Origin: Allorhodopirellula solitaria
Lineage (GTDB): Bacteria > Planctomycetota > Planctomycetia > Pirellulales > Pirellulaceae
Assembly (NCBI RefSeq): GCF_007859855.1
Contig: NZ_SJPK01000008.1
Coordinates: forward strand, 174,375-238,374
Length of the DNA stretch: 64,000 bases
Direction of reading: 5' to 3'
The notes below the pieces were generated by a model. That model made no database searches. It was not told where the DNA came from and saw only the letters and a list, made by a program, of their open reading frames with translations. Positions 1-64,000 of the stretch are shown here, in pieces. The position numbers and the translations under genes are program-made. Within the stretch, counting starts at the first letter, position 1, and each line of letters opens with the position of its first letter.

Positions 1-140
1 CGAGTGCTCAACTGGTGGATTTTTTCAATCGGCTCATCTCCCGCGTCCGACGTCGTTGCCAAAGAACCAAACGCAAGGCAAAACCAGGAACAATTGAGTT
101 GCTCGCCGACCCAAACCTCCTCGAGTATTGCTTAACTTGA
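1..140 (+). CDS. C-terminal fragment of an unidentified protein (5' end outside window)
   Basis: Frame 3 is open from the window edge to a TGA at 138-140 and gives about 45 residues. The peptide contains a basic stretch (RVRRRCQRTKRK) and ends in LLEYCLT. No family could be recognised from this tail. The spacer that follows is full of dispersed repeats, which fits the end of a transcription unit. It could also be a chance open frame, so confidence is low. Confidence 0.35.
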   Translation, partial: SAQLVDFFNRLISRVRRRCQRTKRKAKPGTIELLADPNLLEYCLT

Positions 141-146
141 TGCCTA

Positions 147-235
147 TGAGGTGGCGCTGCGCTGACCTACGGCTATTTTCTTTCATCCCTTACGGGATAC
201 TTGTGGGTAATGACCAGCTCGTCGCTCCGTCCACT
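147..235. repeat. Dispersed REP-like repeat fragments
   Basis: Positions 149-185 match the reverse complement of 54056-54091 (shared core gtggcgctgcgctgacc). Positions 171-215 match 54227-54260 in direct orientation (cggctattttct, then catccct.acgggatact). Positions 201-233 are the reverse complement of 7088-7120 inside the miniature element of the CHAT island, with a two-base difference. The stretch is a mosaic of repeat pieces also found elsewhere in this window. No gene is visible between 141 and 404. Confidence 0.7.
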
Positions 236-404
236 ACCAATGCGCCGCTGATGGATCACATGACACGACGCAACGCCAAGCAGAAATGCTTCACTGCGTT
301 GGCAAACGGGGCCAAAGTAAGTGCCACTCGCCTTACGGCCCTCGGCTCATTATCGCGGCGTCAGCATCGATTCCACGAGCATTCCGCGTGTCGGGATCGG
401 GCGA

Positions 405-1721
405 CTAGGCCAATCCCATCCCCGCGGCTTCGTCGGTGAAGATCGTTTGCGCTCGATCGGGACCGACTGAGAGAATGCCGACGGGAACCCCAACGAGTTC
501 CTCGATCCGTTTCACATAGGCGAGTGCGCCCGGTGGGAAATCGGAAACAGCGCGGACATCGTCGACAGGCGAATTCCAGCCCGAGATGGTCTCCAGCACC
601 GGTTTGCAACGTTTCAGTTCGTCCGCGTGGCTGGGGACGTGGTGAATTTCTTTGCCATCGAGTTCATAGGCGACACAGACCTGCAGCTCCTCGAAATGAG
701 CGAGCACGTCCATCATCATCAGTGCGAGTCGGGTCACACCGGACAACCGGGCAGTGTAGCGAACCGCGACGGCGTCGAACCAACCACAGCGTCGGGGCCG
801 TCCGGTTGTGGTGCCGAACTCATTGCCGAGCTTGCGAATTTTATCTCCGGTCTCGTCGCTCAGTTCCGTTGGGAAAGGGCCACCACCGACGCGGGTGCTG
901 TAAGCCTTGCAGACTCCGAGGACGTGGTCGATCCACTTGGGAGGAACCCCCGCGCCCGCACAGACGCCCACGCCGCTGCTATTGCTGCTCGTGACGAACG
1001 GGTAGGTGCCGTGATCAATGTCGAGCAGAGCGCCTTGGGCACCCTCGAAGAGCAGTTTCTGATCGGCTTCGGCAGCGTCCAGAATTTGGTCTGTCGTGTC
1101 GGCGATCATCGGTGCCAAACGCTCCGCCCAGGCTGCTGCCATGGGAACCATCTTCTCGGGTGAGATCGATGCGAGTTCCTCGTCGGACGCGCCGAGTTGG
1201 CGGAGTAGTTCCGTTTTCTGTTCAGCGACCGTGGCGATCCGCTCGTCACGCGAAGGCTGGATCAGGTCGGTCATGCGGATCCCGTAGGTTCGTCCGACCT
1301 TGTCGCGATAGCAGGGCCCGATCCCACGATTGGTCGTGCCAATGGACTCTCCCTTGACGCTCACCGCATTGATCGTCGCATCCTCGATCATGTGCCAAGG
1401 CATCACGAGATGAGCGCGGTCGCTCACTTTCAAATTGCCCACCACATCGATCCCACGAGCCGTCAGCCCGTCGATTTCCTCGAGCATCGTGGTCGGGTTG
1501 ATCACGACACCTGGAGTGATGAAGTTCTTGACGTCACCGTGCAGGATCCCCGACGGGATGTGGTGCAGTTTGTAAACTTCATCGCCCGCGACGACAGTGT
1601 GCCCTGCATTCGCACCGCCTTGGTAGCGAATCACACAATCAAACCGCGGCGCCAGCAGATCGACGAGCTTGCCTTTGGCCTCGTCGCCCCACTGCAGACC
1701 AATCACACATGTACCGGACAA
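405..1721 (-). CDS. purA: Adenylosuccinate synthetase
   Basis: PurA joins IMP and aspartate, using GTP, to form adenylosuccinate in the first committed step to AMP; it is a cytoplasmic enzyme. The 438-aa product has the usual length. The N-terminus carries the family signature [16 protein letters not shown], in which Ala replaces the common Gly of WGDEGKGK, and the first Asp and His of GHTVV are in place. Later motifs include [32 protein letters not shown] and [13 protein letters not shown], all typical of PurA. The reading frame is complete and starts with ATG. It lies 130 bp downstream of the transketolase gene on the same strand, but no functional link is evident. Confidence 0.97.
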
Positions 1722-1851
1722 AACAGGAAACCTTAAGAAAGAGATGAAGAAGGAATCTGGGTTCGCTGTTCAAAGGAAACAGTGAAGGCAATAGCTCGTT
1801 TCGAACGATGCCTTCACCTGCCTCATCAGAACACGATTCTTGGACGAACCC

Positions 1852-3894
1852 TTATTCTGCTGCTGCGACAACGGCGGCTGCGTTGATGTGGAAATGGTCG
1901 TAGACGGCATCGTAAGGGCCGCTGGCACCGAAACTGTCCATGCCAACGAACTTGCCTGCCGAACCGATCCAGCGGTCCCACGACATGCGGATTCCAGCTT
2001 CGACGGCCACGCGATTGGTGACTGCCGGCGGCAATACTTCATCGATGTAGGACTGGTCTTGGGCGGCGAAGATGTCCATACAGGGCATGCTGACCACACG
2101 CACCTTCTTGCCCGCCGCGGTCAGGGTCTCGGCGGCGTCTCGGGCCATGAATAGCTCGCTGCCGCTGCCCATTAGGATCACATCCGGAGTGCCTTCGCAG
2201 TCGCTCAGGACATACCCGCCGCGACGGCAGCCCTCGGCCGAAGCGTACTTGGTACGATCGAGCGTCGGCATGTTCTGACGCGACAGCACCATGGCCGCGG
2301 GATGATCTTCATCGAGCATCGCGGTGCGGTAGCATTCGGCGACTTCGTTGGCATCGCCCGGGCGGTAGACGTTCAATCCAGGGATCGCCCGGCAAGCGGA
2401 CAAGTGCTCGACTGGTTGGTGGGTCGGGCCGTCTTCACCGACACCGATCGAGTCGTGGGTGAGGATGTAAAGAGTCGGCAGATGCATGATGCTGCTCAGC
2501 CGCATGCCACCACGCATGTAGTCGGTAAAGACAAAGAACGTCGCTGCGTAGCCACGCAAACCCGAGAGGCACAGGCCGTTGGCGATTCCCGCCATCGCGT
2601 GCTCGCGGATACCAAAGTGCAGGTTGCGGCCCGCGTATTGGCCGGGCAGGTACTCGCCAGCACCGTCGAAGGTCAGGTTCGATTTGTTGCTCGGGGAAAG
2701 GTCAGCCGAACCACCGATCATGAACGGCACGTTGGCGGCGATGGCGTTGAGCACTTTGCCCGAGCTGTTGCGGGTCGCGTCACCCTTTTCACTGGCCTCG
2801 AAGACAGGAATATCCTTGTCCCATCCCTCAGGCAGCTTGCCGTCGAAGATGGTTTGCAGTTCCGCAGCCTTGTTGGGCTCCGCTTGCTGGTACTTTTCCC
2901 ATGTTGTGTCCCAGGCTGCCGACGCCTCGCTGCCGCGAGCGCCCAGACCATTGGCGAAGTGCTCTTTGACGCCTTCGGGGATGTAGAACTTTTCATCCTC
3001 GGGCAACCCGTAAGCCTTCTTCGCCAGGGCGACTTCGTCCCAGCCCAGTGGTGCGCCGTGAGCGCCGTGCGTGTTCTGTTTGTGCGGGGCACCGTATCCA
3101 ATGATGCTCTTGACGATGATCAGCGTCGGTTTGCCAGTGCACGCCTCGGCTTCGGCGATCGCCTTGCCCAATGCGTCGACATCGTTGGCGTCGGCGACCT
3201 GGAGCACATTCCAACCAAGCCCTTCGAACTTCTTGCCAACATCTTCGCTGAACGCCAGCGAAGTTTCGCCTTCGATCGTGATGTGATTGTCGTCGTAGAT
3301 CCAACACAGATTGTCGAGTTGGAGGTGGCCGGCGAGCGATGCTGCTTCGCAGGCAACCCCTTCCATCATGTCACCGTCGCTACAGAGCGCGTACACGTTG
3401 TAATCGAACAGTTGTAAGTCAGCGGTATTGTAGTTCGCGGCCAACCATTTCTCGGCCATCGCCATTCCGACGCTATTGCTCACGCCAGCACCGAGCGGGC
3501 CCGTCGTCGTTTCAATCCCAGCAGCTTCGCCGTACTCGGGGTGCCCGGCGCAAACTGACCCAATCTGACGGAACTTCTTGATATCCTCCAGCGTCACCGC
3601 TTCGTCGCCGGTCGGATTGCCGCACTCATCGGTGGCTTTCGTCCCGATTAGATGCAACGTGCTGTAGAGCAGCATCGAGGCATGGCCACAGGACAGCACG
3701 AATCGATCTCGACCAGGCCATTGGGGCCGAGCCGGGTCATAGTTCATTGTGTTTTGGTACAGCTGGTAGGCAATCGGCGCCAATGCCATCGGCGTGCCAG
3801 GATGGCCACTGTTGGCCGTCTGGACCGCGTCCATGCTGAGGGAGCGAATGGTATCGATTGCCAGATTCTGAATATCAGTCGAAGTGGCTGTCAT
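1852..3894 (-). CDS. tkt: Transketolase
   Basis: A thiamine-diphosphate enzyme that moves two-carbon ketol units between sugar phosphates in the pentose phosphate pathway. The 680-aa length fits full bacterial transketolase. The N-terminal motif SGHPGTPMALAPIAY and the ThDP-binding segment CSDGDMMEGVACEAASLAGH are present, as are ITIEGETSLAFSEDV, the central ADLSPSNKS segment, the pyrimidine-domain FFVFTDYMRGGMRLSSIM and the substrate-binding THDSIGVGEDGPTHQPVEHL. The start is an ATG at 3892-3894. No sign of damage. Confidence 0.97.
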   Translation of the reverse strand: MTATSTDIQNLAIDTIRSLSMDAVQTANSGHPGTPMALAPIAYQLYQNTMNYDPARPQWPGRDRFVLSCGHASMLLYSTLHLIGTKATDECGNPTGDEAVTLEDIKKFRQIGSVCAGHPEYGEAAGIETTTGPLGAGVSNSVGMAMAEKWLAANYNTADLQLFDYNVYALCSDGDMMEGVACEAASLAGHLQLDNLCWIYDDNHITIEGETSLAFSEDVGKKFEGLGWNVLQVADANDVDALGKAIAEAEACTGKPTLIIVKSIIGYGAPHKQNTHGAHGAPLGWDEVALAKKAYGLPEDEKFYIPEGVKEHFANGLGARGSEASAAWDTTWEKYQQAEPNKAAELQTIFDGKLPEGWDKDIPVFEASEKGDATRNSSGKVLNAIAANVPFMIGGSADLSPSNKSNLTFDGAGEYLPGQYAGRNLHFGIREHAMAGIANGLCLSGLRGYAATFFVFTDYMRGGMRLSSIMHLPTLYILTHDSIGVGEDGPTHQPVEHLSACRAIPGLNVYRPGDANEVAECYRTAMLDEDHPAAMVLSRQNMPTLDRTKYASAEGCRRGGYVLSDCEGTPDVILMGSGSELFMARDAAETLTAAGKKVRVVSMPCMDIFAAQDQSYIDEVLPPAVTNRVAVEAGIRMSWDRWIGSAGKFVGMDSFGASGPYDAVYDHFHINAAAVVAAAE

Positions 3895-4067
3895 GAACCG
3901 TGCCGAGGGGTCAGTGGGGAGGAGAAATAATAAAAAAATCCTGGAAAAACCACAGCAACCGCCTCGCCGAGACTATTTCCAGGCCCGCCAAAGCCTACTC
4001 ACCTCGGCCCACTCGGAAAAGGGGACAGCATGGCGTGCAGGGACACCGAGGCGGAGAACCAAAAAAG

Positions 4068-4141
4068 TAGGGCTGGCAGGACTTGAACCCGCGACCTAGG
4101 AATTATGAGTTCCCAGCTCTAACCAACTGAGCTACAGCCCC
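4068..4141 (-). tRNA. tRNA-Met (CAU), elongator type
   Basis: Read on the minus strand, the acceptor GGGGCTG pairs with CAGCCCT (first pair G-U), followed by discriminator A. The D-arm reads GCTCAGTTGGTTAGAGC. The anticodon arm is GGGAA-CTCATAA-TTCCT, giving anticodon CAT, and the T-arm is GCGGGTTCAAGTCCTGC. The loop CTCATAA is typical of elongator tRNA-Met. A CAU anticodon could in principle be lysidine-modified tRNA-Ile2, which the sequence alone cannot exclude. No CCA is encoded. A run of T follows on the minus strand (4061-4066), a plausible terminator tail. Confidence 0.93.
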
Positions 4142-4483
4142 AAGTGCCGTCGATTGCGGTGCGAAACGATCCGTCACACCTCGCTGAGTCAACCGCCGCC
4201 AAAGACCCCGCTGGGGGCGCTTCTTGAGGCAGTCGCATCGAGGGCCCGCTATCACGACGGGCCAATTGTAGCGGCGCTGTTGGTCAAGCAACAGACATAG
4301 CCGGCGGCTAGTTTTCAGGGGAAAAGCTTGCGTAGCGACCGCAGGGTACTTTGCTCACAGTGGCTACGAGGATCGCTGATGTGCAGTCTTTTCAGTGCAG
4401 ACACAGAGTGGTGGGTTTTGAAGGCATCGCGGTGGCATCCTAACAGCAAGATTTTCATCGGACTGATCAGACCTTGATTTTCG
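4142..4483. other. Spacer without recognisable gene
   Basis: About 340 bp between tRNA-Met and the metallo-beta-lactamase-fold gene. The only open frames are short and have no family resemblance. No repeat shared with the rest of the window was seen. Confidence 0.5.
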
Positions 4484-5293
4484 TCAGTCCTCGTGGATCG
4501 CACGAATGTACCGCTCAGCGGACTGTTTCACCGCCAACTTCGCATCGCGACGGACTACCTTCCCCCACCAAGCTCCGTAGATTCGGTCGAACTCAAAGGG
4601 CTCGATAGAATCGACAATCCGGCGCACGGCCGAGGCCGGGAGTGGGATTAGATTCGGATACGAGTACATGAAACTGACCCATCGACGGTCCTGAACCACT
4701 TGCAGGATGTCGCCACTCAAGATGACGCCTTTGCCGTTTGCGTTATCAGGCCAGTGCATCACGGTTCCGCCATCGAAGTGACCGCCGCAGCGGATCAGCG
4801 TTCGGCTGCGGCCGATGTCTTTCGTCTGGCCTTCCCAAAATTCGATGGCTGGGGCTGGCCGCGCAACCCACTGACGGTCGGCGGCGTGAAGGTAGATCGG
4901 ACAATCAAACGCTTGGCTCCACTCGACCATACTCGTGTAGTAGTGGGGATGACTGATGGCGATGGCTGAGATCCCGCCGATTGCTTTCACTATCTCGACC
5001 AAATCGTCATCAATTAGGGGAATGCAGTCCCAGAGCACATTTCCATCCGGGTGAGTGACAAGCAACGCACGTTGGCCGATTGCAAACGATGGCTCGATTC
5101 CGATTCCGTATAAACCAGGCTCTTCAAGCCTGACGACACTGCGATGTGACTGCTTCAATTCATCGAGGACCGTCCACTGCTGGCCGTTCCAACCGACATA
5201 CTGCCGTTGGTCAGTGCAAATTTTGCATTCGCTGGGCGGTTCGTCTGATTCGGCGAATTGCGTGCCACAGGTTGTGCAAATGTATTTCGACAT
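4484..5293 (-). CDS. Metallo-beta-lactamase-fold protein with N-terminal zinc ribbon
   Basis: A 269-aa protein starting MSKYICTTCGTQF. The first 30 residues hold two Cys pairs (CTTC and CKIC), a rubredoxin or zinc-ribbon-like knuckle. The rest resembles the MBL fold: a strand IAISHPHYYTSMVEW in the place of the HxHxDH motif, an RCGGHFDGG segment for the next metal His, and GVILSGDIL for the bridging Asp. The HPHYY variant lacks the usual Asp, so one metal site may be altered. The frame is open 13 codons further upstream (to 5332), but ATG at 5293 begins the conserved zinc knuckle. It lies 13 bp downstream of the small gene at 5307-5609, so the two are probably co-transcribed. Substrate unknown. 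Confidence 0.75.
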   Translation of the reverse strand: MSKYICTTCGTQFAESDEPPSECKICTDQRQYVGWNGQQWTVLDELKQSHRSVVRLEEPGLYGIGIEPSFAIGQRALLVTHPDGNVLWDCIPLIDDDLVEIVKAIGGISAIAISHPHYYTSMVEWSQAFDCPIYLHAADRQWVARPAPAIEFWEGQTKDIGRSRTLIRCGGHFDGGTVMHWPDNANGKGVILSGDILQVVQDRRWVSFMYSYPNLIPLPASAVRRIVDSIEPFEFDRIYGAWWGKVVRRDAKLAVKQSAERYIRAIHED

Positions 5294-5306
5294 GATTGTT
5301 TCGCTT

Positions 5307-5609
5307 TCAACTGTCCCTGCCGACCTTCCCACCGAACTGCTCGAAGACGGCGTTCACATGAACGGCGAGCATTTGAACTAACGCCGGATCATCGGACGTA
5401 AGCAGCCTATTTGGGTCAAGCTCTCCCTTGCGACCCGCAAGAACGACAGCTGCCAGAACGTGTTCAACATCCACTGGTAAATTCGTCGATTCTTCCAGCG
5501 TGATCGCCATGTCGAAGAGCGGATCTGCCATCGATGGCTCGACGGTTGCTTGGCCCGCTGGTGTGACGAAAATACCCGGTGCGATTTGATGAGCGCTGGT
5601 CTTGTCCAC
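5307..5609 (-). CDS. Small protein of unknown function, paralogue A
   Basis: About 100 aa, start taken as GTG at 5609 (VDKTSAHQIAPGIF) because GAGG sits 5 nt upstream; the frame itself is open to 5660. It is clearly homologous to the product of 5988-6296. Shared positions include I-x-PG at the start, TP/SP-x-G, D-x-AI-x-LE-x-x-TNLPV, V-x-AA, and a final HV-x-x-V. The conserved TNLPV block is predicted helical. No catalytic motif is visible. The gene is followed at 13 bp by the MBL-fold gene. The family was not recognised. Confidence 0.6.
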   Translation of the reverse strand: MDKTSAHQIAPGIFVTPAGQATVEPSMADPLFDMAITLEESTNLPVDVEHVLAAVVLAGRKGELDPNRLLTSDDPALVQMLAVHVNAVFEQFGGKVGRDS

Positions 5610-5987
5610 GGACACCTCACTGATTTGAATGAAATACGGCCATCTGAAGCAGGTGATCACGTCGTGCGAACGATGCTTTGTCGTTGGCTACGGCGAGGCT
5701 GGCTCCGAGTGTTCCGCAGAATCGTCGGCGTGAAATCGTGATTCTCATCTCCGAGTTTGAGTAGACCGCATTCTACCCCGCCTGAGTTGCTCCCGAGAGA
5801 ACTGATCCGTGGAAAACCAAACCAGGGGCGTATTCTGTTTCAGAGAAAGCCAGGAAAGTGATCGGGACGGGGAAAACATCAGGAGGAACACGGCTGTCTC
5901 TGGCCGGACTGGTTCGGACGACGACGATGGCATCGGTCTCTGCCGACACGAACTGTCGCCTTTCGTGGCAGGAGACCGATTGGCGTT
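5610..5987. other. Spacer between the two paralogous small genes
   Basis: About 380 bp in which no convincing reading frame or repeat was seen. Given that the flanking genes are paralogues, this may be the remains of a gene lost from the island, but nothing in the sequence identifies it. Confidence 0.4.
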
Positions 5988-6296
5988 TCAGTCATCGCCA
6001 GTCGCAGTGTCTCTGCAATGCCGTTGCATGAGGAAAGAGACCGTTTTCACGTGTGGTATGAGGATGCCGACCAGGATGCGATCGCAACACTTTATCGGCT
6101 TGTTTGGCGGGAGTCTATTCGTTCGAGCAGCTAGCCTGATTGCCGCCACGACGAGATCAATAGTGACCGGTAGGTTGGTTTCCTTCTCCAAGTCGATGGC
6201 GAGATCAACAATCGTATCTCGTGTGGTGGGGTCAAGCTTTGCTTTTCCTGATGGCGAAATGGATAGACCTGGCACGATCTGACGTTCAGAATGCAT
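5988..6296 (-). CDS. Small protein of unknown function, paralogue B
   Basis: 102 aa starting MHSERQIVPGLSISPSG, ATG at 6294-6296. It aligns end to end with paralogue A (5307-5609): IVPG/IAPG, SPSGKA/TPAGQA, DLAIDLEKETNLPV/DMAITLEESTNLPV, VVAAIRLA/VLAAVVLA. The C-terminal part differs more (KCCDRILVGILIPHVKTVSF). No domain was recognised. Two divergent copies in the same orientation suggest an old local duplication within the accessory island. Confidence 0.6.
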   Translation of the reverse strand: MHSERQIVPGLSISPSGKAKLDPTTRDTIVDLAIDLEKETNLPVTIDLVVAAIRLAARTNRLPPNKPIKCCDRILVGILIPHVKTVSFLMQRHCRDTATGDD

Positions 6297-6362
6297 GGTT
6301 TTCTGCGTTGGGGTGACGAAAAGCGATCCGCGCGGCTTCGAAGGTCAACATCGCGGATTTTG

Positions 6363-6400
6363 GGTTCATCCGACGGAAGCGTGCGCAGAGCACAGCGGAA
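6363..6400. repeat. End fragment of the long-inverted-repeat element
   Basis: The sequence ttcatccgacggaagcgtgc at 6368-6387 region resembles the outer ends of the ~710-bp element at 37258-37967 (ctcatccgccggaagcgtgc on the left). The resemblance weakly continues into the aaggtttc..gaggcctggct stretch. The stop that truncates the broken gene at its C-terminal end falls in this fragment, so an insertion and loss probably removed the gene's tail here. Confidence 0.5.
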
Positions 6401-8192
6401 GGTTTCTTGAGGCCTGGCTGATTGGGTTGAATCTCGCGTCAACTTCCATTGTGAAGAACGTTGCCGTGGGGAAGACCTGTCTGGCCTTCTTGAGAATCAG
6501 GTTTTCGTCTGCCCACTCCGATCCGATGATTCCCACGGCGCTTACTCGACTGGGCCGGACGTTGCGCGACGCAGTCACGCCACGAAACTCTGCCATCGAT
6601 CGTTCCAGATAGTCATGCACGGATGGCTTTACCGCACTCAGGTCTTCGTGATTATCGGTCTCAGTATCATTCCTTGTTGACCCGATGTTCTTGAGATGGG
6701 GAACCACGACCGGGGTAGCGAAATCGCTAGATCCATAGAAGGAGTCTTGTAGTCGATTAATGTAATCGACCGAACTTTGCTCGACAAAAAGAACTATCTC
6801 GCTGGTTGAGCCTTCAGCGGGTAACGTGCCGCGCAGGCGGAGTTCATGCCCCAGCAGGCTAATCAAGCGATTGTCATCGCCAATCGTATGAATCAACTTA
6901 AAAGAAACGCCGTCTCCCAGCGGGATCTGATCTGGGGGGCCGGTTTAACCGAGCCCCCGGTTGGACGACGTACACGAGGAGTTGCATACCATCGTGCCCA
7001 TGCCGAAGCATCTAGAAAACTCTCGCAGGTCGTCGCCTTCGTCGCCATTAGTGGTCTGTCACAGTTAAAATTTAGGGTTGATCGTAGTGGACGAGGCGAC
7101 GAGCTGGTCATTACCCACAAAACCAGATCCCCTGTCAGCTTGTCTGACAGGAATCACCGTTTTGTGATTCGATCAAGATGGAGCATTCATCCCGCTCCCA
7201 TGCGGGCTTGCCCCGCATGACAGCAAAGTTTATCGACTTGGTTTCCTGTCAGACAAGCTGACAGGGGAACGTGTGTCGATACCGCGGTTTTCTAATTTCA
7301 AAACGTCGCTTCCCGTGTGACAAGCACACGGGGGAGCAAACTAATGGGTAATCAACAGGAGGCGACGAGTCCTTGGATTTGACGCCAGTTCAGGACTCGT
7401 CGCCTCGTCCACTACCCTAAGAATAAGTCGTGACAGACCACTAGCTACCTCTTTGCAGTCGGTAACGAATTCTCGAAAAGAATTGCTTCCGGTGGACCAC
7501 AATAGGCAGAATGCAGTATCTTTTATACGGTCTTCGGGGGATATATTCTCGGTAATCGTGCGCAACGTGTCGAGCGGGCGTTTGCCAAGATGAGGACGCA
7601 TAATCGACGTCAAGAGAATCAGGTCTCCCGGATCTTTATGCCGGTAGAGTTTTGTAGGAAGGAGGATGGGAACGCTGGTGGTAGCCAGTTTGTGCTGCTT
7701 CCGGGTCTGGGTGGCCGCTGCTGAACGATCGGTGAAGTGGTACTCGATCTCTCAGGAGCGATAGGTCATTCGGTCCCAGAAGGGAGCCTGGTATCCTTGA
7801 TTGGCTAATGCCAGTTCCACTGCGTGACGTCGACGTCGACGATTCTCGATATCCACTGGTCGATCTCCTTCCTGGACCGGAATGACGAGCATCATCAACT
7901 TTTGATTCTTCGTCAGTTTGTTTTCAATTAGATCCTGAATGGCATGCGTCGGTTCCGTGATGGATTTGAGTTTTTCATTCTGAATATCCTTGAAGGGATC
8001 GTCCCACATCGAACCAGCCAAGCTGAGGGTGCCTGACACCGAGGGATAGATGGTATTGAACTCAACAGGGGATTTGTTCGCTTGCGACTCTTCTTTCATG
8101 GCGGGATCAGGGCTCCAACCGAAGTAGAGAAGAAGGGCAAGCAGTCCGCTGCCGACGAACAGGGGTGAAGACAGTGCATTTTCTTGATTCAT
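6366..8192 (-). pseudogene. Decayed gene for a membrane-anchored partner of the CHAT protein
   Basis: Begins with ATG at 8192, 32 bp after the CHAT gene. The first 146 residues have a TM segment (SGLLALLLYFGW), then LAGSMWDDPFKDIQ and a basic RRRRRHAVELALANQG segment, ending at TGA 7752-7754. The same frame continues past the stop (EIEYHFTDRS ... LLTSIMRPHLGKRPLDTL ... LLWSTGSNSFREFV) until a miniature element at 7051-7441. Removing the element plus one TA rejoins the frame exactly, followed by a second stop TAA at 6945-6947. The frame then runs on through IHTIGDDNRL and VSAVGIIGSEW ... FFTMEVDARF and breaks off after SRNL. These phrases recall, from memory, a large uncharacterised planctomycete protein family (RLWQDPF, RTIGTDDRL, TTDLDARL). 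The first 146 residues may still be made. Confidence 0.75.
7051..7441. mobile_element. 391-bp miniature inverted-repeat element (TA target)
   Basis: Terminal inverted repeats begin gtggtctgtcac at 7051 and end gtgacagaccac at 7441. They continue imperfectly through (a)gggt and gtagtggacgaggcgacgag on both sides. The element is flanked by TA at 7049-7050 and 7442-7443, the duplication expected of IS630/Tc1-mariner-type transposition. An inner inverted pair (cctgtcagcttgtctgacagg, at 7131-7151 and 7246-7266) is nested inside. No transposase is encoded. It sits inside the reading frame of the broken gene, and element plus one TA is 393 bp, a multiple of three. A partial relative lies at 48180-48341 and hairpin pieces at 36558-36612 and 201-233. 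Confidence 0.85.
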
Positions 8193-8224
8193 GACTTAGT
8201 TCATGTCGATCGTTGCGGAGTGGT

Positions 8225-11200
8225 TCAGAAAGCTAGATGTTCGTGGATAAAATCTTGAGTTCGATCTACTGAGAGCATGTTGGTGCGATGGATTCCTTCC
8301 TTCTGTGAGAATTCCGTGTCCAAAGGATTGCCGCACGAGTCGTCCTCCAAACGCGTTGCGAGAAGCAATCGTCGTTTTCTATCTCGGCAGCCGGAGGACG
8401 GAGTTAGTCCAGCGTCGGCTGTATTGGGAAGATCAGGCAACTCGGAGATGAGATCGCTGGGACGCATCAAGATCGAGTTTTCGCGTGGATCGATTGGTTC
8501 TAAACCTTCACGTAGCAGCTTCCAAACATTCTGCTGGCGGCCGGCATCGTAGATTGCGACGATGTCCGCTCGCTCCACTTGCGACGGCCACGGTAAAGCG
8601 GGGGTACAGCGATTGGGGTCGAGTGCGGCCAAGCCTGGGACATCTCTTGGCCGCTGGAGGTCTGAGTGGGTTTGGCTGAGTTGCTGCATGGCCGCTAGAC
8701 GTGCCAGCAAACCACTGACACTTGCATACATGCCTGTTCCGTCCAGATGGGACATGTTGATCAGCAGGTCGGCAAGCTGGCCCCAATTGTCAGGATGGAG
8801 CATGCGGCTAGCCCCATGGGGCACTCCGGCGAAGATGATTTTGCGGACGGAATTGTCCCAAGCAACGGTCTTTGCATCGTGGCATTCGATCAAAGCTTTG
8901 GCTACCAAACCGCCTCGACCATGGGCGAGAATGTCGATGCAGTTCTCATTTGCGACACGATTCCCGAGCTGTTGCTGGAGGGCACGTGCGAGTGCATTGG
9001 CGTTCTCCAGCGGCGATTTCGAAAGCGTATGGTGGTCAAATCCCACCACGGCCGCATATTTGCGACAGACGCGACGGGAAAAGCTCTCCTGCAACATCCC
9101 CAAGACGCTTTCGGTGTCACAGAGTGTGTCGTGCAGAATTAGGAGCGTGCGGGGGACGTCACCTGAGGTCGGATAGTTGCCCAAACTCAATGCAGATTGG
9201 CCCAGTGGCTCAGCCGTCGCGTTGGGATTCACCTGTACGAGGCGTTCGCCTGCAATGCGTTCGGAGTCGTACCGTTGGACAAGTTCCGCTACCGATCCTG
9301 CGGAACGCTCCGCGATCCAATGTCCAATGGGGCGTGGAGTCAGCGGGGGGCTGAAGACACGCGGTTGGATGCCAAAGGCCTGACGCAGCGAATCGCTCCG
9401 ATCGATTTCCCATTGAAAGATTGAACCCGGTAGAGGTCGGTTTTTCTCGCCGTCTGCAACCTGCCAGTAGCGTAGACCGTTTTGATCGACGAGGCTTAAC
9501 TCAAAATGGTCATCAGGTATCGCTTCACTCGCGTCTCGGCTGCGCAGCATTTTGGCCGACATTCCTGGGCCACTGAGCGATCGACCTAGCGTGGAGACCG
9601 AGCGTTGCAGCGGCGCGTGGCAGGTGCCCCACGATCCGTCCTTGCGTCGCCGAAGAATGTCAGCCTGTTGGGACTCACTGTCGTTATGCGGTGTTGAGTT
9701 TCCGCATCTGGGCGTGGGCGGGTCGATTGACTGCATGCCGAACGTATCCATCAGCTTCATCGTCGGATTGCCGTATAGAATCAGACTTGCCCAACTGAGT
9801 CCGGCAAAGGTTCCAAGACACTCGCTCGGCTCAATCCCACCCACCGTGATCTGTTTTGCCCGAGCTTTGGCGATCCGCAGCGCTTCGCCCACACTTTCAC
9901 GCTGTAGTAGTAAAGCGTCATAGAAATCGGTGGCTAGTTGCATAGCCACCGCGTCGTCAATAGGCCAGAGCGGACCGATGTACGCAGTGACGCCCTGATT
10001 GATGAACGCGGTCGCGAGCCCAAAGACGTCGCTCTGGTAGCCCGTTGTCTCGGATTCGCCCATGCTGGATTCACAGGCATTGGCGTAGACGAGCCAAGGC
10101 GTTGAGCCGGCGTTGGCCAACGTGTTGCGAATCTCGACCGCCCATAACGGTCCGTCGGACAGAATCCAGGCGCTTTGTTCGCGGTCGTCCTCGACGTACT
10201 CGGCGTGCCCAGCGAAATGGATGATGTCGTACTTCCCCTCACGCAGCCATTCACGAACTTGGTGTGTGGTTACAATTTCATTGATTCGCACGTCTTCTGG
10301 TTGGAAGTTTAGTTCGCCACCAAGTTCCACCTTGAGTCGCTTGAACTGTTGAACGACTTGCTCCGCCTCCTCTCTCGCGCGCGGTAGTTGCTGGGCCCCT
10401 CCGAAGGACCCCAGGATTGGGTCACCGATTATCAAGACCTTCAGTCCCCGCTGCGATCGTTTCGGGACCGGTCGTGCTATTCCCGTTGGCATCGCCAGTT
10501 GTCGCCCGAGGGCGTACCGTTCTCCCAAGAATGCTGTGCCGTCGTGCATCAGTTCCCAGGGGAAACGCATCAGCGACAGCGGTAGTTGCAGCTGCAGGTG
10601 CAAGACTTGATCGGGGGTCTCCTTCTGGACGTGTTGCCGTTCGATGTTTAACGGAGTATGCAATCTTTGAATGACATCTTCGCCGAGCAAACGACCAAGC
10701 GACTCAAAGGTTTTCAGGTGAGTCTTGTTTACCCATGAGCGTTGCAGCAACCCTTCGAGGCGGCTGAGCGTGCTTCGAATCGTCTGCTCGTTGACGCGGC
10801 TGAATTGTTCGGCAACCGTGGCGCCCAACCGAGACGATTCCAACACGACGCGATAGCCGCTGCGTTTGACTACTGTACGTTGTGCCGGCGTATCCCCTAG
10901 CGGAATGGATGCCTTGAGTTCGTCGATCGTCTCCTCGTTGATCGAAAGCGTCACACAGGGCGGACGACGGAGCGCTCGAAACTGGCTGCCCGCACCCGAA
11001 ATCACCGAGTCTGGCCCCGTCAAACGCTTCAACAAATCGTCTCTTGCCCCAGCACTCGCGGTCGAAAGTAACGAGCTGATTAAACGCCACATTTCGCCCG
11101 GATGATTGCTGATCAGATTGATCGCGCCCAACAGCGATACCCAATGAACGTGCTGGTGAAAATCAAGATCAAGATAGCCGGAGTTTATCAAGCGATCGAG

Positions 11201-12772
11201 ATGTTGCGGGCGATGAATCAGGACTCCGCATCGTCGCGTTTTTTTAAGCTTCCGATCCACCCCGTCATCGGCGTCAGCACGCGGTTCGCTCGCCAAAACA
11301 AAGGACTGGCCGCTGGTAGCCAATTCGGTTGCGGCGGGCTCGAAAAGAGTGGCCACTTCTTGGGTCACTTTCAACAGATGAGCCGCATTTTCAAAATTGG
11401 CTTCTTCTTCCTGTGAATCTCGCGTCTGAAAGTCATGCCACATTGTTTCCAATATTTTGCGTCGTGATTCGGCCGCCGCATCGAGCGCGGCGCCTTTTGG
11501 CAACTTGGGGTGAAATGCCCTCTCCGAATGAGTAGCCATGAGGTTCTTAAACGCGTGTTCAAAATTGACCTGCAGTTCTTCGGGAATGCGTTCTTTTCTC
11601 TCCGCGGTGAAATGCTGAGTCAATTGCTGTCGATACCAGAACCGAAAGGGCCCCTGCTCAATTAATTTGTCCATCTCCTCACAGACGACCTGCAGCAGAA
11701 CCAGCAAGTCATAGGCAATCAGCTCGCGACCTCGTAGGTCCGGAACTGCATCGTTTCGCTCATCAAATTCAGCGACAAGCTTTCGGAAAACGCGGTCGCG
11801 CATTTCCCAGACGACGGGGTTTCCCAACGAGGCCAACATCACAAGAAGAAACGTATCCAAAGAGCGAGTGATCCGTTCCAAGTGTGATAAATCCAATGCA
11901 GAAACCACGGGCAGCAACTCCTGCTTGCTGTGATAGGTCTCGCTAATGATTCGCACCAGAACGCACCCCATCGCGCGAGGATCCCGCGGATTGGCATACC
12001 GCATATCCTTGAGCAATTTGATAAGGTTGCAGGGATCGTCATCAGATTCATCGTCGATAAGTGGATCGTCATCCTTCCATCGTAGAAGCTCCGCACAGCC
12101 GTTGATCAACTTGGCATATGACCATTCTGGCGCCTGTTCGTTATTCTCCGATCCGACCATGACGTGGACCAATGATCGCAGCTGATAGGCAATCTCCAAG
12201 AACTGCATCGAGCACATGTCAAACGCGATTAAGTCGATCGGTTTGCCATCGCGGTCTTTGACCAACTCTGCGAGCACCTCACCTAACTCAACCGGATTCA
12301 GAGCATCCTGAGCCGTACCGTCGTCACAGAACGCAAACAGTTGCTCGTAGTCGCCTGTCGAGTCAACGTTTCCCACGATCGAATCCGGCTCGGCGATTCC
12401 CGTGCCACCAAAGATGAGCGCGATGTGCCGGGCGGGACATTGCTGGATGCCCCAACGGAAAAACTTCAGCGCCGTTTCAGGGTCGCCCGTATTGATCTCG
12501 CCAATGGAATCGGCCGAAATATTGTCCATTGACTCGTCCGCGATTACGAATCGGTGGGCCCCCTCTCCCGCCAAGTCGTGTTGGACCGCAACATAGACGT
12601 GCTCGGAAGGTTTGATCTTCCGGATGTGTTTGAGATTTTTTTGGATTCGGCGGCTCCACTGACCGTGGTCGCCGCAGAGATAAAAGAGGAATAGCCAAGT
12701 CCGTGTCTCACGTTCAGGGCGTTGTTGGTCCTGAGCCATAAAGGCGGGGTCAGATTGAGAAAAAGTGGACAT
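8225..12772 (-). CDS. Clostripain-like / CHAT / alpha-beta-hydrolase-like multidomain protein
   Basis: 1515 aa from ATG at 12772 (MSTFSQS; GAGA just upstream; the frame is open to 12814). Residues ~25-260 resemble peptidase C11 (clostripain): TWLFLFYLCGD, then DLIAFDMCSMQFLEIAY with the nucleophile Cys187. The catalytic His of the W(D/N)HG motif is replaced (LIFGGTG, Thr124). Residues ~710-1010 form a CHAT (caspase HetF-associated with TPR) domain with HFAGH (His856) and ANACES (Cys900), both catalytic residues present. Residues ~1205-1400 look like an alpha/beta hydrolase, but the GHSxGG elbow reads AHGRGG (1283-1288), without Ser. There is no signal peptide, so it is probably cytoplasmic. 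The broken membrane-anchored gene follows at 32 bp. CHAT proteases are known effectors in bacterial immunity; that role here is inference. Confidence 0.85.
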   Translation of the reverse strand: MSTFSQSDPAFMAQDQQRPERETRTWLFLFYLCGDHGQWSRRIQKNLKHIRKIKPSEHVYVAVQHDLAGEGAHRFVIADESMDNISADSIGEINTGDPETALKFFRWGIQQCPARHIALIFGGTGIAEPDSIVGNVDSTGDYEQLFAFCDDGTAQDALNPVELGEVLAELVKDRDGKPIDLIAFDMCSMQFLEIAYQLRSLVHVMVGSENNEQAPEWSYAKLINGCAELLRWKDDDPLIDDESDDDPCNLIKLLKDMRYANPRDPRAMGCVLVRIISETYHSKQELLPVVSALDLSHLERITRSLDTFLLVMLASLGNPVVWEMRDRVFRKLVAEFDERNDAVPDLRGRELIAYDLLVLLQVVCEEMDKLIEQGPFRFWYRQQLTQHFTAERKERIPEELQVNFEHAFKNLMATHSERAFHPKLPKGAALDAAAESRRKILETMWHDFQTRDSQEEEANFENAAHLLKVTQEVATLFEPAATELATSGQSFVLASEPRADADDGVDRKLKKTRRCGVLIHRPQHLDRLINSGYLDLDFHQHVHWVSLLGAINLISNHPGEMWRLISSLLSTASAGARDDLLKRLTGPDSVISGAGSQFRALRRPPCVTLSINEETIDELKASIPLGDTPAQRTVVKRSGYRVVLESSRLGATVAEQFSRVNEQTIRSTLSRLEGLLQRSWVNKTHLKTFESLGRLLGEDVIQRLHTPLNIERQHVQKETPDQVLHLQLQLPLSLMRFPWELMHDGTAFLGERYALGRQLAMPTGIARPVPKRSQRGLKVLIIGDPILGSFGGAQQLPRAREEAEQVVQQFKRLKVELGGELNFQPEDVRINEIVTTHQVREWLREGKYDIIHFAGHAEYVEDDREQSAWILSDGPLWAVEIRNTLANAGSTPWLVYANACESSMGESETTGYQSDVFGLATAFINQGVTAYIGPLWPIDDAVAMQLATDFYDALLLQRESVGEALRIAKARAKQITVGGIEPSECLGTFAGLSWASLILYGNPTMKLMDTFGMQSIDPPTPRCGNSTPHNDSESQQADILRRRKDGSWGTCHAPLQRSVSTLGRSLSGPGMSAKMLRSRDASEAIPDDHFELSLVDQNGLRYWQVADGEKNRPLPGSIFQWEIDRSDSLRQAFGIQPRVFSPPLTPRPIGHWIAERSAGSVAELVQRYDSERIAGERLVQVNPNATAEPLGQSALSLGNYPTSGDVPRTLLILHDTLCDTESVLGMLQESFSRRVCRKYAAVVGFDHHTLSKSPLENANALARALQQQLGNRVANENCIDILAHGRGGLVAKALIECHDAKTVAWDNSVRKIIFAGVPHGASRMLHPDNWGQLADLLINMSHLDGTGMYASVSGLLARLAAMQQLSQTHSDLQRPRDVPGLAALDPNRCTPALPWPSQVERADIVAIYDAGRQQNVWKLLREGLEPIDPRENSILMRPSDLISELPDLPNTADAGLTPSSGCRDRKRRLLLATRLEDDSCGNPLDTEFSQKEGIHRTNMLSVDRTQDFIHEHLAF

Positions 12773-13291
12773 GGTGTTCTCTCGGGAAATTTCGCACCGA
12801 ATAGGGATGTACACCTACCCTGTGAGGCCGGTTAAGGCTACTCCTTCAGGGGGCCGTTGTCAAATTTTCCGTAGCGCTTCAGGCAGGGGCGCACAGAAGA
12901 TGCTCTGACCGGCCACGTCTTGTTCTCTCTGGCAATGCAGAACAGCGGATGTCAACTCAACTGCCATTTCTCGCGGGCGGGCGGGATGCCCGCATTCCTT
13001 GCGGCACGGAGACGCGCAGGTGTTTGTCCCTCGCGGGAAGCGACGCGGCGACGCCTCGTGTGTGTCCCCGTACTGTCAAATACCTCGGCCGATGTGACGG
13101 GCCGGTGAATCAAGGCGAGCCTCTTGACCATGGTCTGCCATCTACTCTAAACTAACGAAGGCTATTGCGATTGAGTCTCAATAGCCAGAGCGTCAAGCCA
13201 GCAAACTTTGTCCAGCCAGCCAGACATCCGTTCGCAGCACTGCTGCGATGAAGATTCCCGCCAAGCCTCCCCCCGCGCAAAGTTCTGGAAA
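12773..13291. other. Spacer upstream of the CHAT gene, divergent to the DUF1559 gene
   Basis: About 520 bp that must contain the promoters of two divergent genes. A small inverted pair is seen around 12973-13010 (gcgggcgggatgcccgc). No clear -35/-10 pair, operator or RNA gene could be assigned. Open frames here are short and unconvincing. Confidence 0.4.
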
Positions 13292-14410
13292 ATGCTTTTT
13301 ACCGCCCGTCGTTCACCGCTGCCGTGTACCTCTCTGAAACAGCGGAAGTCCGGATTCACCCTTGTTGAGCTCTTGGTGGTGATCGCCATCATTGGCGTTT
13401 TGGTCGGGTTGCTGTTGCCTGCCGTGCAGGCCGCACGCGAAGCAGCACGCCGGATGCAGTGTCAAAACAACGTCAAGCAAATTGTGCTCGGCATGACGAT
13501 GTTCGAGCACACGTTCAAGCATTACCCCTATTCTCGGACGGGTTCCTTGTGGCGAATTTTGGGGTACGTCGAGCAAACGGAACTCGGTGATCGGTTCAAC
13601 GCAGCCAAGCACCCGAATTTCAACGTGCCGACGGCATCGGAGTACAAATGGGGTTACAACGGTATCTTGTCAACGGACTGGAGCAACAAGGACCAGTTGC
13701 TCGATGGTGCGGCATCGCAACTCTCGGTGTTTCAATGTCCCAGTCGCACGGGATCCGGAACGATCATTGACAGCGACGGCTTTACAATGGGTGTCGCAGA
13801 TTACACCACCCCGCGGATTCCAGCACTTCGTCCGGAAGGACACCCGCTGTTTTATCGCGACGGCGAGCCACAGATGCAATTCAGCACGGCAATGACCCCA
13901 GCCTCGGGATCGCGGAATTTCAATCCCAACAACAAGGGCGGACGGGCGAGCAGCATCTTGGACGGCTTTTCAAACACGCTGATGTACTATGAGTGCGTCG
14001 GTTCTCCTGAACTGTTTGTGCGCGGCAGGATGGTAGACCCCACGGGCGGTCCGAGCATCGCTTGGGCGGGAGCGGGTGACGGCGTGAAAATGCGAGCCTA
14101 CCTCGGCGACAATATGACTGCCGACACGTCGAATACGAACCGTGGCAAGTCAACGTCCGCTAATCCGAACCTTCCCGATACCCCGACTGACTGCACCAAG
14201 CCAGCAGCCTGGGAAGCGACCATCGACACCTGTGGCAGCTATCGATCGCTCAACCATACCAACAAGAGTCAGCCATTCAGTTTCCATCCGGGTTCGGTCC
14301 ACATTGGGCTGTGCGATGGCTCAGTGCGGAATATCACTGACTCCATTGACCAAGGTGTGTTTCTTAACCTGATGCTGCGGGACGATCGCCAGGTTCCCGA
14401 GGAGTATTGA
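13292..14410 (+). CDS. DUF1559 prepilin-like secreted protein
   Basis: 372 aa from ATG 13292 (the frame is open to 13208). A type IV pilin-like N-terminus follows a basic stretch: [36 protein letters not shown], where cleavage by prepilin peptidase would fall between G and F. The body is the DUF1559 (SBP_bac_10) domain and ends in [15 protein letters not shown], the H-X9-DG motif typical of this planctomycete family, which is present in tens of copies per genome. It is presumably exported and assembled as a pseudopilin or surface protein; no specific role is established. The exact start is uncertain because there is no strong ribosome binding site. Confidence 0.85.
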
Positions 14411-14610
14411 GTGATCGCAGGTCGCTCTCTTTACTCAACTTGCCGCTCAAATGAAGCAACTGTGGCAAAAGCGTGTTTCTCCCGTGGGACCGGTTGATGA
14501 AGACGTCTGGAGGCCTGTCCACCAGCGTCCAGTTGCCCTCCGAGATCGGTCTCATTCGACCCAGTGACGGGCGGAGATGCTCATCAATTACGGGAATGGA
14601 CGTTAGTCCA

Positions 14611-14648
14611 TAAAAAAAGCCACTCTGCGAAGAATCGCAAAGTGGCTA
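14611..14648 (-). terminator. Rho-independent terminator of tmRNA
   Basis: On the minus strand AGCCACTTTGCGA and TCGCAGAGTGGCT form a stem around TTCT, followed by a run of seven T. It begins six bases after the tmRNA 3' end. Confidence 0.85.
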
Positions 14649-14653
14649 ATCAG

Positions 14654-15024
14654 TGGAGGCGGGGAGGATTGAACTCCCGTCCCGCGATGCATCCACGACA
14701 CCGTCTACATGTGTAGTCAGACTATTTGTGCTCTTGCGAGCGATTCGCTTCACGAGGCGCTGCCTAACAGGCTCCCCGATTGGCTAACTCAAATCAAATT
14801 TAACCGATCGCGTCTTGAGTAAGACGACCAGCGATCCGGAATTGTGACGGACATTCGGGCGACTCCGGCGATCCCCCTCAGTCCGCGCTACCTATACTTA
14901 GGCGGCGAGTGCAAAGTTTTCTTCTGCAACTAAAATTTTTGATCAGATTTTTACGTGGCCTTCTGATCAACCACGACACGCAGGCATTCGCTTCTTGACA
15001 TCCGGTCGATTCCAAGTCGCCCCC
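14654..15024 (-). ncRNA. ssrA: Transfer-messenger RNA (tmRNA)
   Basis: Rescues stalled ribosomes by trans-translation. On the minus strand the 5' end GGGGGCG pairs over seven positions with CGCCTCC at the 3' end (discriminator A, no encoded CCA). The T-arm is GGGAG-TTCAATC-CTCCC, and the 5' region GACTTGGAATCGACCGG is the usual start of the tRNA-like domain. The tag frame is at 14898-14927: GCA GAA GAA AAC TTT GCA CTC GCC GCC TAA, encoding AEENFALAA, with LAA as the protease signal. The resume codon follows TTTTAGTT. The RNA is one piece of 371 nt. The tag matches what I recall for Rhodopirellula. Confidence 0.95.
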
Positions 15025-15184
15025 AGGTACCTGGGGTGACGTCAGTGGCGACGAAAAGTCGTCAACGACATCGAATTCCACTCTACCAGACGTAGCGGGC
15101 GGGCGAAAGGTTCACTGGAATCTGGAAAGCCCGCCAGAATGGTGCAGGGTAAGGATCCGACGCCCCGTGCTGGCACTCGTGTGT

Positions 15185-16975
15185 CTATTGGGAGTCTGTC
15201 TCGAGGCTGCGAGAGACGATGACTTGATGGGGACCGCGAACTGTCCCGTCGACGTCAACGTCGACCTGGAAATCGAACTGCCCCGCCGGCAGCTCCATCG
15301 TGGCAAAGTGGCCGCGCGGATCCCCGGTCTCGATCTCAACACGTTCGCTGGCTTCGCCTGCTCGGATCGTGGCGGATGCGGAGGGAGGGGCGTTTCGAAA
15401 GATCAGTTCGATGCGATAGGTCGCGGGCTCTCGCGCCTCTAATTTCCAGAGCCCGTTGGAACCTGCCGCCCAGGGGGTGCCCTGAATGTGCCGCCAATCC
15501 TGGCGTGTGAGCACCGTCGACGGCTCATGTTCGGTGCCGATGACGATTCGCGGAGGGGCGTAGTTATCGGGCCGTGTGGAGCTGACATCTTCAAACCAAT
15601 CGTGATACGCGGCGAGCAAACGCTTGGTGACTTGCGGTCGCTCGTCGACGAGATTGTGTTGCTGGCGAGGATCTTCGTTCAGGTTGTACAGTTCGATTTT
15701 GGGCTCGCCCACAAAACGCTCGCGGCCGAAACCGCTGGGGTGCACCAGTTTCCAGGGTGCTTCGTGAATAGCAAAATGATGATACGGGTGTGGGACGTCG
15801 CCGCGATGAGCTTGAAAGATCACTTGGCGAGTCGGCCAGCGCGGATCCTCGTTAGTGAGCAGTGGCAGGAAGCTGCGGCCGTCCATGGGATTCTCCATCG
15901 GCGGCTCGATCCCACAGGCCTCGAGAATGGTGGGCATCACGTCGATATGGGCACACAGTTCGTCAGAGGTTTGATCGGCGGGAACACGCGCCGGCCAGTG
16001 GAAGAGCAGCGGGGAGCGGATGCCACCATCGTCGACGTCAGCCTTCTTGCCCCGCATCTCGCCGACGTAACGTCTCGTATTTGGACCATTGTCGTTGAGA
16101 TAAATGACGATCGTGTTGTCGCGAATGCCGAGTCGCTCGAGTTCGCCCATCAGGCGGCCAACGTTGTCGTCGATGTTGGTGATCATGGCCGCGATCCGGG
16201 CCAGTTTGTCCTGTTCCGCTTTGGCTCGTTTGTCGGAAACCTGCCCGATAATGATCGGAGCGAAATCGACCTGCTGGTACTGCTGGTAGAGTTCATCGGG
16301 CACATCATGGAACGGCCCGTGCGGTGCATTGGTCGCAATGTAGGTGAAGAACGGCTGTTCTGTTTTCACTGTCTCTTCGATGAAGTCGATGGCAGCGTCG
16401 AAGTAGAGGTCGGTGCAGTATCCTTTCAACGGCACTTCCTCACCGTTTCGAATCAGGATTGGATCGGTGTATTTCCCCTCCGCTCCGATCGGATCGGACG
16501 GTTGGCCGATCCCACCGCCGCGGATGACGAGGCTATCTTGGAACCCCTGATCCATTGCCCGCAGCGGATAGCTATCGCCTAGATGCCATTTGCCGTAGAT
16601 ACCGGTTTGATAGCCAGCGTCGCGGAGAACTTCGGCGACAGTGACCTCTTCGGGAGCCATCATGGCGCGGCCGATGTAGGTATCGATGCAACGCGTGCGG
16701 TAGTTGTATCGCCCTGTCATCAGGCTGGCCCGCGTCGGTGCGCAGACCGGACTGACGTAGAAGTTGCTCAGGAAGCCACTCTGATCTTTCATCGTGTCGA
16801 GGTGAGGCGTCCGAATGAGATCGTTGCCCATGAATCCGTAGTCGCCCCCGCCCTGGTCGTCGCTCATGATCAAGATCACGTTGGGTGACTCGGCGCGCTC
16901 CTGGGCGACGACGACTTCGAGGTTGGTGCTGGTTGTCAGCAGCAACAGCAGCGCGAGGAAGGTGTTACGAAACAT
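15185..16975 (-). CDS. Secreted sulfatase (arylsulfatase family)
   Basis: 596 aa with a Sec signal peptide (MFRNTFLALLLLLTTSTNLEVVVAQ). The active site motif is CAPTR (Cys78), in SPVCAPTRASLMTGRYNYRT, where Cys is oxidised to formylglycine. Metal ligands are in ILIMSDDQGGGDYGFMGND and in YLNDNGPN. The sulfatase core covers about residues 30-450. The C-terminal ~120 residues are an extra beta-rich module (from WRHIQGTPWAAGSNGLW to the end), likely sugar binding. It probably removes sulfate from polysaccharides outside the cytoplasm. It lies 76 bp downstream of a second sulfatase on the same strand. No sulfatase-maturation enzyme lies in the window. Confidence 0.92.
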   Translation of the reverse strand: MFRNTFLALLLLLTTSTNLEVVVAQERAESPNVILIMSDDQGGGDYGFMGNDLIRTPHLDTMKDQSGFLSNFYVSPVCAPTRASLMTGRYNYRTRCIDTYIGRAMMAPEEVTVAEVLRDAGYQTGIYGKWHLGDSYPLRAMDQGFQDSLVIRGGGIGQPSDPIGAEGKYTDPILIRNGEEVPLKGYCTDLYFDAAIDFIEETVKTEQPFFTYIATNAPHGPFHDVPDELYQQYQQVDFAPIIIGQVSDKRAKAEQDKLARIAAMITNIDDNVGRLMGELERLGIRDNTIVIYLNDNGPNTRRYVGEMRGKKADVDDGGIRSPLLFHWPARVPADQTSDELCAHIDVMPTILEACGIEPPMENPMDGRSFLPLLTNEDPRWPTRQVIFQAHRGDVPHPYHHFAIHEAPWKLVHPSGFGRERFVGEPKIELYNLNEDPRQQHNLVDERPQVTKRLLAAYHDWFEDVSSTRPDNYAPPRIVIGTEHEPSTVLTRQDWRHIQGTPWAAGSNGLWKLEAREPATYRIELIFRNAPPSASATIRAGEASERVEIETGDPRGHFATMELPAGQFDFQVDVDVDGTVRGPHQVIVSRSLETDSQ

Positions 16976-17051
16976 CGAGTGGCAGCCGAGTTAGCGGGGA
17001 GCGGAGGCGGGCGACGGCACGTGCGTCGGCAGGCCGGGTATCGGCACCATT

Positions 17052-18578
17052 CTAGTCGATCGAATCGGGGCGTGGCGTGGGGCGGCTATGATGGTTGTGA
17101 ACGATCTCATTGAGAGCGGCTTGCAATCGAATGACAATGTCCGGGCGTTCGGCAAATAGGTTGGTCCGTTCGGCCGGGTCGGCTTTCAGGTCATAGAGTT
17201 GAGCGGTGGGGCCGCCCTCGCTCGGCTGTTGCCGTTTGGGTTTGGAAAACCCACCCGAGCCTAACTCGGTGATGAGTTTCCAGTTGCCTTCGCGAATGGT
17301 CATCATCGAACGCACGCTGCCGGCTTGCATGACCCATTGTTTCCGCATCGTCGCGGTCTGAGAGGAATTTCCCAGCAGGGCCGGAAGAAAGCTGAAGCTG
17401 TCGGGCCCCGCATTCTTGGGAAGGGTCACGTCGAGTACGTCTGCAAAGGTGGCGAGGAAATCGGTGAAGCAAACCAATTGCTCGCTGTGGCTGTCTGCTG
17501 GAACTCGTCCTGGCCAACGCACGATAAGCGGCATCCTGTGCCCAGCTTCCCAGGCATCGGCTTTCATGCCGCGTAGCCCGCCCGCGGAATCATGCTGATA
17601 GCGTCGAGTGTCGTCCTCGTACCAAACCGGACCGTTATCGGACGTGAAGATCAGAAGGGTTTCCTCCTCCATTCCCGCCGTCCGGAGCGACTGAGTGACC
17701 CGTCCGATCTCGGCGTCGACCATCATGACGAAATCGCCGTACATGCCAACCTTGCTCTTGCCAGCGAACCTCTCCGCGGGCAGCCAGGGAGTGTGCGGCG
17801 CGGGATAGGCCAGATAGAGCATTAACGGCTGAGCGGGTTGCTCGTCGTCTGACGGACCGTTTTGGGCCGCGTGCTGTTCGATGACCTTGATCGCCTCGTC
17901 AGTGAAACGTTCGAGCACATTGTCGAGTTGCAGATTCGGAGCGATTCCTCCCGCCCGCCAAAAGGCGCCCTGAATGGGTGACCAGTTCTCGCTGCGATTC
18001 GCCGCAATCCGCTCAGTCGGTTCTTCGACAGCATGATCGTCGCGGATGTAAAAGTAGGGCGGGATGTCTGTGGAGGCTCGGATTCCAAAGAAGTGATCGA
18101 ATCCGCAGTCGACTGGACCGCCTGGCAAGGGTTGGTCGTAGCCATGCTCACGAAACCCAAGATGCCACTTCCCTACCATGGCCGTTCGATAGCCCTGGTC
18201 TTTCGCGAGCGACGCGATGGTCATCTGGTGCCGCTCAATCAGCGGCTCGGTCGGCCAGACACTGACGTCGGTTCGAAACGGGTACCGGCCTGTCATCAGC
18301 CCATAACGCGACATGTGGCATAGAGGCCCAGGGGCGTGGGCATCCGTGAAACGCATCCCGGCCCGGGCGAGCGCATCGATGTGGGGCGTCTCAATCTTGG
18401 ATTGCGGCTGGAAACAGCCCGGGTCTCCGTAGCCCATGTCATCGACAAGCACGACGACAATGTTTGGCTGGGCCGGCGTCGAGTTTGCCCGAGGTGTATC
18501 GGCGCTAACGGGCAATGTGACGATGCCGCATAGGATAGCCAGAACACGGCGGCATGAAGTTGGCACGTGACAGCGCAT
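17052..18578 (-). CDS. Secreted sulfatase with unusual active-site motif
   Basis: 508 aa with a signal peptide (RRVLAILCGIVTLPVSADT). The sulfatase fold is clear: NIVVVLVDDMGYGDPGCF, TPHIDALARAGMRFTDAHA, MVGKWHLG and LIFTSDNGPVWY. The formylglycine site, normally CxPxR or CxAxR, reads CHMSR (Cys87-Arg91), followed by the normal YGLMTGRYPFRT. Met in place of Pro is unusual and may affect conversion by the formylglycine-generating enzyme. The gene is sandwiched between the acyl-AMP ligase gene (86 bp upstream) and the other sulfatase (76 bp downstream), so the three may be one operon. The substrate cannot be told. Confidence 0.9.
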   Translation of the reverse strand: MRCHVPTSCRRVLAILCGIVTLPVSADTPRANSTPAQPNIVVVLVDDMGYGDPGCFQPQSKIETPHIDALARAGMRFTDAHAPGPLCHMSRYGLMTGRYPFRTDVSVWPTEPLIERHQMTIASLAKDQGYRTAMVGKWHLGFREHGYDQPLPGGPVDCGFDHFFGIRASTDIPPYFYIRDDHAVEEPTERIAANRSENWSPIQGAFWRAGGIAPNLQLDNVLERFTDEAIKVIEQHAAQNGPSDDEQPAQPLMLYLAYPAPHTPWLPAERFAGKSKVGMYGDFVMMVDAEIGRVTQSLRTAGMEEETLLIFTSDNGPVWYEDDTRRYQHDSAGGLRGMKADAWEAGHRMPLIVRWPGRVPADSHSEQLVCFTDFLATFADVLDVTLPKNAGPDSFSFLPALLGNSSQTATMRKQWVMQAGSVRSMMTIREGNWKLITELGSGGFSKPKRQQPSEGGPTAQLYDLKADPAERTNLFAERPDIVIRLQAALNEIVHNHHSRPTPRPDSID

Positions 18579-18664
18579 GGGACTGCAACTTAAGAGAATG
18601 GGAGGGGACGGGCTGCGGGCGTTTTTTGCCGGAATCCAGGTGCGGTCCGAGCACGATGGATGGC

Positions 18665-20869
18665 TCAGTGCGGTGTGGATTCTACCAGTTCGCCAGCCAG
18701 GTAGGCGGCCAATTTCGCCGGGGTGGGGTAAGTCTCAGCGACCACGGGCGTCAATTCCACGCCCAGCCAATCGTCGAGTTCGCCGCTCAATTCGACTGCG
18801 CTCATGGAATCGAGCCCATGCTCGGTGAAGCGGGTATCGCGGCAGACGTCTTTCGCATCCATCCCACTGCGATGGATGAGCCAGGCCAGCATCCACGCTT
18901 CAATTTGTTGCGTCGCTTCACCACGAGACGATTCATCGACGTGCTGGGGCAACGGGGGTAGCTGATCCGACGTGCCCTGGTCGGCGAGAATGGAGCGAGA
19001 CCATTCATAGCGAGCAGGGATTTCATCGGACTCGAGTAACTGTCGGCACGCCGCACGCTTGACTTTCCCGCTCGTGGTCACCGGGATGGCCCCCGGCCGC
19101 GTCAGAACGATCTGCCGCGCATCGATTTCGTGCTCGTCGATGACCTGCCGTCGGATGTGACGAACGAGTGACGGGAGCGAGTCTTCGTCGGTGTGTCGCG
19201 ATACCTCCGCAACAATGGAAAGGGCTTCTCCGACGTAGGCGTTGGTTGCCACGGCAACGCACCGAGTCATCTGGTCACCGAGTGCTCGCTGCACGGTGGC
19301 CTCGATATCCTGAGGGAAATGGTTACGGCCGCGCAGAATGATGAGGTCCTTGCATCTACCGGTCACATAAAGGTTGCCGTCATGGAAGAATCCCAGGTCC
19401 CCGGTGCGGAGGAACTCACCGGCAGCTGCGTCGTTGGCGATTCGTGCGCCGAAACGTTCGGCATTAATGTCGTCACGCTGCCAATAGCCCTGGGCAATGG
19501 AGCCACCCTGCAGCCAGATCTCGCCAATTTGACCATCGAGGCAGGGCCGCCCGTCTGGGCAGACGATCTCGATTCGCGTATCCAAACAGGGTTCGCCGCA
19601 GCAGGCGATTGTGCGGGTTTGGTTGCGAGGATGATCGTCACCGACGGGCGTGGCACGGCCCATCGTTAATTCGTCGCGATCAATCTTCAGGCGTGGAGCT
19701 GAGTGATTCGAACGACTGCTAGCAACCAACAGCGTCGCCTCGGCTAGGCCATAGCAAGGGATGTACGCATTGCTGCGAAATCCTGCAGCGGCAAAATGGT
19801 TGGCAAATCGGTCGAGCGTCTCCACCGCGATCGGTTCGGCGCCGCAAAAGGCGACCTCCCAGCGACTCAGGTCGAGCTCGGCAGCCTCATCGGCCGTCAT
19901 CCGGTCGACACACAACTCGAAGGCAAAGTTAGGTGCCCCGCTGATCGTTGCGCCCGTACTTGCAATCGTTGCGAGCCACCGCGAAGGCTTCGACAAGAAA
20001 GAACGCGGTGACATCAACGTCGTGTGCCCGCCAAGGTAGATCGCTTCGAGGAGCCCGCCGATCAACCCCATGTCATGAAACGGAGGCAACCAAGACACAG
20101 CGGAGATCGAGTGGTCGTCGGCCGAGCGACTCCGGTGCAGGCCGAATGCATCGCAGATCGACTCCAGGTTTGTCAGCAGGTTTGCGTGGGAAACCATGAC
20201 CCCTTTGGGATCGCTCGTCGAACCGCTCGTGTACTGGAGCAATCCGAGGTCGGTGGGCTCGATCCGATCGAGAAGTGCCGCGGCATTCCCGGCGATGGGG
20301 CCGGGTTGAACGGCGTCGGTCGCCAGGTGGGGTGGCGAGGTAACCGCGTGGGACAATCGGGCGGGATCGAGGCCTGCGAGAGTTTCTGCATCGGCCAGGA
20401 GCAGTGCCGGCGCGCAATCGGCCGCTGCGGATTCCAGGCGGGGCATGGCACGCCCCGGTTTGGGAAAACAAGTCGGTACGGGAATCAGCCGGCAGTACTG
20501 GCAGGCGAAGAACCCGACGATGAACTCGAGCCCGGGCGGGAACAGGAGGAGAGCCCGGTCTGCCGCCGCGGCAAATTGCGATTCCTCCACCGCACGCTCC
20601 TGGGAGGCTGTGGGGCGACGACTTCCCATGACGCCCTCGATCCGCTGCGTCAGTTCGATGACACGGTCGTGTAGCTCTGCATAGGTCAACGAAGGCGTTG
20701 GGCCGTCACCGTCGATAAATGTCAACGCGGGGCGATCGGGATGCAACCGTGCACGCTCGGTGAGCAAATGCGGCAGTGACAACCAATCGGGCGTCCGTTG
20801 AGCAGCCGAAGCGGGTTTTCGATGCATGGGCGGTAGGTGGTCAGAGGTGAATTGAGTAAAACAACTCAT
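18665..20869 (-). CDS. Fatty-acyl-AMP ligase fused to an acyl carrier domain
   Basis: 734 aa from ATG 20869 (MSCFTQFTSDH). The frame is open to 21034 but that would overlap the divergent thioesterase gene. An adenylate-forming domain covers most of the protein: LLQYTSGSTSDPKGVMVSH (A3), GLAEATLLVASS, RTGDLGFFHDGNLYVTGRCKDLIILRGRN. The overall pattern (large insertion, NHFPQDIEATVQRA) is that of fatty-acyl-AMP ligases. The last ~90 residues are a carrier domain with FTEHGLDSMSAVEL, the Ser being the phosphopantetheine site. It would activate a fatty acid as acyl-AMP and load it on its own carrier arm, as at the start of a lipopeptide or polyketide. No elongation modules are nearby, only the divergent thioesterase. 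Clearly intact. Confidence 0.9.
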   Translation of the reverse strand: MSCFTQFTSDHLPPMHRKPASAAQRTPDWLSLPHLLTERARLHPDRPALTFIDGDGPTPSLTYAELHDRVIELTQRIEGVMGSRRPTASQERAVEESQFAAAADRALLLFPPGLEFIVGFFACQYCRLIPVPTCFPKPGRAMPRLESAAADCAPALLLADAETLAGLDPARLSHAVTSPPHLATDAVQPGPIAGNAAALLDRIEPTDLGLLQYTSGSTSDPKGVMVSHANLLTNLESICDAFGLHRSRSADDHSISAVSWLPPFHDMGLIGGLLEAIYLGGHTTLMSPRSFLSKPSRWLATIASTGATISGAPNFAFELCVDRMTADEAAELDLSRWEVAFCGAEPIAVETLDRFANHFAAAGFRSNAYIPCYGLAEATLLVASSRSNHSAPRLKIDRDELTMGRATPVGDDHPRNQTRTIACCGEPCLDTRIEIVCPDGRPCLDGQIGEIWLQGGSIAQGYWQRDDINAERFGARIANDAAAGEFLRTGDLGFFHDGNLYVTGRCKDLIILRGRNHFPQDIEATVQRALGDQMTRCVAVATNAYVGEALSIVAEVSRHTDEDSLPSLVRHIRRQVIDEHEIDARQIVLTRPGAIPVTTSGKVKRAACRQLLESDEIPARYEWSRSILADQGTSDQLPPLPQHVDESSRGEATQQIEAWMLAWLIHRSGMDAKDVCRDTRFTEHGLDSMSAVELSGELDDWLGVELTPVVAETYPTPAKLAAYLAGELVESTPH

Positions 20870-20994
20870 GAGATCATCGCTACCGACGAGACGGAACCGG
20901 ATGATTCGTTGGTCATGCGATAGCATAAGACCCGTGGAAGTGCGTGAAAAGATGAACGAGTTCGTGAAATTCCGCCGTGATTTCAATCGGCCCC

Positions 20995-21756
20995 ATGGAT
21001 GATGGATTGTCTGATTTGATGAGCAACGCGTCACCGCAGTCCTGGTATCGCCGCATTGGTAATCCGCTGCCGTCGACCGAGAGTGTGGTCTGGTTCCCGC
21101 ATGCCGGTGGGGGCGTTTCTTCGTTGATCCGTCAACTCAATCGTTCACCGCCCGGAATCAATGTGTTTGCCGCGACCTTGCCAGGACGCGAGCGGCGATT
21201 TAACGAAACGATGCCGGATACCCTCGATCAGCTGATTGCAACGTTGGTCGCCGAACTGCCGCAACTGCCTCGCCCGCCAGTATTGATTGGTCACAGTTTT
21301 GGCGCATTGTTGGCCTACTGTGTCGCGCAGTCCGCCGCAGCCAGCGGTTTGGTGGTGATGGCAATGTCGCCGCCGGAGCTGATTTCACGTCGCGATTCGA
21401 TCGTCCATCTCGAGGACGCTGAGTTTGTCCAACAGCTCGACCGTCGCTACGGCGGGATTCCCCAGACGCTCCGCGAGAACGAGGAAGCCATGCGGTTATT
21501 CCTGCCTCCTGTCCGTCACGATTTAAGCTTGATGGAGTCCTATCAGGATGATGCTGCGAAGATCGTCGACATTCCCGTCAGAGCGTACGCGGGGTCGCGA
21601 GATACCCGAGTGAGTGCTGAAAGGATGGAGGGATGGCGAGGACGCACGACCGCGACATTTTCTTTGGAGACGCTGTCCGGCGATCATTTCTTTCCTTTGT
21701 TGCACGTCAATCGCGTGTTGCAATCGGCTCGCCGTTGTTTTGATACAACGCATTGA
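20995..21756 (+). CDS. Type II thioesterase (alpha/beta hydrolase)
   Basis: 253 aa from ATG 20995; a GTG at 20977 and an ATG at 21019 are alternatives. Typical type II thioesterase: WFPHAGGGVSSL, FAATLPGRERRF, LIGHSFGALLAYC with the nucleophile Ser in GHSFG, SRDTRVS for the Asp, and SGDHFFPL for the His. Such enzymes clear wrongly loaded or stalled acyl groups from carrier proteins. It is divergent from the acyl-AMP ligase-carrier gene, starting ~125 bp away, which suggests that carrier is the target. The 3' end overlaps the convergent DTW gene by 50 bp. Confidence 0.88.
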   Translation: MDDGLSDLMSNASPQSWYRRIGNPLPSTESVVWFPHAGGGVSSLIRQLNRSPPGINVFAATLPGRERRFNETMPDTLDQLIATLVAELPQLPRPPVLIGHSFGALLAYCVAQSAAASGLVVMAMSPPELISRRDSIVHLEDAEFVQQLDRRYGGIPQTLRENEEAMRLFLPPVRHDLSLMESYQDDAAKIVDIPVRAYAGSRDTRVSAERMEGWRGRTTATFSLETLSGDHFFPLLHVNRVLQSARRCFDTTH

Positions 21757-22846
21757 GCCGGTAAACATAGGCGACCGCTGTTTGCAATCGGTCATTGGCC
21801 CGGCACGTCCCCGGCTCGTCTGAGGCTCCGATGGATGACTCGTCTAGTGACGCGTCCGGTGATTTTACTGATGCCGGGACGTTGATGGACTTGAGAATCA
21901 GAGTCGGAGCGAAGTCAGCCTGGGCATTCTGCAGCAGCTCGGCGGTACCATGGTGCTGCATCGCGATGCGATCAGCGGGCCTCAAGAAAGATTGCCAGCT
22001 GCTACGAAATGCGGCCAAGCTGAGTGCCCGCTCAGCGACTCGTCGGTCCAGCCGGAGGTGCCCCATCAGCTTCGCATCATCAAAGGCGGGGGACTCGATC
22101 GCACACTCGAAACGCTCGCCGCTACCGAGCCGCATGGCGGTCCAGTACATCGGGAGCGGGGCGCCAGTGCCACGCTCGCCGTAGGCCACGACAATATTCT
22201 CCAGATCCCCGCTCAGCACGCGTGGGACGTTCGCGGAGCCTCGGCGGCGGCGTTGGTTCTGACGCCAGTTCGTGGTGGTCTTGCTTAATTGGTCGCCAAT
22301 CATGCGATCGAACACTCGCGTCAGACCAGCCAACTCCGTGTTTTCGGGCTCCAGTGCCAGCAATGCTGCTGCCGTCGCCTCCAGGGTCGAGAGGGCGTGC
22401 GCATCGGGCTCGCGACGGATTCGATATCGCCCCGGTGTTTTCGGGGCCAACCGATACTGTGGAAGTGTGTGCAGCCTCGGGATGTCTCGGTACAGCGTTT
22501 TGGCTTGATGCCAGGTGCCGTCCAAGACAACCAACTGCTGCGGCCGATCGCATGGCGACAGGTCACTCAATAGCTGCGATTGCGGCCCCGGATAAAGCAG
22601 TCCGACTTCCTCGTCGAGCGGCAGTGCCGCAAACTGCTCGGCGAGCTCGTCGTTGTAGGCGACCAGAAGTTTGCAGCTCTGCAGCGATTCGCTGACGATC
22701 CGCGCTGTATTGAACGGATGAAACCGCTCGCGTCGGTGCTGTAGAATAATGACCGAAGTGCGGTGATGCACGGGCTCGATCGCATCGCAGAAGCAAAGCG
22801 AGCGGGGGCGAAAACAGCGGAGACATCGTTTGGTGCGAGCGGACAT
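21707..22846 (-). CDS. DTW-domain protein, TapT-like tRNA-uridine aminocarboxypropyltransferase, with C-terminal extension
   Basis: 379 aa from ATG 22846 (MSARTKRCLRCFRPRS); the longer open frame upstream translates a tandem repeat and is not used. An N-terminal Cys cluster (RCLRCFRPRSLCFC) precedes the DTW core: VIILQHRRERFHPFNTARI, LDGTWHQAKTL and RYRIRREPDAHALSTLEA. This family transfers the aminocarboxypropyl group of SAM to uridine in tRNA (acp3U). The core ends near residue 235. The remaining ~145 residues (from VPRVLSGDLENIVVAYGE) are not part of the minimal E. coli enzyme and were not recognised. The gene end overlaps the thioesterase gene tail to tail. Confidence 0.82.
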   Translation of the reverse strand: MSARTKRCLRCFRPRSLCFCDAIEPVHHRTSVIILQHRRERFHPFNTARIVSESLQSCKLLVAYNDELAEQFAALPLDEEVGLLYPGPQSQLLSDLSPCDRPQQLVVLDGTWHQAKTLYRDIPRLHTLPQYRLAPKTPGRYRIRREPDAHALSTLEATAAALLALEPENTELAGLTRVFDRMIGDQLSKTTTNWRQNQRRRRGSANVPRVLSGDLENIVVAYGERGTGAPLPMYWTAMRLGSGERFECAIESPAFDDAKLMGHLRLDRRVAERALSLAAFRSSWQSFLRPADRIAMQHHGTAELLQNAQADFAPTLILKSINVPASVKSPDASLDESSIGASDEPGTCRANDRLQTAVAYVYRLNALYQNNGEPIATRD

Positions 22847-22933
22847 GGAGGCGGATCTTAGCGAACTGTTCCCGAGGACGTCACCGATCAGCGGGTCACT
22901 CTCTCGGCGGACGGAGAAACGCGGCGACCGCAT

Positions 22934-23022
22934 CACGGGCAGGACAGGTCGAACTGTCAGAACGGGGCGAACTGGCAGAACGAGTGGAACTGGCAGGATT
23001 GGTCGAACTGGCAGAACAGGTC
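22934..23022. repeat. 18-bp tandem repeat, about 4.8 copies
   Basis: The motif aactg recurs at 22952, 22970, 22988 and 23006, exactly every 18 bp, in a unit close to gaactggcagaacnggtc; a partial unit precedes. It lies in the spacer between the DTW gene and the LysR gene. Because 18 is a multiple of three, it gives a long false open frame of PVLPVR-like peptide upstream of the DTW gene. Confidence 0.9.
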
Positions 23023-23287
23023 TAACACCGCGGCTGGGTTGGGCATGAAACCTTTGTTCAGATAAACGTTTGGGTTCGACGCATGCAGGCGGCTCAGGCC
23101 TGCCGATGGCTCCCCCAGCGAAGGGCCGCATCGGCCGTGACTGATCGGCGGCGTAGCGGGAGAGCGGCGGGAGGCGGTGCGATACCCGCCCGCACTTGAC
23201 GACCGCCCGTCTGCTCGGTACTCTTCTCGCATTAGCTGCCCTAACGATCTGAGGCAGTGCTATCACCAAATCTAATAGAGGCGACAT
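23023..23287. other. Promoter-bearing spacer upstream of the LysR gene
   Basis: GC-rich non-coding sequence between the 18-bp repeat and the LysR gene, with a short inverted pair near 23087-23106 (ggcggctcaggcctgcc). A LysR operator would be expected here or upstream of gltB but no convincing T-N11-A palindrome was singled out. Confidence 0.35.
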
Positions 23288-24259
23288 TTGCAGCTGCGAA
23301 CCTTCGAACTTTTCTGTCATGTCGCCGACCAACGGAGCTTTTCGAAGGCTGCCGTAGCGGCGGGCGTCACTCAGAGCGCAGTCAGTCAATCGATTGGGCA
23401 TCTGGAAGAGTCCATCGGATCGAAGCTGTTCGATCGTTCCAAGCGTCCTTTGACGCTGACCGAGGCGGGGCAGATCTACCTATTGGGCGTTCGCGAGATC
23501 GTTCGCCAGTACAAGGAATTGATCGAGCGTGTCCAGGAGCACGACCGCCATCGCAGTGACACGGTGACGGTCGGAGCGGTATATTCGGTCGGTCTGAGTT
23601 ACATGCCCGAGGCCACGAAGGCTTTCGAGGAGCATCACCCTGATGTTCGCGTCCGCACTGAGTTTGGCTCGAGCCAGCGGGTCGTGGAGTTGGTACTTGA
23701 GAACAAGGTCGACTTTGGGCTGGTCAGCTTCCCCCGTGCGACCAAGGTACTTGGGACGATCCCGTGGCAGTCCGAACCGATGCGTTTGGTCTGTTCGGCG
23801 GAGCACGCTTTAGCGTGTGAGACCGAGGTTTCGGCCGCGCAGCTCAATGGCATTGAGATGATTGGATTTGAACGTGGATTGGTTCTGCGTCAGTCCGTTG
23901 ATCAGTGTTTCAAGGCGGCGGGGATATCGGTGGTGACCGCAATGGAGTTCGACAATTGCGACTCGATCGTGCGAGCGATCCAGGCAAACCGGGGGATTGG
24001 GATGATCCCTGAGGCGGCGGTACGACGTGAGACGGCCGATGGCACTTTACGTGTCATTGCCTGTCGAGAGATTCAGATGGTTCGCCCATTGGGGATCATC
24101 TTCCGCAAACGCGGCGCGCTCAGCGGCGCGGCAATCGACTTCGGCTCACTCTTGTTGGGCCACGAGATGGAGCATGACCTGCTCACCAAGAACGAGGCGG
24201 CCAAAGCGGACCGCGAGCGATGCGAATCCCAGGATCGGGCCGCATCGGTGCTGATTTAG
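23288..24259 (+). CDS. LysR-family transcriptional regulator
   Basis: 323 aa, start TTG at 23288 (QLRTFELFCHVADQRSFSKAA). An N-terminal winged helix-turn-helix (residues 1-60, AAVAAGVTQSAVSQSIGHLEESIGSKLFDRSKRPLTLTEAG) is followed by a LysR substrate domain (TVGAVYSVGLSYMPEATKAFEEHHPDVRV). It is the gene directly before gltB, 48 bp upstream on the same strand. LysR proteins often control neighbouring genes, as GltC does for gltAB in Bacillus, so control of glutamate synthase is a reasonable guess, not shown. The TTG start is chosen because it directly begins the helix-turn-helix domain. Confidence 0.88.
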   Translation: MQLRTFELFCHVADQRSFSKAAVAAGVTQSAVSQSIGHLEESIGSKLFDRSKRPLTLTEAGQIYLLGVREIVRQYKELIERVQEHDRHRSDTVTVGAVYSVGLSYMPEATKAFEEHHPDVRVRTEFGSSQRVVELVLENKVDFGLVSFPRATKVLGTIPWQSEPMRLVCSAEHALACETEVSAAQLNGIEMIGFERGLVLRQSVDQCFKAAGISVVTAMEFDNCDSIVRAIQANRGIGMIPEAAVRRETADGTLRVIACREIQMVRPLGIIFRKRGALSGAAIDFGSLLLGHEMEHDLLTKNEAAKADRERCESQDRAASVLI

Positions 24260-24307
24260 TGCCTATCAAACATAAATCTTTTCACTCCTAACAGCAACTA
24301 AACCACC

Positions 24308-27300
24308 ATGAATCAACTCAATCAATATCACCTGCCCCCGGCCCAAGGTCTTTACGATCCCGAGATGGAAAAGGATGCTTGTGGAGTCGGCTTCGTCGCG
24401 CACATCAAAGGCATCCCGAGTCACCAGACGGTGATCGATGCCGATACGATTCTGCAGAACATGGATCACCGGGGTGCGTGCGGTTGTGAACCGAACACAG
24501 GTGACGGATCGGGGATCCTCTGTGGTCTACCGCACAAGTTTCTTCGCAAGGTTGCTAAGTCAGACCTCGGTGTGGAGTTGCCGGAAGCTGGCAAGTTCGC
24601 TGCTGGGTTGATTTTCCTGCCGCCCGATGATGCTGAACGCAAGATCTGCAAGGACACGATGGAAAAGTTGATCGCTGAGACCGGTCAAACCTTGATCGGA
24701 TGGCGTGACGTTCCACAACAAGCCGACGCAGCGGATATTGGGCCGACGGCGCGGCAGAGTGAACCGGTGATCGAGCAACTCTTCGTCGAGGCAGCTGAAG
24801 GATTGTCCGAAGAGGAGTTCGAACGCAAGCTCTACCTGATCCGCAAACAGGCTTCTCATGCACTACGCGGCAGCGAGACGCTCGAACAGGCACTCGTCTT
24901 CTACGTGTGTTCGCTGTCGACCAAAGTCATTATTTACAAGGGTATGCTGACGCCTGCTCAGGTGATGCCCTACTTCCCTGACCTGCGTGACGAGGACTTT
25001 GAAACCCATCTGTCGATGGTCCACAGTCGCTTCTCCACGAACACGTTCCCGAGTTGGGATCGTGCTCAGCCGTTGCGATTCATGAGCCATAATGGTGAGA
25101 TCAACACGCTGCGTGGTAACCGGAACTGGATGCGGGCGCGTGAGGGGATGGCCAAGAGCGAGATCTTCGGCGACGAGCTGAAGAATCTATTCCCGGTGAT
25201 CGAACCACACCTGAGCGACTCAGGAACGTTCGACAACGTGCTCGAATTCCTGCTCATGAATGGCCGTACGCTGCAGGAAGCCATGATGATGATGGTTCCC
25301 GAAGCATGGCAGAAGCATCAGACGATGCCGGAAGACAAGCGAGCATTCTACGAGTACTTCAGCTGTTTAATGGAGCCGTGGGACGGCCCGGCTTCGATCG
25401 TGTTCACCGACGGCCATTACATCGGCGCGACGCTCGACCGCAACGGGTTGCGCCCGAGCCGCTATTACATCACCCACGACGATCGCGTGATCATGGCGAG
25501 CGAGGTCGGGGTCTTGCCAGTCGATCCGTCGATCGTTCGCGAGAAGGGGCGATTGCAACCAGGCAAAATGTTCTTGATCGATTTCGAGCAGGGACGTCTG
25601 ATTCCTGACGAGGAACTCAAGCGAGAATTTGCTGTCCGCAAACCTTATGGAAAGTGGCTCAAGGAGCAACGCATTCGCTTGGCCGACCTGCATCCTGAAC
25701 AGGAGCCGCACGGATTTGACGGGGGCACCTTGTTACCGCGGATGCAAGCGTTTGGATACACGTCGGAAACGATGAATTTCATGCTTCGCCCGCTCGTCGA
25801 GCAAGCGCGGGATCCCGTTGGATCGATGGGGAACGACTCCGCCCTGGCGTGTTTGTCGGATAAACCGCGGATGATCTACGACTACTTCAAGCAGCTCTTC
25901 GCTCAGGTTACCAACCCCGCGATTGATTCGATTCGCGAAGAGGTGATCATGTCGCTGGAATGTTACATCGGTCCGGAGCAGAACCTGTTGGCGGCGACGG
26001 AGCAACACTGCCACCGATTGCTCGTAGACCATCCGATTTTGACCAACGAAGAGATTGCGACGCTCAAACATATCAATTACGAGGGCTGGCACAGCCGCAC
26101 GATCGATATCACGTTTGACCGCAGCGAAGGCAAAGCCGGGTTGCAGAAGACGCTCGACCGCATCTGCGCCGAAGCCGAGGCAGCCTGTGACGATAACATC
26201 CAATTGATCGTGCTGAGCGATCGTGCGGTATCATATGACCGCGTGCCCGTCAGTGTGCTGATGGCCACCGGTGCTGTTCACCATCACCTGGTCGCTCAAG
26301 CCAAGCGGACCCGGGTGGGTTTGGTGCTCGAAACCGGCGAGGCGCGGGAGGTCCATCACCACTGCTTGTTAATCGGCTACGGGGCTGATGCGATCAATCC
26401 GTACCTGGCGTTTGAATCGCTGTGGCAGGCCCACCGCGACGGTCTGTTGCCGCCTGCCTGCGATGACGATGCCGTGGTTGCTGGATACCGTAAATCCGTC
26501 GGCAAGGGCATGCTCAAGGTCATGGCCAAGATGGGCATCAGCACGCTGCAGAGCTACAAAGGTGCCCAGATTTTCGAGGCTCTCGGCCTGCGTGACGAGA
26601 TCATCGAACGCTGCTTCGTCGGCACGGCTAGCCGTATCCAGGGAGTCTCGTTCGACATTCTGGCCGAAGAGACGCTGCGACGCCACGAACTCGGCTTCCC
26701 CGAGAAATCCAGCGACCGACTGCCCTCCCTGCCGAACCTAGGCGAATTCCACTGGCGAGCCGAGGGTGAGAAGCATGCTTGGAGCCCCCAGTCGATCTCG
26801 AGCCTGCAGCTCGCAGCGAGAAACAACAATGAAGATGCCTACTGGCAATTCGCTCACACGATCAACGAGGACAACCGCAATCGATGCACCCTGCGTGGTC
26901 TATTCGGCTTCCGCGAAGGTGTCGCGGGGCCAGCCCTGCCGCTCGATGAGGTCCAGAGTGCCAAGGACATTGTCAAGCGATTTTGCACCGGTGCGATGAG
27001 TCTCGGCAGCATCAGCGCTGAGTCTCATGAGGCTTTGGCCGTTGCCATGAACCGGCTCGGCGGCAAGAGCAACACGGGCGAGGGCGGCGAAGATCCGATT
27101 CGTTTCCAAACGATGGAGAATGGGGACTCGAAGCGGTCGAGCATCAAACAGATTGCGTCGGGACGCTTCGGTGTCACGATCGAATACTTGGCCAATGCAG
27201 ATGAATTGCAAATTAAGGTCTCCCAAGGCGCCAAGCCTGGCGAAGGTGGTGAGTTGCCCGGCAAGAAAGTCGACGACTACATTGCCGGAATTCGCTACAG

Positions 27301-28885
27301 CACGCCCGGCGTGGGATTGATCAGCCCACCACCGCACCACGATATCTACTCGATCGAGGATTTGGCTCAGCTGATTCACGATTTGAAGAACAGCAACCCC
27401 TCGGCTCGCGTCAGCGTCAAACTTGTCAGTGAGGTGGGTGTTGGGGTGATTGCCTCGGGCGTTGCCAAGGCGCACGCCGACCACATCCTCATTTCCGGCG
27501 ATACCGGTGGAACGGGGGCCTCGCCGCTGACGAGCATCAAACACGCTGGATTGCCCTGGGAACTCGGGATTGCCGAAACGCACCAAGTGCTCGTTCTCAA
27601 CGATCTGCGAAGCCGCGTGATTCTGCAAACCGATGGTGGACTGAAGACAGGACGCGACGTCGTGATCGCAGCTCTTCTTGGTGCCGAGGAGTTCGGTTTC
27701 GCAACCGCGCCGCTGATCACACTGGGCTGCATCATGATGCGGAAGTGCCACTTGAACACTTGCCCGGTTGGGATCGCGACTCAAGATCGGGAGCTGCGTA
27801 AGAAGTTTACGGGCAAGCCCGAGCACGTCGTGAATTATCTATTCATGGTTGCCGAGGATGCTCGCCGCCTGATGGCCAAGCTGGGCTTCCGCTCGATCGA
27901 CGAGATGGTCGGCCGCAGCGACGTCCTGATGACTGACGATGCTATCAAGCACTGGAAGAGCGACGGATTGGATTTGACCCACGTCCTGCAACCAGCCACC
28001 AAGCCGCATGAGAATGTTGGCGTGATCTGTTCGCGCAAACAGGATCATGGGCTGGAAAAGTCCTTGGACATGACCAAGATCCTCAGCGAGGCCCGCTCGG
28101 CGATCGATACGGGAGAACCGGTGCGGATCGTCTCTCCGATCATCAATATCAATCGTACCGTCGGCACGATCTTGTCTCACGAAATCGCGAAGGTTCACGG
28201 CCAGAAAGGGTTGCCAGACGACACCATTCACATCGACTTGACCGGTTCGGCCGGCCAGAGCTTGGGCGCGTTCCTAGCTCACGGCGTGACCATTGAACTC
28301 GAAGGCGATGCCAATGATTACGTCGGCAAGGGACTTTCGGGCGGCCGGGTCATGGTCTACCCACCTCGCGAACGCACCTTCGCCGCGGCTGAAAATGTGA
28401 TCGTTGGCAATGTTTGTTTGTATGGGGCGACTAGCGGCGAGGCCTATTTCAGTGGACGCGCCGCCGAGCGGTTCTGCGTTCGTAACAGCGGTGCCAATGC
28501 GGTTGTCGAAGGCGTCGGTGATCACGGCTGTGAGTACATGACGGGCGGACGCGTGGTCGTGCTCGGCTGGACCGGCCGGAACTTTGCTGCCGGGATGTCT
28601 GGCGGGATCGCCTACGTTTGGGACCGCCAAGGTGACTTCAACTTGAACTGCAATCTCGCGACCGTCGAACTCGAAAAGATCGAGTCGGCTGAAGAGGAAA
28701 AAGAGGTCAAGGCAATGATCCAACGCCACCAGGAATATACGTCCAGCGACGTGGCTGCCGAAGTGTTGGCGGACTGGGACACCTTCCTCAGTCAATGCGT
28801 CAAGGTCATGCCGATCGATTACAAGCGTGTTCTGCAGGAGCGTGCTCAGAAACAAGCCGACGAATCGGTCGCCGCAACGGTCTAG
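24308..28885 (+). CDS. gltB: Glutamate synthase large subunit
   Basis: 1525 aa. Transfers the amide of glutamine to 2-oxoglutarate to give two glutamates. Domains in order: a class II glutamine amidotransferase whose nucleophile Cys25 (EKDACGVGFVAH) would be exposed by removal of a 24-residue propeptide; a central domain; an FMN-binding synthase domain (~840-1220) with GEGGEDPIRF, SGDTGGTGASPLTS and the 3Fe-4S cysteines in CIMMRKCHLNTCPVG; and the C-terminal beta-helix (GSAGQSLGAFL ... GVGDHGCEYMTGGRVVVLG). Length and motifs are complete. Works with GltD encoded 233 bp downstream. Confidence 0.97.
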   Translation: MNQLNQYHLPPAQGLYDPEMEKDACGVGFVAHIKGIPSHQTVIDADTILQNMDHRGACGCEPNTGDGSGILCGLPHKFLRKVAKSDLGVELPEAGKFAAGLIFLPPDDAERKICKDTMEKLIAETGQTLIGWRDVPQQADAADIGPTARQSEPVIEQLFVEAAEGLSEEEFERKLYLIRKQASHALRGSETLEQALVFYVCSLSTKVIIYKGMLTPAQVMPYFPDLRDEDFETHLSMVHSRFSTNTFPSWDRAQPLRFMSHNGEINTLRGNRNWMRAREGMAKSEIFGDELKNLFPVIEPHLSDSGTFDNVLEFLLMNGRTLQEAMMMMVPEAWQKHQTMPEDKRAFYEYFSCLMEPWDGPASIVFTDGHYIGATLDRNGLRPSRYYITHDDRVIMASEVGVLPVDPSIVREKGRLQPGKMFLIDFEQGRLIPDEELKREFAVRKPYGKWLKEQRIRLADLHPEQEPHGFDGGTLLPRMQAFGYTSETMNFMLRPLVEQARDPVGSMGNDSALACLSDKPRMIYDYFKQLFAQVTNPAIDSIREEVIMSLECYIGPEQNLLAATEQHCHRLLVDHPILTNEEIATLKHINYEGWHSRTIDITFDRSEGKAGLQKTLDRICAEAEAACDDNIQLIVLSDRAVSYDRVPVSVLMATGAVHHHLVAQAKRTRVGLVLETGEAREVHHHCLLIGYGADAINPYLAFESLWQAHRDGLLPPACDDDAVVAGYRKSVGKGMLKVMAKMGISTLQSYKGAQIFEALGLRDEIIERCFVGTASRIQGVSFDILAEETLRRHELGFPEKSSDRLPSLPNLGEFHWRAEGEKHAWSPQSISSLQLAARNNNEDAYWQFAHTINEDNRNRCTLRGLFGFREGVAGPALPLDEVQSAKDIVKRFCTGAMSLGSISAESHEALAVAMNRLGGKSNTGEGGEDPIRFQTMENGDSKRSSIKQIASGRFGVTIEYLANADELQIKVSQGAKPGEGGELPGKKVDDYIAGIRYSTPGVGLISPPPHHDIYSIEDLAQLIHDLKNSNPSARVSVKLVSEVGVGVIASGVAKAHADHILISGDTGGTGASPLTSIKHAGLPWELGIAETHQVLVLNDLRSRVILQTDGGLKTGRDVVIAALLGAEEFGFATAPLITLGCIMMRKCHLNTCPVGIATQDRELRKKFTGKPEHVVNYLFMVAEDARRLMAKLGFRSIDEMVGRSDVLMTDDAIKHWKSDGLDLTHVLQPATKPHENVGVICSRKQDHGLEKSLDMTKILSEARSAIDTGEPVRIVSPIININRTVGTILSHEIAKVHGQKGLPDDTIHIDLTGSAGQSLGAFLAHGVTIELEGDANDYVGKGLSGGRVMVYPPRERTFAAAENVIVGNVCLYGATSGEAYFSGRAAERFCVRNSGANAVVEGVGDHGCEYMTGGRVVVLGWTGRNFAAGMSGGIAYVWDRQGDFNLNCNLATVELEKIESAEEEKEVKAMIQRHQEYTSSDVAAEVLADWDTFLSQCVKVMPIDYKRVLQERAQKQADESVAATV

Positions 28886-28937
28886 GCCGTTGCAATGAAA
28901 CGATTTGGCCGTGTGCGGTGCGAAGCCGGGTGACGGG

Positions 28938-29092
28938 CGTTACCCGGCTGCTCACGCCGGCTCGGCTGACAGCAATACTACCCGGCTGCTTGCGCAGCTC
29001 GGCTCATAGGAATATTACCTGGCTGCATACGCAGCTCGGCTCACAGGAATACTACCCGGCTGCTTAGGCAGCTCGGCTCACTACCTCTCAAT
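28938..29092. repeat. Four tandem 37-38-bp hairpin repeats between gltB and gltD
   Basis: Units begin tacc(c/t)ggctg at 28941, 28979, 29016 and 29053. Each contains ggctgc....gcagctcggct, able to form a small stem-loop, followed by nnnaggaatantac. The array fills most of the 233-bp gap between the two glutamate synthase genes. It may stabilise or end the gltB message, or be a REP-like array; neither is shown. Confidence 0.85.
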
Positions 29093-29118
29093 TACCTCAT
29101 CTTTTCAGGATCAATACC

Positions 29119-30621
29119 ATGGGCAAGATCACTGGGTTTACCGAGTTCGACCGCGAAAAAGTGCCATGGCGTCTGCCAGTCGTGCGGATCAATGATTATG
29201 ACGAAATTTATACGGAGCATAAAACCGAGCATCTGCGAGATCAGGGCGCCCGGTGCATGGATTGCGGTGTTCCGTTCTGCCAATCGGCCAGCGGTTGTCC
29301 GATCGACAACTTGATTCCGGAGTGGAATGATCTGGTCTATAACAACCGGTGGAAGGAAGCGATTGAGCGTCTGCACAAGACGAACAACTTTCCCGAGTTC
29401 ACGGGACGCACCTGTCCTGCCCCGTGTGAGGGCGCCTGCGTGCTGGGAATCACCAGCCCGCCGGTCACGATTAAGAATATCGAGAACGCGATCGTTGACC
29501 GGGCCTGGGAGGAAGGCTGGATCAAGCCTGAACCGCCGGAATCGCGAACGGGCAAGAAGGTAGCGATCGTAGGCAGCGGGCCCTCAGGCTTGTCTGCTGC
29601 CGATCAGCTGAACAAAGTCGGTCACCTCGTGACTGTTTTTGAACGTGCCGATCGCCCCGGCGGTTTGCTGCAGTATGGCATTCCAAACATGAAACTGTCC
29701 AAGGATGTGCTGCAGCGGCGCGTCGACAAACTGACCGCGGAAGGTGTGGAGTTCCGAACCAGCGTGAATGTTGGCAAAGACATCACAACAGACGAGCTGC
29801 GGGATCAGTACGATGCCGTGTTGTTGGCTTGTGGTGCGACCAAACCACGCGATCTGCCGATCGAAGGTCGCGAGGCCCAAGGGGTTCACTATGCCATGGA
29901 GTTCTTGACCGCGAACACGAAGCAAAGCGTTCACGGCGACGAACTCGGCGATCAGTTCATCAGTGCCGAAGGGAAAGATGTGATCGTCATTGGCGGCGGC
30001 GACACGGGGACGGATTGTATCGGGACAAGCATCCGTCATGGCTGCCGCTCACTAGTTAATTTCGAGTTGCTTCCGAAACCGGCTGAAGACCGGGCTCCCG
30101 ACAACCCCTGGCCGGAGTGGCCGCGCGTATTCCGTGTCGACTACGGTCACGAGGAAGCCGAAGCCAAATTTGGCAAGGATCCACGTGAGTACCAAATTCT
30201 CAGCAAGAAATTTTTGGTCGACGATGCGGGCAAACTGGCTGGCATTCAAACCGTCGAGGTCCAGTGGACCAAGAACGATGAAGGCGGTTGGCAGATGAGC
30301 GAAGTCGAAGGCAGCGAAAAGGACTGGCCCGCTCAACTGATCTTGCTCGCGATGGGATTCTTGGGGCCTGAGCAGTATGTGCCCGAATCGCTCGGGGTGG
30401 AGACCGATGCCCGTAGCAACTTCCAGGCTGAGTACGGGAAGTTTGCAACGAGCGTCGAGGGTGTCTTCGCGGCGGGGGATTGCCGGCGCGGTCAGAGCCT
30501 CGTCGTTTGGGCGATCAACGAAGGTCGTGGCGCGGCGCGTGCGGTCGACGTCTTCTTGCAAGGGTCAAGCTGTCTTCCCGCACCGGGGATTACTTTGGGG
30601 ACGTCGTTAGCCGGCGTCTAG
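29119..30621 (+). CDS. gltD: Glutamate synthase small subunit
   Basis: 500 aa. Supplies electrons from NADPH through FAD and Fe-S centres to GltB. The N-terminal Fe-S binding region has [26 protein letters not shown] and [14 protein letters not shown]. The FAD site is [16 protein letters not shown] and the NADPH site [19 protein letters not shown]. The start ATG at 29119 ([13 protein letters not shown]) is standard for the family. The end (residues GTSLAGV and the stop) is formed by a perfect 18-bp palindrome, so the last residues may be repeat-derived. Confidence 0.96.
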
Positions 30622-30628
30622 ACGCCGG
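30611..30628. repeat. Perfect 18-bp palindrome across the gltD stop codon
   Basis: ccggcgtctagacgccgg, each half the exact reverse complement of the other; the TAG of gltD (30619-30621) is inside it. It lacks a T-run, so it is not a standard terminator; it may be a REP unit. Confidence 0.85.
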
Positions 30629-30934
30629 TCGGCATATCGATCTGGAGTTGATCAACATCCCAGTGGCATGCACCGGGGTGTTGATCGGCGGCGATGCAGT
30701 TGGTGAGCAGAGCTCTCGTGCTCGCGGCTGGGATGAAGGTCGAATCTCATAAGGCGTAACACCAGCAGACGCTGCTGATTGCGGATATACTGCACGCCAG
30801 ACCGGGCGGCCATGCCGCTCGGTGCCCCCCGCGGCGTGCGTTCTCCGCTTTGCACGACTCCAGTCATGTAAACGAGACAGCGATTTCGCGGGCCCCTCCC
30901 CGATTCCGCCTCCCTCGCCTTTTGAGTATCACGC
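30622..30934. other. Spacer between gltD and the oxidoreductase gene
   Basis: About 310 bp. Apart from the gltD-stop palindrome, only short GC-rich inverted pairs (around 30803-30835) are visible. No gene or known RNA was recognised. Confidence 0.4.
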
Positions 30935-32011
30935 ATGCATTGGACGCCGCTCTCCTTCGCTCGATTCACTTCCCTGGTCTGTTTGTTCGCCTGGTCCGGG
31001 TTGAGTCTGTTCGCTCCGACTGTCTTGGCAGACGAATCCACGTCGTCACCGGAGGTTGTGCGTCTAGGCATCATTGGATTGGATACTTCGCATTCGCCTG
31101 CGATTATCAAGATATTCAACAATCCCAATCCTGAGAACGAGATTTTCAATGACTTCCGTGTTGTTGCGGCGTACCCCTACGGCAGCCGCACGATTGAATC
31201 GAGCTCCAGCCGAATTCCTGCGATCACCGAATCCGTTGAAAAGGAAGGGGTGAAGATTGTCGATTCCATCGACGAGCTGCTCAGCCAGGTCGACTGTGTC
31301 TTCCTCGAGACCAACGATGGACAGTTGCACCTTGAACAGGCGTTGCCAGTTTTTCGAGCGTCCAAACCCGTGTTCATCGACAAGCCGACAGGATCGAATT
31401 TGGCGGAGACCGTGGCGATCTTCCGGGCCGCCGAACACTATCAGGTGCCGATGTTTTCCGCTTCGTCACTGCGATACACCGAGGGCGCGCAAGCGATTCG
31501 GAACGGCAAAGTGGGGCGGGTAATCGGATGCAGCGCCTACAGTCCGTGCTCACTGGAGCCATCGCACGTCGACCTGTTCTGGTACGGCATCCATGGGGTC
31601 GAAACCCTGTTCACCTGCATGGGCACGGGGTGTCAAACGGTACGGCACACCGAAACCGACAGTTGCCAGCTCGCAGTGGGGCAATGGGATGACGGGCGGA
31701 TCGGAACCTTTCGGGGGATTCAAATTGGCCAACGAGGTTATGGCGGGACCGCTTTCGGAGACAAGGGAATCGCCGAAATCGGACCGTATTCAGGCTATGA
31801 ACCGTTGTTCGTTCAGGTCGCAGAGTTCTTTCATAGTCATGAGCCACCGATTGACGCTCAAGAGACGATTGAGATCTATGCGTTCATGCAAGCTGCGTTT
31901 GCCAGTAAACAGGCGGGCGGCGATCCGGTCGCGATCGCTGACGTGGTGCAAGAGGCTACTGCGGAAGCGGACCGGTTGCTCGCGGGCAAGCTCGATGAGG
32001 CGAGTGAGTAG
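30935..32011 (+). CDS. Exported Gfo/Idh/MocA-type oxidoreductase-like protein
   Basis: 358 aa with a Sec-type signal (FARFTSLVCLFAWSGLSLFAPTVLADE). The mature part has a Rossmann-like start (VVRLGIIGLDTSHSPAIIKIFN), followed by VDCVFLETNDGQLHLEQALPVFRASKPVFIDKPTG, the usual EKP/DKP region of this dehydrogenase family, and a C-terminal alpha/beta domain. The usual GxGxxG is replaced by GIIGLDTSH, so cofactor binding may differ. Planctomycetes carry many exported members of this family of unknown substrate. It stands alone, followed by a decamer tandem repeat. Confidence 0.8.
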   Translation: MHWTPLSFARFTSLVCLFAWSGLSLFAPTVLADESTSSPEVVRLGIIGLDTSHSPAIIKIFNNPNPENEIFNDFRVVAAYPYGSRTIESSSSRIPAITESVEKEGVKIVDSIDELLSQVDCVFLETNDGQLHLEQALPVFRASKPVFIDKPTGSNLAETVAIFRAAEHYQVPMFSASSLRYTEGAQAIRNGKVGRVIGCSAYSPCSLEPSHVDLFWYGIHGVETLFTCMGTGCQTVRHTETDSCQLAVGQWDDGRIGTFRGIQIGQRGYGGTAFGDKGIAEIGPYSGYEPLFVQVAEFFHSHEPPIDAQETIEIYAFMQAAFASKQAGGDPVAIADVVQEATAEADRLLAGKLDEASE

Positions 32012-32057
32012 TTAGGAGAGCTAGGAGAGTTAGGAGAGATAGGAGAGTTAGGAGGCG
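32012..32057. repeat. 10-bp tandem repeat
   Basis: About 4.5 copies of ttaggagag(n) in direct tandem immediately after the oxidoreductase stop codon: ttaggagagc, taggagagt, ttaggagaga, taggagagtt. The purine-rich unit resembles repeated ribosome-binding-site-like sequence, but no gene starts here. Confidence 0.85.
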
Positions 32058-32388
32058 GCTTATTTAGGGACACCGGGTGCCCCCCTGTTGAAGGTGAATG
32101 GTTGACTTTTCCGTATGCTGACGCGATAATGTGTCGTCGGTTTGCCGTGTTGAAACGAGCCATTTCTGGCCCGATTTTGCGGACGTTCTATGCTTAAGAG
32201 ACGAAATTTCGCTGCTCAAAGCTGAAAATGTGGTGAATGGGCTAACCCGTTTGGCGGGTTATCATGCTGTACGTGCATTTATTGAATGAGAAGTTAACCT
32301 TCTTCGGACATTTTTTGCTGATGCGTGTTTTTCACGAATAATCGGTATTGTCCGTTTTTAATTCCTTTTTATTAAGCAGACGGAACCC
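32058..32388. other. AT-richer spacer upstream of the sigma factor gene
   Basis: About 330 bp, visibly richer in A+T than the coding DNA around it, with an inverted pair at 32247-32263 (acccgtttggcgggtt). It probably contains the sigma gene promoter; a TTATTAAGC-like stretch lies shortly before the start codon. No coding frame was found. Confidence 0.45.
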
Positions 32389-33084
32389 ATGAACTTTTCA
32401 ACGAGCACTCTTGCTCCAGAAAAGCCGATCAACGTCTCGCCGCGGCCCTCGGATTCACTCCGCCGCGGTAGCGAGCCGGCTTCTCCTGAGCAAGAAATAA
32501 CTGATGAAGAATTGATCGCACGATATCGCGAGAGCGGTGACCGCGCGATTTACGAAACGGTAATGCGGCGTTATGAACGCGAAATCTACGCGTACCTTCG
32601 CCGTTATATGGGCAATGCCGAGATGGCAGAGGATGCCTTCCAAGGCACCTTCTTGCAGGTCCACTTGAAGTGCCAACAGTTCGATCTCACCCGCCGGTTT
32701 CGGCCCTGGTTGTATGCAATCGCGACCAACCAAGCGATCGATGTCCAGCGCCGCAATAAACGCCACCGAATGGTGAGTCTCGATCGTCCCGGGTCGTGGC
32801 AAGATGACGACCGCGGTGGCAGTTGGTCCGAAAAGCTGGTTGGGTCCAGTGCCGATCCGCTTGCTGAGGCCTCCCGCGAGGAGAATGGCCGGTGGGTCCA
32901 TGATGCTGTTGCGAAGTTGGGCCAGCCGATGCAGCAGGTTGTCGAACTGGTTTACTACCAAGGTCTGAAGTATCGCGAAGCAGCCGAAGTGCTGGGGATT
33001 CCCGTCGGCACGGTCAAGAGCCGTTTGCACTCGGCAATTCATCAGCTCGGTGGCTTCTGGGACGATTCCCACTCTTCGGACTAG
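32389..33084 (+). CDS. ECF-type RNA polymerase sigma factor
   Basis: 231 aa. Region 2 is clear (RYRESGDRAIYETVMRRYEREIYAYLRRYMGNAEMAEDAFQGTFLQVH ... RPWLYAIATNQAIDVQRR), and region 4 is the helix-turn-helix VVELVYYQGLKYREAAEVLGIPVGTVKSRLHSAIHQL. Region 3 is absent, as in ECF sigma factors. The linker carries an SWQDDDRGGSWSEK segment. No anti-sigma gene is adjacent. A terminator follows, so this is a single-gene unit. It would direct RNA polymerase to an unknown regulon. Confidence 0.9.
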   Translation: MNFSTSTLAPEKPINVSPRPSDSLRRGSEPASPEQEITDEELIARYRESGDRAIYETVMRRYEREIYAYLRRYMGNAEMAEDAFQGTFLQVHLKCQQFDLTRRFRPWLYAIATNQAIDVQRRNKRHRMVSLDRPGSWQDDDRGGSWSEKLVGSSADPLAEASREENGRWVHDAVAKLGQPMQQVVELVYYQGLKYREAAEVLGIPVGTVKSRLHSAIHQLGGFWDDSHSSD

Positions 33085-33178
33085 TCTCTGCCAGCTCTGC
33101 TCTGTGCCCCGATCCGGTAAATCGGTCGGGGTACCGAGGCACCGATAGGGCTCGCCGCGAATCTGCGGAATGTTGTTC

Positions 33179-33212
33179 AGCCACGCACTGGAAAGCTGCG
33201 TGGCTTTTTTTA
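33179..33212 (+). terminator. Rho-independent terminator after the sigma gene
   Basis: agccacgca and tgcgtggct pair around ctggaaagc, followed by seven T (33206-33211 region). Confidence 0.85.
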
Positions 33213-33362
33213 TGCGCTGCTGGTACTTCATATCCGGTTGGGCGGCGAAATGCGACGCTGCCTGATGACGAAAGGAATTGGCTTTGGTAGGCTCCTTTGT
33301 CGAGCAACCCTCTCGGCTTACTTCACCGCTTGAAATCCCTCTTACAAACGATTTCCATCATC

Positions 33363-34352
33363 ATGCTTTTTGCCGTTGGACAACTCGTTGTGGGCTCGCT
33401 GTTATTGCTCATCGGGGGTGAGGGTGTTGTTCGGGGAGCCTCGCGGTTAGCGATTCTAGCGAAGCTGAGCCCTTTGTTCGTTGGTTTGACAGTCGTGTCA
33501 TTGGGGACGAGCGCACCTGAAATGGCCGTAAGTGTGGCGACCGCTATGCAGGGCCAGGCCGACATCACCATCGGGAACGTGGTCGGTAGTAATCTGTTCA
33601 ATATGTTGATGATCGTGGGACTGAGTGCGATCGTCGCGGCTCTGCCTGTCGAGCGTCAGATCACCTATTTCGACGCCCCCGTGATGGTCGCGGTCTGCAT
33701 CGCGATGGGTGTCGTGGGATACGACGGCAGTATCGACCGATTCGATGGTATTGCTTTGTTGGTGGCAATGGTCGTGTACTTCGCCATCTCCTACCGACTT
33801 GGCAAGCGAAAGACATCTGAGGACATTGAGGAGTTTGTTGACGATGTCGCCGGCGAGCCCCTGGCCGCACCGTCCTGGGCACGGAGTGCCGCAGCGGTGC
33901 TGCTGCAGCTTCTGATTTTGTCCCTTGGCGTTGGCGCTTTGGTCTTGGGATGTGAATGGTTCGTCGCGGGGTCGGTCACATTTGCGAGATACTTTGGGCT
34001 TTCCGAAGCCGTGATTGGACTGACCATCGTGTCCGTCGGCACGTCGCTTCCCGAACTCGTAACGTCGGTGGCCGCCACGCTCAAGGGCGAGCGAGGGATT
34101 GCGATCGGCAATGCGGTCGGCAGTACGATTCTGAATATCCTCGCCGTTCTGGGCGTCGCGGCTACCGTGTCCCCGGTCAGCCTGCATGTGGCGCCGTCGT
34201 TGGAGTTCTTCGACATCCCCGTCATGATTGGAGCAGCCGTACTGACGTGGGCCGTGTTGCGGACGCATCAAGTGGTCACGCGAGTCGAAGGTTTCGTGAT
34301 GGTTGGTCTGTACTGTGCTTACATCGCCTATCTTTTGATTGAAACCGTCTGA
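33363..34352 (+). CDS. Calcium/sodium antiporter (YrbG-like)
   Basis: 329 aa from ATG 33363 (MLFAVGQLVVGS); the frame is open from a TTG at 33297. About ten membrane segments form two inverted halves with the exchanger signatures VVSLGTSAPEMAVSV and IVSVGTSLPELVTSV, each followed by GNVVGSNLFN / GNAVGSTILN. Such proteins exchange Ca2+ for Na+ (or H+) across the inner membrane. The stop overlaps closely with the next gene's start (ATG at 34354), suggesting translational coupling. Confidence 0.92.
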   Translation: MLFAVGQLVVGSLLLLIGGEGVVRGASRLAILAKLSPLFVGLTVVSLGTSAPEMAVSVATAMQGQADITIGNVVGSNLFNMLMIVGLSAIVAALPVERQITYFDAPVMVAVCIAMGVVGYDGSIDRFDGIALLVAMVVYFAISYRLGKRKTSEDIEEFVDDVAGEPLAAPSWARSAAAVLLQLLILSLGVGALVLGCEWFVAGSVTFARYFGLSEAVIGLTIVSVGTSLPELVTSVAATLKGERGIAIGNAVGSTILNILAVLGVAATVSPVSLHVAPSLEFFDIPVMIGAAVLTWAVLRTHQVVTRVEGFVMVGLYCAYIAYLLIETV

Positions 34353-34353
34353 G

Positions 34354-36024
34354 ATGGGCAGGCGTCGTCTGCAGCATTCTCGACGAGAACTGATCGAGAT
34401 GGCGTTTGGGGCGTCGGCGGTTGGCCTCTTTGCGTCGACGTTAGGCTGCGACTCGATTGCTGACTGGGTTTCTGGCGACCTTCCTGACGCAGGTCGCTTG
34501 CTCTCTCAGGATCGCCGCGCCGGCCACCAGGTGCGTGACTTTGCCGCCAAACCGCGAGCTCCGCAACGACCTTCGGAGAAGCATCACTGTGTGGTGATCG
34601 GCGCAGGCGTCGCCGGCCTGTCTGCCGCGTGGCATGCGATCGAACAGGGCGTCGAAGAAATAGTCGTGCTGGAGTTGGAAGACGAGATCGGCGGTACCTC
34701 ACGCAGTGGAAGCCTCGAAGGATTCCAGTTTCCGTGGGGGGCCCACTATCTTCCCGTTCCCAAACCTGACAATCAACCTCTCGTCCACTTTCTATCCCAA
34801 TGCGGCGTCTTGAAAGTAGCTTCCAACGCAGCCTTGGAAGTGCAGGAGCAGTATCTCTGTCGTGAGCCCGAAGAACGAATCTTCGTTGCAGATCAGTGGT
34901 GGGGTGGTTTGTATCCGGAAGCGGTGGCAACGCCGGCCGATCTGTTGGAACTAAAACGCTTTCGTGCGAACTTACAACGGCTGGCGGCTCAGCGTGATGT
35001 TCAGGGACGGCCGCTGTTCATCCTTCCGACGCGTCATTGTTCGACCGCTGAGCAGGCCCGCGAACTCGACCGGATCTCGATGTCGCAGTGGATGGATGCT
35101 CATCACTTTGATTCGAAGCCACTACGCTGGTTGGTCGACTATGCCTGTCGCGATGACTACGGATTGAATGCTGACCAAACGAGTGCGTGGGCGGGGCTGT
35201 TCTACTTTGCGGCGCGGATCGATCCGATTAGCGGAGAGTCGCAGGATGTGATGACATGGCCGGCTGGCAACGGATTTCTGGTTGATCAGTTGGCCGCTCC
35301 TCTGGGCAACCGTTTGCGACTCGGCCAAGCCGTTGTGCGAATTTCACCGCAGGACGCGTCGTCGAAAACCACAGCGTTGGAAATCGATGTTATGGACAGC
35401 CACTCGGGAGCAATGTCAACGTTAGCAGCGGAACATGTGATCGTGGCGGTGCCGCAGTTCATCGCATCGCGTATGCTCGACGCAGCTTGGATGTCGTCGC
35501 TGGGCATCGAACGTGAGACACCGCCGAACGTTTTCTCGTATGGATCGTGGCTGGTAGCTAATGTGCACTTGAGCGAGCGACCGCGGGAAACCAAGTTTCC
35601 TATGAGTTGGGACAATGTCACCATGGCGTCCGGATCGCTCGGTTATGTCAACGCGACGCATCAACTTGGGATGGACCATGGACCGACTGTGCTGACTTGG
35701 TATCAAGCGATTCCCGCCGACCAGCCCGCCGAAGTTCGCCAACGACTCATGAGTCGAACTTGGGAGGAAATCGCTGAAACCGTGATCATGGATTTAGAAC
35801 TGGCTCATCCTGATATCCGTCGTTTGATCACACGTCTCGATGCCATGATCTGGGCTCACGCGATGCCCTGTCCTCGCGTTGGATCGATTTTTCATCCCAC
35901 CCGTCACGCTGCTCAGTTGCCCGTTGGAAACGTGCATTTTGCCTGCACCGATCTGAGTGGAATCGCGCTCTTCGAGGAAGCCTTCGACCATGGAAGACGC
36001 GCCGCATTGGAATGTTTCGCGTAG
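34354..36024 (+). CDS. Exported FAD-dependent oxidoreductase
   Basis: 556 aa from ATG 34354; a TTG at 34339 is possible. A twin-arginine-like start (HSRRELIEMAFGASAVGLFASTLGC) suggests export, perhaps as a lipoprotein. The dinucleotide fold is CVVIGAGVAGLSAAWHAIEQG followed by EIGGTSRSG, as in protoporphyrinogen/phytoene oxidase-type amine oxidases. The C-terminus has GNVHFACTDLSGIALFEEAFDHGRRAA, the closing FAD contact. Substrate unknown. It starts one base after the antiporter stop, so the two are probably one operon, though no functional connection is obvious. Confidence 0.82.
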   Translation: MGRRRLQHSRRELIEMAFGASAVGLFASTLGCDSIADWVSGDLPDAGRLLSQDRRAGHQVRDFAAKPRAPQRPSEKHHCVVIGAGVAGLSAAWHAIEQGVEEIVVLELEDEIGGTSRSGSLEGFQFPWGAHYLPVPKPDNQPLVHFLSQCGVLKVASNAALEVQEQYLCREPEERIFVADQWWGGLYPEAVATPADLLELKRFRANLQRLAAQRDVQGRPLFILPTRHCSTAEQARELDRISMSQWMDAHHFDSKPLRWLVDYACRDDYGLNADQTSAWAGLFYFAARIDPISGESQDVMTWPAGNGFLVDQLAAPLGNRLRLGQAVVRISPQDASSKTTALEIDVMDSHSGAMSTLAAEHVIVAVPQFIASRMLDAAWMSSLGIERETPPNVFSYGSWLVANVHLSERPRETKFPMSWDNVTMASGSLGYVNATHQLGMDHGPTVLTWYQAIPADQPAEVRQRLMSRTWEEIAETVIMDLELAHPDIRRLITRLDAMIWAHAMPCPRVGSIFHPTRHAAQLPVGNVHFACTDLSGIALFEEAFDHGRRAALECFA

Positions 36025-36290
36025 CGGCGCAGCAGCGGTCAATGTGGAACGAATTCGACCAAGGTCTGGCGACAATGGGATGAATTGGTGCTCCCGATGG
36101 TAGGACCACAGTTGTTTTGCAGCGGATGGCGGGCCACTGATTCAATGAGAAACGTAGTTTTCCGGTTTTTGACAGCAATTGGATGCATCCAATCACGTTT
36201 GGCACAGCAAATGCGAAATGCTTCCATTGAACGCGAGAGAAGTGACGTACACGGCTCCGCAAAATCAACTACAAATATTGGGAGACTGCC
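36025..36290. other. Short spacer before the DUF1328 gene
   Basis: No reading frame of note. GGGAG at 36280-36284 serves as the ribosome binding site of the small gene at 36291. Confidence 0.5.
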
Positions 36291-36458
36291 ATGTTAGGCT
36301 GGGCTTTAACTTTTTTGGTCATCGCATTGATCGCAGGCGCATTCGGGTTCTTGGGTGTGGCAGGCACTGCGACCACCATCGCAAAAATCCTCTTCGTTGT
36401 GTTCTTGGTGCTGTTCGTGATCGGCCTGATCATGGGACGCCGTGGTCCAGTCGCCTAG
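36291..36458 (+). CDS. DUF1328 (YtjA-like) small membrane protein
   Basis: 55 aa, [20 protein letters not shown] at the start and [12 protein letters not shown] at the end. Two hydrophobic segments flank [16 protein letters not shown]-like sequence, the usual plan of the DUF1328 family (about 54 aa). Preceded by GGGAGACTGCC-ATG, a good ribosome binding site. Function unknown; members are often stress induced, and the CsbD-like gene downstream would fit that. Confidence 0.9.
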
Positions 36459-36557
36459 CGTGGGGTCCCGGTAAAGCCGCGGATTTAGATGGCCCTGCAC
36501 TTGAGTCGCGTTGTCGTGCTCAAGTTAGCAACGCACGATGAATAAATGTCGGTTTTA

Positions 36558-36612
36558 GTAGTGGACGAGGCGACGAGTCCAAAGCCGCAGGACTCGTCGC
36601 CTCGTCCACTAC
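36558..36612. repeat. Hairpin with perfect 23-bp arms
   Basis: Arms 36558-36580 and 36590-36612 are exact reverse complements around a 9-base loop. The arm core gtggacgaggcgacgagtcc also occurs in the miniature element at 7051-7441 and at 48218-48241. The hairpin sits in the 357-bp spacer between the DUF1328 and CsbD-like genes, in which nothing else was recognised. It is likely a minimal derivative of the same element family. Confidence 0.9.
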
Positions 36613-36815
36613 GACAGAAATTGATCGTGCGTTGCTTAGGGCTCATCGAGGACGATCGTAATGCTGGAGACGATCTCTTCCGATCTGCAGCACTGCGTGA
36701 GAGATGAGAGTAGAATTCGATTAGTCTCCCGCGATGTTAAATGCGTTTTGCTGCCGTCTGGCACTTTGAAGCCGCGGACGCTTTTCCCTTCATTCCCCCA
36801 CCAAGAGATTCAGTG

Positions 36816-37259
36816 ATGACAGATCAAGTAGCAACGGAAGAAAAATCGAGCGCCGATTGGGAATATGTCCGCGAAGCGATCGCAGAACGCTGGCCTCAGA
36901 TCAATCGTGATGAGCTGGCGGAATGCAAGAACGACTCCGGTGACCTGATCGAGTTCGTCAAGCAGCGTGTCGGCGCCAGTAGTGACGAGGTCGAATCAGT
37001 GGTTTCCGAGTTCGCCCCCAGCGAGACGGTCGTCGACCGTGTCAGTCAGGCGGCTAGCGACCAACTGCACAGGGCGAGCGAGTCAGCGCAGTACGCCTAC
37101 ATGCGGGCCGATGAATGTATCGCCGAGCGACCAACCGAATCGGTGGTGGCTAGTTTCGTCGCTGGGATCGTCGTTGGAGCGGCAGTTACCGCCCTCGTGA
37201 TGAGCTCGCGACCGGAGCCATCGACTTGGGATCGAGTGCGGACACGCTCCTGCTTTTAA
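36816..37259 (+). CDS. CsbD-like protein with C-terminal membrane anchor
   Basis: 147 aa from ATG 36816 (MTDQVATEEKSSADWEYVREAI); the longer frame has no support. The N-terminal half resembles CsbD/YjbJ stress proteins (W..V...I.ERWPQINRDEL......LIEFVKQRVG). The C-terminal half looks like ElaB/YqjD (DUF883): DECIAERPTESVVASFVAGIVVGAAVTALVMSSR, a membrane anchor. The combination suggests a membrane-tethered stress protein. The last codons adjoin the long-inverted-repeat element, so the extreme C-terminus may have been altered by its insertion. Confidence 0.72.
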   Translation: MTDQVATEEKSSADWEYVREAIAERWPQINRDELAECKNDSGDLIEFVKQRVGASSDEVESVVSEFAPSETVVDRVSQAASDQLHRASESAQYAYMRADECIAERPTESVVASFVAGIVVGAAVTALVMSSRPEPSTWDRVRTRSCF

Positions 37260-37967
37260 GGCTCATCCGCCGGAAGCGTGCGCCCGAGGTTTTCAAGGCA
37301 TGGCTCCCGTATCGAAGGATTTATTTGTGGGATGTGATTATCAATGTTAGACTGGCACTGCCGGGAGAAACGGAGCCGAGCTCTGCAGAGGTATCCAATG
37401 CTCGTTCAAAAATGCGTCCCTGACGAACAAACGCTCGCCAGGGACCGACAACACCATTGGCGTACCGCTTTTGCAGGGAAACGCTGGCGACCGAGATATC
37501 CCTTGCCAAGCCAGCACCTCGGCAGAGCTCGGCTCGAATGGCGTGGACTTAAGCAGCTTTACTCGAGTTTCACGGGCATCTGTTTTCGCTTCCGTCCGGC
37601 TTGTCCGGGCGGAGCGGCAACTGCAAGCTACCTGCAAAACGCCCTCGCCAGATCGATCTCCGCTCCGGGCTTGTCCCGGCGGAATCAGCGAATCAAGTCG
37701 TGTGACCGCCGGGACAAGCCCGAGACGGAGCACCGTTTCTACTTCGCATTTTTTCGGTAGCTGCCAGTTGATTCCTCCGCCGAGACAAGCTCGACGGAAG
37801 AATGTTTCACACGCGGCAATCGCTTAAGTCCACGCCATTCGAGCTCGGCTCCGTTTCTCCCGGCAGTGCCAGTCTAACATTGATAATCACATCCCACAAA
37901 TAAATCCTTGGATACGGGAGCCATGCCTTGAAAACCTCCAGCGCACGCTTGCGTCGGATGAGCCCTT
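37258..37967. mobile_element. ~710-bp element with ~126-bp inverted ends, no transposase
   Basis: Left arm 37258-37383 and right arm 37841-37967 are near-identical inverted copies, from (g)gctcatccg...aagcgtgcg outside to ggagccgagctc inside. They differ only at a handful of positions near the outer ends. Inside is a second, nested inverted pair (cgaatggcgtggacttaag at 37531-37549 and its complement at 37824-37842), plus an inverted gggcttgtcccggcgg motif near 37669-37710. The whole element is thus a set of nested palindromes. No open frame resembles a transposase. It abuts the stop codon of the CsbD-like gene. Confidence 0.85.
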
Positions 37968-37991
37968 AATCGACCCCCTTCGCCTTTTCTT

Positions 37992-38219
37992 CGGCCAACG
38001 ACTGGTCAATCACCTAATCGGTACCGGACACCCTTTCTTCGCCCGAAATTTTGAACCGCGAAGGAACGCGGCCCTCAGTGCTGCGCGGAAGTCGACCGTC
38101 GCTTGCCAAAAGCTGTCAAAAACAGCGTAGACAATGCCATTCGTACCGGACACCCTTTCTTCGCCCGGCCAACGACTGGTCAATCACCTAATCGGTACCG
38201 GACACCCTTTCTTCGCCCG
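37992..38219. repeat. GTACCGGACACCC repeats (RAYT/REP-like)
   Basis: A 54-bp unit is present twice and identical at 37992-38045 and 38166-38219. A partial copy (cgtaccggacaccctttctt and onwards) lies at 38142-38167. The core cggtaccggacaccctttct recalls repeats near REP-associated tyrosine transposase genes in planctomycetes, but no such gene lies in this window. Confidence 0.85.
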
Positions 38220-38382
38220 AGAAAGCCAAGAAGCGACTCGACGTGATCAATAAAAAAGCTGCAGACACTCCGCCCCCGTTTGGCTGGGTCGAAAGAGCAA
38301 GCCGATGATCCATCGGAACTGGCAGAGCTCGAGAACGAGATCAGCAAGCTCGAGGCCGAAGCGGCTGAGCTGCGAAAGTAGT
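38220..38382 (+). pseudogene. Frameshifted remnant of a small coiled-coil protein
   Basis: A frame reading KAKKRLDVINKK runs from 38221 to an A-rich run near 38256. After a one-base shift, the sequence continues LQTLRPRLAGSKEQADDPSEL...EISKLEAEAAELRK and stops at TAG 38380-38382. The joined peptide is a heptad-like, charged coiled coil. The 5' part is missing, replaced by the GTACCGGACACCC repeats. Confidence 0.55.
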
Positions 38383-38662
38383 TCGGAGATCACCCGGGAT
38401 TCAGCCTGAACGCAGGGGGCGGGTGAAGTCTTGCAAACAACCATTTCAGAAACGGCATGCCCCCGTCGTACGCCGAGTGCTGCGAGAACGCGTCAATCGT
38501 GACGCAATCGTGACTGAGCCCTCCCCGAGAAACTCGCTGAAGGCTCGTCTCTCGACCCTCCCAAGCTTCGCTCGGGAGGGTGAACCAGGATAGCGACCAG
38601 CGTTTTCTCAACGTTTCAACTCCTCGGACGCGATCCTGCACACGCATTGCACTGCTTCCTGC
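38383..38662. other. Non-coding spacer with a GC-rich hairpin
   Basis: Contains ccctccca...gcttcgct..gggaggg at about 38558-38581, a stem-loop without T-run. It could act as a bidirectional terminator between the remnant and the DUF1294 gene. Nothing else was recognised. Confidence 0.5.
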
Positions 38663-39016
38663 TCAGGCCGCATAGCTGAGCCAGGCCGCGAGGATGGCGA
38701 TGTGGATGGTGGCGGCGATCCAGAACCGAATTCGGAATGATCGCTTCTGGGTTTTGTGTCGAAAGCGTTGCGAGGCCCACCAGGCGCCGGGCCAACCACC
38801 GACCAGAGAGACGAGCAAGAGCGTCCGCTCGGAAATGCGCTGAGACCGCCTTGCAGGCGATTGCGCGCGACGCGAAGACGCTGAAGGCTCCGCCTGCGAT
38901 TTTCCGTTTTTTGTCGCCATCCGCTTGTCCCACCAGAACAAAACAATGGCAAGAGCACTGGCGAGAATCATTTCGATGACGATGATAGGTAGATAGCGCA
39001 TGGGCACCGAGTCCAT
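38663..39016 (-). CDS. DUF1294 membrane protein
   Basis: 117 aa, or 112 from the second Met (MRYLPIIVIEMI). The first membrane segment (IIVIEMILASALAIVLFWWDK) is followed by a basic linker, then the family hallmark ERTLLLVSLVGGWPGAWWASQRFRHKTQKRSFRIRFW and a final membrane segment (IHIAILAAWLSYA). Function unknown in the literature. It is divergent from the helicase gene, with 32 bp between the starts. Confidence 0.88.
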   Translation of the reverse strand: MDSVPMRYLPIIVIEMILASALAIVLFWWDKRMATKNGKSQAEPSASSRRAQSPARRSQRISERTLLLVSLVGGWPGAWWASQRFRHKTQKRSFRIRFWIAATIHIAILAAWLSYAA

Positions 39017-39048
39017 TTTTTATTTCAGTTTTCGTTCGGACTCATCGC

Positions 39049-41280
39049 ATGTCGGCACGTTCTCGTAAAGGTCGATCCGCCCGGCCAGATACCTCTCATC
39101 AGAAAAATCAACGCCAGAATCGCAGCTCGAGCGGTCATGAAGTGCGTTTAGCACAGGCCGCGGACTCCTTTGGCGATGGGATTGGGGGGCGAAGCTCGGC
39201 TGGTGGGAAGTCGGCAAAAAAGAAAAAATCGGCCAAGCATGCCAAGCTCGCCGATGCCTCCGATGCGGCACCACGCGAGGTGCCCTACCCGCAGGGTTTG
39301 CCGACGGATCGGCCGCTCGATGTCGACGACTACTTCGATCAGCTCGCTCTGTGGTTGGATCTCGAGGCCGATGCGGAGCGCGCGCGGCTGGCGCGACTCC
39401 GCCAGATTCGCAACGAGCGAGATGTTGAGAGCACGGGGCAAGCGATCGTGGGTCTCGATTTGGTCGATTACCACACTGGCTTGGCCGGGCGGTATCTCTT
39501 GGACCTGGCAAAACCGGCCCGCCAGCAACTGCCCATGAACCGGCTCAAGGTCGGTTCGCCAGTTGTATTGTCCAACGACGCGGACCCTTCCGATGAGGGC
39601 ATTGCCGGTGTCGTTAGCCTACGCAAGAACCATCAGATTCAGATCGCCACGGAAGTCTTTCCTGATCCCGAGGCGCCCCAGGCCAAATCGAGCAAGCGTG
39701 CTCAAGGGGCGATCGGAGAGATTCGCTACCGATTGGATCTGTCACCCGATGAGACGACGCGCAAGCGTCAACTCGTTGCGATGGCAAGAGCTCGCACCGA
39801 GCGTGGCCGCGGTGGCCGGCTGCGGGATGTCTTGTTGGGAAGCGACTCTCCCCGCTTTGACGGAAAGAAGCTCAGTGCCGGGCCACTGAGCGCGGACACG
39901 ATTGCCGAAGAACGAGCCGATCTTCGCTTTCGCACCGAGCTCAATCCGCCGCAGCAAGATGCGGTCGCATTCGCATTGCTCGCCGATGACGTTGCGATCA
40001 TTCACGGGCCACCGGGGACGGGAAAAACCACGACACTGGCCGAGGTGATCGCTCAAGCGGTCGATCGCGGTGAGCGGGTGCTGGCGTGTGCGGCGAGCAA
40101 TACGGCCGTCGACAATCTACTCGAACGCGTGCAGCGGCTGGTTCCCTATGTCGTCCGGGTGGGCCACCCGGCCCGTGTGTTCGAGCATTTGCGGGACTAC
40201 ACGCTCGACGGACAGGTCGAGAAGGATCCGTCGAGCCACGTGGTGAAGGATCTCCGCCGTGAACTCGAGCAATGCTTGCGAATGGCCCAGCGCGCCCCGG
40301 GAGGCCGCCAGCGCGGTGAGTGGTTCGCCCAGGCCGGGCGACTGCGCGGGCAGATCCGATCCTTGGAAAAATCCATCGTGCGCGGCGTCCTCGATCGTGC
40401 CGATGTGATCTGCACGACCATGACCCTCGACGAGGAATTACTCGGTGACGAGCGGTTCGATTTGATCGTCATCGATGAAGCGTGTCAGAGCACCGAAGGT
40501 GGCATGTGGCAGGCCATCCTGCGAGCCGATCGACTGATCATCGCAGGTGACCACTGTCAATTGCCACCCACCGTCCTGAGCGACGAGGCGGCAAGGATTG
40601 GGATGCGTGATTCTCTCATGCAGCGGCTCGTTCAACGCTTTGGAGAACCCGTCTACCGGCGTTTGACCGTGCAATACCGGATGCATGAAGCGATCATGAG
40701 ATTCAGTAGTGATCATTTCTATGAGGGGTCGCTGATTGCTGACGCCTCGGTTCGGTCTCACCTGTTGTCCGATATCGAGGGCGTCGACCAGACGTCTCTG
40801 ACCGAATCGCCGTTGCTTTGGATTGATACGGCGGGCGCGGGCTATGAGGAAGAGCTCGAACCCGATGGCCAGAGCAAACTGAATCCGGCGGAAGCAAATC
40901 TGGTTGTGGATCTCGTCCATCAACTCGTTGACGCGGGCATCGAAGGTGAGGAGATCGCGATCATTGCCCCCTACGCGGCCCAGGTGCGATTGCTTCGCTC
41001 ACGACTCGATCTCGAGGGATTGCAGGTCGATACGGTCGACGGTTTTCAGGGCCGCGAGAAAGAAGTCGTGTTGTTGACAATGGTCCGCAGCAATCCGGAA
41101 GCCATCATTGGATTCTTGTCCGATCGGCGGCGTAGCAACGTGGCCATGACGCGAGCCAAGCGCAAGCTGATTATTGTCGGCGATAGCGCGACATTATGTG
41201 TTCATGAATTCTACGCCGATGTGCTGAAGTACTTTGAAGACAACAATGCTTACCAAAGCGTGTTTGAGCACGAATGCTAA
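39049..41280 (+). CDS. Upf1/IGHMBP2-like superfamily 1 helicase
   Basis: 743 aa. A basic, low-complexity N-terminus (KSAKKKKSAKHAK) is followed by an SF1B helicase: Q motif LNPPQQDAVAFAL, Walker A GPPGTGKTTTLAEVI (~320), Walker B LIVIDEACQS, motif III IIAGDHCQLPPTV, motif IV/V LTVQYRMHEAIM and VDTVDGFQGREKEVV, and motif VI NVAMTRAKRKLIIVG. The layout of a beta-barrel-like N-terminal region before the AAA_11/AAA_12 core fits the IGHMBP2/SMUBP-2 group. Likely a DNA or RNA unwinding enzyme. The stop overlaps the convergent next gene by 4 bp. Confidence 0.93.
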   Translation: MSARSRKGRSARPDTSHQKNQRQNRSSSGHEVRLAQAADSFGDGIGGRSSAGGKSAKKKKSAKHAKLADASDAAPREVPYPQGLPTDRPLDVDDYFDQLALWLDLEADAERARLARLRQIRNERDVESTGQAIVGLDLVDYHTGLAGRYLLDLAKPARQQLPMNRLKVGSPVVLSNDADPSDEGIAGVVSLRKNHQIQIATEVFPDPEAPQAKSSKRAQGAIGEIRYRLDLSPDETTRKRQLVAMARARTERGRGGRLRDVLLGSDSPRFDGKKLSAGPLSADTIAEERADLRFRTELNPPQQDAVAFALLADDVAIIHGPPGTGKTTTLAEVIAQAVDRGERVLACAASNTAVDNLLERVQRLVPYVVRVGHPARVFEHLRDYTLDGQVEKDPSSHVVKDLRRELEQCLRMAQRAPGGRQRGEWFAQAGRLRGQIRSLEKSIVRGVLDRADVICTTMTLDEELLGDERFDLIVIDEACQSTEGGMWQAILRADRLIIAGDHCQLPPTVLSDEAARIGMRDSLMQRLVQRFGEPVYRRLTVQYRMHEAIMRFSSDHFYEGSLIADASVRSHLLSDIEGVDQTSLTESPLLWIDTAGAGYEEELEPDGQSKLNPAEANLVVDLVHQLVDAGIEGEEIAIIAPYAAQVRLLRSRLDLEGLQVDTVDGFQGREKEVVLLTMVRSNPEAIIGFLSDRRRSNVAMTRAKRKLIIVGDSATLCVHEFYADVLKYFEDNNAYQSVFEHEC

Positions 41281-41795
41281 AAGCCTTCGACGACACGGCG
41301 CCCAACGGCGGAGAAGATTGGCGACGGATCGTGCCACTCCGGACGCAGAATGTAGCATTGGTCAATCGCGTCAGGGTCTGAGAATAGAAACGCGATTGCG
41401 TGATCGATGGTACCGCAGTTGGCAGCGGCGTCCCAACCGTCGATTGCCAGCACTTCGTTCTCGTTGAGGTGCGCCGGCAAGGAGTCTGCGGTGTGCGGTG
41501 GGAGCACTACCGCCAGACGGCCACCCGATTCCTGTCGACGCGCCAACTTGTCCCATTGCGGTGTCCAGTGATCCGGGGCTTCGATGATCACGCCCAGACC
41601 GCTGGCGAAGCGATGATCGAGCGCACTGAAAATCTCGCCTAGATTGGCAACCGAGTGGAACGATGTCACGGAGATCGACGGAGTGCTCCTGTCGACCGGC
41701 CGAGGAGCTCCCATCATGGCGAAGCTGTTTGCCAGCGTCGGTGCGAGAGCACGGGGCAAGGGGAAAGGTGAGGTGGTGATCGTTTGCATGGACAT
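41277..41795 (-). CDS. Hypothetical protein
   Basis: 172 aa starting MSMQTITTSPFPL. No signal peptide or membrane segment and no recognised family. Phrases such as NEVLAIDGWDAAANCGTIDHAIAFLFSDPDAIDQCYILRPEWHD give it the character of a real globular protein. It lies tail to tail with the helicase gene (4-bp overlap) and head to head with the response regulator gene (~145 bp). Confidence 0.6.
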   Translation of the reverse strand: MSMQTITTSPFPLPRALAPTLANSFAMMGAPRPVDRSTPSISVTSFHSVANLGEIFSALDHRFASGLGVIIEAPDHWTPQWDKLARRQESGGRLAVVLPPHTADSLPAHLNENEVLAIDGWDAAANCGTIDHAIAFLFSDPDAIDQCYILRPEWHDPSPIFSAVGRRVVEGF

Positions 41796-41939
41796 GGTTA
41801 TAATCTGCTGCAGAATAGGAATGGTTGTGCGTCAATCGGCGAGACGGTTTCCAACGACAACCATATTCTGGCACGGCACCTGAAACGCATCATGAACGTG
41901 GTCTAAAGATTTCTTCATGTTCGATAGAAAGGCTTAACG

Positions 41940-42629
41940 ATGAGCGTCCGCATTCTCGTAATCGAAGACGATCCTGGCATCGCGGATTTCCTCGTCCGCG
42001 GGCTCGTCGAAGAGGGATATGTGGTCGAGCATGCTGCCGATGGGCGGCATGGATGGCTGCGACTGCAGTCCGAAACGTGGGACCTGGTGCTGTTGGATTG
42101 GTGGCTGCCGGGCGAGGATGGCATTCACATTCTGCAGCGATACCGACAGAAGAATCGCACCACGCCGGTGCTTTTTTTAACCGCTCGCGATGGAGTGACC
42201 GAACGCGTCACGGGGCTGGATGCGGGGGCGGACGATTACCTGACCAAACCCTTTGCTTTCGAGGAACTGCTGGCGCGAGTACGTGTCCTGCTGCGGCGTC
42301 CCAACCAATCGGACTCGGTCTATTTGGACTATCGAGACATTCGCATTGATCTGGCTCAACAGCGTGCCAGCCGCAGTGGTGAAGCACTCGATTTGACCGC
42401 GAAAGAGTTTTCGTTGCTGACCATGTTCCTTCGGAACCCTCAGCGAGTGCTTTCGCGGACCCGGATTTATGAGACGGTTTGGGACGAGAACTTTGACGGG
42501 TTGTCCAATACGCTGGAAGTGCACATCAAAGACTTGCGGCGCAAACTCGAGAAGTTTGGTCCTCGCGTCATCCAAACCCGACGCGGCCAAGGTTACATTC
42601 TCGAAGCACCTCTCTCGGCAGACGCATGA
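41940..42629 (+). CDS. OmpR-family response regulator
   Basis: 229 aa. The receiver domain has EDD at the start (ILVIEDDPGIADFLVRG), the phosphorylated Asp53 in LVLLDWWLPGEDG, and the conserved Thr and Lys in LTARDG and YLTKPF. The winged-helix output domain ends in TVWDENFDGLSNTLEVHIKDLRRKLEKFGPRVIQTRRGQGYIL. Overlaps the kinase gene by 4 bp (ATGA), so the pair is translationally coupled. Resembles heavy-metal or envelope-sensing pairs (CusR-like), but the signal is unknown. Confidence 0.95.
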   Translation: MSVRILVIEDDPGIADFLVRGLVEEGYVVEHAADGRHGWLRLQSETWDLVLLDWWLPGEDGIHILQRYRQKNRTTPVLFLTARDGVTERVTGLDAGADDYLTKPFAFEELLARVRVLLRRPNQSDSVYLDYRDIRIDLAQQRASRSGEALDLTAKEFSLLTMFLRNPQRVLSRTRIYETVWDENFDGLSNTLEVHIKDLRRKLEKFGPRVIQTRRGQGYILEAPLSADA

Positions 42630-44068
42630 CACTGACCACCCGCGTTTCCGCCTTTTTTCTCGTCATGCTCGCTGCTGCCTTGGCAGTCTACTCGCTCGCG
42701 TTCTATTCGGTCACAAGTCGGCAGATTCATTTCCAGTTTGAACGTGAGATGAGCGGTGTTCTCAACGCCTTGGTGGCAGCCGCTGAGGTGGAGGATACCG
42801 AGGTCAAGTGGCAACCCTTGGAACACTCGATCGCGTTTGGATCCCTCGATGAGTTTGGCGAGGTCGAGTGGATTGTCATCGGTGACCAACAGATCATGGT
42901 GGAGTCCGCCCGGAGCGTGGATCCAGCTTTTCAGAAGGAGGCGAGAGAATTGGTTGCCTCCAGCGTCGACCGCGGGGCACTGCATATCGAAGCGTCGCGA
43001 TCAGAACCTCGGCTAATGATGTATCGACGCTTGCAAGCCCCACACCCGCAAGCGATCGCTCGCGAGCTGGATGAGTTTGACGAAGTCATGGTATTTGTCA
43101 GCCGGTCGACGGTCAAACGTGATGCGCTGCTCTGGCGGTTAACCACTCTGGTAATCCTTTTACCATTAGCGGCTTGGTTGATCGCAGCGATCCTGGGCCG
43201 TTGGGCTGTCCGGCAATCACTTCGCCCCGTTTCGAAGATGTCCGAGCAGGCCCAAATGATTGCGGGGACCGATTTTCAGACACGTCTGCAGGTAGACGAT
43301 ACCGGTGACGAACTCGCCGAGTTGGGGCTGGCTTTCAATCGATTACTCGATCGCCAACAGGTTGCCTTTGAGCAGCAGCGTCGCTTTGCAGGAGACGCGG
43401 CGCACGAACTCAGGTCCCCCATCACGGTGCTGATGGGAGAGATTGATGTTACTCTCCGCCGCCCACGCTCCGAAACGGAGTACCAGGGTGCACTGGAGGT
43501 GTTGCGAAAGCAAACCAAGACGCTGCAGGAGATTGTGGAATCGCTGTTGTTCTTGGCCCGGAGCGAGGGCGATGCAACGCTGCCCGAATTGCAGCCCATC
43601 GACCTACATTCCTGGCTGGACAACCATTTCCGATCCTGGGCGAACCGACCTCGCGGTACCGACCTGCAACTGCAGAACCATCTCGAGGCCTCCACCACTG
43701 TGTTGGGCACGAACTCTCTTTTAGCTCAGATTGTTGAGAACCTCGTTTCCAATGCACTGAAGTACAGCGAACCGGGGACGCCCGTGGTGGTGAGTGCGGA
43801 GTGTGTGGAGGAAGAGGTATTGATCGAGGTTGCCGATTCTGGCTACGGGATCAGCGATGCGGATCAGGAGCATCTCTTCGATGCTTTCTTTCGCTCCAGC
43901 GATGCGAGAAACCGGGGGATTGCTGGCAACGGCCTCGGGCTGGCCATTGCCAGCCGGATTGCAAATGCATTGGGCGGCAGGCTGCAGTGCACGAGCAGGC
44001 TCGGCCAAGGCAGCCGATTCGGATTGTATTTGCCCGTGAATGCTCGTCCGGAGCCAGCGGACCATTGA
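42626..44068 (+). CDS. Sensor histidine kinase
   Basis: 480 aa. N-terminal membrane segment (VSAFFLVMLAAALAVYSLAFY), a periplasmic sensor of ~130 residues, second membrane segment (LTTLVILLPLAAWLIAAILG), HAMP, a HisKA domain with the phosphoacceptor in FAGDAAHELRSPITVLMGEID, and an ATPase domain with N-box VENLVSNALKYS, G1 DSGYGISD and G2 GNGLGLAIASRI. A partner of the regulator encoded just before it, CusS/QseC-like in layout. Confidence 0.95.
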   Translation: MTLTTRVSAFFLVMLAAALAVYSLAFYSVTSRQIHFQFEREMSGVLNALVAAAEVEDTEVKWQPLEHSIAFGSLDEFGEVEWIVIGDQQIMVESARSVDPAFQKEARELVASSVDRGALHIEASRSEPRLMMYRRLQAPHPQAIARELDEFDEVMVFVSRSTVKRDALLWRLTTLVILLPLAAWLIAAILGRWAVRQSLRPVSKMSEQAQMIAGTDFQTRLQVDDTGDELAELGLAFNRLLDRQQVAFEQQRRFAGDAAHELRSPITVLMGEIDVTLRRPRSETEYQGALEVLRKQTKTLQEIVESLLFLARSEGDATLPELQPIDLHSWLDNHFRSWANRPRGTDLQLQNHLEASTTVLGTNSLLAQIVENLVSNALKYSEPGTPVVVSAECVEEEVLIEVADSGYGISDADQEHLFDAFFRSSDARNRGIAGNGLGLAIASRIANALGGRLQCTSRLGQGSRFGLYLPVNARPEPADH

Positions 44069-44094
44069 GGGTGAGGGGGAATGCGCGTGTGGGG

Positions 44095-46755
44095 CTATAG
44101 GATTGCTAGCGGATTGCGTTTCGCTTCCAGGGTTCCCCGAGTGACACCGACACGATTATCGGCCGCCAAGGATTGCCACACCTCGGTGCCGCTGATCTGG
44201 CCCGATAGCAATCGGCGGTACAGAGAGAGAATTTTCTCAGCCTCCGCGGCTGATTCATCGAGCAGCTCGACGCGGAACCAGCCGACCCCTCGGTCAACGA
44301 GCGAACTGACGACATCGGCCGCGCTTTGTGGTGTAGCGTTGTAGAGCGTGTTGCGACAGGCAATATCGGCTTGCAGAACATGCATCTTGCCCACGCGATC
44401 GCGCAGCTGCACGACGTGACGATCACAGGGCCGACCGCAGTTCGTTTTGTTTGTGCCGGGCGACAAGACACTGCAAAACACACAGTGCTCCATATGGAAC
44501 ATTGGCATGTGTTGATGCATCACCATTTCAATCCACTGGCCCGGCGTCGTGGAAATCAATCCGTCGAGCTGGTCCGCATTGAGGTCGTAAGAAGCGGTCA
44601 CACGCTCGACGCCCCGGCCGATCAGCCATTCCGCTGAGCGGTGGTTGGCGATGTTGAGCGAAAAGTCTGCCACCGTGGGTACCCCTGCAGCGACTGCGGC
44701 ATCGACCGCAGCGAGGTTTCGCGCCAACACCCCATCGGGCTGGTACTTCAATACCTGGCGTATCAATCCCATCTCGCTTGGCTTCTGCATGCGAATGGTG
44801 GCGATCCAGGTCGGGACTCCCGCGGCGCGACCGATCCGGACAGCGTCGCGGTGTGTTCGCACATCGTGAAAATCAGCGATCACCGTTTCGACACCCATCT
44901 CGGCTGCGGCGGCGAGTTGATCGACGGTCCGGCACAGCACCGAGAGCTTCGGCGCGGGAGCGTTTTCTGGTCCGGCGGGATCACGTAGGCCGTCGGTGAA
45001 GGCCATCCCAGCGGCAGCATCGACGCTGCGAGCTGGCACCTGCTCCAACTCGGAGGTGAGGCCATCGATGATCTCCCGGCGGGCTGCGTTGATCATCGCC
45101 AGCGGCACCATGGGGGCGTCCTCGATGGCCGCGTCGATTCGACCGAGATGAAACGGCGTGCCACCGAGACGGCCGAGCTTGTCGGCGAGGACTTCCGAGG
45201 TGATGGCGTGTTTGCGGGCAGATTCGAGAGGCGTCTGGGAAGTGAACTGGCACGACATCGCGGGCGGCCGGGTCTGATCGTCAATGACCCCGGTGACGCA
45301 TAGCGGGTTGCCACAGTGGGCCTCGACTCGAAAATCGATCCCCCGCGTGCGGCGTGGTTTGCCACCGAAGGTTGCCGCCAATTTTTTATTGAGCTTGGGA
45401 TCGTCGTTCTTGAAGACATCCGCAGCGGGCTCGATACGCAGAAAATCAATCGAGTCGCGAGCAAAGCCAATCCATACATCGCTGCCCGCTTTGGCGGTTT
45501 GCATCTTCTCGCTCGAGGGTCGGCGTCGGAGTGCGGCGGGATCTTTCCGGCGGTTGGGTGAAGACGTCCGGTCGGTAGACGTCGCCGTCGATCGATGATT
45601 TTCCTGCAGCGAATAAATCCTGCCCCCTTGATGGTTGTCAGCAAAACCGCTGCCTGCGTAGGCATCGCTCGGCGACGGGGCCGGCCGTGATGCGATCGCC
45701 AGCCCATCGCCAAGAGCAACGTCGGCGGCCAGCGTCACTCGGATCTCGTCCCCGCGAACGTCCATGACCTGGCCGAGCAAGATGCCCTGCTTGGCCGCCC
45801 GCAGGCCAGGGACCAAACGCTTGTGATCGTTGCCCTCTAACCATCCCGGGGCAAAGCCTCGAGAGAAGGAGAGCTCCATCTCCTGTCGGTCACGGTCTGT
45901 CAGCCGCACTGAACCATCAGCGACCGCTTGATCGATCGCTCGACGGTAGTGCCCGGTGATATTCGCGACGTACTCGGGCGTCTTTAGCCGACCTTCGATC
46001 TTGAGACTGTCGACGCCGGCTGAGATCATGTCAGGGATCGCTGCGTAGCCAGCCAAATCTTGCGGCGAAAGCAGGTACCGCACATCTCCCAGGTCTTGGT
46101 CTTGCCCGTCACAGACGAGTTCGTAGGGCAACCGGCACGCCTGAGCACATTGGCCGCGGTTGGCGCTTCGCCCCCCGAGCGACTCGCTCGTCAGGCATTG
46201 CCCTGAATATGCCACGCACAATGCACCGTGAATGAAAGCTTCCAGAGGCATTGCGGTCTTGGAACGGATTTTCGTGATCTCCGCGATCGATAGCTCCCGC
46301 GCCAACACCACGCGAGCCAAGCCCAGTTCCGCAGCCACCGCGATCGTCTCGGCGGAGGTCAAGCTCATCTGTGTTGAGGCATGCACCTCCAGTTCGGGGC
46401 AGATGGCACGGACGATCCGAGCGACGCCAAAGTCTTGGACCAATACCGCGTCGACCCCGGCCTCAGCAACTGCAGCGACGACCTCCACCAGGGAGGGCAT
46501 TTCGGCGGGGAAGACGAGTGTATTGAGGGTCACGTAGCCCCGCACGCCGCGCCGCCGCAGCATTTTCATCAATCCGGGCAGATCGCCCACACCGAAATTT
46601 GCCGCCCGCGAGCGAGCATTGAAGCCTCGATCGACGCCGAAGTAGATTGCGTCCGCTCCGTTCTCGACCGCCGCATCGGCGCAGTCCCAGCTCCCTGCAG
46701 GGGACAGAAGTTCAGGCCTCTCGGGTGCCGGCTGGTAGGGGTGTGTGTGATCCAT
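44095..46755 (-). CDS. U32 peptidase-family protein (RlhA-like, 23S rRNA hydroxylation)
   Basis: 886 aa from ATG 46755 (MDHTHPYQPAPERPELLSPAG); the frame is open to 46833. The N-terminal U32 domain has PELLSPAGSWDCADAAVENGADAIYFG, EVHASTQMSLTS, EAFIHGALCVAYSGQCL and the Cys cluster GRSANRGQCAQACR. The long second half (DUF3656-like middle and a C-terminal U32 repeat with HMEHCVFCSVLSPGTNKTNCGRPC) matches the long form seen in E. coli RlhA, which hydroxylates C2501 of 23S rRNA. Homologues have tightly coupled Fe-S chemistry and RNA modification roles rather than protease activity. RlhA identity is by layout only. Confidence 0.85.
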   Translation of the reverse strand: MDHTHPYQPAPERPELLSPAGSWDCADAAVENGADAIYFGVDRGFNARSRAANFGVGDLPGLMKMLRRRGVRGYVTLNTLVFPAEMPSLVEVVAAVAEAGVDAVLVQDFGVARIVRAICPELEVHASTQMSLTSAETIAVAAELGLARVVLARELSIAEITKIRSKTAMPLEAFIHGALCVAYSGQCLTSESLGGRSANRGQCAQACRLPYELVCDGQDQDLGDVRYLLSPQDLAGYAAIPDMISAGVDSLKIEGRLKTPEYVANITGHYRRAIDQAVADGSVRLTDRDRQEMELSFSRGFAPGWLEGNDHKRLVPGLRAAKQGILLGQVMDVRGDEIRVTLAADVALGDGLAIASRPAPSPSDAYAGSGFADNHQGGRIYSLQENHRSTATSTDRTSSPNRRKDPAALRRRPSSEKMQTAKAGSDVWIGFARDSIDFLRIEPAADVFKNDDPKLNKKLAATFGGKPRRTRGIDFRVEAHCGNPLCVTGVIDDQTRPPAMSCQFTSQTPLESARKHAITSEVLADKLGRLGGTPFHLGRIDAAIEDAPMVPLAMINAARREIIDGLTSELEQVPARSVDAAAGMAFTDGLRDPAGPENAPAPKLSVLCRTVDQLAAAAEMGVETVIADFHDVRTHRDAVRIGRAAGVPTWIATIRMQKPSEMGLIRQVLKYQPDGVLARNLAAVDAAVAAGVPTVADFSLNIANHRSAEWLIGRGVERVTASYDLNADQLDGLISTTPGQWIEMVMHQHMPMFHMEHCVFCSVLSPGTNKTNCGRPCDRHVVQLRDRVGKMHVLQADIACRNTLYNATPQSAADVVSSLVDRGVGWFRVELLDESAAEAEKILSLYRRLLSGQISGTEVWQSLAADNRVGVTRGTLEAKRNPLAIL

Positions 46756-46958
46756 GGCATCAGGATACCCGCTAATCAAACCAGGCCCAGAGGCAAGCGG
46801 AGGAATCATCGATTTGATTTCTGTGGCGGCCAAGACGACGCCAGCGAACTTCGCTGCAAAAAGCTCCTCTTTCCCTCCGGCGGGCGGGTTTGTTAATCAG
46901 CAGTTTGCTCGGCTGGAATACGAGCTGACCGATCCCATTATCGACCGCGAAGGATATC

Positions 46959-48131
46959 ATGCCGAGACAACTCACCTCCCGTCGAGCGAGCCGGAACGGG
47001 TTCCCGTGCCGCGAGTGGGTCGCCGTCGTGTTGCTCGTTCTTGTGGGAACGCCTGCCACCGCCCAACAGACACTACCAGCTCCTCCCATTTCGCCAGAGA
47101 CGGGATGGCAATCTGGTCACTCGAGCTGGAACGGCGACAACTACGAAACAGTGCCGACGCCTGCCCCGACTCCGGCTGAATCCGTCGAACTGCCCATCGA
47201 ACTACCCGCGGAGTGGCAAGAGAATTTCGGCTTATCCGCCCCCGGCCCATCGCAATCGGTCATGGAGTCTGTGCCCCTAAGCGACCCCGGTGACATGCAG
47301 GGCGAGGTGATTCTAACGGACCCCTCGGGGGCGTACGCGGACTATCCACTCACAGGCGATCCAGAGAGCCTCCGAGATTTGCCGATTGGTGCGGGACTCG
47401 GTGAGTCGGCCGCCATGGAGGAGCCACCACTGCACGAGGAGATCCTGAGTTGGTACGAGATTCCGTGGCAATGGATCCGCAAAGGGTGGACCAACCACGC
47501 CGAACTGGGGCTCAACGGCAGTCACGGAAACTCCGTCACCTCGGCGATTCAAACTGGTCTGGAGATGAGACGGAAAACCGATATCTACACACTCGGGATC
47601 GATTTCAATTATCGCCAGGCCAGCACGGACGGGCGGAACACCGAAAGCAACGGGCGGCTCGATGTCGACTACGACCGCCTGCTCGGCGATTCTAGCTGGA
47701 CCGCGTTTGGGAAGCTCGGATTGATGTACGACAAATTCAAGTCGTTTGACCTGCGTCTGAATATGAACACTGGTCTGGGGTATTACTGGATTCGGAACGA
47801 CGACACGAACTTCATCACCCGGATGGGTGCTGGTGCGTCGAGAGAGTTCGGGGCCCCGATCGACCGCTGGACGCCGGAAGCGGTGCTGGGGATGAGTTTG
47901 GATCACCAGATTTCCGAACGTCAGAAAATTATCGCGAAGCTCGACTACTTCCCGAGCTTGCGTGAACTGGGCGACTACCGAGTGGTCGCTGATCTCGCGT
48001 GGGAGACCTTGATCGATACTGCGGAAAATCTATCGCTCCGGCTCTCCGTTACCGACCGCTACGACAGCACGCCGCAGGGCGCACTTCCCAACGACGTCTA
48101 TTACGCGGCGCTGCTGCTGTACAAGTTCTAA
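46959..48131 (+). CDS. DUF481 outer-membrane protein
   Basis: 390 aa with a signal peptide (WVAVVLLVLVGTPATAQQT). A Pro- and Glu-rich spacer (~30-150) follows, then a DUF481 (YdiY-like) beta-barrel domain from NHAELGLNGSHGNSVTSAIQ to LPNDVYYAALLLYKF, with alternating hydrophobic strands and a terminal aromatic residue, as in outer-membrane proteins. Role unknown. Confidence 0.82.
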   Translation: MPRQLTSRRASRNGFPCREWVAVVLLVLVGTPATAQQTLPAPPISPETGWQSGHSSWNGDNYETVPTPAPTPAESVELPIELPAEWQENFGLSAPGPSQSVMESVPLSDPGDMQGEVILTDPSGAYADYPLTGDPESLRDLPIGAGLGESAAMEEPPLHEEILSWYEIPWQWIRKGWTNHAELGLNGSHGNSVTSAIQTGLEMRRKTDIYTLGIDFNYRQASTDGRNTESNGRLDVDYDRLLGDSSWTAFGKLGLMYDKFKSFDLRLNMNTGLGYYWIRNDDTNFITRMGAGASREFGAPIDRWTPEAVLGMSLDHQISERQKIIAKLDYFPSLRELGDYRVVADLAWETLIDTAENLSLRLSVTDRYDSTPQGALPNDVYYAALLLYKF

Positions 48132-48179
48132 AATCGGCATGACTCGCGGCGTAATACACCACTGGGACAGCACCACTGT

Positions 48180-48341
48180 TGGTGTGTCACAGTTAAAAGT
48201 CAGGGTTGAACGCAGTGGACGAGGCAACGACTCCTTGGATTTGACGCTAGTTAAGGACTCGTCGCCTCCTGCCAGTTACCCACAAAACCGGATCCCCCGT
48301 CAGCTTGTCTGACAGGAATCCCGGTTTTGTGATTACCCGCA
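48180..48341. repeat. Partial relative of the miniature element
   Basis: Starts ttggtgtgtcacagttaaaa, matching the left end of the element at 7051, then ggaggcgacgag-type pieces and gtcagcttgtctgacaggaatc followed by cggttttgtgatt, the same order as in 7051-7165. The right half is missing. Confidence 0.8.
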
Positions 48342-48540
48342 TGTATCCCGAAGGAAGCGTTCTTGAGCCCCAACGGGGCGGCCCTCATGTTCGCCGCAAT
48401 CCTGCCGTTCGGATGGCATGTGCAAATAGAGCCGCCCCGTTGGGGCTAGCGCGAGGTGGTGGCGTCTGAAACCCCAGGCGTTGCCTGGGGCTTTCATAGA
48501 ACTGCCCCGTTGGGGCGTTGTCATGAGCTATCTTCTACCC
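48342..48540. repeat. gccccaacggggc-type palindromic repeat cluster
   Basis: Several short palindromes: gccccaacggggcg near 48367, gccgccccgttggggc at 48431-48446, ccccaggcgttgcctgggg near 48472-48490, and gccccgttggggcg near 48504-48517. Positions 48461-48528 are the inverted copy of 53954-54020. No gene between 48132 and 48564. Confidence 0.85.
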
Positions 48541-48564
48541 TAAAACCAAGGCGGCACAGCACCA

Positions 48565-49509
48565 CTAGGACCAATCCATCCCCAGGTCCAACGAGGTCGC
48601 TTGATGGGTGAGAGCCCCACTGCTGATGCGATCCACGCCTGTGCCAGCAACATCGGCGATCGTATCGATCGTGATATTGCCCGATGCCTCCAGCTCGACA
48701 GGGACCGCGGCGGCGTCGCGTTTGGAGACCGCCGAGCGGAGGTCCTCGAGCGAGAAATTATCGAGCAGGATGATGTCGATGCCACTGCTCAACACCGTTT
48801 CCATCTGGTCCAATCGATCCACTTCGATTTCGACGATCGAAGGCGCCACGAGTTGATTCATCATCCCTCCTCGCATGGCAACGGCGCGGCCAGCCGCCTC
48901 GATTGGGCTCAGCTGCGCACTGTCTTGCGACTCCGACGAGCCCCCCAGTGCCAAATGATTATCTTTGATCAGGAATCCATCGAATAGTCCGGTGCGGTGG
49001 TTATGACCACCGCCACACCGAACAGCGTACTTCTCTAACCGCCGCATTCCGGGGGTGGTTTTGCGGGTGTCGTACAAGCGGGCGTTTGTGCCAGCCAGTT
49101 TGTCGACGTAACACCGCGTTATCGTCGCGATCCCACACAATCGTGAAAGCAGGTTCAGGGTCACCCGCTCGCTGGTGAGAAGGTCGCGGGCGGATCCCGA
49201 GAGCCGCACCAATGGTGTCCCTGGGGTGAAAGCATCACCTTCGTCTACCAGCAGTTCTGTCGTTAATTCCGCGTCGAACTCGTCGATGATCCAAGGTGTC
49301 AGTGCGATTCCGGCGGCGATCCCATGTGCACGCGATACGATCTCGCAAGCGCCTCGGCGCTCGGCGTCAATCATGGCGATCGTCGTCCAGTCGACGGCGA
49401 CGTCGAGGTCCTCCGCAATCGCTAGCCGCACGAGTTGACGCAAGTCATTTTCGAGGCGATCGTCGATTTCAACGGGGGTATAATCCAGGGGGGTGTGTGA
49501 TGAGTCCAA
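48565..49509 (-). CDS. nadC: Nicotinate-nucleotide pyrophosphorylase (carboxylating)
   Basis: 314 aa taking a TTG start at 49509, which has AAAGG six bases upstream; the frame is open to 49644 but has no support there, and the family is usually ~285-300 aa. Converts quinolinate and PRPP to nicotinate mononucleotide in NAD synthesis. Typical motifs: LVRLAIAEDLD near the start, TERVTLNLLSRLCGIAT-like segment (SERVTLNLLSRLCGIATIT), YDTRKTTPGMRRLEKYAVRCGGGHNHRTGLFDGFLIKDNHL, EIEVDRLDQ, and IILLDNFSLEDLR. Complete. Confidence 0.95.
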   Translation of the reverse strand: MDSSHTPLDYTPVEIDDRLENDLRQLVRLAIAEDLDVAVDWTTIAMIDAERRGACEIVSRAHGIAAGIALTPWIIDEFDAELTTELLVDEGDAFTPGTPLVRLSGSARDLLTSERVTLNLLSRLCGIATITRCYVDKLAGTNARLYDTRKTTPGMRRLEKYAVRCGGGHNHRTGLFDGFLIKDNHLALGGSSESQDSAQLSPIEAAGRAVAMRGGMMNQLVAPSIVEIEVDRLDQMETVLSSGIDIILLDNFSLEDLRSAVSKRDAAAVPVELEASGNITIDTIADVAGTGVDRISSGALTHQATSLDLGMDWS

Positions 49510-49612
49510 CGTCGACCTTTCGTTGAGTCGTGGCGGTGTGGTAGTGATGTCATCGGCATGCCGGCGACGATGCCAGTGACCTGCGGAAGCCTGTGACCGG
49601 GGAAGGATCAAT

Positions 49613-50167
49613 ATGATAGGCGAATACAAAATCAACCGTACCACCCGTCGCTGCAGCGTGGGAGACCGCCCCCTTGAACCGGGCGAGTACTACTACAGTG
49701 TCGTGACCGAAGAGGATGAGGACTTTCGTCGCTTCGATATCGCAGCGGATGCCTGGGAGGGGCCCCCCGAGGGCTGCATCGGCCATTGGAAAAATCGCGT
49801 CCCCCTGCCGGAGGAAAAGAAACGAGAGCTGGCGCCGCCCGAGGTCCTGATTGAGCTTCTCCGGTCGATGGCTGAGCAGCCGAACATGGTCAAGATGCGG
49901 TACTTGCTCGCGCTGATGCTGCTCCGCAAACGGCAGCTCAAGCCGCACGAGGATGCCACGTTGATCCGATCGGAGCCCGCAGCCACGCAGGGGCCGGGTG
50001 GCAGACCGAGCGGCGAGGGGGCGAACTCGCCAGAGGTTGATACGTTGCAGCTGGAATCGAGCATCGACGGATCGGTCCTTTCGATCGTGGTAGCTGACAT
50101 TGCCTCGAGCGAAGCGGAAAGCCTACAAGAGCAACTTGTCGACCTGCTCTACCGCGACGTCGAATAA
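49613..50167 (+). CDS. Hypothetical protein
   Basis: 184 aa, MIGEYKINRTTRRCSVGDRPL. The first half is compact (EPGEYYYSVVTEEDEDFRRFDIAADAWEGPPEGCIGHWKN), with a Cys pair in RRC and GCIGHW that could bind metal. The middle has MVKMRYLLALMLLRKRQLK. The gene ends 6 bp before the frame of the lipoprotein gene, so they may be an operon. Family not recognised. Confidence 0.65.
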   Translation: MIGEYKINRTTRRCSVGDRPLEPGEYYYSVVTEEDEDFRRFDIAADAWEGPPEGCIGHWKNRVPLPEEKKRELAPPEVLIELLRSMAEQPNMVKMRYLLALMLLRKRQLKPHEDATLIRSEPAATQGPGGRPSGEGANSPEVDTLQLESSIDGSVLSIVVADIASSEAESLQEQLVDLLYRDVE

Positions 50168-50197
50168 CCGATCTTGGCAAGGGAGCCAGTTCTCGCA

Positions 50198-51202
50198 ATG
50201 CATGATGCACGCACCAAAACGGTCCTTCGATCTGCCTTGGCTCTCGGCCTGGTTCTGTCGGGTGGCTGTGTTCGCAACGCAACGGTTGCCAATCTGCCGC
50301 CTCCGCCGGTTGTCCTGCCAGCGGCGCCGGACATCAACGCGCTCGCTGCTGCGGTCAATCGTACTGACGCGATTCGTGAGTTGTCGACCAATTCGGCGAC
50401 GCTCGATGTGCTCAGCATGACCGCCGTGCCGAAGTTGACAGCGACGATGCACTTGCAGCGCGAGCGAAACTTTCGGCTCAAGGCAAGCATCCCACTGATC
50501 ATGGGCAGCGGCATCGATCTGGGCAGCAACTCGAAGGAATTCTGGTTCGAGGTTCCCGAGGGGATGTCGCAAACTCTCTACTATGCCAATCATGAACAGT
50601 ATTCCCACAATCTCCAGCGGGCGATTCTTCCCGTCGACCCAAGTTGGCTGATCGAAGCGATCGGGTTGGCCCGGCTTGATCCGACCACCGTGATTGCGGG
50701 CCCGGTTACCCGCACCGACGGTTTGATCGAAGTTCGCAACTCGGTATCGACCGCTGCGGGAACGTACCAGCGAGTTTGTTTCATCGAGCCGACTGCGGGC
50801 TACATCAGTCATCTCTTTCTGTACTCACCCAACGGACGATTGGTCGCCAAGAGCTTTTCGAGCGAACACGAGTACTTTGAGAGTGTCGACAGTGTGCTGC
50901 CGCACCGTGTGAAGATCGAGCTCTTCCCCAGCGCGGGGCCGCCGTTGGCGATGCAGTTGCACGTGCCAACCTATAGCATCAATCAGTTGCTATCGGGGGA
51001 TCCTCAGTTGTTTCAAATGCCAGCGACTGAGAATCGGCTCGACCTGCTGCAGATGACAGGCATGCCGCAAGCGACCTCCTATTCACCCCCGCCGGGAACC
51101 TCCGCCTGGGCGGAGCCAACGACCACTGCGGCTGGCACGCCCTCGCAGTACACCGCTGCCGCGCCGACGGGAAATCCAATGCGTGGCGTCCGCTACGAAT
51201 AG
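50198..51202 (+). CDS. Lipoprotein, LolA/DUF4292-like
   Basis: 334 aa from ATG 50198. A lipoprotein signal (LRSALALGLVLSGGCVRN) puts the lipidated Cys at LSGGC. The mature protein has a long half-barrel character (FRLKASIPLIMGSGIDLGSNSKEFWFEVP, LPHRVKIELFPSAGPPLAMQLHV), resembling the LolA/LppX fold and DUF4292 lipoproteins that carry lipids or lipoproteins across the periplasm. The last ~50 residues are low complexity. Role inferred by fold only. Confidence 0.65.
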   Translation: MHDARTKTVLRSALALGLVLSGGCVRNATVANLPPPPVVLPAAPDINALAAAVNRTDAIRELSTNSATLDVLSMTAVPKLTATMHLQRERNFRLKASIPLIMGSGIDLGSNSKEFWFEVPEGMSQTLYYANHEQYSHNLQRAILPVDPSWLIEAIGLARLDPTTVIAGPVTRTDGLIEVRNSVSTAAGTYQRVCFIEPTAGYISHLFLYSPNGRLVAKSFSSEHEYFESVDSVLPHRVKIELFPSAGPPLAMQLHVPTYSINQLLSGDPQLFQMPATENRLDLLQMTGMPQATSYSPPPGTSAWAEPTTTAAGTPSQYTAAAPTGNPMRGVRYE

Positions 51203-51234
51203 CAGGCACCACGCAGTTCTGAATCGCCGGCGGA

Positions 51235-51552
51235 TCATCCCGCTAGCTTCAGCCCAACGATTCCAGCGACGATTAACGCCATGCAGGCGACTCGCGTCAT
51301 CGAGGCGGGCTCGCCCAGTAACACGATGCCGAGAGTCGCTGTTCCCACGGCACCGATGCCGGTCCAGATCGCATAGCTGGTACCGATCGGAATCTCCTTC
51401 ACGGCCACCGCCAGGAAGTAGAAGCTAGCTGCCATCGTGGCGAGCGTCAGCACACTGGGCCAGAGGCGCGTCCAGCCCTCGGTGTACTTCAGGCCGATCG
51501 CCCAGCCGATCTCAAGGAAACCGGCGATTATCAAATAGATCCATGCTGACAT
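51235..51552 (-). CDS. SMR-family transporter, Gdx/SugE-like guanidinium exporter
   Basis: 105 aa with four membrane segments. The residues match the SugE/Gdx subgroup: [21 protein letters not shown] with the essential Glu, [25 protein letters not shown], and [10 protein letters not shown]. Gdx proteins export guanidinium. It sits 8 bp downstream of the peroxiredoxin-like gene, thus in an operon with it. No guanidine riboswitch was recognised upstream. Confidence 0.88.
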
Positions 51553-51560
51553 CAGGGACC

Positions 51561-52157
51561 CTACAGCGCCGCCAAGACATCGTCCGCTTTGACGCGGCCG
51601 CGATGGCTGTTACTGACGTTCATAAACGAGATTTTTCCTGAGCGATCGACGACGATCGTTGACGGGTACGCCGTTTCCCGAGGGGCGTCCCAGCGCAGGC
51701 CGTAGGCATTGGTGAATTGATATCCGGGGTCCAGCAGAAACGTCATCGGCCGTGGCAGCTTCGTGCCGTGCAGAAACTCGTCGGCATGCTTTGCAAGCTG
51801 CGATTCATCACCGGGATAAACCAGGAGGACTCGCACGCCCTTCTCGGCGAACTGGTCGGCGTGCTTGACGAGGTCCGCGACTTGGGCCGAGCAGGCAGGG
51901 CATTGATAGCCGGGGTAACCCCGCAGTACCACGACCACGACCGGTCCCTTCTCGTTGACCTCGCTGAATTTAACGTCACCGGAAAGTTCGCCAGCGACCG
52001 CTGGGAGCGTGAAGTCCTTCGCGGTTTGGCCTTCGGCCAACTTTGTGCCGGACCCCTTCGATCGGTTTGCCGCATCGGACTGTGCCATCACCGGTACGGC
52101 GGCGACGGTGGCGAGAAGGAAAGAGCAAGTGGCAAGCAATGGCATCGCGGTCTTCAT
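51561..52157 (-). CDS. Exported peroxiredoxin-like thiol protein (AhpC/TSA)
   Basis: 198 aa from ATG 52157, with GAGG six bases upstream. Signal peptide [20 protein letters not shown]. Thioredoxin fold typical of the AhpC/TSA family: [24 protein letters not shown] with a CPAC pair instead of the single peroxidatic Cys; [13 protein letters not shown] near the C-terminus. It would reduce peroxides or act as a thiol-disulfide protein outside the cytoplasm. Co-directional with the SMR gene, 8 bp apart. Confidence 0.85.
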
Positions 52158-52386
52158 GGGGTACCTCAAGGTTTTCGAGCTAAAAATAGATTCAATCGCC
52201 GGCCGGGCAACGCACGGGTGAGTCTACCTCTCCGGTCGATAAGGGAGCAAATGGTCATTGCCGCCTTTCGTCCGCCATCAATCAGGCGGTGCTGCCACGC
52301 ATGATAGCTGATGACGGTCGGTCAAACGTGTAGAATGGATTGAAGACGCTCCATGAGTTCCTCGGCAACACGAAGGAGAACGCAAG

Positions 52387-53919
52387 ATGACACGGTACAA
52401 CGCAACCGACCCCAGACGCGAATTTTTTAAGAAGGTGGTCGTCACGGGGGCCACACTGTCGCTAGCGGAGTTTGGATTTCTAAGGCGATTGCCGTCGGTT
52501 TCAGCAGCGGATACCCAATTGCCCGCTGACGCCGTCGCGTTCTCACCTGATATCGAGCCGCTCGTTCGCCTCCTCGAAGACACCCCGCGAGAAAAGGTGA
52601 TCGAGGCCTTTGCGGCGCAAATTCAATCCGGGACGAGCTACCGAGAGGTGCTCGCAGCACTGCTTCTCGCGGGAGTTCGCAATGTCCAGCCTCGGCCCAG
52701 CGTAGGGTTTAAATTTCACGCGGTTTTGGTTGTCAACTCGGCGCATCTGGCCAGCATCAATTCGCCGAGTACCGATCGCTGGCTGCCGATTTTCTGGGCG
52801 TTGGATTACTTCAAGTCCGCTCAGGCTCGCGACGTCAACGAGAATGATTGGACCCTGTCGGCGGTGGACGAATCCAAAGTGCCGCCATCGCACCAGGCCA
52901 AGAAAGCCTTCACCGCTGCCATGGACGCGTGGGATGTCGAAGCCGCCGACGTGGCGATCGCGGGGCTCTGCCGGTCCGCTCCAGCGACCGAGGTTTTCGA
53001 TACGCTCGCCCACTACGGTTGTCGGGACTACCGCAGTATCGGCCACAAATCAATCTACGTCGCTAATGCCTATCGCACTCTCCAGTGCATCGGATGGAGG
53101 TATGCCGAGCCCGTGCTTCGCTCGCTCGTCTATGCTTTACTCAATCACAACGGCGAGCCCAATCCAGCCAAGTCCCAGCTAAAGCCTGACGCCGCTTGGC
53201 AGGTAACCCAAGAAAAGCTTCCCGGTCTGCGCTCCAACTGGAGTCATGGTCGGTTCGATGCGGGGGCGACTCGATCTCTGCTCGATACCCTCCGCAGTGC
53301 CACTCCCGAAGAGGCGGTCGCGGCGACCGCTGAGTTGATCGCTAACGAGGTGTCGCCTCAATCGATCAGCGACGCGCTGTTCCTCTCATCGGCTGAAATG
53401 CTCCGGCAGCAGCCTGGGATCGTTTCGCTGCACTCGGCGACAACGACCAATGCGGTGCAGTACGCCTATCGTACTGCCTATCGCGACTCAACTCGCCGGG
53501 AGTTACTGCTCCAGAATGCTGCTTTCATCCCCTATTTCCGCGAATCCATGCGATCGCGGGGAAATGTCGGAGAACAGCGGATCGATGCGGACGCCGTCTC
53601 GAGCGAACCGGCTGAAGTCGCCGGCGTGGAAGAGATTTTCACATCCGTTTCCAGCAACCGGCAGCGGGCGGCGTCTGAGATGCAAGCTTTTCTTGCCTCC
53701 GGGGCTCGCCCCGAAACGCTCATTCATGCGGCCCGGCGGCTCGTGTTCTTGAAAGGAAACGATGCTCACGACTACAAGTTCAGTTCCGCAGCGTTGGAGG
53801 ACTTCTATGCCGTTTCGCCCGAGTTTCGAAATGCCTACCTCGCCAGTGCCGCGTACTTGCTACCGGGCAGCCAAGATCGCGACAATGGGCTGGTCGAACG
53901 TGTCCAGAATGCGTTGTGA
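52387..53919 (+). CDS. Tat-exported helical protein of unknown function
   Basis: 510 aa. Twin-arginine start (RREFFKKVVVTGATLSLAEFGFLRR) ending near VSAAD. The mature part is helical with repeats of Ala/Leu-rich segments (VIEAFAAQIQSGTSYREVLAALLLAGVRNVQPRP, VAIAGLCRSAPATEVFDTLAHYG) and a strongly conserved-looking GHKSIYVANAYRTLQCIGW segment with His and Cys. No family was recognised; similar Tat-exported proteins are common in planctomycetes. Stands alone. Confidence 0.75.
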   Translation: MTRYNATDPRREFFKKVVVTGATLSLAEFGFLRRLPSVSAADTQLPADAVAFSPDIEPLVRLLEDTPREKVIEAFAAQIQSGTSYREVLAALLLAGVRNVQPRPSVGFKFHAVLVVNSAHLASINSPSTDRWLPIFWALDYFKSAQARDVNENDWTLSAVDESKVPPSHQAKKAFTAAMDAWDVEAADVAIAGLCRSAPATEVFDTLAHYGCRDYRSIGHKSIYVANAYRTLQCIGWRYAEPVLRSLVYALLNHNGEPNPAKSQLKPDAAWQVTQEKLPGLRSNWSHGRFDAGATRSLLDTLRSATPEEAVAATAELIANEVSPQSISDALFLSSAEMLRQQPGIVSLHSATTTNAVQYAYRTAYRDSTRRELLLQNAAFIPYFRESMRSRGNVGEQRIDADAVSSEPAEVAGVEEIFTSVSSNRQRAASEMQAFLASGARPETLIHAARRLVFLKGNDAHDYKFSSAALEDFYAVSPEFRNAYLASAAYLLPGSQDRDNGLVERVQNAL

Positions 53920-54238
53920 GCGCCGGTTCCCAGCGAAACGAAGGCAACAGATGGCTCATCACAACGCCCCAACGGGGCAGTCCTGTGATAGCCCCAGGCA
54001 ACGCCTGGAGTTTCAGGCTGTAGAGCCCCGCAGGTCTTCCTGCGCCGGAGGCGTTGAAGAGAATAGCCGTCGGTCAGCGCAGCGCCACCTGCGGTGTCTC
54101 GTTGGTGGTGGAACGTCGACCCCGAAGTGGGTCGCAGATCCCTCATGAACGATCTTCCACCCCATTCGGGGTTGGCTCTTGCGTCTCGCGTCGTATCCGG
54201 TGGTGTTCGCTTGCGCTCAAACCTCCGGCTATTTTCTA
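53920..54238. repeat. Repeat-filled spacer
   Basis: Three blocks: 53954-54020 is the inverted copy of 48461-48528 (gccccaacggggca, gccccaggcaacgcctgg); 54056-54091 is the inverted copy of 149-185; 54199-54260 matches 147-215 directly. In between, gtggaacgtcgaccccgaagtggg and cccattcggggttgg form another imperfect inverted pair. No gene. Confidence 0.85.
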
Positions 54239-54433
54239 TCATCCCTGACGGGATACTTCTGGATATCGAGTGAACATGAGGACCGCCTCGTTGGAGATCG
54301 AGAACGCTTTGATGGGGCAGATCAGCACGATCACATTGAGTAGCAGGGAATCGCGGATCGTGATCAAAAGAATGATCTCGGCTAGCAGGATCAATTCAAG
54401 AGACCACCGGAAGCGAAGCTGCGATGCGATCAC
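54239..54433 (-). CDS. Small membrane protein coupled to the acyltransferase
   Basis: 64 aa, starts GTG at 54433, overlapping the acyltransferase stop as GTGA. Two hydrophobic stretches (LELILLAEIILLITI and LLLNVIVLICPI). The N-terminal part looks like a real, conserved-type sequence (TIRDSLLLNVIVLICPIKA), whereas the last ten residues (RYPEVSRQG) are read from the downstream dispersed repeat and are probably not original. Function unknown; translational coupling suggests a joint role at the membrane. Confidence 0.45.
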   Translation of the reverse strand: MIASQLRFRWSLELILLAEIILLITIRDSLLLNVIVLICPIKAFSISNEAVLMFTRYPEVSRQG

Positions 54434-55440
54434 GCGGCCTGCGTATCCGTTTGCGACTGATTATCACGATTCGAGCTGAGAGCGCGCGCCTTCTCAAGTC
54501 GCTTGGCGACACGGGGCGGGGGTGTTCGCCAGCGGCGATGGAGCCACCAGTATTGTTCGGGGGCCAGGTCGATGAACCGCTCGAGTTGGCGGTTGTACCA
54601 ATGGGTGAGCGAATCAACGGACTCGCACGCCGCGGTGCTGCGTTCGTCCTGGTCGTCAGCGAGTGGATCGACCATCTCCAGCATGGCGGATTCGAACTGC
54701 ATCGGGCGCCCATCGACTCGGCGGGTATAGAGGGCCAGCATCGGGGCTTCGTTGGTGAGCGAAAACAGTGCCAACGCTTTGTGGCAGGATGCCGGAATGC
54801 CACAGAAGTCGACCCACAGTCCCTTGTCGCCTGCGTGCTGGTCCGCCAGAAGCGAAAGTGCTCCACCTTCTCGCATGAACTGGTCCACGACTGGGGCACA
54901 GCCATTCTTGTCGACGAGTCGCTGGCCCTTGGCACTGCGGAAACGGTCGACCCAATCGTGGAGGTGTGGGTTGTCGAGCGTGCGGGCGATCGCGAGAGTC
55001 TTCAGTCCCATCAGTCCCAGCGAGTAACTGCCAATCTCGAAATTACCAAAATGACCGCTGACGAGCACTGAGGGTCGCCGCGATAGGCTTGTGGCCAGAA
55101 TCTGCTGGTTGCCGCTCAGGCGGATGTGATCGGTCCAGTTCGCCAGGTGCAGACGGCGCTGTGCCCACGCGATCTCACAAACCATCAGCATCAAGTGGTG
55201 CCACATCCCGAGCGTCAGTTGTCGACGCTGCTCCGGCGACGCCGTTGGGTACACCTTCTCCAGGGTGTCGACCATGATGCGGCGGCGAATCGCAAGGGGG
55301 CCCGACAGTGCGAGCGCAAGGCCGCGGCAGAGGTGGTCGCCCATGTCCAGCGGCAAGACTTGGATGACCGCCACGACCATCCGCACGATCGCGTAGGCAA
55401 AAGCGTCGGACATTGCAGGCGTCATGGTTCGGCTCGGCAT
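54430..55440 (-). CDS. Lipid A acyltransferase (LpxL/HtrB-like)
   Basis: 336 aa; start probably an internal ATG (MTPAMSDAFAYAIVRM, 55425). A lysophospholipid-acyltransferase-type protein: VLVSGHFGNFEIGSYSLGLMG with the HX4E active site, GCAPVVDQFMREGGALSLLADQHAGDKGLWVDFCGI for the second block and a final TTEPEQYWW-like LAPEQYWWLHRRWRTPP. Members add acyl chains to lipid A at the inner membrane. Coupled to a small membrane protein by a GTGA overlap. Confidence 0.88.
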   Translation of the reverse strand: MPSRTMTPAMSDAFAYAIVRMVVAVIQVLPLDMGDHLCRGLALALSGPLAIRRRIMVDTLEKVYPTASPEQRRQLTLGMWHHLMLMVCEIAWAQRRLHLANWTDHIRLSGNQQILATSLSRRPSVLVSGHFGNFEIGSYSLGLMGLKTLAIARTLDNPHLHDWVDRFRSAKGQRLVDKNGCAPVVDQFMREGGALSLLADQHAGDKGLWVDFCGIPASCHKALALFSLTNEAPMLALYTRRVDGRPMQFESAMLEMVDPLADDQDERSTAACESVDSLTHWYNRQLERFIDLAPEQYWWLHRRWRTPPPRVAKRLEKARALSSNRDNQSQTDTQAA

Positions 55441-55691
55441 CGATCACCGCTCCTTGGCGGCGTGTGTGGCAGGGACAGGCGACTGGCGTGCAGTCGTCCT
55501 ATTCTGACAGGTTGCAGGGCTTGGCAACCAGACCGATTACTGGGCAGACCGATTACTGGGCGGGAGGGCGTCACACGGAGACCTGGAAAAAAGCGGACTT
55601 GTGACAGCAATCTCGAAATCGCTAGGCTTCGATGTCGTCCTTTTCTCTGTCTCTCCCATGATCCTATTCGAGCGCGAGCGACGTAATTATT
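55441..55691. other. Spacer with a short direct repeat
   Basis: A 16-bp direct repeat (cagaccgattactggg) occurs twice in tandem at about 55529-55560. Otherwise no recognisable feature; the promoter of the 1060-aa gene should be here. Confidence 0.5.
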
Positions 55692-58600
55692 GTGTTTCGG
55701 TACCTAAGCAACAGCGTCTTTCTTCCGTCCAGCGTTGTCCGCCCTGGTGTCGTGGCGGCGATGATCGTTACCGCTCTGAGCGTTGCATCCGCCGGGGATG
55801 CTCAAACGCCTTTGGTTTTGACAGCCGGTGCGACCGACACGGGATCGGACGGCCCGGCTCGATTGCCTGTCGTCCTGACGGCGGGATCGGATCAAACGCG
55901 TGGCCAGATTGTGCTAGGAGAAGAACACCGCGTGGGTAGCGATGCGCCCTCTGAGGACGGTGATTCCGAGGCGAAATTCAATCTTTTGGCAGTGTCGATG
56001 CTCGACCAGAAAGTGGTCGAGAAATGTGAGCTAACGCTTGTCCCGGCAACCGGGGAGACCGCCGACCCAGCAATCCAAGACAATCCGGCTGGAACCGAAT
56101 ACTGGGCGTTCGAGTTTTCTGAGCCACTACCCAGCGGTGTCTACGAGCTTGTGCTCGAACCGGCCGGTTCGGTGAGTTCTCGCTTTCGAGAGCTGCTAAC
56201 ATGGCAGCGTGGAGACGCAGATGAGAGCCATCTCCCGTCCGACCAGGCCCTCGGTGAACGCACTTGGCCAGTGATCGTATTGCCGCGTGTCCCAGCCAGC
56301 CAGCGAACGGACGCAGCCTCGGCCACTGCCGCACCGCTCGACGCGTCGGAGCAGCCTGCTCCTTTCGGCCGTCGCCTATTGGCACGTTGGGCTGGTTTTA
56401 CTGACATGAACGCGAATAGCCAATCGCTCACGTACTCCACCCTTGGCATGTCGTCATTGACACGCATTCTGAGCCGTTCTGATCGAGAAGTAATGAGCCC
56501 ATCTCAACGCTGGTTCGAGATCCTGCACCGAATGGATGAGCGGCTTGATCAAATCGTCACTGCCGGAGCCGATGGTATTGCGATTGATAGCCTGTCACCG
56601 GCGACCGCCGACGAACACGAGATGCTTCTGATGCAGTGCCTCTACGCGAAAGCCAGGCAAGTCGAACTGGAGGTGTGGCAATTCAATCCGATAGCCGAAT
56701 CGATGAAGGTACCTGAGGATGGTTCCGCAGTGGAACTGGTGGATCTGCAGCAATTGGCGTCGTGGCCACCGGACGAAGATTCGCCTTCGATGCGGAAAGC
56801 GGCCAATTTCCTGCGTTCGCCGCTGCGAACGATCTCCAGTCAGTTCCCCGCTGACGTGCGAGCGGCGCCCGACGCGGATCTCCTCTGTTTTGGCTTTGAA
56901 GACTCCTCGGATATCGCCATGGAACTCAACGCCACCTCGAGCGAATCGATGGGCGGCGCGGTAGTCGATTCTCCTCCCTCGCCCGTGACAAATCACGACG
57001 CTGCATTTCAAGCAGACGCATGGCGGGCGGATTGGTCGTCATGGTGTATCCGTCATTCGAAGTCAAACGACCAGCATGGATTGGTCGTCGATGAAACCAT
57101 GTTGTGCAGGAACACGGAATCGCGTTCTTGCACGGCAGGCGATATCGGGAGGTTATGGAAAGCCTGTTGGTCGGCCGACTCCCGATGGCTGCAGGACTCT
57201 CGCCTTTCTAGCGACGGCAAAGATAATGGGATGTCTGAACGATCCTTGGTCCAGGTGCGGCATGCTGGAATCGGGGAAGGAACCCTGTTGGTTTGTATCA
57301 ATCAGGCCCCCTGGCCGATGAGGGTTCGGTTCCCGCTCGCAGATCTCGTTCGCTGGTCATCGGCTGCACCCTCGGAGGTGGGGACGGTGCCAGTCGTGTC
57401 GCCTGAGACGTCGAATCGAGGGTCGTCGCTCATGATCCCCGCCTCGTCCATGGTAGTCTGTTTCGCGGAACAGCGAATCTCGCCGACGATGCGGTATGCG
57501 TCGGAAACGGATGATCCCACACGCCGCGTTGCGGAGGTAACTCGCCAAGTCACGACGATCGTCGAGAATCTCGGGATCCTCGGTGAACTGGCGTGTATCT
57601 CGGCGCGGTCCAATGCGATGTCGAATCAAGTCGCCGCGGCGACGGGCGAGCGTCCGCAACGCACGCTGATCCGTCAAGCCTCAGCGGTCCGTGCGACGAA
57701 CCTATCCGCGTCGTCGTCTGAGGAATCTCCAGATGATGCGTCGTTTTGGTCGCGAGAGCGATGGGGCATCGGTCGCGCCGTCGCGTCGAGCGATCCCCAG
57801 CGATCGCGTCTGACACAGGCCGTCTCTACCGTTGAGAAAGACTCGTCGACATCCAGCGAGAAGCGGAGAGTTTCTACGCTGCGCGGCGTAGCTCAATCCG
57901 AGTGCCGAAATCTTGTCAGCAATGGTGGCTTTGAACTGCCGCATGAAATTGGTGTGCCTGGCTGGATGCATGCCCACCACCCACGTGGCGCTGTCGATAT
58001 CGACACGTTGGTCTGCAGTGAAGGTAGCCAATCGATTCGATTGAGTGGAAAGACCCACTCGGGGGCCTCCGCATGGCTGATCAGTCGCGAGATTGCGCAG
58101 CCGACCGCCGGGCGTTTGGGGATCTCGATGTCCTTGCGCGGCGAACCACCGCAGCTGGCGGATTCCCAGAAATCGGGCGGCGATTCACTCCCAAAGGCCA
58201 ATCTGATCGAGCTTCGAGTCGCGATCGAGGGAGAACGCAATGGGCAGCCAATCCGTCATAGTGCGACAGTGCAGGTCCCCCGCAACGGCAAATGGCAGCC
58301 GGGAAGGTTTGTGCTCGAATGGCTCGACGTCGACCCGTACCAGGACCAGAATCTGCGTATCACGATTGACAATCTGTCGTATTCGGTCGTCTGGATCGAT
58401 GATATTGTCGTCACGGACTATTTCGCGAGTGCTAGCGAGCGATCCGATTTGCAAAGCCTTGCGTATCTAGCCGTACAGGGGGTGCAACACTCCAATTTAA
58501 AACCCGCCGCGAGGCTGCTGAACAACTATTGGGCGCAAGATCTGCTGCGTATCGCCCAACTTCCAGCGAATTTCGACGACAAAGGAGATGGCAAGACCGC

Positions 58601-58874
58601 ACGCTCGTCAGACGACCGCGATGCGGGAGATCGATTCCGAGCCGTTCGGAGGGATAGCCCTGCATGGGGAGAGGCGCCGGAGCGGAAGGGCGGGGCGAAT
58701 TCGAAAGTCGGGGTTTCAGATGTCTCGCTGCCCGTATCGCAGTTACCCCCCCTGCCGTCGGCACAGGAACGCGCATCGGTTTCCGCTCCCACAGTGACTC
58801 ACGACACGAGCGAATCGGCTGGCTCCTTCTCCGGGAAAATTCGACGGTGGTTGCCCGACCCGCTCAAGTTCTGA
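55692..58874 (+). CDS. Large secreted protein of unknown function with a C-terminal jelly-roll-like module
   Basis: 1060 aa, GTG start. Signal peptide (RPGVVAAMIVTALSVASAGDAQT). Residues ~250-470 suggest a sugar-hydrolase-like barrel (FEILHRMDERLDQIVTAGADGIAIDSLSPATADEHEMLL), but no catalytic residues could be assigned. Residues ~740-910 begin NLVSNGGFELP and continue ... SIRLSGKTHSGASAWLISREI and WIDDIVVTDYF, the pattern of carbohydrate-binding jelly-roll modules. The tail is Pro- and Lys-rich. Probably an extracellular or periplasmic carbohydrate-related protein; unrecognised otherwise. Confidence 0.7.
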   Translation: MFRYLSNSVFLPSSVVRPGVVAAMIVTALSVASAGDAQTPLVLTAGATDTGSDGPARLPVVLTAGSDQTRGQIVLGEEHRVGSDAPSEDGDSEAKFNLLAVSMLDQKVVEKCELTLVPATGETADPAIQDNPAGTEYWAFEFSEPLPSGVYELVLEPAGSVSSRFRELLTWQRGDADESHLPSDQALGERTWPVIVLPRVPASQRTDAASATAAPLDASEQPAPFGRRLLARWAGFTDMNANSQSLTYSTLGMSSLTRILSRSDREVMSPSQRWFEILHRMDERLDQIVTAGADGIAIDSLSPATADEHEMLLMQCLYAKARQVELEVWQFNPIAESMKVPEDGSAVELVDLQQLASWPPDEDSPSMRKAANFLRSPLRTISSQFPADVRAAPDADLLCFGFEDSSDIAMELNATSSESMGGAVVDSPPSPVTNHDAAFQADAWRADWSSWCIRHSKSNDQHGLVVDETMLCRNTESRSCTAGDIGRLWKACWSADSRWLQDSRLSSDGKDNGMSERSLVQVRHAGIGEGTLLVCINQAPWPMRVRFPLADLVRWSSAAPSEVGTVPVVSPETSNRGSSLMIPASSMVVCFAEQRISPTMRYASETDDPTRRVAEVTRQVTTIVENLGILGELACISARSNAMSNQVAAATGERPQRTLIRQASAVRATNLSASSSEESPDDASFWSRERWGIGRAVASSDPQRSRLTQAVSTVEKDSSTSSEKRRVSTLRGVAQSECRNLVSNGGFELPHEIGVPGWMHAHHPRGAVDIDTLVCSEGSQSIRLSGKTHSGASAWLISREIAQPTAGRLGISMSLRGEPPQLADSQKSGGDSLPKANLIELRVAIEGERNGQPIRHSATVQVPRNGKWQPGRFVLEWLDVDPYQDQNLRITIDNLSYSVVWIDDIVVTDYFASASERSDLQSLAYLAVQGVQHSNLKPAARLLNNYWAQDLLRIAQLPANFDDKGDGKTARSSDDRDAGDRFRAVRRDSPAWGEAPERKGGANSKVGVSDVSLPVSQLPPLPSAQERASVSAPTVTHDTSESAGSFSGKIRRWLPDPLKF

Positions 58875-58961
58875 TGTCCACACAGCCTCTTGGGGCTGGG
58901 TATGATCTCTATTACTCATTGACCTTTTCTTCGTAATTCGTTTCGCCCCTGTGGAGCACCG

Positions 58962-59732
58962 ATGAGCCGAGCCAAAAAACTCTTTAAGAACCGTTGGTTG
59001 TGGTTTGGATTCAGCTTGGCTGCCGCTAGTGGCGTGATGGTTGGCGGTGCCAGTTGGTGGGCCGTTTCCCAGTCGCAGCAAGTTCCTGAGTTCTACACCC
59101 GCGCGAGAAGCCAGTCTGCGGCCAATGCAGAGATTGCTCGCAACCAGCTCGAGCACGATGTCGAACAGGTTCGCAAACAATCTTTACAGGGTGGGCATTG
59201 GAAAGCCTCTTTTGGTGAAGACGAAATCAATGCATGGATCCAAAGTGAATTTCCTGAGAGATTTAGTCGTCTTTTTTCCCACGGCGTCACCGATCCCGCT
59301 ATCGCGATCCAACACGGCGAGATTTTTGCAGCAGCACGGTACGTCTCCAAGAGCTGGGATACCGTCGTTTCATGCCGGGTTTCGGTTGAAATGACCGAGG
59401 AGCCGAACCTGTTAGCGATCGCTTTGTACGATCTCAAGGCAGGTGCCCTGCCCCTGCCGCTCGATCCCTTTGTGCGGAAAATCAGCAAAGAGGCAGCGAG
59501 CGGTGACCTGGATGTGCGATGGGACTTCACGCAAAACGGACCGATCGCATTGGTGAAAATTCCACAGGAGGATCCTCACTTCGTCATCACACCGCTGGTC
59601 ATCGAATCGATCAATCTCATTGCCGGGCAACTTCAGCTCGACGGACGAGGTGGAGCGGATGCGGCCAGTGACTACGAACCACGTGGGCCCATGCACCGTT
59701 TCGTCTCATATCGCCAGCGGCAGATGCAGTAG
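58962..59732 (+). CDS. Membrane-anchored hypothetical protein
   Basis: 256 aa. A basic N-terminus (MSRAKKLFKNRW) and one membrane segment (LWFGFSLAAASGVMVGGASWWAVS) leave the rest outside. The ectodomain opens with a helical NQLEHDVEQVRKQ stretch, then GHWKASFGEDEINAWIQSEFPERF, and later LPLDPFVRKISKEAASGDLDVRWD. No family recognised. It ends 3 bp before the convergent caspase-like gene. Confidence 0.7.
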   Translation: MSRAKKLFKNRWLWFGFSLAAASGVMVGGASWWAVSQSQQVPEFYTRARSQSAANAEIARNQLEHDVEQVRKQSLQGGHWKASFGEDEINAWIQSEFPERFSRLFSHGVTDPAIAIQHGEIFAAARYVSKSWDTVVSCRVSVEMTEEPNLLAIALYDLKAGALPLPLDPFVRKISKEAASGDLDVRWDFTQNGPIALVKIPQEDPHFVITPLVIESINLIAGQLQLDGRGGADAASDYEPRGPMHRFVSYRQRQMQ

Positions 59733-59735
59733 GTT

Positions 59736-61223
59736 TCAATTTCGCGGCAAGCTGCCGTTTTCGTTTTCGACGATTTTGTGAAAGTGATCGATTGCGTTGG
59801 CATCACCCAGTCGCACGAGATTTTCGCGTAAAATCACGTTCTCGACGGCCATGACGAACCGTTCATACTTGACTCGCTTTTCCTGCTCGTCGAGTTGCTG
59901 GGATTCGGCCCGTGCCAATTCGCGATAACGCTCATAGTCAGGGTGGTCTTCCACGGCGTGGATGAATTCATCGCTGCGGGACGTCACCAACTCAATTGAA
60001 GTTGGGTTCAATAGGTTGGCGAGTTCGGGCCAACGATGGCGAAGATGAGATGCGATCTGCCTCCGCAAGCGTTCGGCAGGGTCGTCGCGGCGGCCTCGAT
60101 AGCGACCACGTGAGCGTCCCCGCGAGCGATTCTCTCTGGTCATTCGATCGGCGTCGCTAAGTCGGTCGGGACCTGACAATTCGAGTTGTTCCGACAGCCC
60201 TTCGAGAATCGCATGTTCCGACGCTGTTGCAAATTTGAGTACCTCGTCATAGTCCAATTCCCGCGGCAGAAGATCGGGATGCTGTTCGTCCTGGAACATG
60301 CTTTCGATCCCCAGAAATTCTCCCGAGGTGCTGACCGGGAGATCGATCGTGTCGCTGCGTAGGATCGTGTAGGCATGCGCCTCATCGAACGAGACATAGC
60401 CGTCGTCATTGTAATCCGGTGGCTCTATGGGTTGATTGATACGGCTATGGCCCGCGAGCGCTTCCCAAAAGTAAGTGCTGTATTCGACATAGGTTGACTC
60501 GTCGATATCGGGAGTGCATCCCGCCGCGGGCCGGTCATAGACGGTGGCGAAAAATCCGCACCGGGACTGTTTCGACAATCCTCGGTCTGGATTGCCCTCG
60601 TTGTAGATCAGCCTCGCGAAGCCGCCGGCGTGGCACTGGACCATGACCACACTCACTTGCACGCCGTCAGATAACTTATCGAGCAGTTCGACGAACTCCT
60701 CAACGTCCAACCGCTCCCCGTCCCACAGCGAGATCGATGTGTTGTGAGGTTCATTCCGCTCTCTGCTGTCATTGCCATGCGAGGTGACATAGATCAGCAA
60801 CCGATCTCCGTCCTCCATGGACGCGCCCTCCTGATCGAACCACCCCCGGATATTCTGCAAGCTCGTTTTTCCCTCCACGTGGGGGACTCGGTGGTTGCGG
60901 TAGGACAATCCCAGATCCGATAGGCTGCCTAGGAATTCTGCCATCCACTGGTTTGCTTTCGGGATCGATTTTCGGTCAATGACTTGCAGGTCATCGTCTG
61001 GATCGTCCCCGTCAGCAAAAAAAACGCTTTGCGATTCTTGTGGGACCTGCTTCTCAGACATCACCCGTTGCCAGAACAGAACATTCCGTTCGAGCGAGGC
61101 TTGATTGCCCGAGGGCGCGTAGCCGCCTCCGATCACGAGAAATTGATCTGCGGCATCCAGGCGGCCAGCGAGCGTAGCTGCGATCAACAGCATGCCGATT
61201 CGAATCGGGGTAGCGAACGTCAT
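59736..61223 (-). CDS. Secreted caspase/legumain-fold protein with an EF-hand loop
   Basis: 495 aa with a signal peptide (IGMLLIAATLAGRLDAAD). The caspase-type dyad is His149 in LLIYVTSHGND and Cys197 in VVMVQCHAGGF, as in C13/C14 peptidases. Residues 270-281 (DYNDDGYVSFDE) form a perfect EF-hand calcium loop, D1-N3-D5-G6-S9-E12. A highly basic Arg-rich stretch (RENRSRGRSRGRYRGRR) and a charged coiled-coil C-terminus follow. Calcium-dependent cleavage, as in metacaspases, is a reasonable inference. Convergent with the preceding gene, 3 bp between stops. Confidence 0.82.
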   Translation of the reverse strand: MTFATPIRIGMLLIAATLAGRLDAADQFLVIGGGYAPSGNQASLERNVLFWQRVMSEKQVPQESQSVFFADGDDPDDDLQVIDRKSIPKANQWMAEFLGSLSDLGLSYRNHRVPHVEGKTSLQNIRGWFDQEGASMEDGDRLLIYVTSHGNDSRERNEPHNTSISLWDGERLDVEEFVELLDKLSDGVQVSVVMVQCHAGGFARLIYNEGNPDRGLSKQSRCGFFATVYDRPAAGCTPDIDESTYVEYSTYFWEALAGHSRINQPIEPPDYNDDGYVSFDEAHAYTILRSDTIDLPVSTSGEFLGIESMFQDEQHPDLLPRELDYDEVLKFATASEHAILEGLSEQLELSGPDRLSDADRMTRENRSRGRSRGRYRGRRDDPAERLRRQIASHLRHRWPELANLLNPTSIELVTSRSDEFIHAVEDHPDYERYRELARAESQQLDEQEKRVKYERFVMAVENVILRENLVRLGDANAIDHFHKIVENENGSLPRN

Positions 61224-61460
61224 CAGTAGGTCTCGTGATCGAAGAGGAATTACACTCGAATGAAAGTCGAGCGAGTCGGCGGAGTCGGCAAGGTGCCATC
61301 GGCCGCAGCCATTCTACACGGTGGAGAGAGTAGGTGTTTTGCCGTACATCGCCGCGAGGCGTTCGTTAAGCTTCACCTCGCGAAGTATCGCGTGATCCGC
61401 AAGGAGGGAACCCTGCGAAAGCGGCCGCGTGCACTACGAGATTCGCTCGCTGCCGCGTTC

Positions 61461-61883
61461 CTAACCGCCGATACGCGCCCGCAACTGCTCGATAAACTTC
61501 TCGCGGAGTACCGGCGAAACGACATGCTCCCGGCTGTCGGTCTCAATCGCTACCCGTCTGAGCGACAATGCGGGGCCGCTACGAAGTGTCGAAGTTCGCT
61601 GGACACTAAGTATCTCATGGTAGGGAACCTGGTAGCAGATCACGCCGCAGCGAATCGACAGGGCGTCTTGGAGAAACGTGTACCGACAGGGGACGACGAA
61701 AACGCCTGTCGCGATCAAAACTGCCGCAGCGGTCAGGAACATGCTCGATGCATCGGCAGCGCGCCCATTGAGAATGAGGATGATGCCGATGGCCGTTGCG
61801 ATGACGATGGGTGATGCGAGCAACACAGCTAACCACCAGTCGACGGCCGACCGGTACACCTGCATCCTCGGCGCGTCACTCAT
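61461..61883 (-). CDS. PH-domain-like membrane protein
   Basis: 140 aa from ATG 61883 (MSDAPRMQVYRSAVDWW); the frame is open to 61982. Two membrane segments (WLAVLLASPIVIATAIGIILIL and AAAVLIATGVFVV) followed by a soluble part like bacterial PH domains: CRYTFLQDALSIRCGVICYQVPYHEILSVQRTSTLRSGPALSLRRVAIE. Function unknown; possibly a membrane lipid or complex binding role. It lies 70 bp after the permease gene on the same strand. Confidence 0.68.
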   Translation of the reverse strand: MSDAPRMQVYRSAVDWWLAVLLASPIVIATAIGIILILNGRAADASSMFLTAAAVLIATGVFVVPCRYTFLQDALSIRCGVICYQVPYHEILSVQRTSTLRSGPALSLRRVAIETDSREHVVSPVLREKFIEQLRARIGG

Positions 61884-61953
61884 ATCAACGCGCCGCGAAG
61901 CGGATGACTCAGGCACAGGGGCGTTGGGAGATGCAGTCACCGATCGAATCTCT

Positions 61954-64000
61954 CTAGTAATCACTTCGCGAAAAATAAACACAGCTAATCAGCAGCATCG
62001 CAGCGATGAAGATACCACAACTCGCTAGTGGTGCTGCGATTCGGTAGCGAACCACTTCGGGCGTTCCCGATTCCCCGTCACCGATGACCAGGGAATCGTT
62101 GCCTGATACCATGGCTGCCGACGTATCCCCGAGCTGCACCACTTGCGGCGTCAACCACTCAAGTGCACCGACAACGTAGAAGTCCACCCACCGCCAAATC
62201 GACAGCGACGGTGCGACCGAGTCCGCCTTGACTATCCGAAGTTCGTCGGAGGAGCCACCGGGTCGCTCGATCGAAAACTGCGTGATGCGGTCTACGTCGT
62301 GGGCAACCGTCAGAGTACCGGCGGCCGCACCGGACCGCAAAGCCTCGGGTTGCCAGTGGACGGATTCAATCTCGTCGATCGGCAGTTCCGCGAGATGGTT
62401 TACCGTCGATCCAGTCACCTCGACGACATCGCAGTGTCCCGATGAGGTGCGGATCAAGAAGCAATCGTCCGAAATCGCGATCAGCTCCAGCGGCGTGCCC
62501 GGCACGTCTGGCTCGCGAGCCTCTGTGTCCCATTGGCCGGTCGGTTCAAGCGACACCGCATCAAAGATCCGCACAGGCAGATCTCCCTGGGCTAATACGA
62601 CCCATCGCTGTGACGCCGCCACGACCGGTGGGGCTCGGTCCTCGGCTCGCGGCAGCGCCGTTTGATCGGTCGTGGCCCATTGCGAATTCCCGCCGCCATT
62701 CTCGGCAGAAATACGCTGCAAACGATCGGTCGTTAATAGAATCAGGCTGCGTTCCCCAGCCACCTGGACGACGCGGGATGGAGGGCTCAAGACAACATCA
62801 GGAGGCAGGATCGAAAGAAACGAACTCGCTGCCTCTCCCTGCGGTGTCAGCAGCGATTGAAACCATGAACGGATCGAACCGTCGGTGCGAGCGGCGCGGG
62901 CTTCGCTCGTCGAGCCGGTGGGTTGATCGGCTTGGGACTCCCCCGGTGAAGTGAGAGGTTCTTCACCGATCGCAGTTAGAATCGACGATTGGTCGGATAC
63001 GAGGATGTCGGCAGAACTCAGCGCAGCGATGGATTGCTCGTCTAAACGGAGAAGCCGTTCGGTGGCGTCGGGCAGCCGCACGCTCGGCTGCGGCTTCCAA
63101 TCGTGGCGTCTCGACAGGATAACGAGATCGAGCGAGCCTGAGCCGAATGGATTGAAACGCCCGTTGCGAATCCGCGCCGTCATCACGTGATCCGTTCCCA
63201 GAGCGACTGGCTGTAGGACGCGGTCACGCGATCCCGCCTCGCTCTCAATCAGCGGCATCCATTGATTCGACGCCGGCGAGAAACGCGTCAATCCGCTGCC
63301 GCCGGTGACTGCAAAGAGGTCGTCTCCTGCGGTAGTCATGCCAACGATACGATCTGGCTCCACCACGCGGGCGTTGACCACGCCGCCTACGATGCCGACC
63401 ACCATGCACACCGCCGCCAACGCCCCGGCAGCAGCGATGGAGATGATCGAGGATCGCCACTTCAGTCCTGCCAACACCGAGACGCTAAAGAAAACTGCAA
63501 AGATCACCACGGCGATGGGAATGCACCACAGAATCCGCCCGTTCCAGACACCGAGCCGGCCTCCGGCGATTAGGTATAGCCCCAGCACCAACTGGGAGAC
63601 GCAGAGCGTCACGAACGCACAACCGCCTATAAATTTGCTAATCAACAAGCCGCTGCGCGAAATCGGCTTGCTCAGCAACAGATGCAGCGAGCCCGCCTGC
63701 AGCATGTCGGGAATGATCGATGCGGTGACCAAGACACCTAGAAAGACGAGTACTAGCCCGAGTAACCAGTTGACCAGCAGTGGGATCACGAACTGGTTGA
63801 AGAGCGTGTCAAACTGCGCGCGATCGATTTGGAAATCTGTGGGAAACTCGAGACCAGCGTAGGTCAATAAAATCGATCGCACGCTGCGCGATTCAAAAAC
63901 GCCTGGAAGAGCTGCTTCGATCCGCAACCGACTACGACGTTGCCGCAGTGAATCCGAGAGCTCCGAGTCGGCGGTCTCGTCAAGCTGCCGCAACTCCCGC
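61954..64000 (-). CDS. ABC-2 type permease with a large extracytoplasmic insertion (5' end outside window)
   Basis: At least 681 aa; the frame is open across the right edge, so the start is not visible. The N-terminal part has four or five membrane segments typical of ABC-2 permeases (FVIPLLVNWLLGLVLVFLGVLVTASIIPD; GGCAFVTLCVSQLVLGLYLIAGG; ILWCIPIAVVIFAVFFSVSVLAGL) and the phrase SLHLLLSKPISRSGLLISKFIGG. A ~380-residue soluble region (~240-620) contains repeated propeller-like strands (GDDLFAVTGGSGLTRFSPASNQWMPL, SQRWVVLAQGDLPVRIFDAVSLEPTGQWD). A last membrane segment (CGIFIAAMLLISCVYFSR) ends the protein. The cargo is unknown; the ATPase gene may lie beyond the edge. Confidence 0.78.
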   Translation of the reverse strand, partial: RELRQLDETADSELSDSLRQRRSRLRIEAALPGVFESRSVRSILLTYAGLEFPTDFQIDRAQFDTLFNQFVIPLLVNWLLGLVLVFLGVLVTASIIPDMLQAGSLHLLLSKPISRSGLLISKFIGGCAFVTLCVSQLVLGLYLIAGGRLGVWNGRILWCIPIAVVIFAVFFSVSVLAGLKWRSSIISIAAAGALAAVCMVVGIVGGVVNARVVEPDRIVGMTTAGDDLFAVTGGSGLTRFSPASNQWMPLIESEAGSRDRVLQPVALGTDHVMTARIRNGRFNPFGSGSLDLVILSRRHDWKPQPSVRLPDATERLLRLDEQSIAALSSADILVSDQSSILTAIGEEPLTSPGESQADQPTGSTSEARAARTDGSIRSWFQSLLTPQGEAASSFLSILPPDVVLSPPSRVVQVAGERSLILLTTDRLQRISAENGGGNSQWATTDQTALPRAEDRAPPVVAASQRWVVLAQGDLPVRIFDAVSLEPTGQWDTEAREPDVPGTPLELIAISDDCFLIRTSSGHCDVVEVTGSTVNHLAELPIDEIESVHWQPEALRSGAAAGTLTVAHDVDRITQFSIERPGGSSDELRIVKADSVAPSLSIWRWVDFYVVGALEWLTPQVVQLGDTSAAMVSGNDSLVIGDGESGTPEVVRYRIAAPLASCGIFIAAMLLISCVYFSRSDY

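Follow-up and report, generated by a model that had tools for sequence, protein, structure and literature searches.

NTP-dependent conflict systems pair a peptidase of the caspase superfamily with an alpha/beta-hydrolase, and the peptidase domains in conflict systems are often catalytically inactive; for the inactive ones, a role as modules for binding or with a dominant-negative effect has been proposed (Kaur et al. 2020, PMC7159879, excerpts). In TPR-CHAT/Csx29 (Craspase), an allosteric signal reorganizes the catalytic residues of the CHAT protease (PMC10028731, excerpts). In fungi, HET-Q2-like proteases are encoded beside gasdermin genes; about 60% of these proteases are S8 and about 17% are CHAT (PMC10989679, excerpts).

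We analyzed a window of 64,000 nucleotides from Allorhodopirellula solitaria (positions 174,375 to 238,374 of NZ_SJPK01000008.1), which contains a gene for one long fusion protein. All positions are those of the window.

8225..12772, minus strand: C11-CHAT-DUF7379 fusion (P0001), an ORF of 1515 aa from ATG

Like Craspase, the fusion has a CHAT protease domain, but Craspase has TPR and is regulated by CRISPR (PMC10028731, excerpts), and we found no Pfam match to TPR in the fusion. In the conflict systems of Kaur et al., the hydrolase is encoded by a neighboring gene and there are MoxR/vWA components, whereas here C11, CHAT and the hydrolase are in one chain; the text of that paper mentions neither CHAT nor clostripain (PMC7159879). 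By Pfam, none of 15 other ORFs of the window between 0.4 and 32 kb has a vWA or MoxR domain (as in VMAP systems). As in the HET-Q2-like pairs, there is a protease slot beside a gene for a membrane-acting effector, but the neighbor of HET-Q2 is a gasdermin (PMC10989679, excerpts), while the neighbor here belongs to a family that looks like a multi-helix membrane protein and has no Pfam match. In the open full-text literature (most subscription journals are outside it), we found nothing on CHAT with clostripain and a hydrolase, on CHAT with peptidase C11, or on DUF7379. Beside the published conflict systems, C11, CHAT and a hydrolase in one chain looks like a new variation on a known theme.

Three domains in one chain

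A sequence-only reading of this DNA had proposed clostripain-like, CHAT and alpha/beta-hydrolase-like domains in one 1515-aa chain. We scanned the protein with Pfam, using the curated cut-off of each family as the threshold, and all three domains scored above theirs:

11831..12643, minus strand: Peptidase_C11 (clostripain-like) domain, residues 44-314 (66.4 bits, cut-off 25.8)
9770..10630, minus strand: CHAT domain, residues 715-1001 (112.4 bits, cut-off 24)
8612..9145, minus strand: DUF7379 alpha/beta-hydrolase domain, residues 1210-1387 (108.4 bits, cut-off 33)

Because of these scores, and because a divergent homologue has the same domain order, the three-domain call is not due to chance. 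(An in-frame GTG at 12814 would extend the product to 1529 aa.) Starting near residue 1080, the chain can be matched to entire stand-alone DUF7379 proteins (about 430 aa), beginning with their N-terminal parts, so the C-terminal third of the fusion looks like a whole DUF7379 protein that was fused on. When we used the linker alone as the query, phmmer matched nothing beyond the two fusion proteins, and this reading therefore rests on the multiple alignment.

One intact and two incomplete active sites

We aligned each domain with its relatives to find the residues at the catalytic positions:

12401..12403, minus strand: Thr124, at the column of the catalytic His of C11
12212..12214, minus strand: Cys187, at the column of the catalytic Cys of C11
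10205..10207, minus strand: His856, the catalytic His of CHAT
10073..10075, minus strand: Cys900, the catalytic Cys of CHAT
8918..8920, minus strand: Gly1285, at the column of the hydrolase's nucleophile (Ser), from the alignment and the AlphaFold2 model
8453..8455, minus strand: Asp1440, the putative catalytic acid of the hydrolase, kept
8285..8287, minus strand: Arg1496, at the column of the catalytic His of the hydrolase

For CHAT, the alignment bears out the sequence-only reading, which had named His856 and Cys900. We compared 47 distinct CHAT segments (identical ones were removed, and some proteins give two segments). The His column holds His in 37 of them and gaps in the other 10, and the Cys column holds Cys in 41 and gaps in 6; neither column contains any other residue. 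Against the proteins of PADLOC, the CHAT region of the fusion has a weak match (BovA, E = 9e-4), and so does the CHAT region of the second fusion protein, P0005 (BovA, 7e-6; SAVED_CHAT, 4e-3).

For C11, the His-Cys dyad is incomplete by the alignment: Cys187 is kept, and Thr124 replaces the His. We counted 35 C11 ORFs outside the fusion, with one duplicate (L062 = L199), which leaves 34 distinct relatives. All 34 have the Cys; at the His column, 28 have His and 6 have Tyr. (The 6 with Tyr, from L185, L193, L198, L199, L200 and L202, form a group with GYGEG here, and they keep the Cys.) Within the stretches that we fetched, none of the 35 ORFs was accompanied by CHAT or the hydrolase.

The triad of serine hydrolases is Ser-Asp-His. 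In the fusion's hydrolase domain, the alignment gives Gly1285, Asp1440 and Arg1496, so the triad is incomplete. We found DUF7379 matches in 201 of 239 genomes, and we counted residues in 43 relatives from these; a copy of the window itself (L129) and a fragment (L020:1785-2492) were excluded. At the nucleophile position, 42 of the 43 have Ser and one (from G170) has Gly. Asp stands at the acid position in 42, and His at the last position of the triad in 42, with one gap in each case. The fusion also has Asp1215 where the Gly of the HG motif stands in 41 of 43 relatives (the other two have gaps); this Gly is near the oxyanion site. The sequence-only reading held that each flanking domain lacks one catalytic residue. 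This is correct for C11; the hydrolase has lost two, and we reject the idea that just one residue of its triad is missing. We also considered an error of frame or start that would mask the missing residues, and rejected it, as in both fusion proteins the alignment of the domains extends across the sites.

Homologues with intact residues, which the sequence-only reading had suggested searching for, thus exist in both outer families. Because the catalytic residues of the outer domains are mostly kept outside the fusion, those domains look like retained pseudoenzymes. The Ser loss in G170 and the Tyr in 6 of 34 C11 relatives indicate that loss of residues is not unique to the fusion. As judged from the alignments, the best-supported statement is structural: an intact CHAT dyad lies between two enzyme folds without theirs.

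Predicted structures of the outer domains

We used AlphaFold2 to model the outer domains, as had also been suggested. For residues 1-540 (36 sequences; mean pLDDT 72, pTM 0.76), Thr124 comes directly after strand 114-122 and Cys187 directly after strand 179-185, which are core strands. When we compared this model to known structures with Foldseek, clostripain (9cip) ranked first (E = 6e-12), with a modest TM-score (0.42 by query length), and other C11 proteases came next.

The model of residues 1150-1515 was built from 38 sequences (mean pLDDT 72, pTM 0.77). For the alignment behind it, we left out 7 of the 43 relatives (L076, L079, L084, L208, L235, L236 and L237) because of long tails, partial sequences or remoteness. 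Strand 1278-1284, Gly1285 and helix 1287-1298 are arranged as in a nucleophile elbow (pLDDT about 92), while the region of Asp1440 is poorly modeled (pLDDT about 36) and that of residue 1496 is middling (63). Foldseek found 50 chains at E ≤ 0.001, and by title, nearly all have the alpha/beta-hydrolase fold, with low TM-scores (0.24-0.40 by query length). These matches include NDRG2 and a chain from a complex with NDRG3.

Might one of the outer domains keep a changed activity, either via Cys187 or by a non-canonical mechanism of the hydrolase fold? Since Cys187 is still there, some C11 chemistry could persist, and the Foldseek matches also include two dioxygenases with the alpha/beta-hydrolase fold, HOD and AqdC, which are not known to use Ser-hydrolase chemistry. 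However, the second fusion protein lacks the C11 Cys, and the A. solitaria protein lacks the hydrolase His. We consider a changed activity to be quite unlikely.

A second fusion protein

With profiles or the full protein, we searched genomes from the family and the phylum to which the window belongs. In the family (241 genomes, with two candidates scored per genome and loci taken for the best matches), there is one other full-length match, P0005 from G221, which is 33% identical overall and has the three domains in identical order. The full architecture was found in 2 of 241 family genomes, and its distribution is patchy: the 12 other genomes of the genus have at most a partial match. In the phylum (392 genomes, two candidates scored per genome), none of the matches listed from outside A. 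solitaria covered two or all three of the domains; one of the matched ORFs, from G321, was later found to have both DUF7379 and CHAT. In one of the searches for relatives, 58 of 382 genomes matched and 30 loci were taken. A scan of the genome contigs with the whole fusion protein turned up no relative.

The CHAT dyad of the second fusion protein is intact (FAGHS and ANACE), and CHAT is the best-conserved domain between the two proteins (46% identity, versus 37% for the stretch before CHAT, 30% for the hydrolase, and 25% each for C11 and the linker). Both proteins have Gly for the hydrolase's Ser, and both have lost the C11 His (to Thr in A. solitaria and Leu in G221). Further losses differ: the A. 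solitaria protein has Arg for the hydrolase's His, which the second protein keeps, while the second protein has Gly for the C11 Cys and, by this alignment, Glu for the hydrolase's Asp. Shared losses together with different further losses argue that catalysis was lost long ago while the folds were kept; the different losses would be expected once selection on catalysis was gone. Together with the alignments of relatives, the second protein supports the earlier view of two pseudo-enzyme domains around an intact CHAT dyad. In one chain, there is an intact and an inactivated domain with clan-CD folds (CHAT and C11), along with a dead hydrolase, and a divergent homologue repeats the pattern.

What might the outer domains be for? 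One explanation is that they serve only in the folding or oligomerization of CHAT and sense nothing. Indeed, they are among the least conserved parts of the protein (25-30% identity, as compared to 25% for the linker as well). On the other hand, both folds persist in both proteins with their active-site loops (HGRG in the hydrolase; FDMCSM or FDAGAT in C11). This persistence suggests more than a structural leftover, although stability alone could keep such loops. Overall, we doubt that the outer domains are structural leftovers.

Instead, we favor a regulated CHAT cysteine protease with two outer pseudoenzymes that are kept for binding, and we give this a probability of roughly 0.55. Rather than cutting, the outer domains probably sense or hold something, and "sensing or scaffolding," as first proposed from the sequence, seems reasonable for them. 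The N-terminal C11 fold, in which no Cys-His dyad is possible, would bind a partner or a peptide, and the DUF7379 fold at the C-terminus, without its nucleophile, would recognize a ligand or a membrane-related molecule and not hydrolyze it. Binding at either outer domain would open the CHAT site, and CHAT would then cut one protein substrate or a few. The membrane protein encoded next door would be plausible as a substrate, as in protease-triggered modules for cell death or defense. We infer the activity of CHAT, the binding roles, the gating, the substrate and the role in defense. The idea of a gated CHAT protease that carries two modules for binding draws on the published conflict systems (PMC7159879, excerpts), and possible action on the neighboring membrane protein is by analogy to the fungal S8 and CHAT proteases that act on gasdermins (PMC10989679, excerpts). 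The fusion is a clean test object for what dead domains bind.

The neighboring membrane protein

Directly downstream of the fusion gene, and on the same strand, is the remnant of another gene:

6366..8192, minus strand: broken remnant of a gene for a membrane protein of about 1000 aa, a possible partner, identified from its relatives; the gap to the fusion gene is 32 nt
7049..7443, no strand assigned: MITE-like element within the remnant, 395 bases, with terminal inverted repeats TAGTGGTCTGTCAC

The remnant has in-frame stops besides the MITE-like insertion. The C-terminal half of the membrane-protein gene has no match at the remnant (in the search of A. solitaria's own genome, 2 of 5 candidates were scored). 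The MITE-like element has 7 other near-full copies in the genome, at 98-99% identity. (The genome has 120 match rows for this element, many of which are fragments or matches of inverted arms.)

Given a broken neighbor, the fusion gene might be dying as well, with its catalytic residues missing because of random erosion. Besides the state of the adjacent gene, the scarcity of the fusion in the rest of the genus would fit with decay, and so would its GC content at third codon positions, which is 0.55-0.66; this is below that of four other genes in the window (0.70-0.73) and overlaps that of the remnants (0.55-0.59). (The low third-position GC would fit a foreign origin too.) But all 1515 codons are still open, the CHAT dyad is intact, and the losses of the hydrolase's Ser and the C11 His are shared with a homologue at 33% identity, so they are probably old. 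We consider decay unlikely.

Relatives of the remnant are found in 13 of 239 family genomes, including A. solitaria itself. The intact relatives are about 1000 aa, and by eye, both their N-terminus and their C-terminal part have hydrophobic segments. For two intact relatives, no Pfam family reached its cut-off (for P0006, there was none up to E = 1). The membrane family is present in Pirellulaceae, other Planctomycetota, Nitrosomonas, Nitrosospira, Nitrococcus and others. This family, which extends to Nitrosomonas and other Proteobacteria, is a candidate class of substrates.

We examined the slot upstream of the membrane protein in 42 loci outside the window. In 13 of these, an ORF of at least 200 aa lies within 300 bases upstream on the same strand; the other 29, including the closest listed relatives (G165 and G209), have no such ORF. 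In 6 of the 42 loci, the slot holds something like a peptidase: three subtilases (two of which have weak alpha/beta-hydrolase matches in their N-terminal part), one fusion of trypsin and endonuclease I, and two doubtful cases. The first doubtful case, from G143, resembles a zinc metallopeptidase but is below the Pfam cut-off; it lies 200 bases upstream, has an HELAH motif and a secretion signal by eye, and is near-identical in G145. The second is a piece of Peptidase_M1 in G554. In the remaining 7 of the 13, the slot gene is not a peptidase or is unknown: two EAL proteins, from two Nitrosomonas records, and five proteins without a Pfam family. The G143 protein, the G554 piece and the EAL genes are possibly chance neighbors of the membrane family. 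(The fusion of a trypsin-like peptidase and endonuclease I, L168:6788-8974, is directly upstream of its membrane-protein relative.)

Using local profiles for S8, CHAT, caspase and C11, just 4 of the 306 ORFs in the membrane-family loci matched, and 3 of these were in the upstream slot. (The fourth is a caspase-DUF7379 protein, two genes away from a membrane-protein relative.) This enrichment gives P = 2e-4 (hypergeometric test), which is post hoc, as the count was made after the pattern was first noticed in L103 and L104, and two of the subtilases are related. We view the slot pattern as suggestive of a module of protease and membrane protein. More broadly, there might be a two-gene module in which interchangeable proteases, with a hydrolase-like or other sensor or effector domain, control the conserved multi-helix membrane protein of about 1000 aa; here, the protease would be CHAT, with the dead clostripain and the dead hydrolase as its sensors for peptide and lipid. 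This broader scheme is speculative, and we think it improbable. Against a partnership, the neighboring gene is a pseudogene in A. solitaria, and there is no protease upstream in the closest listed relatives. In G221, the contig stops 709 bases past the fusion gene, and the genome's sole match to the membrane family, a weak one, is on a different contig; the partnership is thus not observed across the two fusion proteins.

Other proteins with DUF7379 or CHAT

Several other proteins join DUF7379 to a peptidase of the caspase type, as the fusion does. In A. solitaria itself, two caspase-DUF7379 proteins (L034:5254-8538 and L035:5826-9134) have an intact hydrolase Ser, and each is encoded next to an nSTAND1-WD40 gene. 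One of these nSTAND1-WD40 partners has HEAT repeats, and the partner in L034 has a CHAT-like start, by eye. In G170, the hydrolase's Ser is replaced by Gly in a caspase-DUF7379 protein (L242:2237-6067), and the next gene encodes a CHAT protein (29.8 bits, cut-off 24) that has a NACHT-like match below the cut-off. These three proteins differ from the fusion in that their peptidase is C14, not C11 and CHAT, and in L034 and L035 the Ser is intact.

DUF7379 is associated with CHAT in other genomes as well. In G355 (L072), a DUF7379 gene overlaps a CHAT gene; in G321 (L076), there is a DUF7362-DUF7379-TCAD7-DUF7363-CHAT fusion; and in G572, a DUF7379 gene is next to a gene whose CHAT match is just under the cut-off. 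Like the fusion, the proteins from G355 and G321 have DUF7379 and CHAT as partners, but they are without C11, and the Ser and the last His of their hydrolases are intact. Since CHAT and DUF7379 recur as partners, C11 is the addition in this fusion.

One planctomycete family has short CHAT proteins (L067, L070 and L071; 465-498 aa). The CHAT gene in L067 adjoins a methyltransferase and a 509-aa protein without a Pfam family, and in L070 or L071 there are genes of similar size (judged by length only).

GC content and the tmRNA gene

The GC content at 5-15 kb of the window is 0.51-0.58, which is lower than in the following 10 kb (0.56-0.62), as is often the case for accessory DNA. We considered whether the end of ssrA carries a mark of integration, but no 14-base piece of 14601-14719 has a copy within 3.0-14.6 kb except for self matches. 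The tmRNA gene (14653-15024, with the tag AEENFALAA) is about 1.8 kb from the fusion gene.
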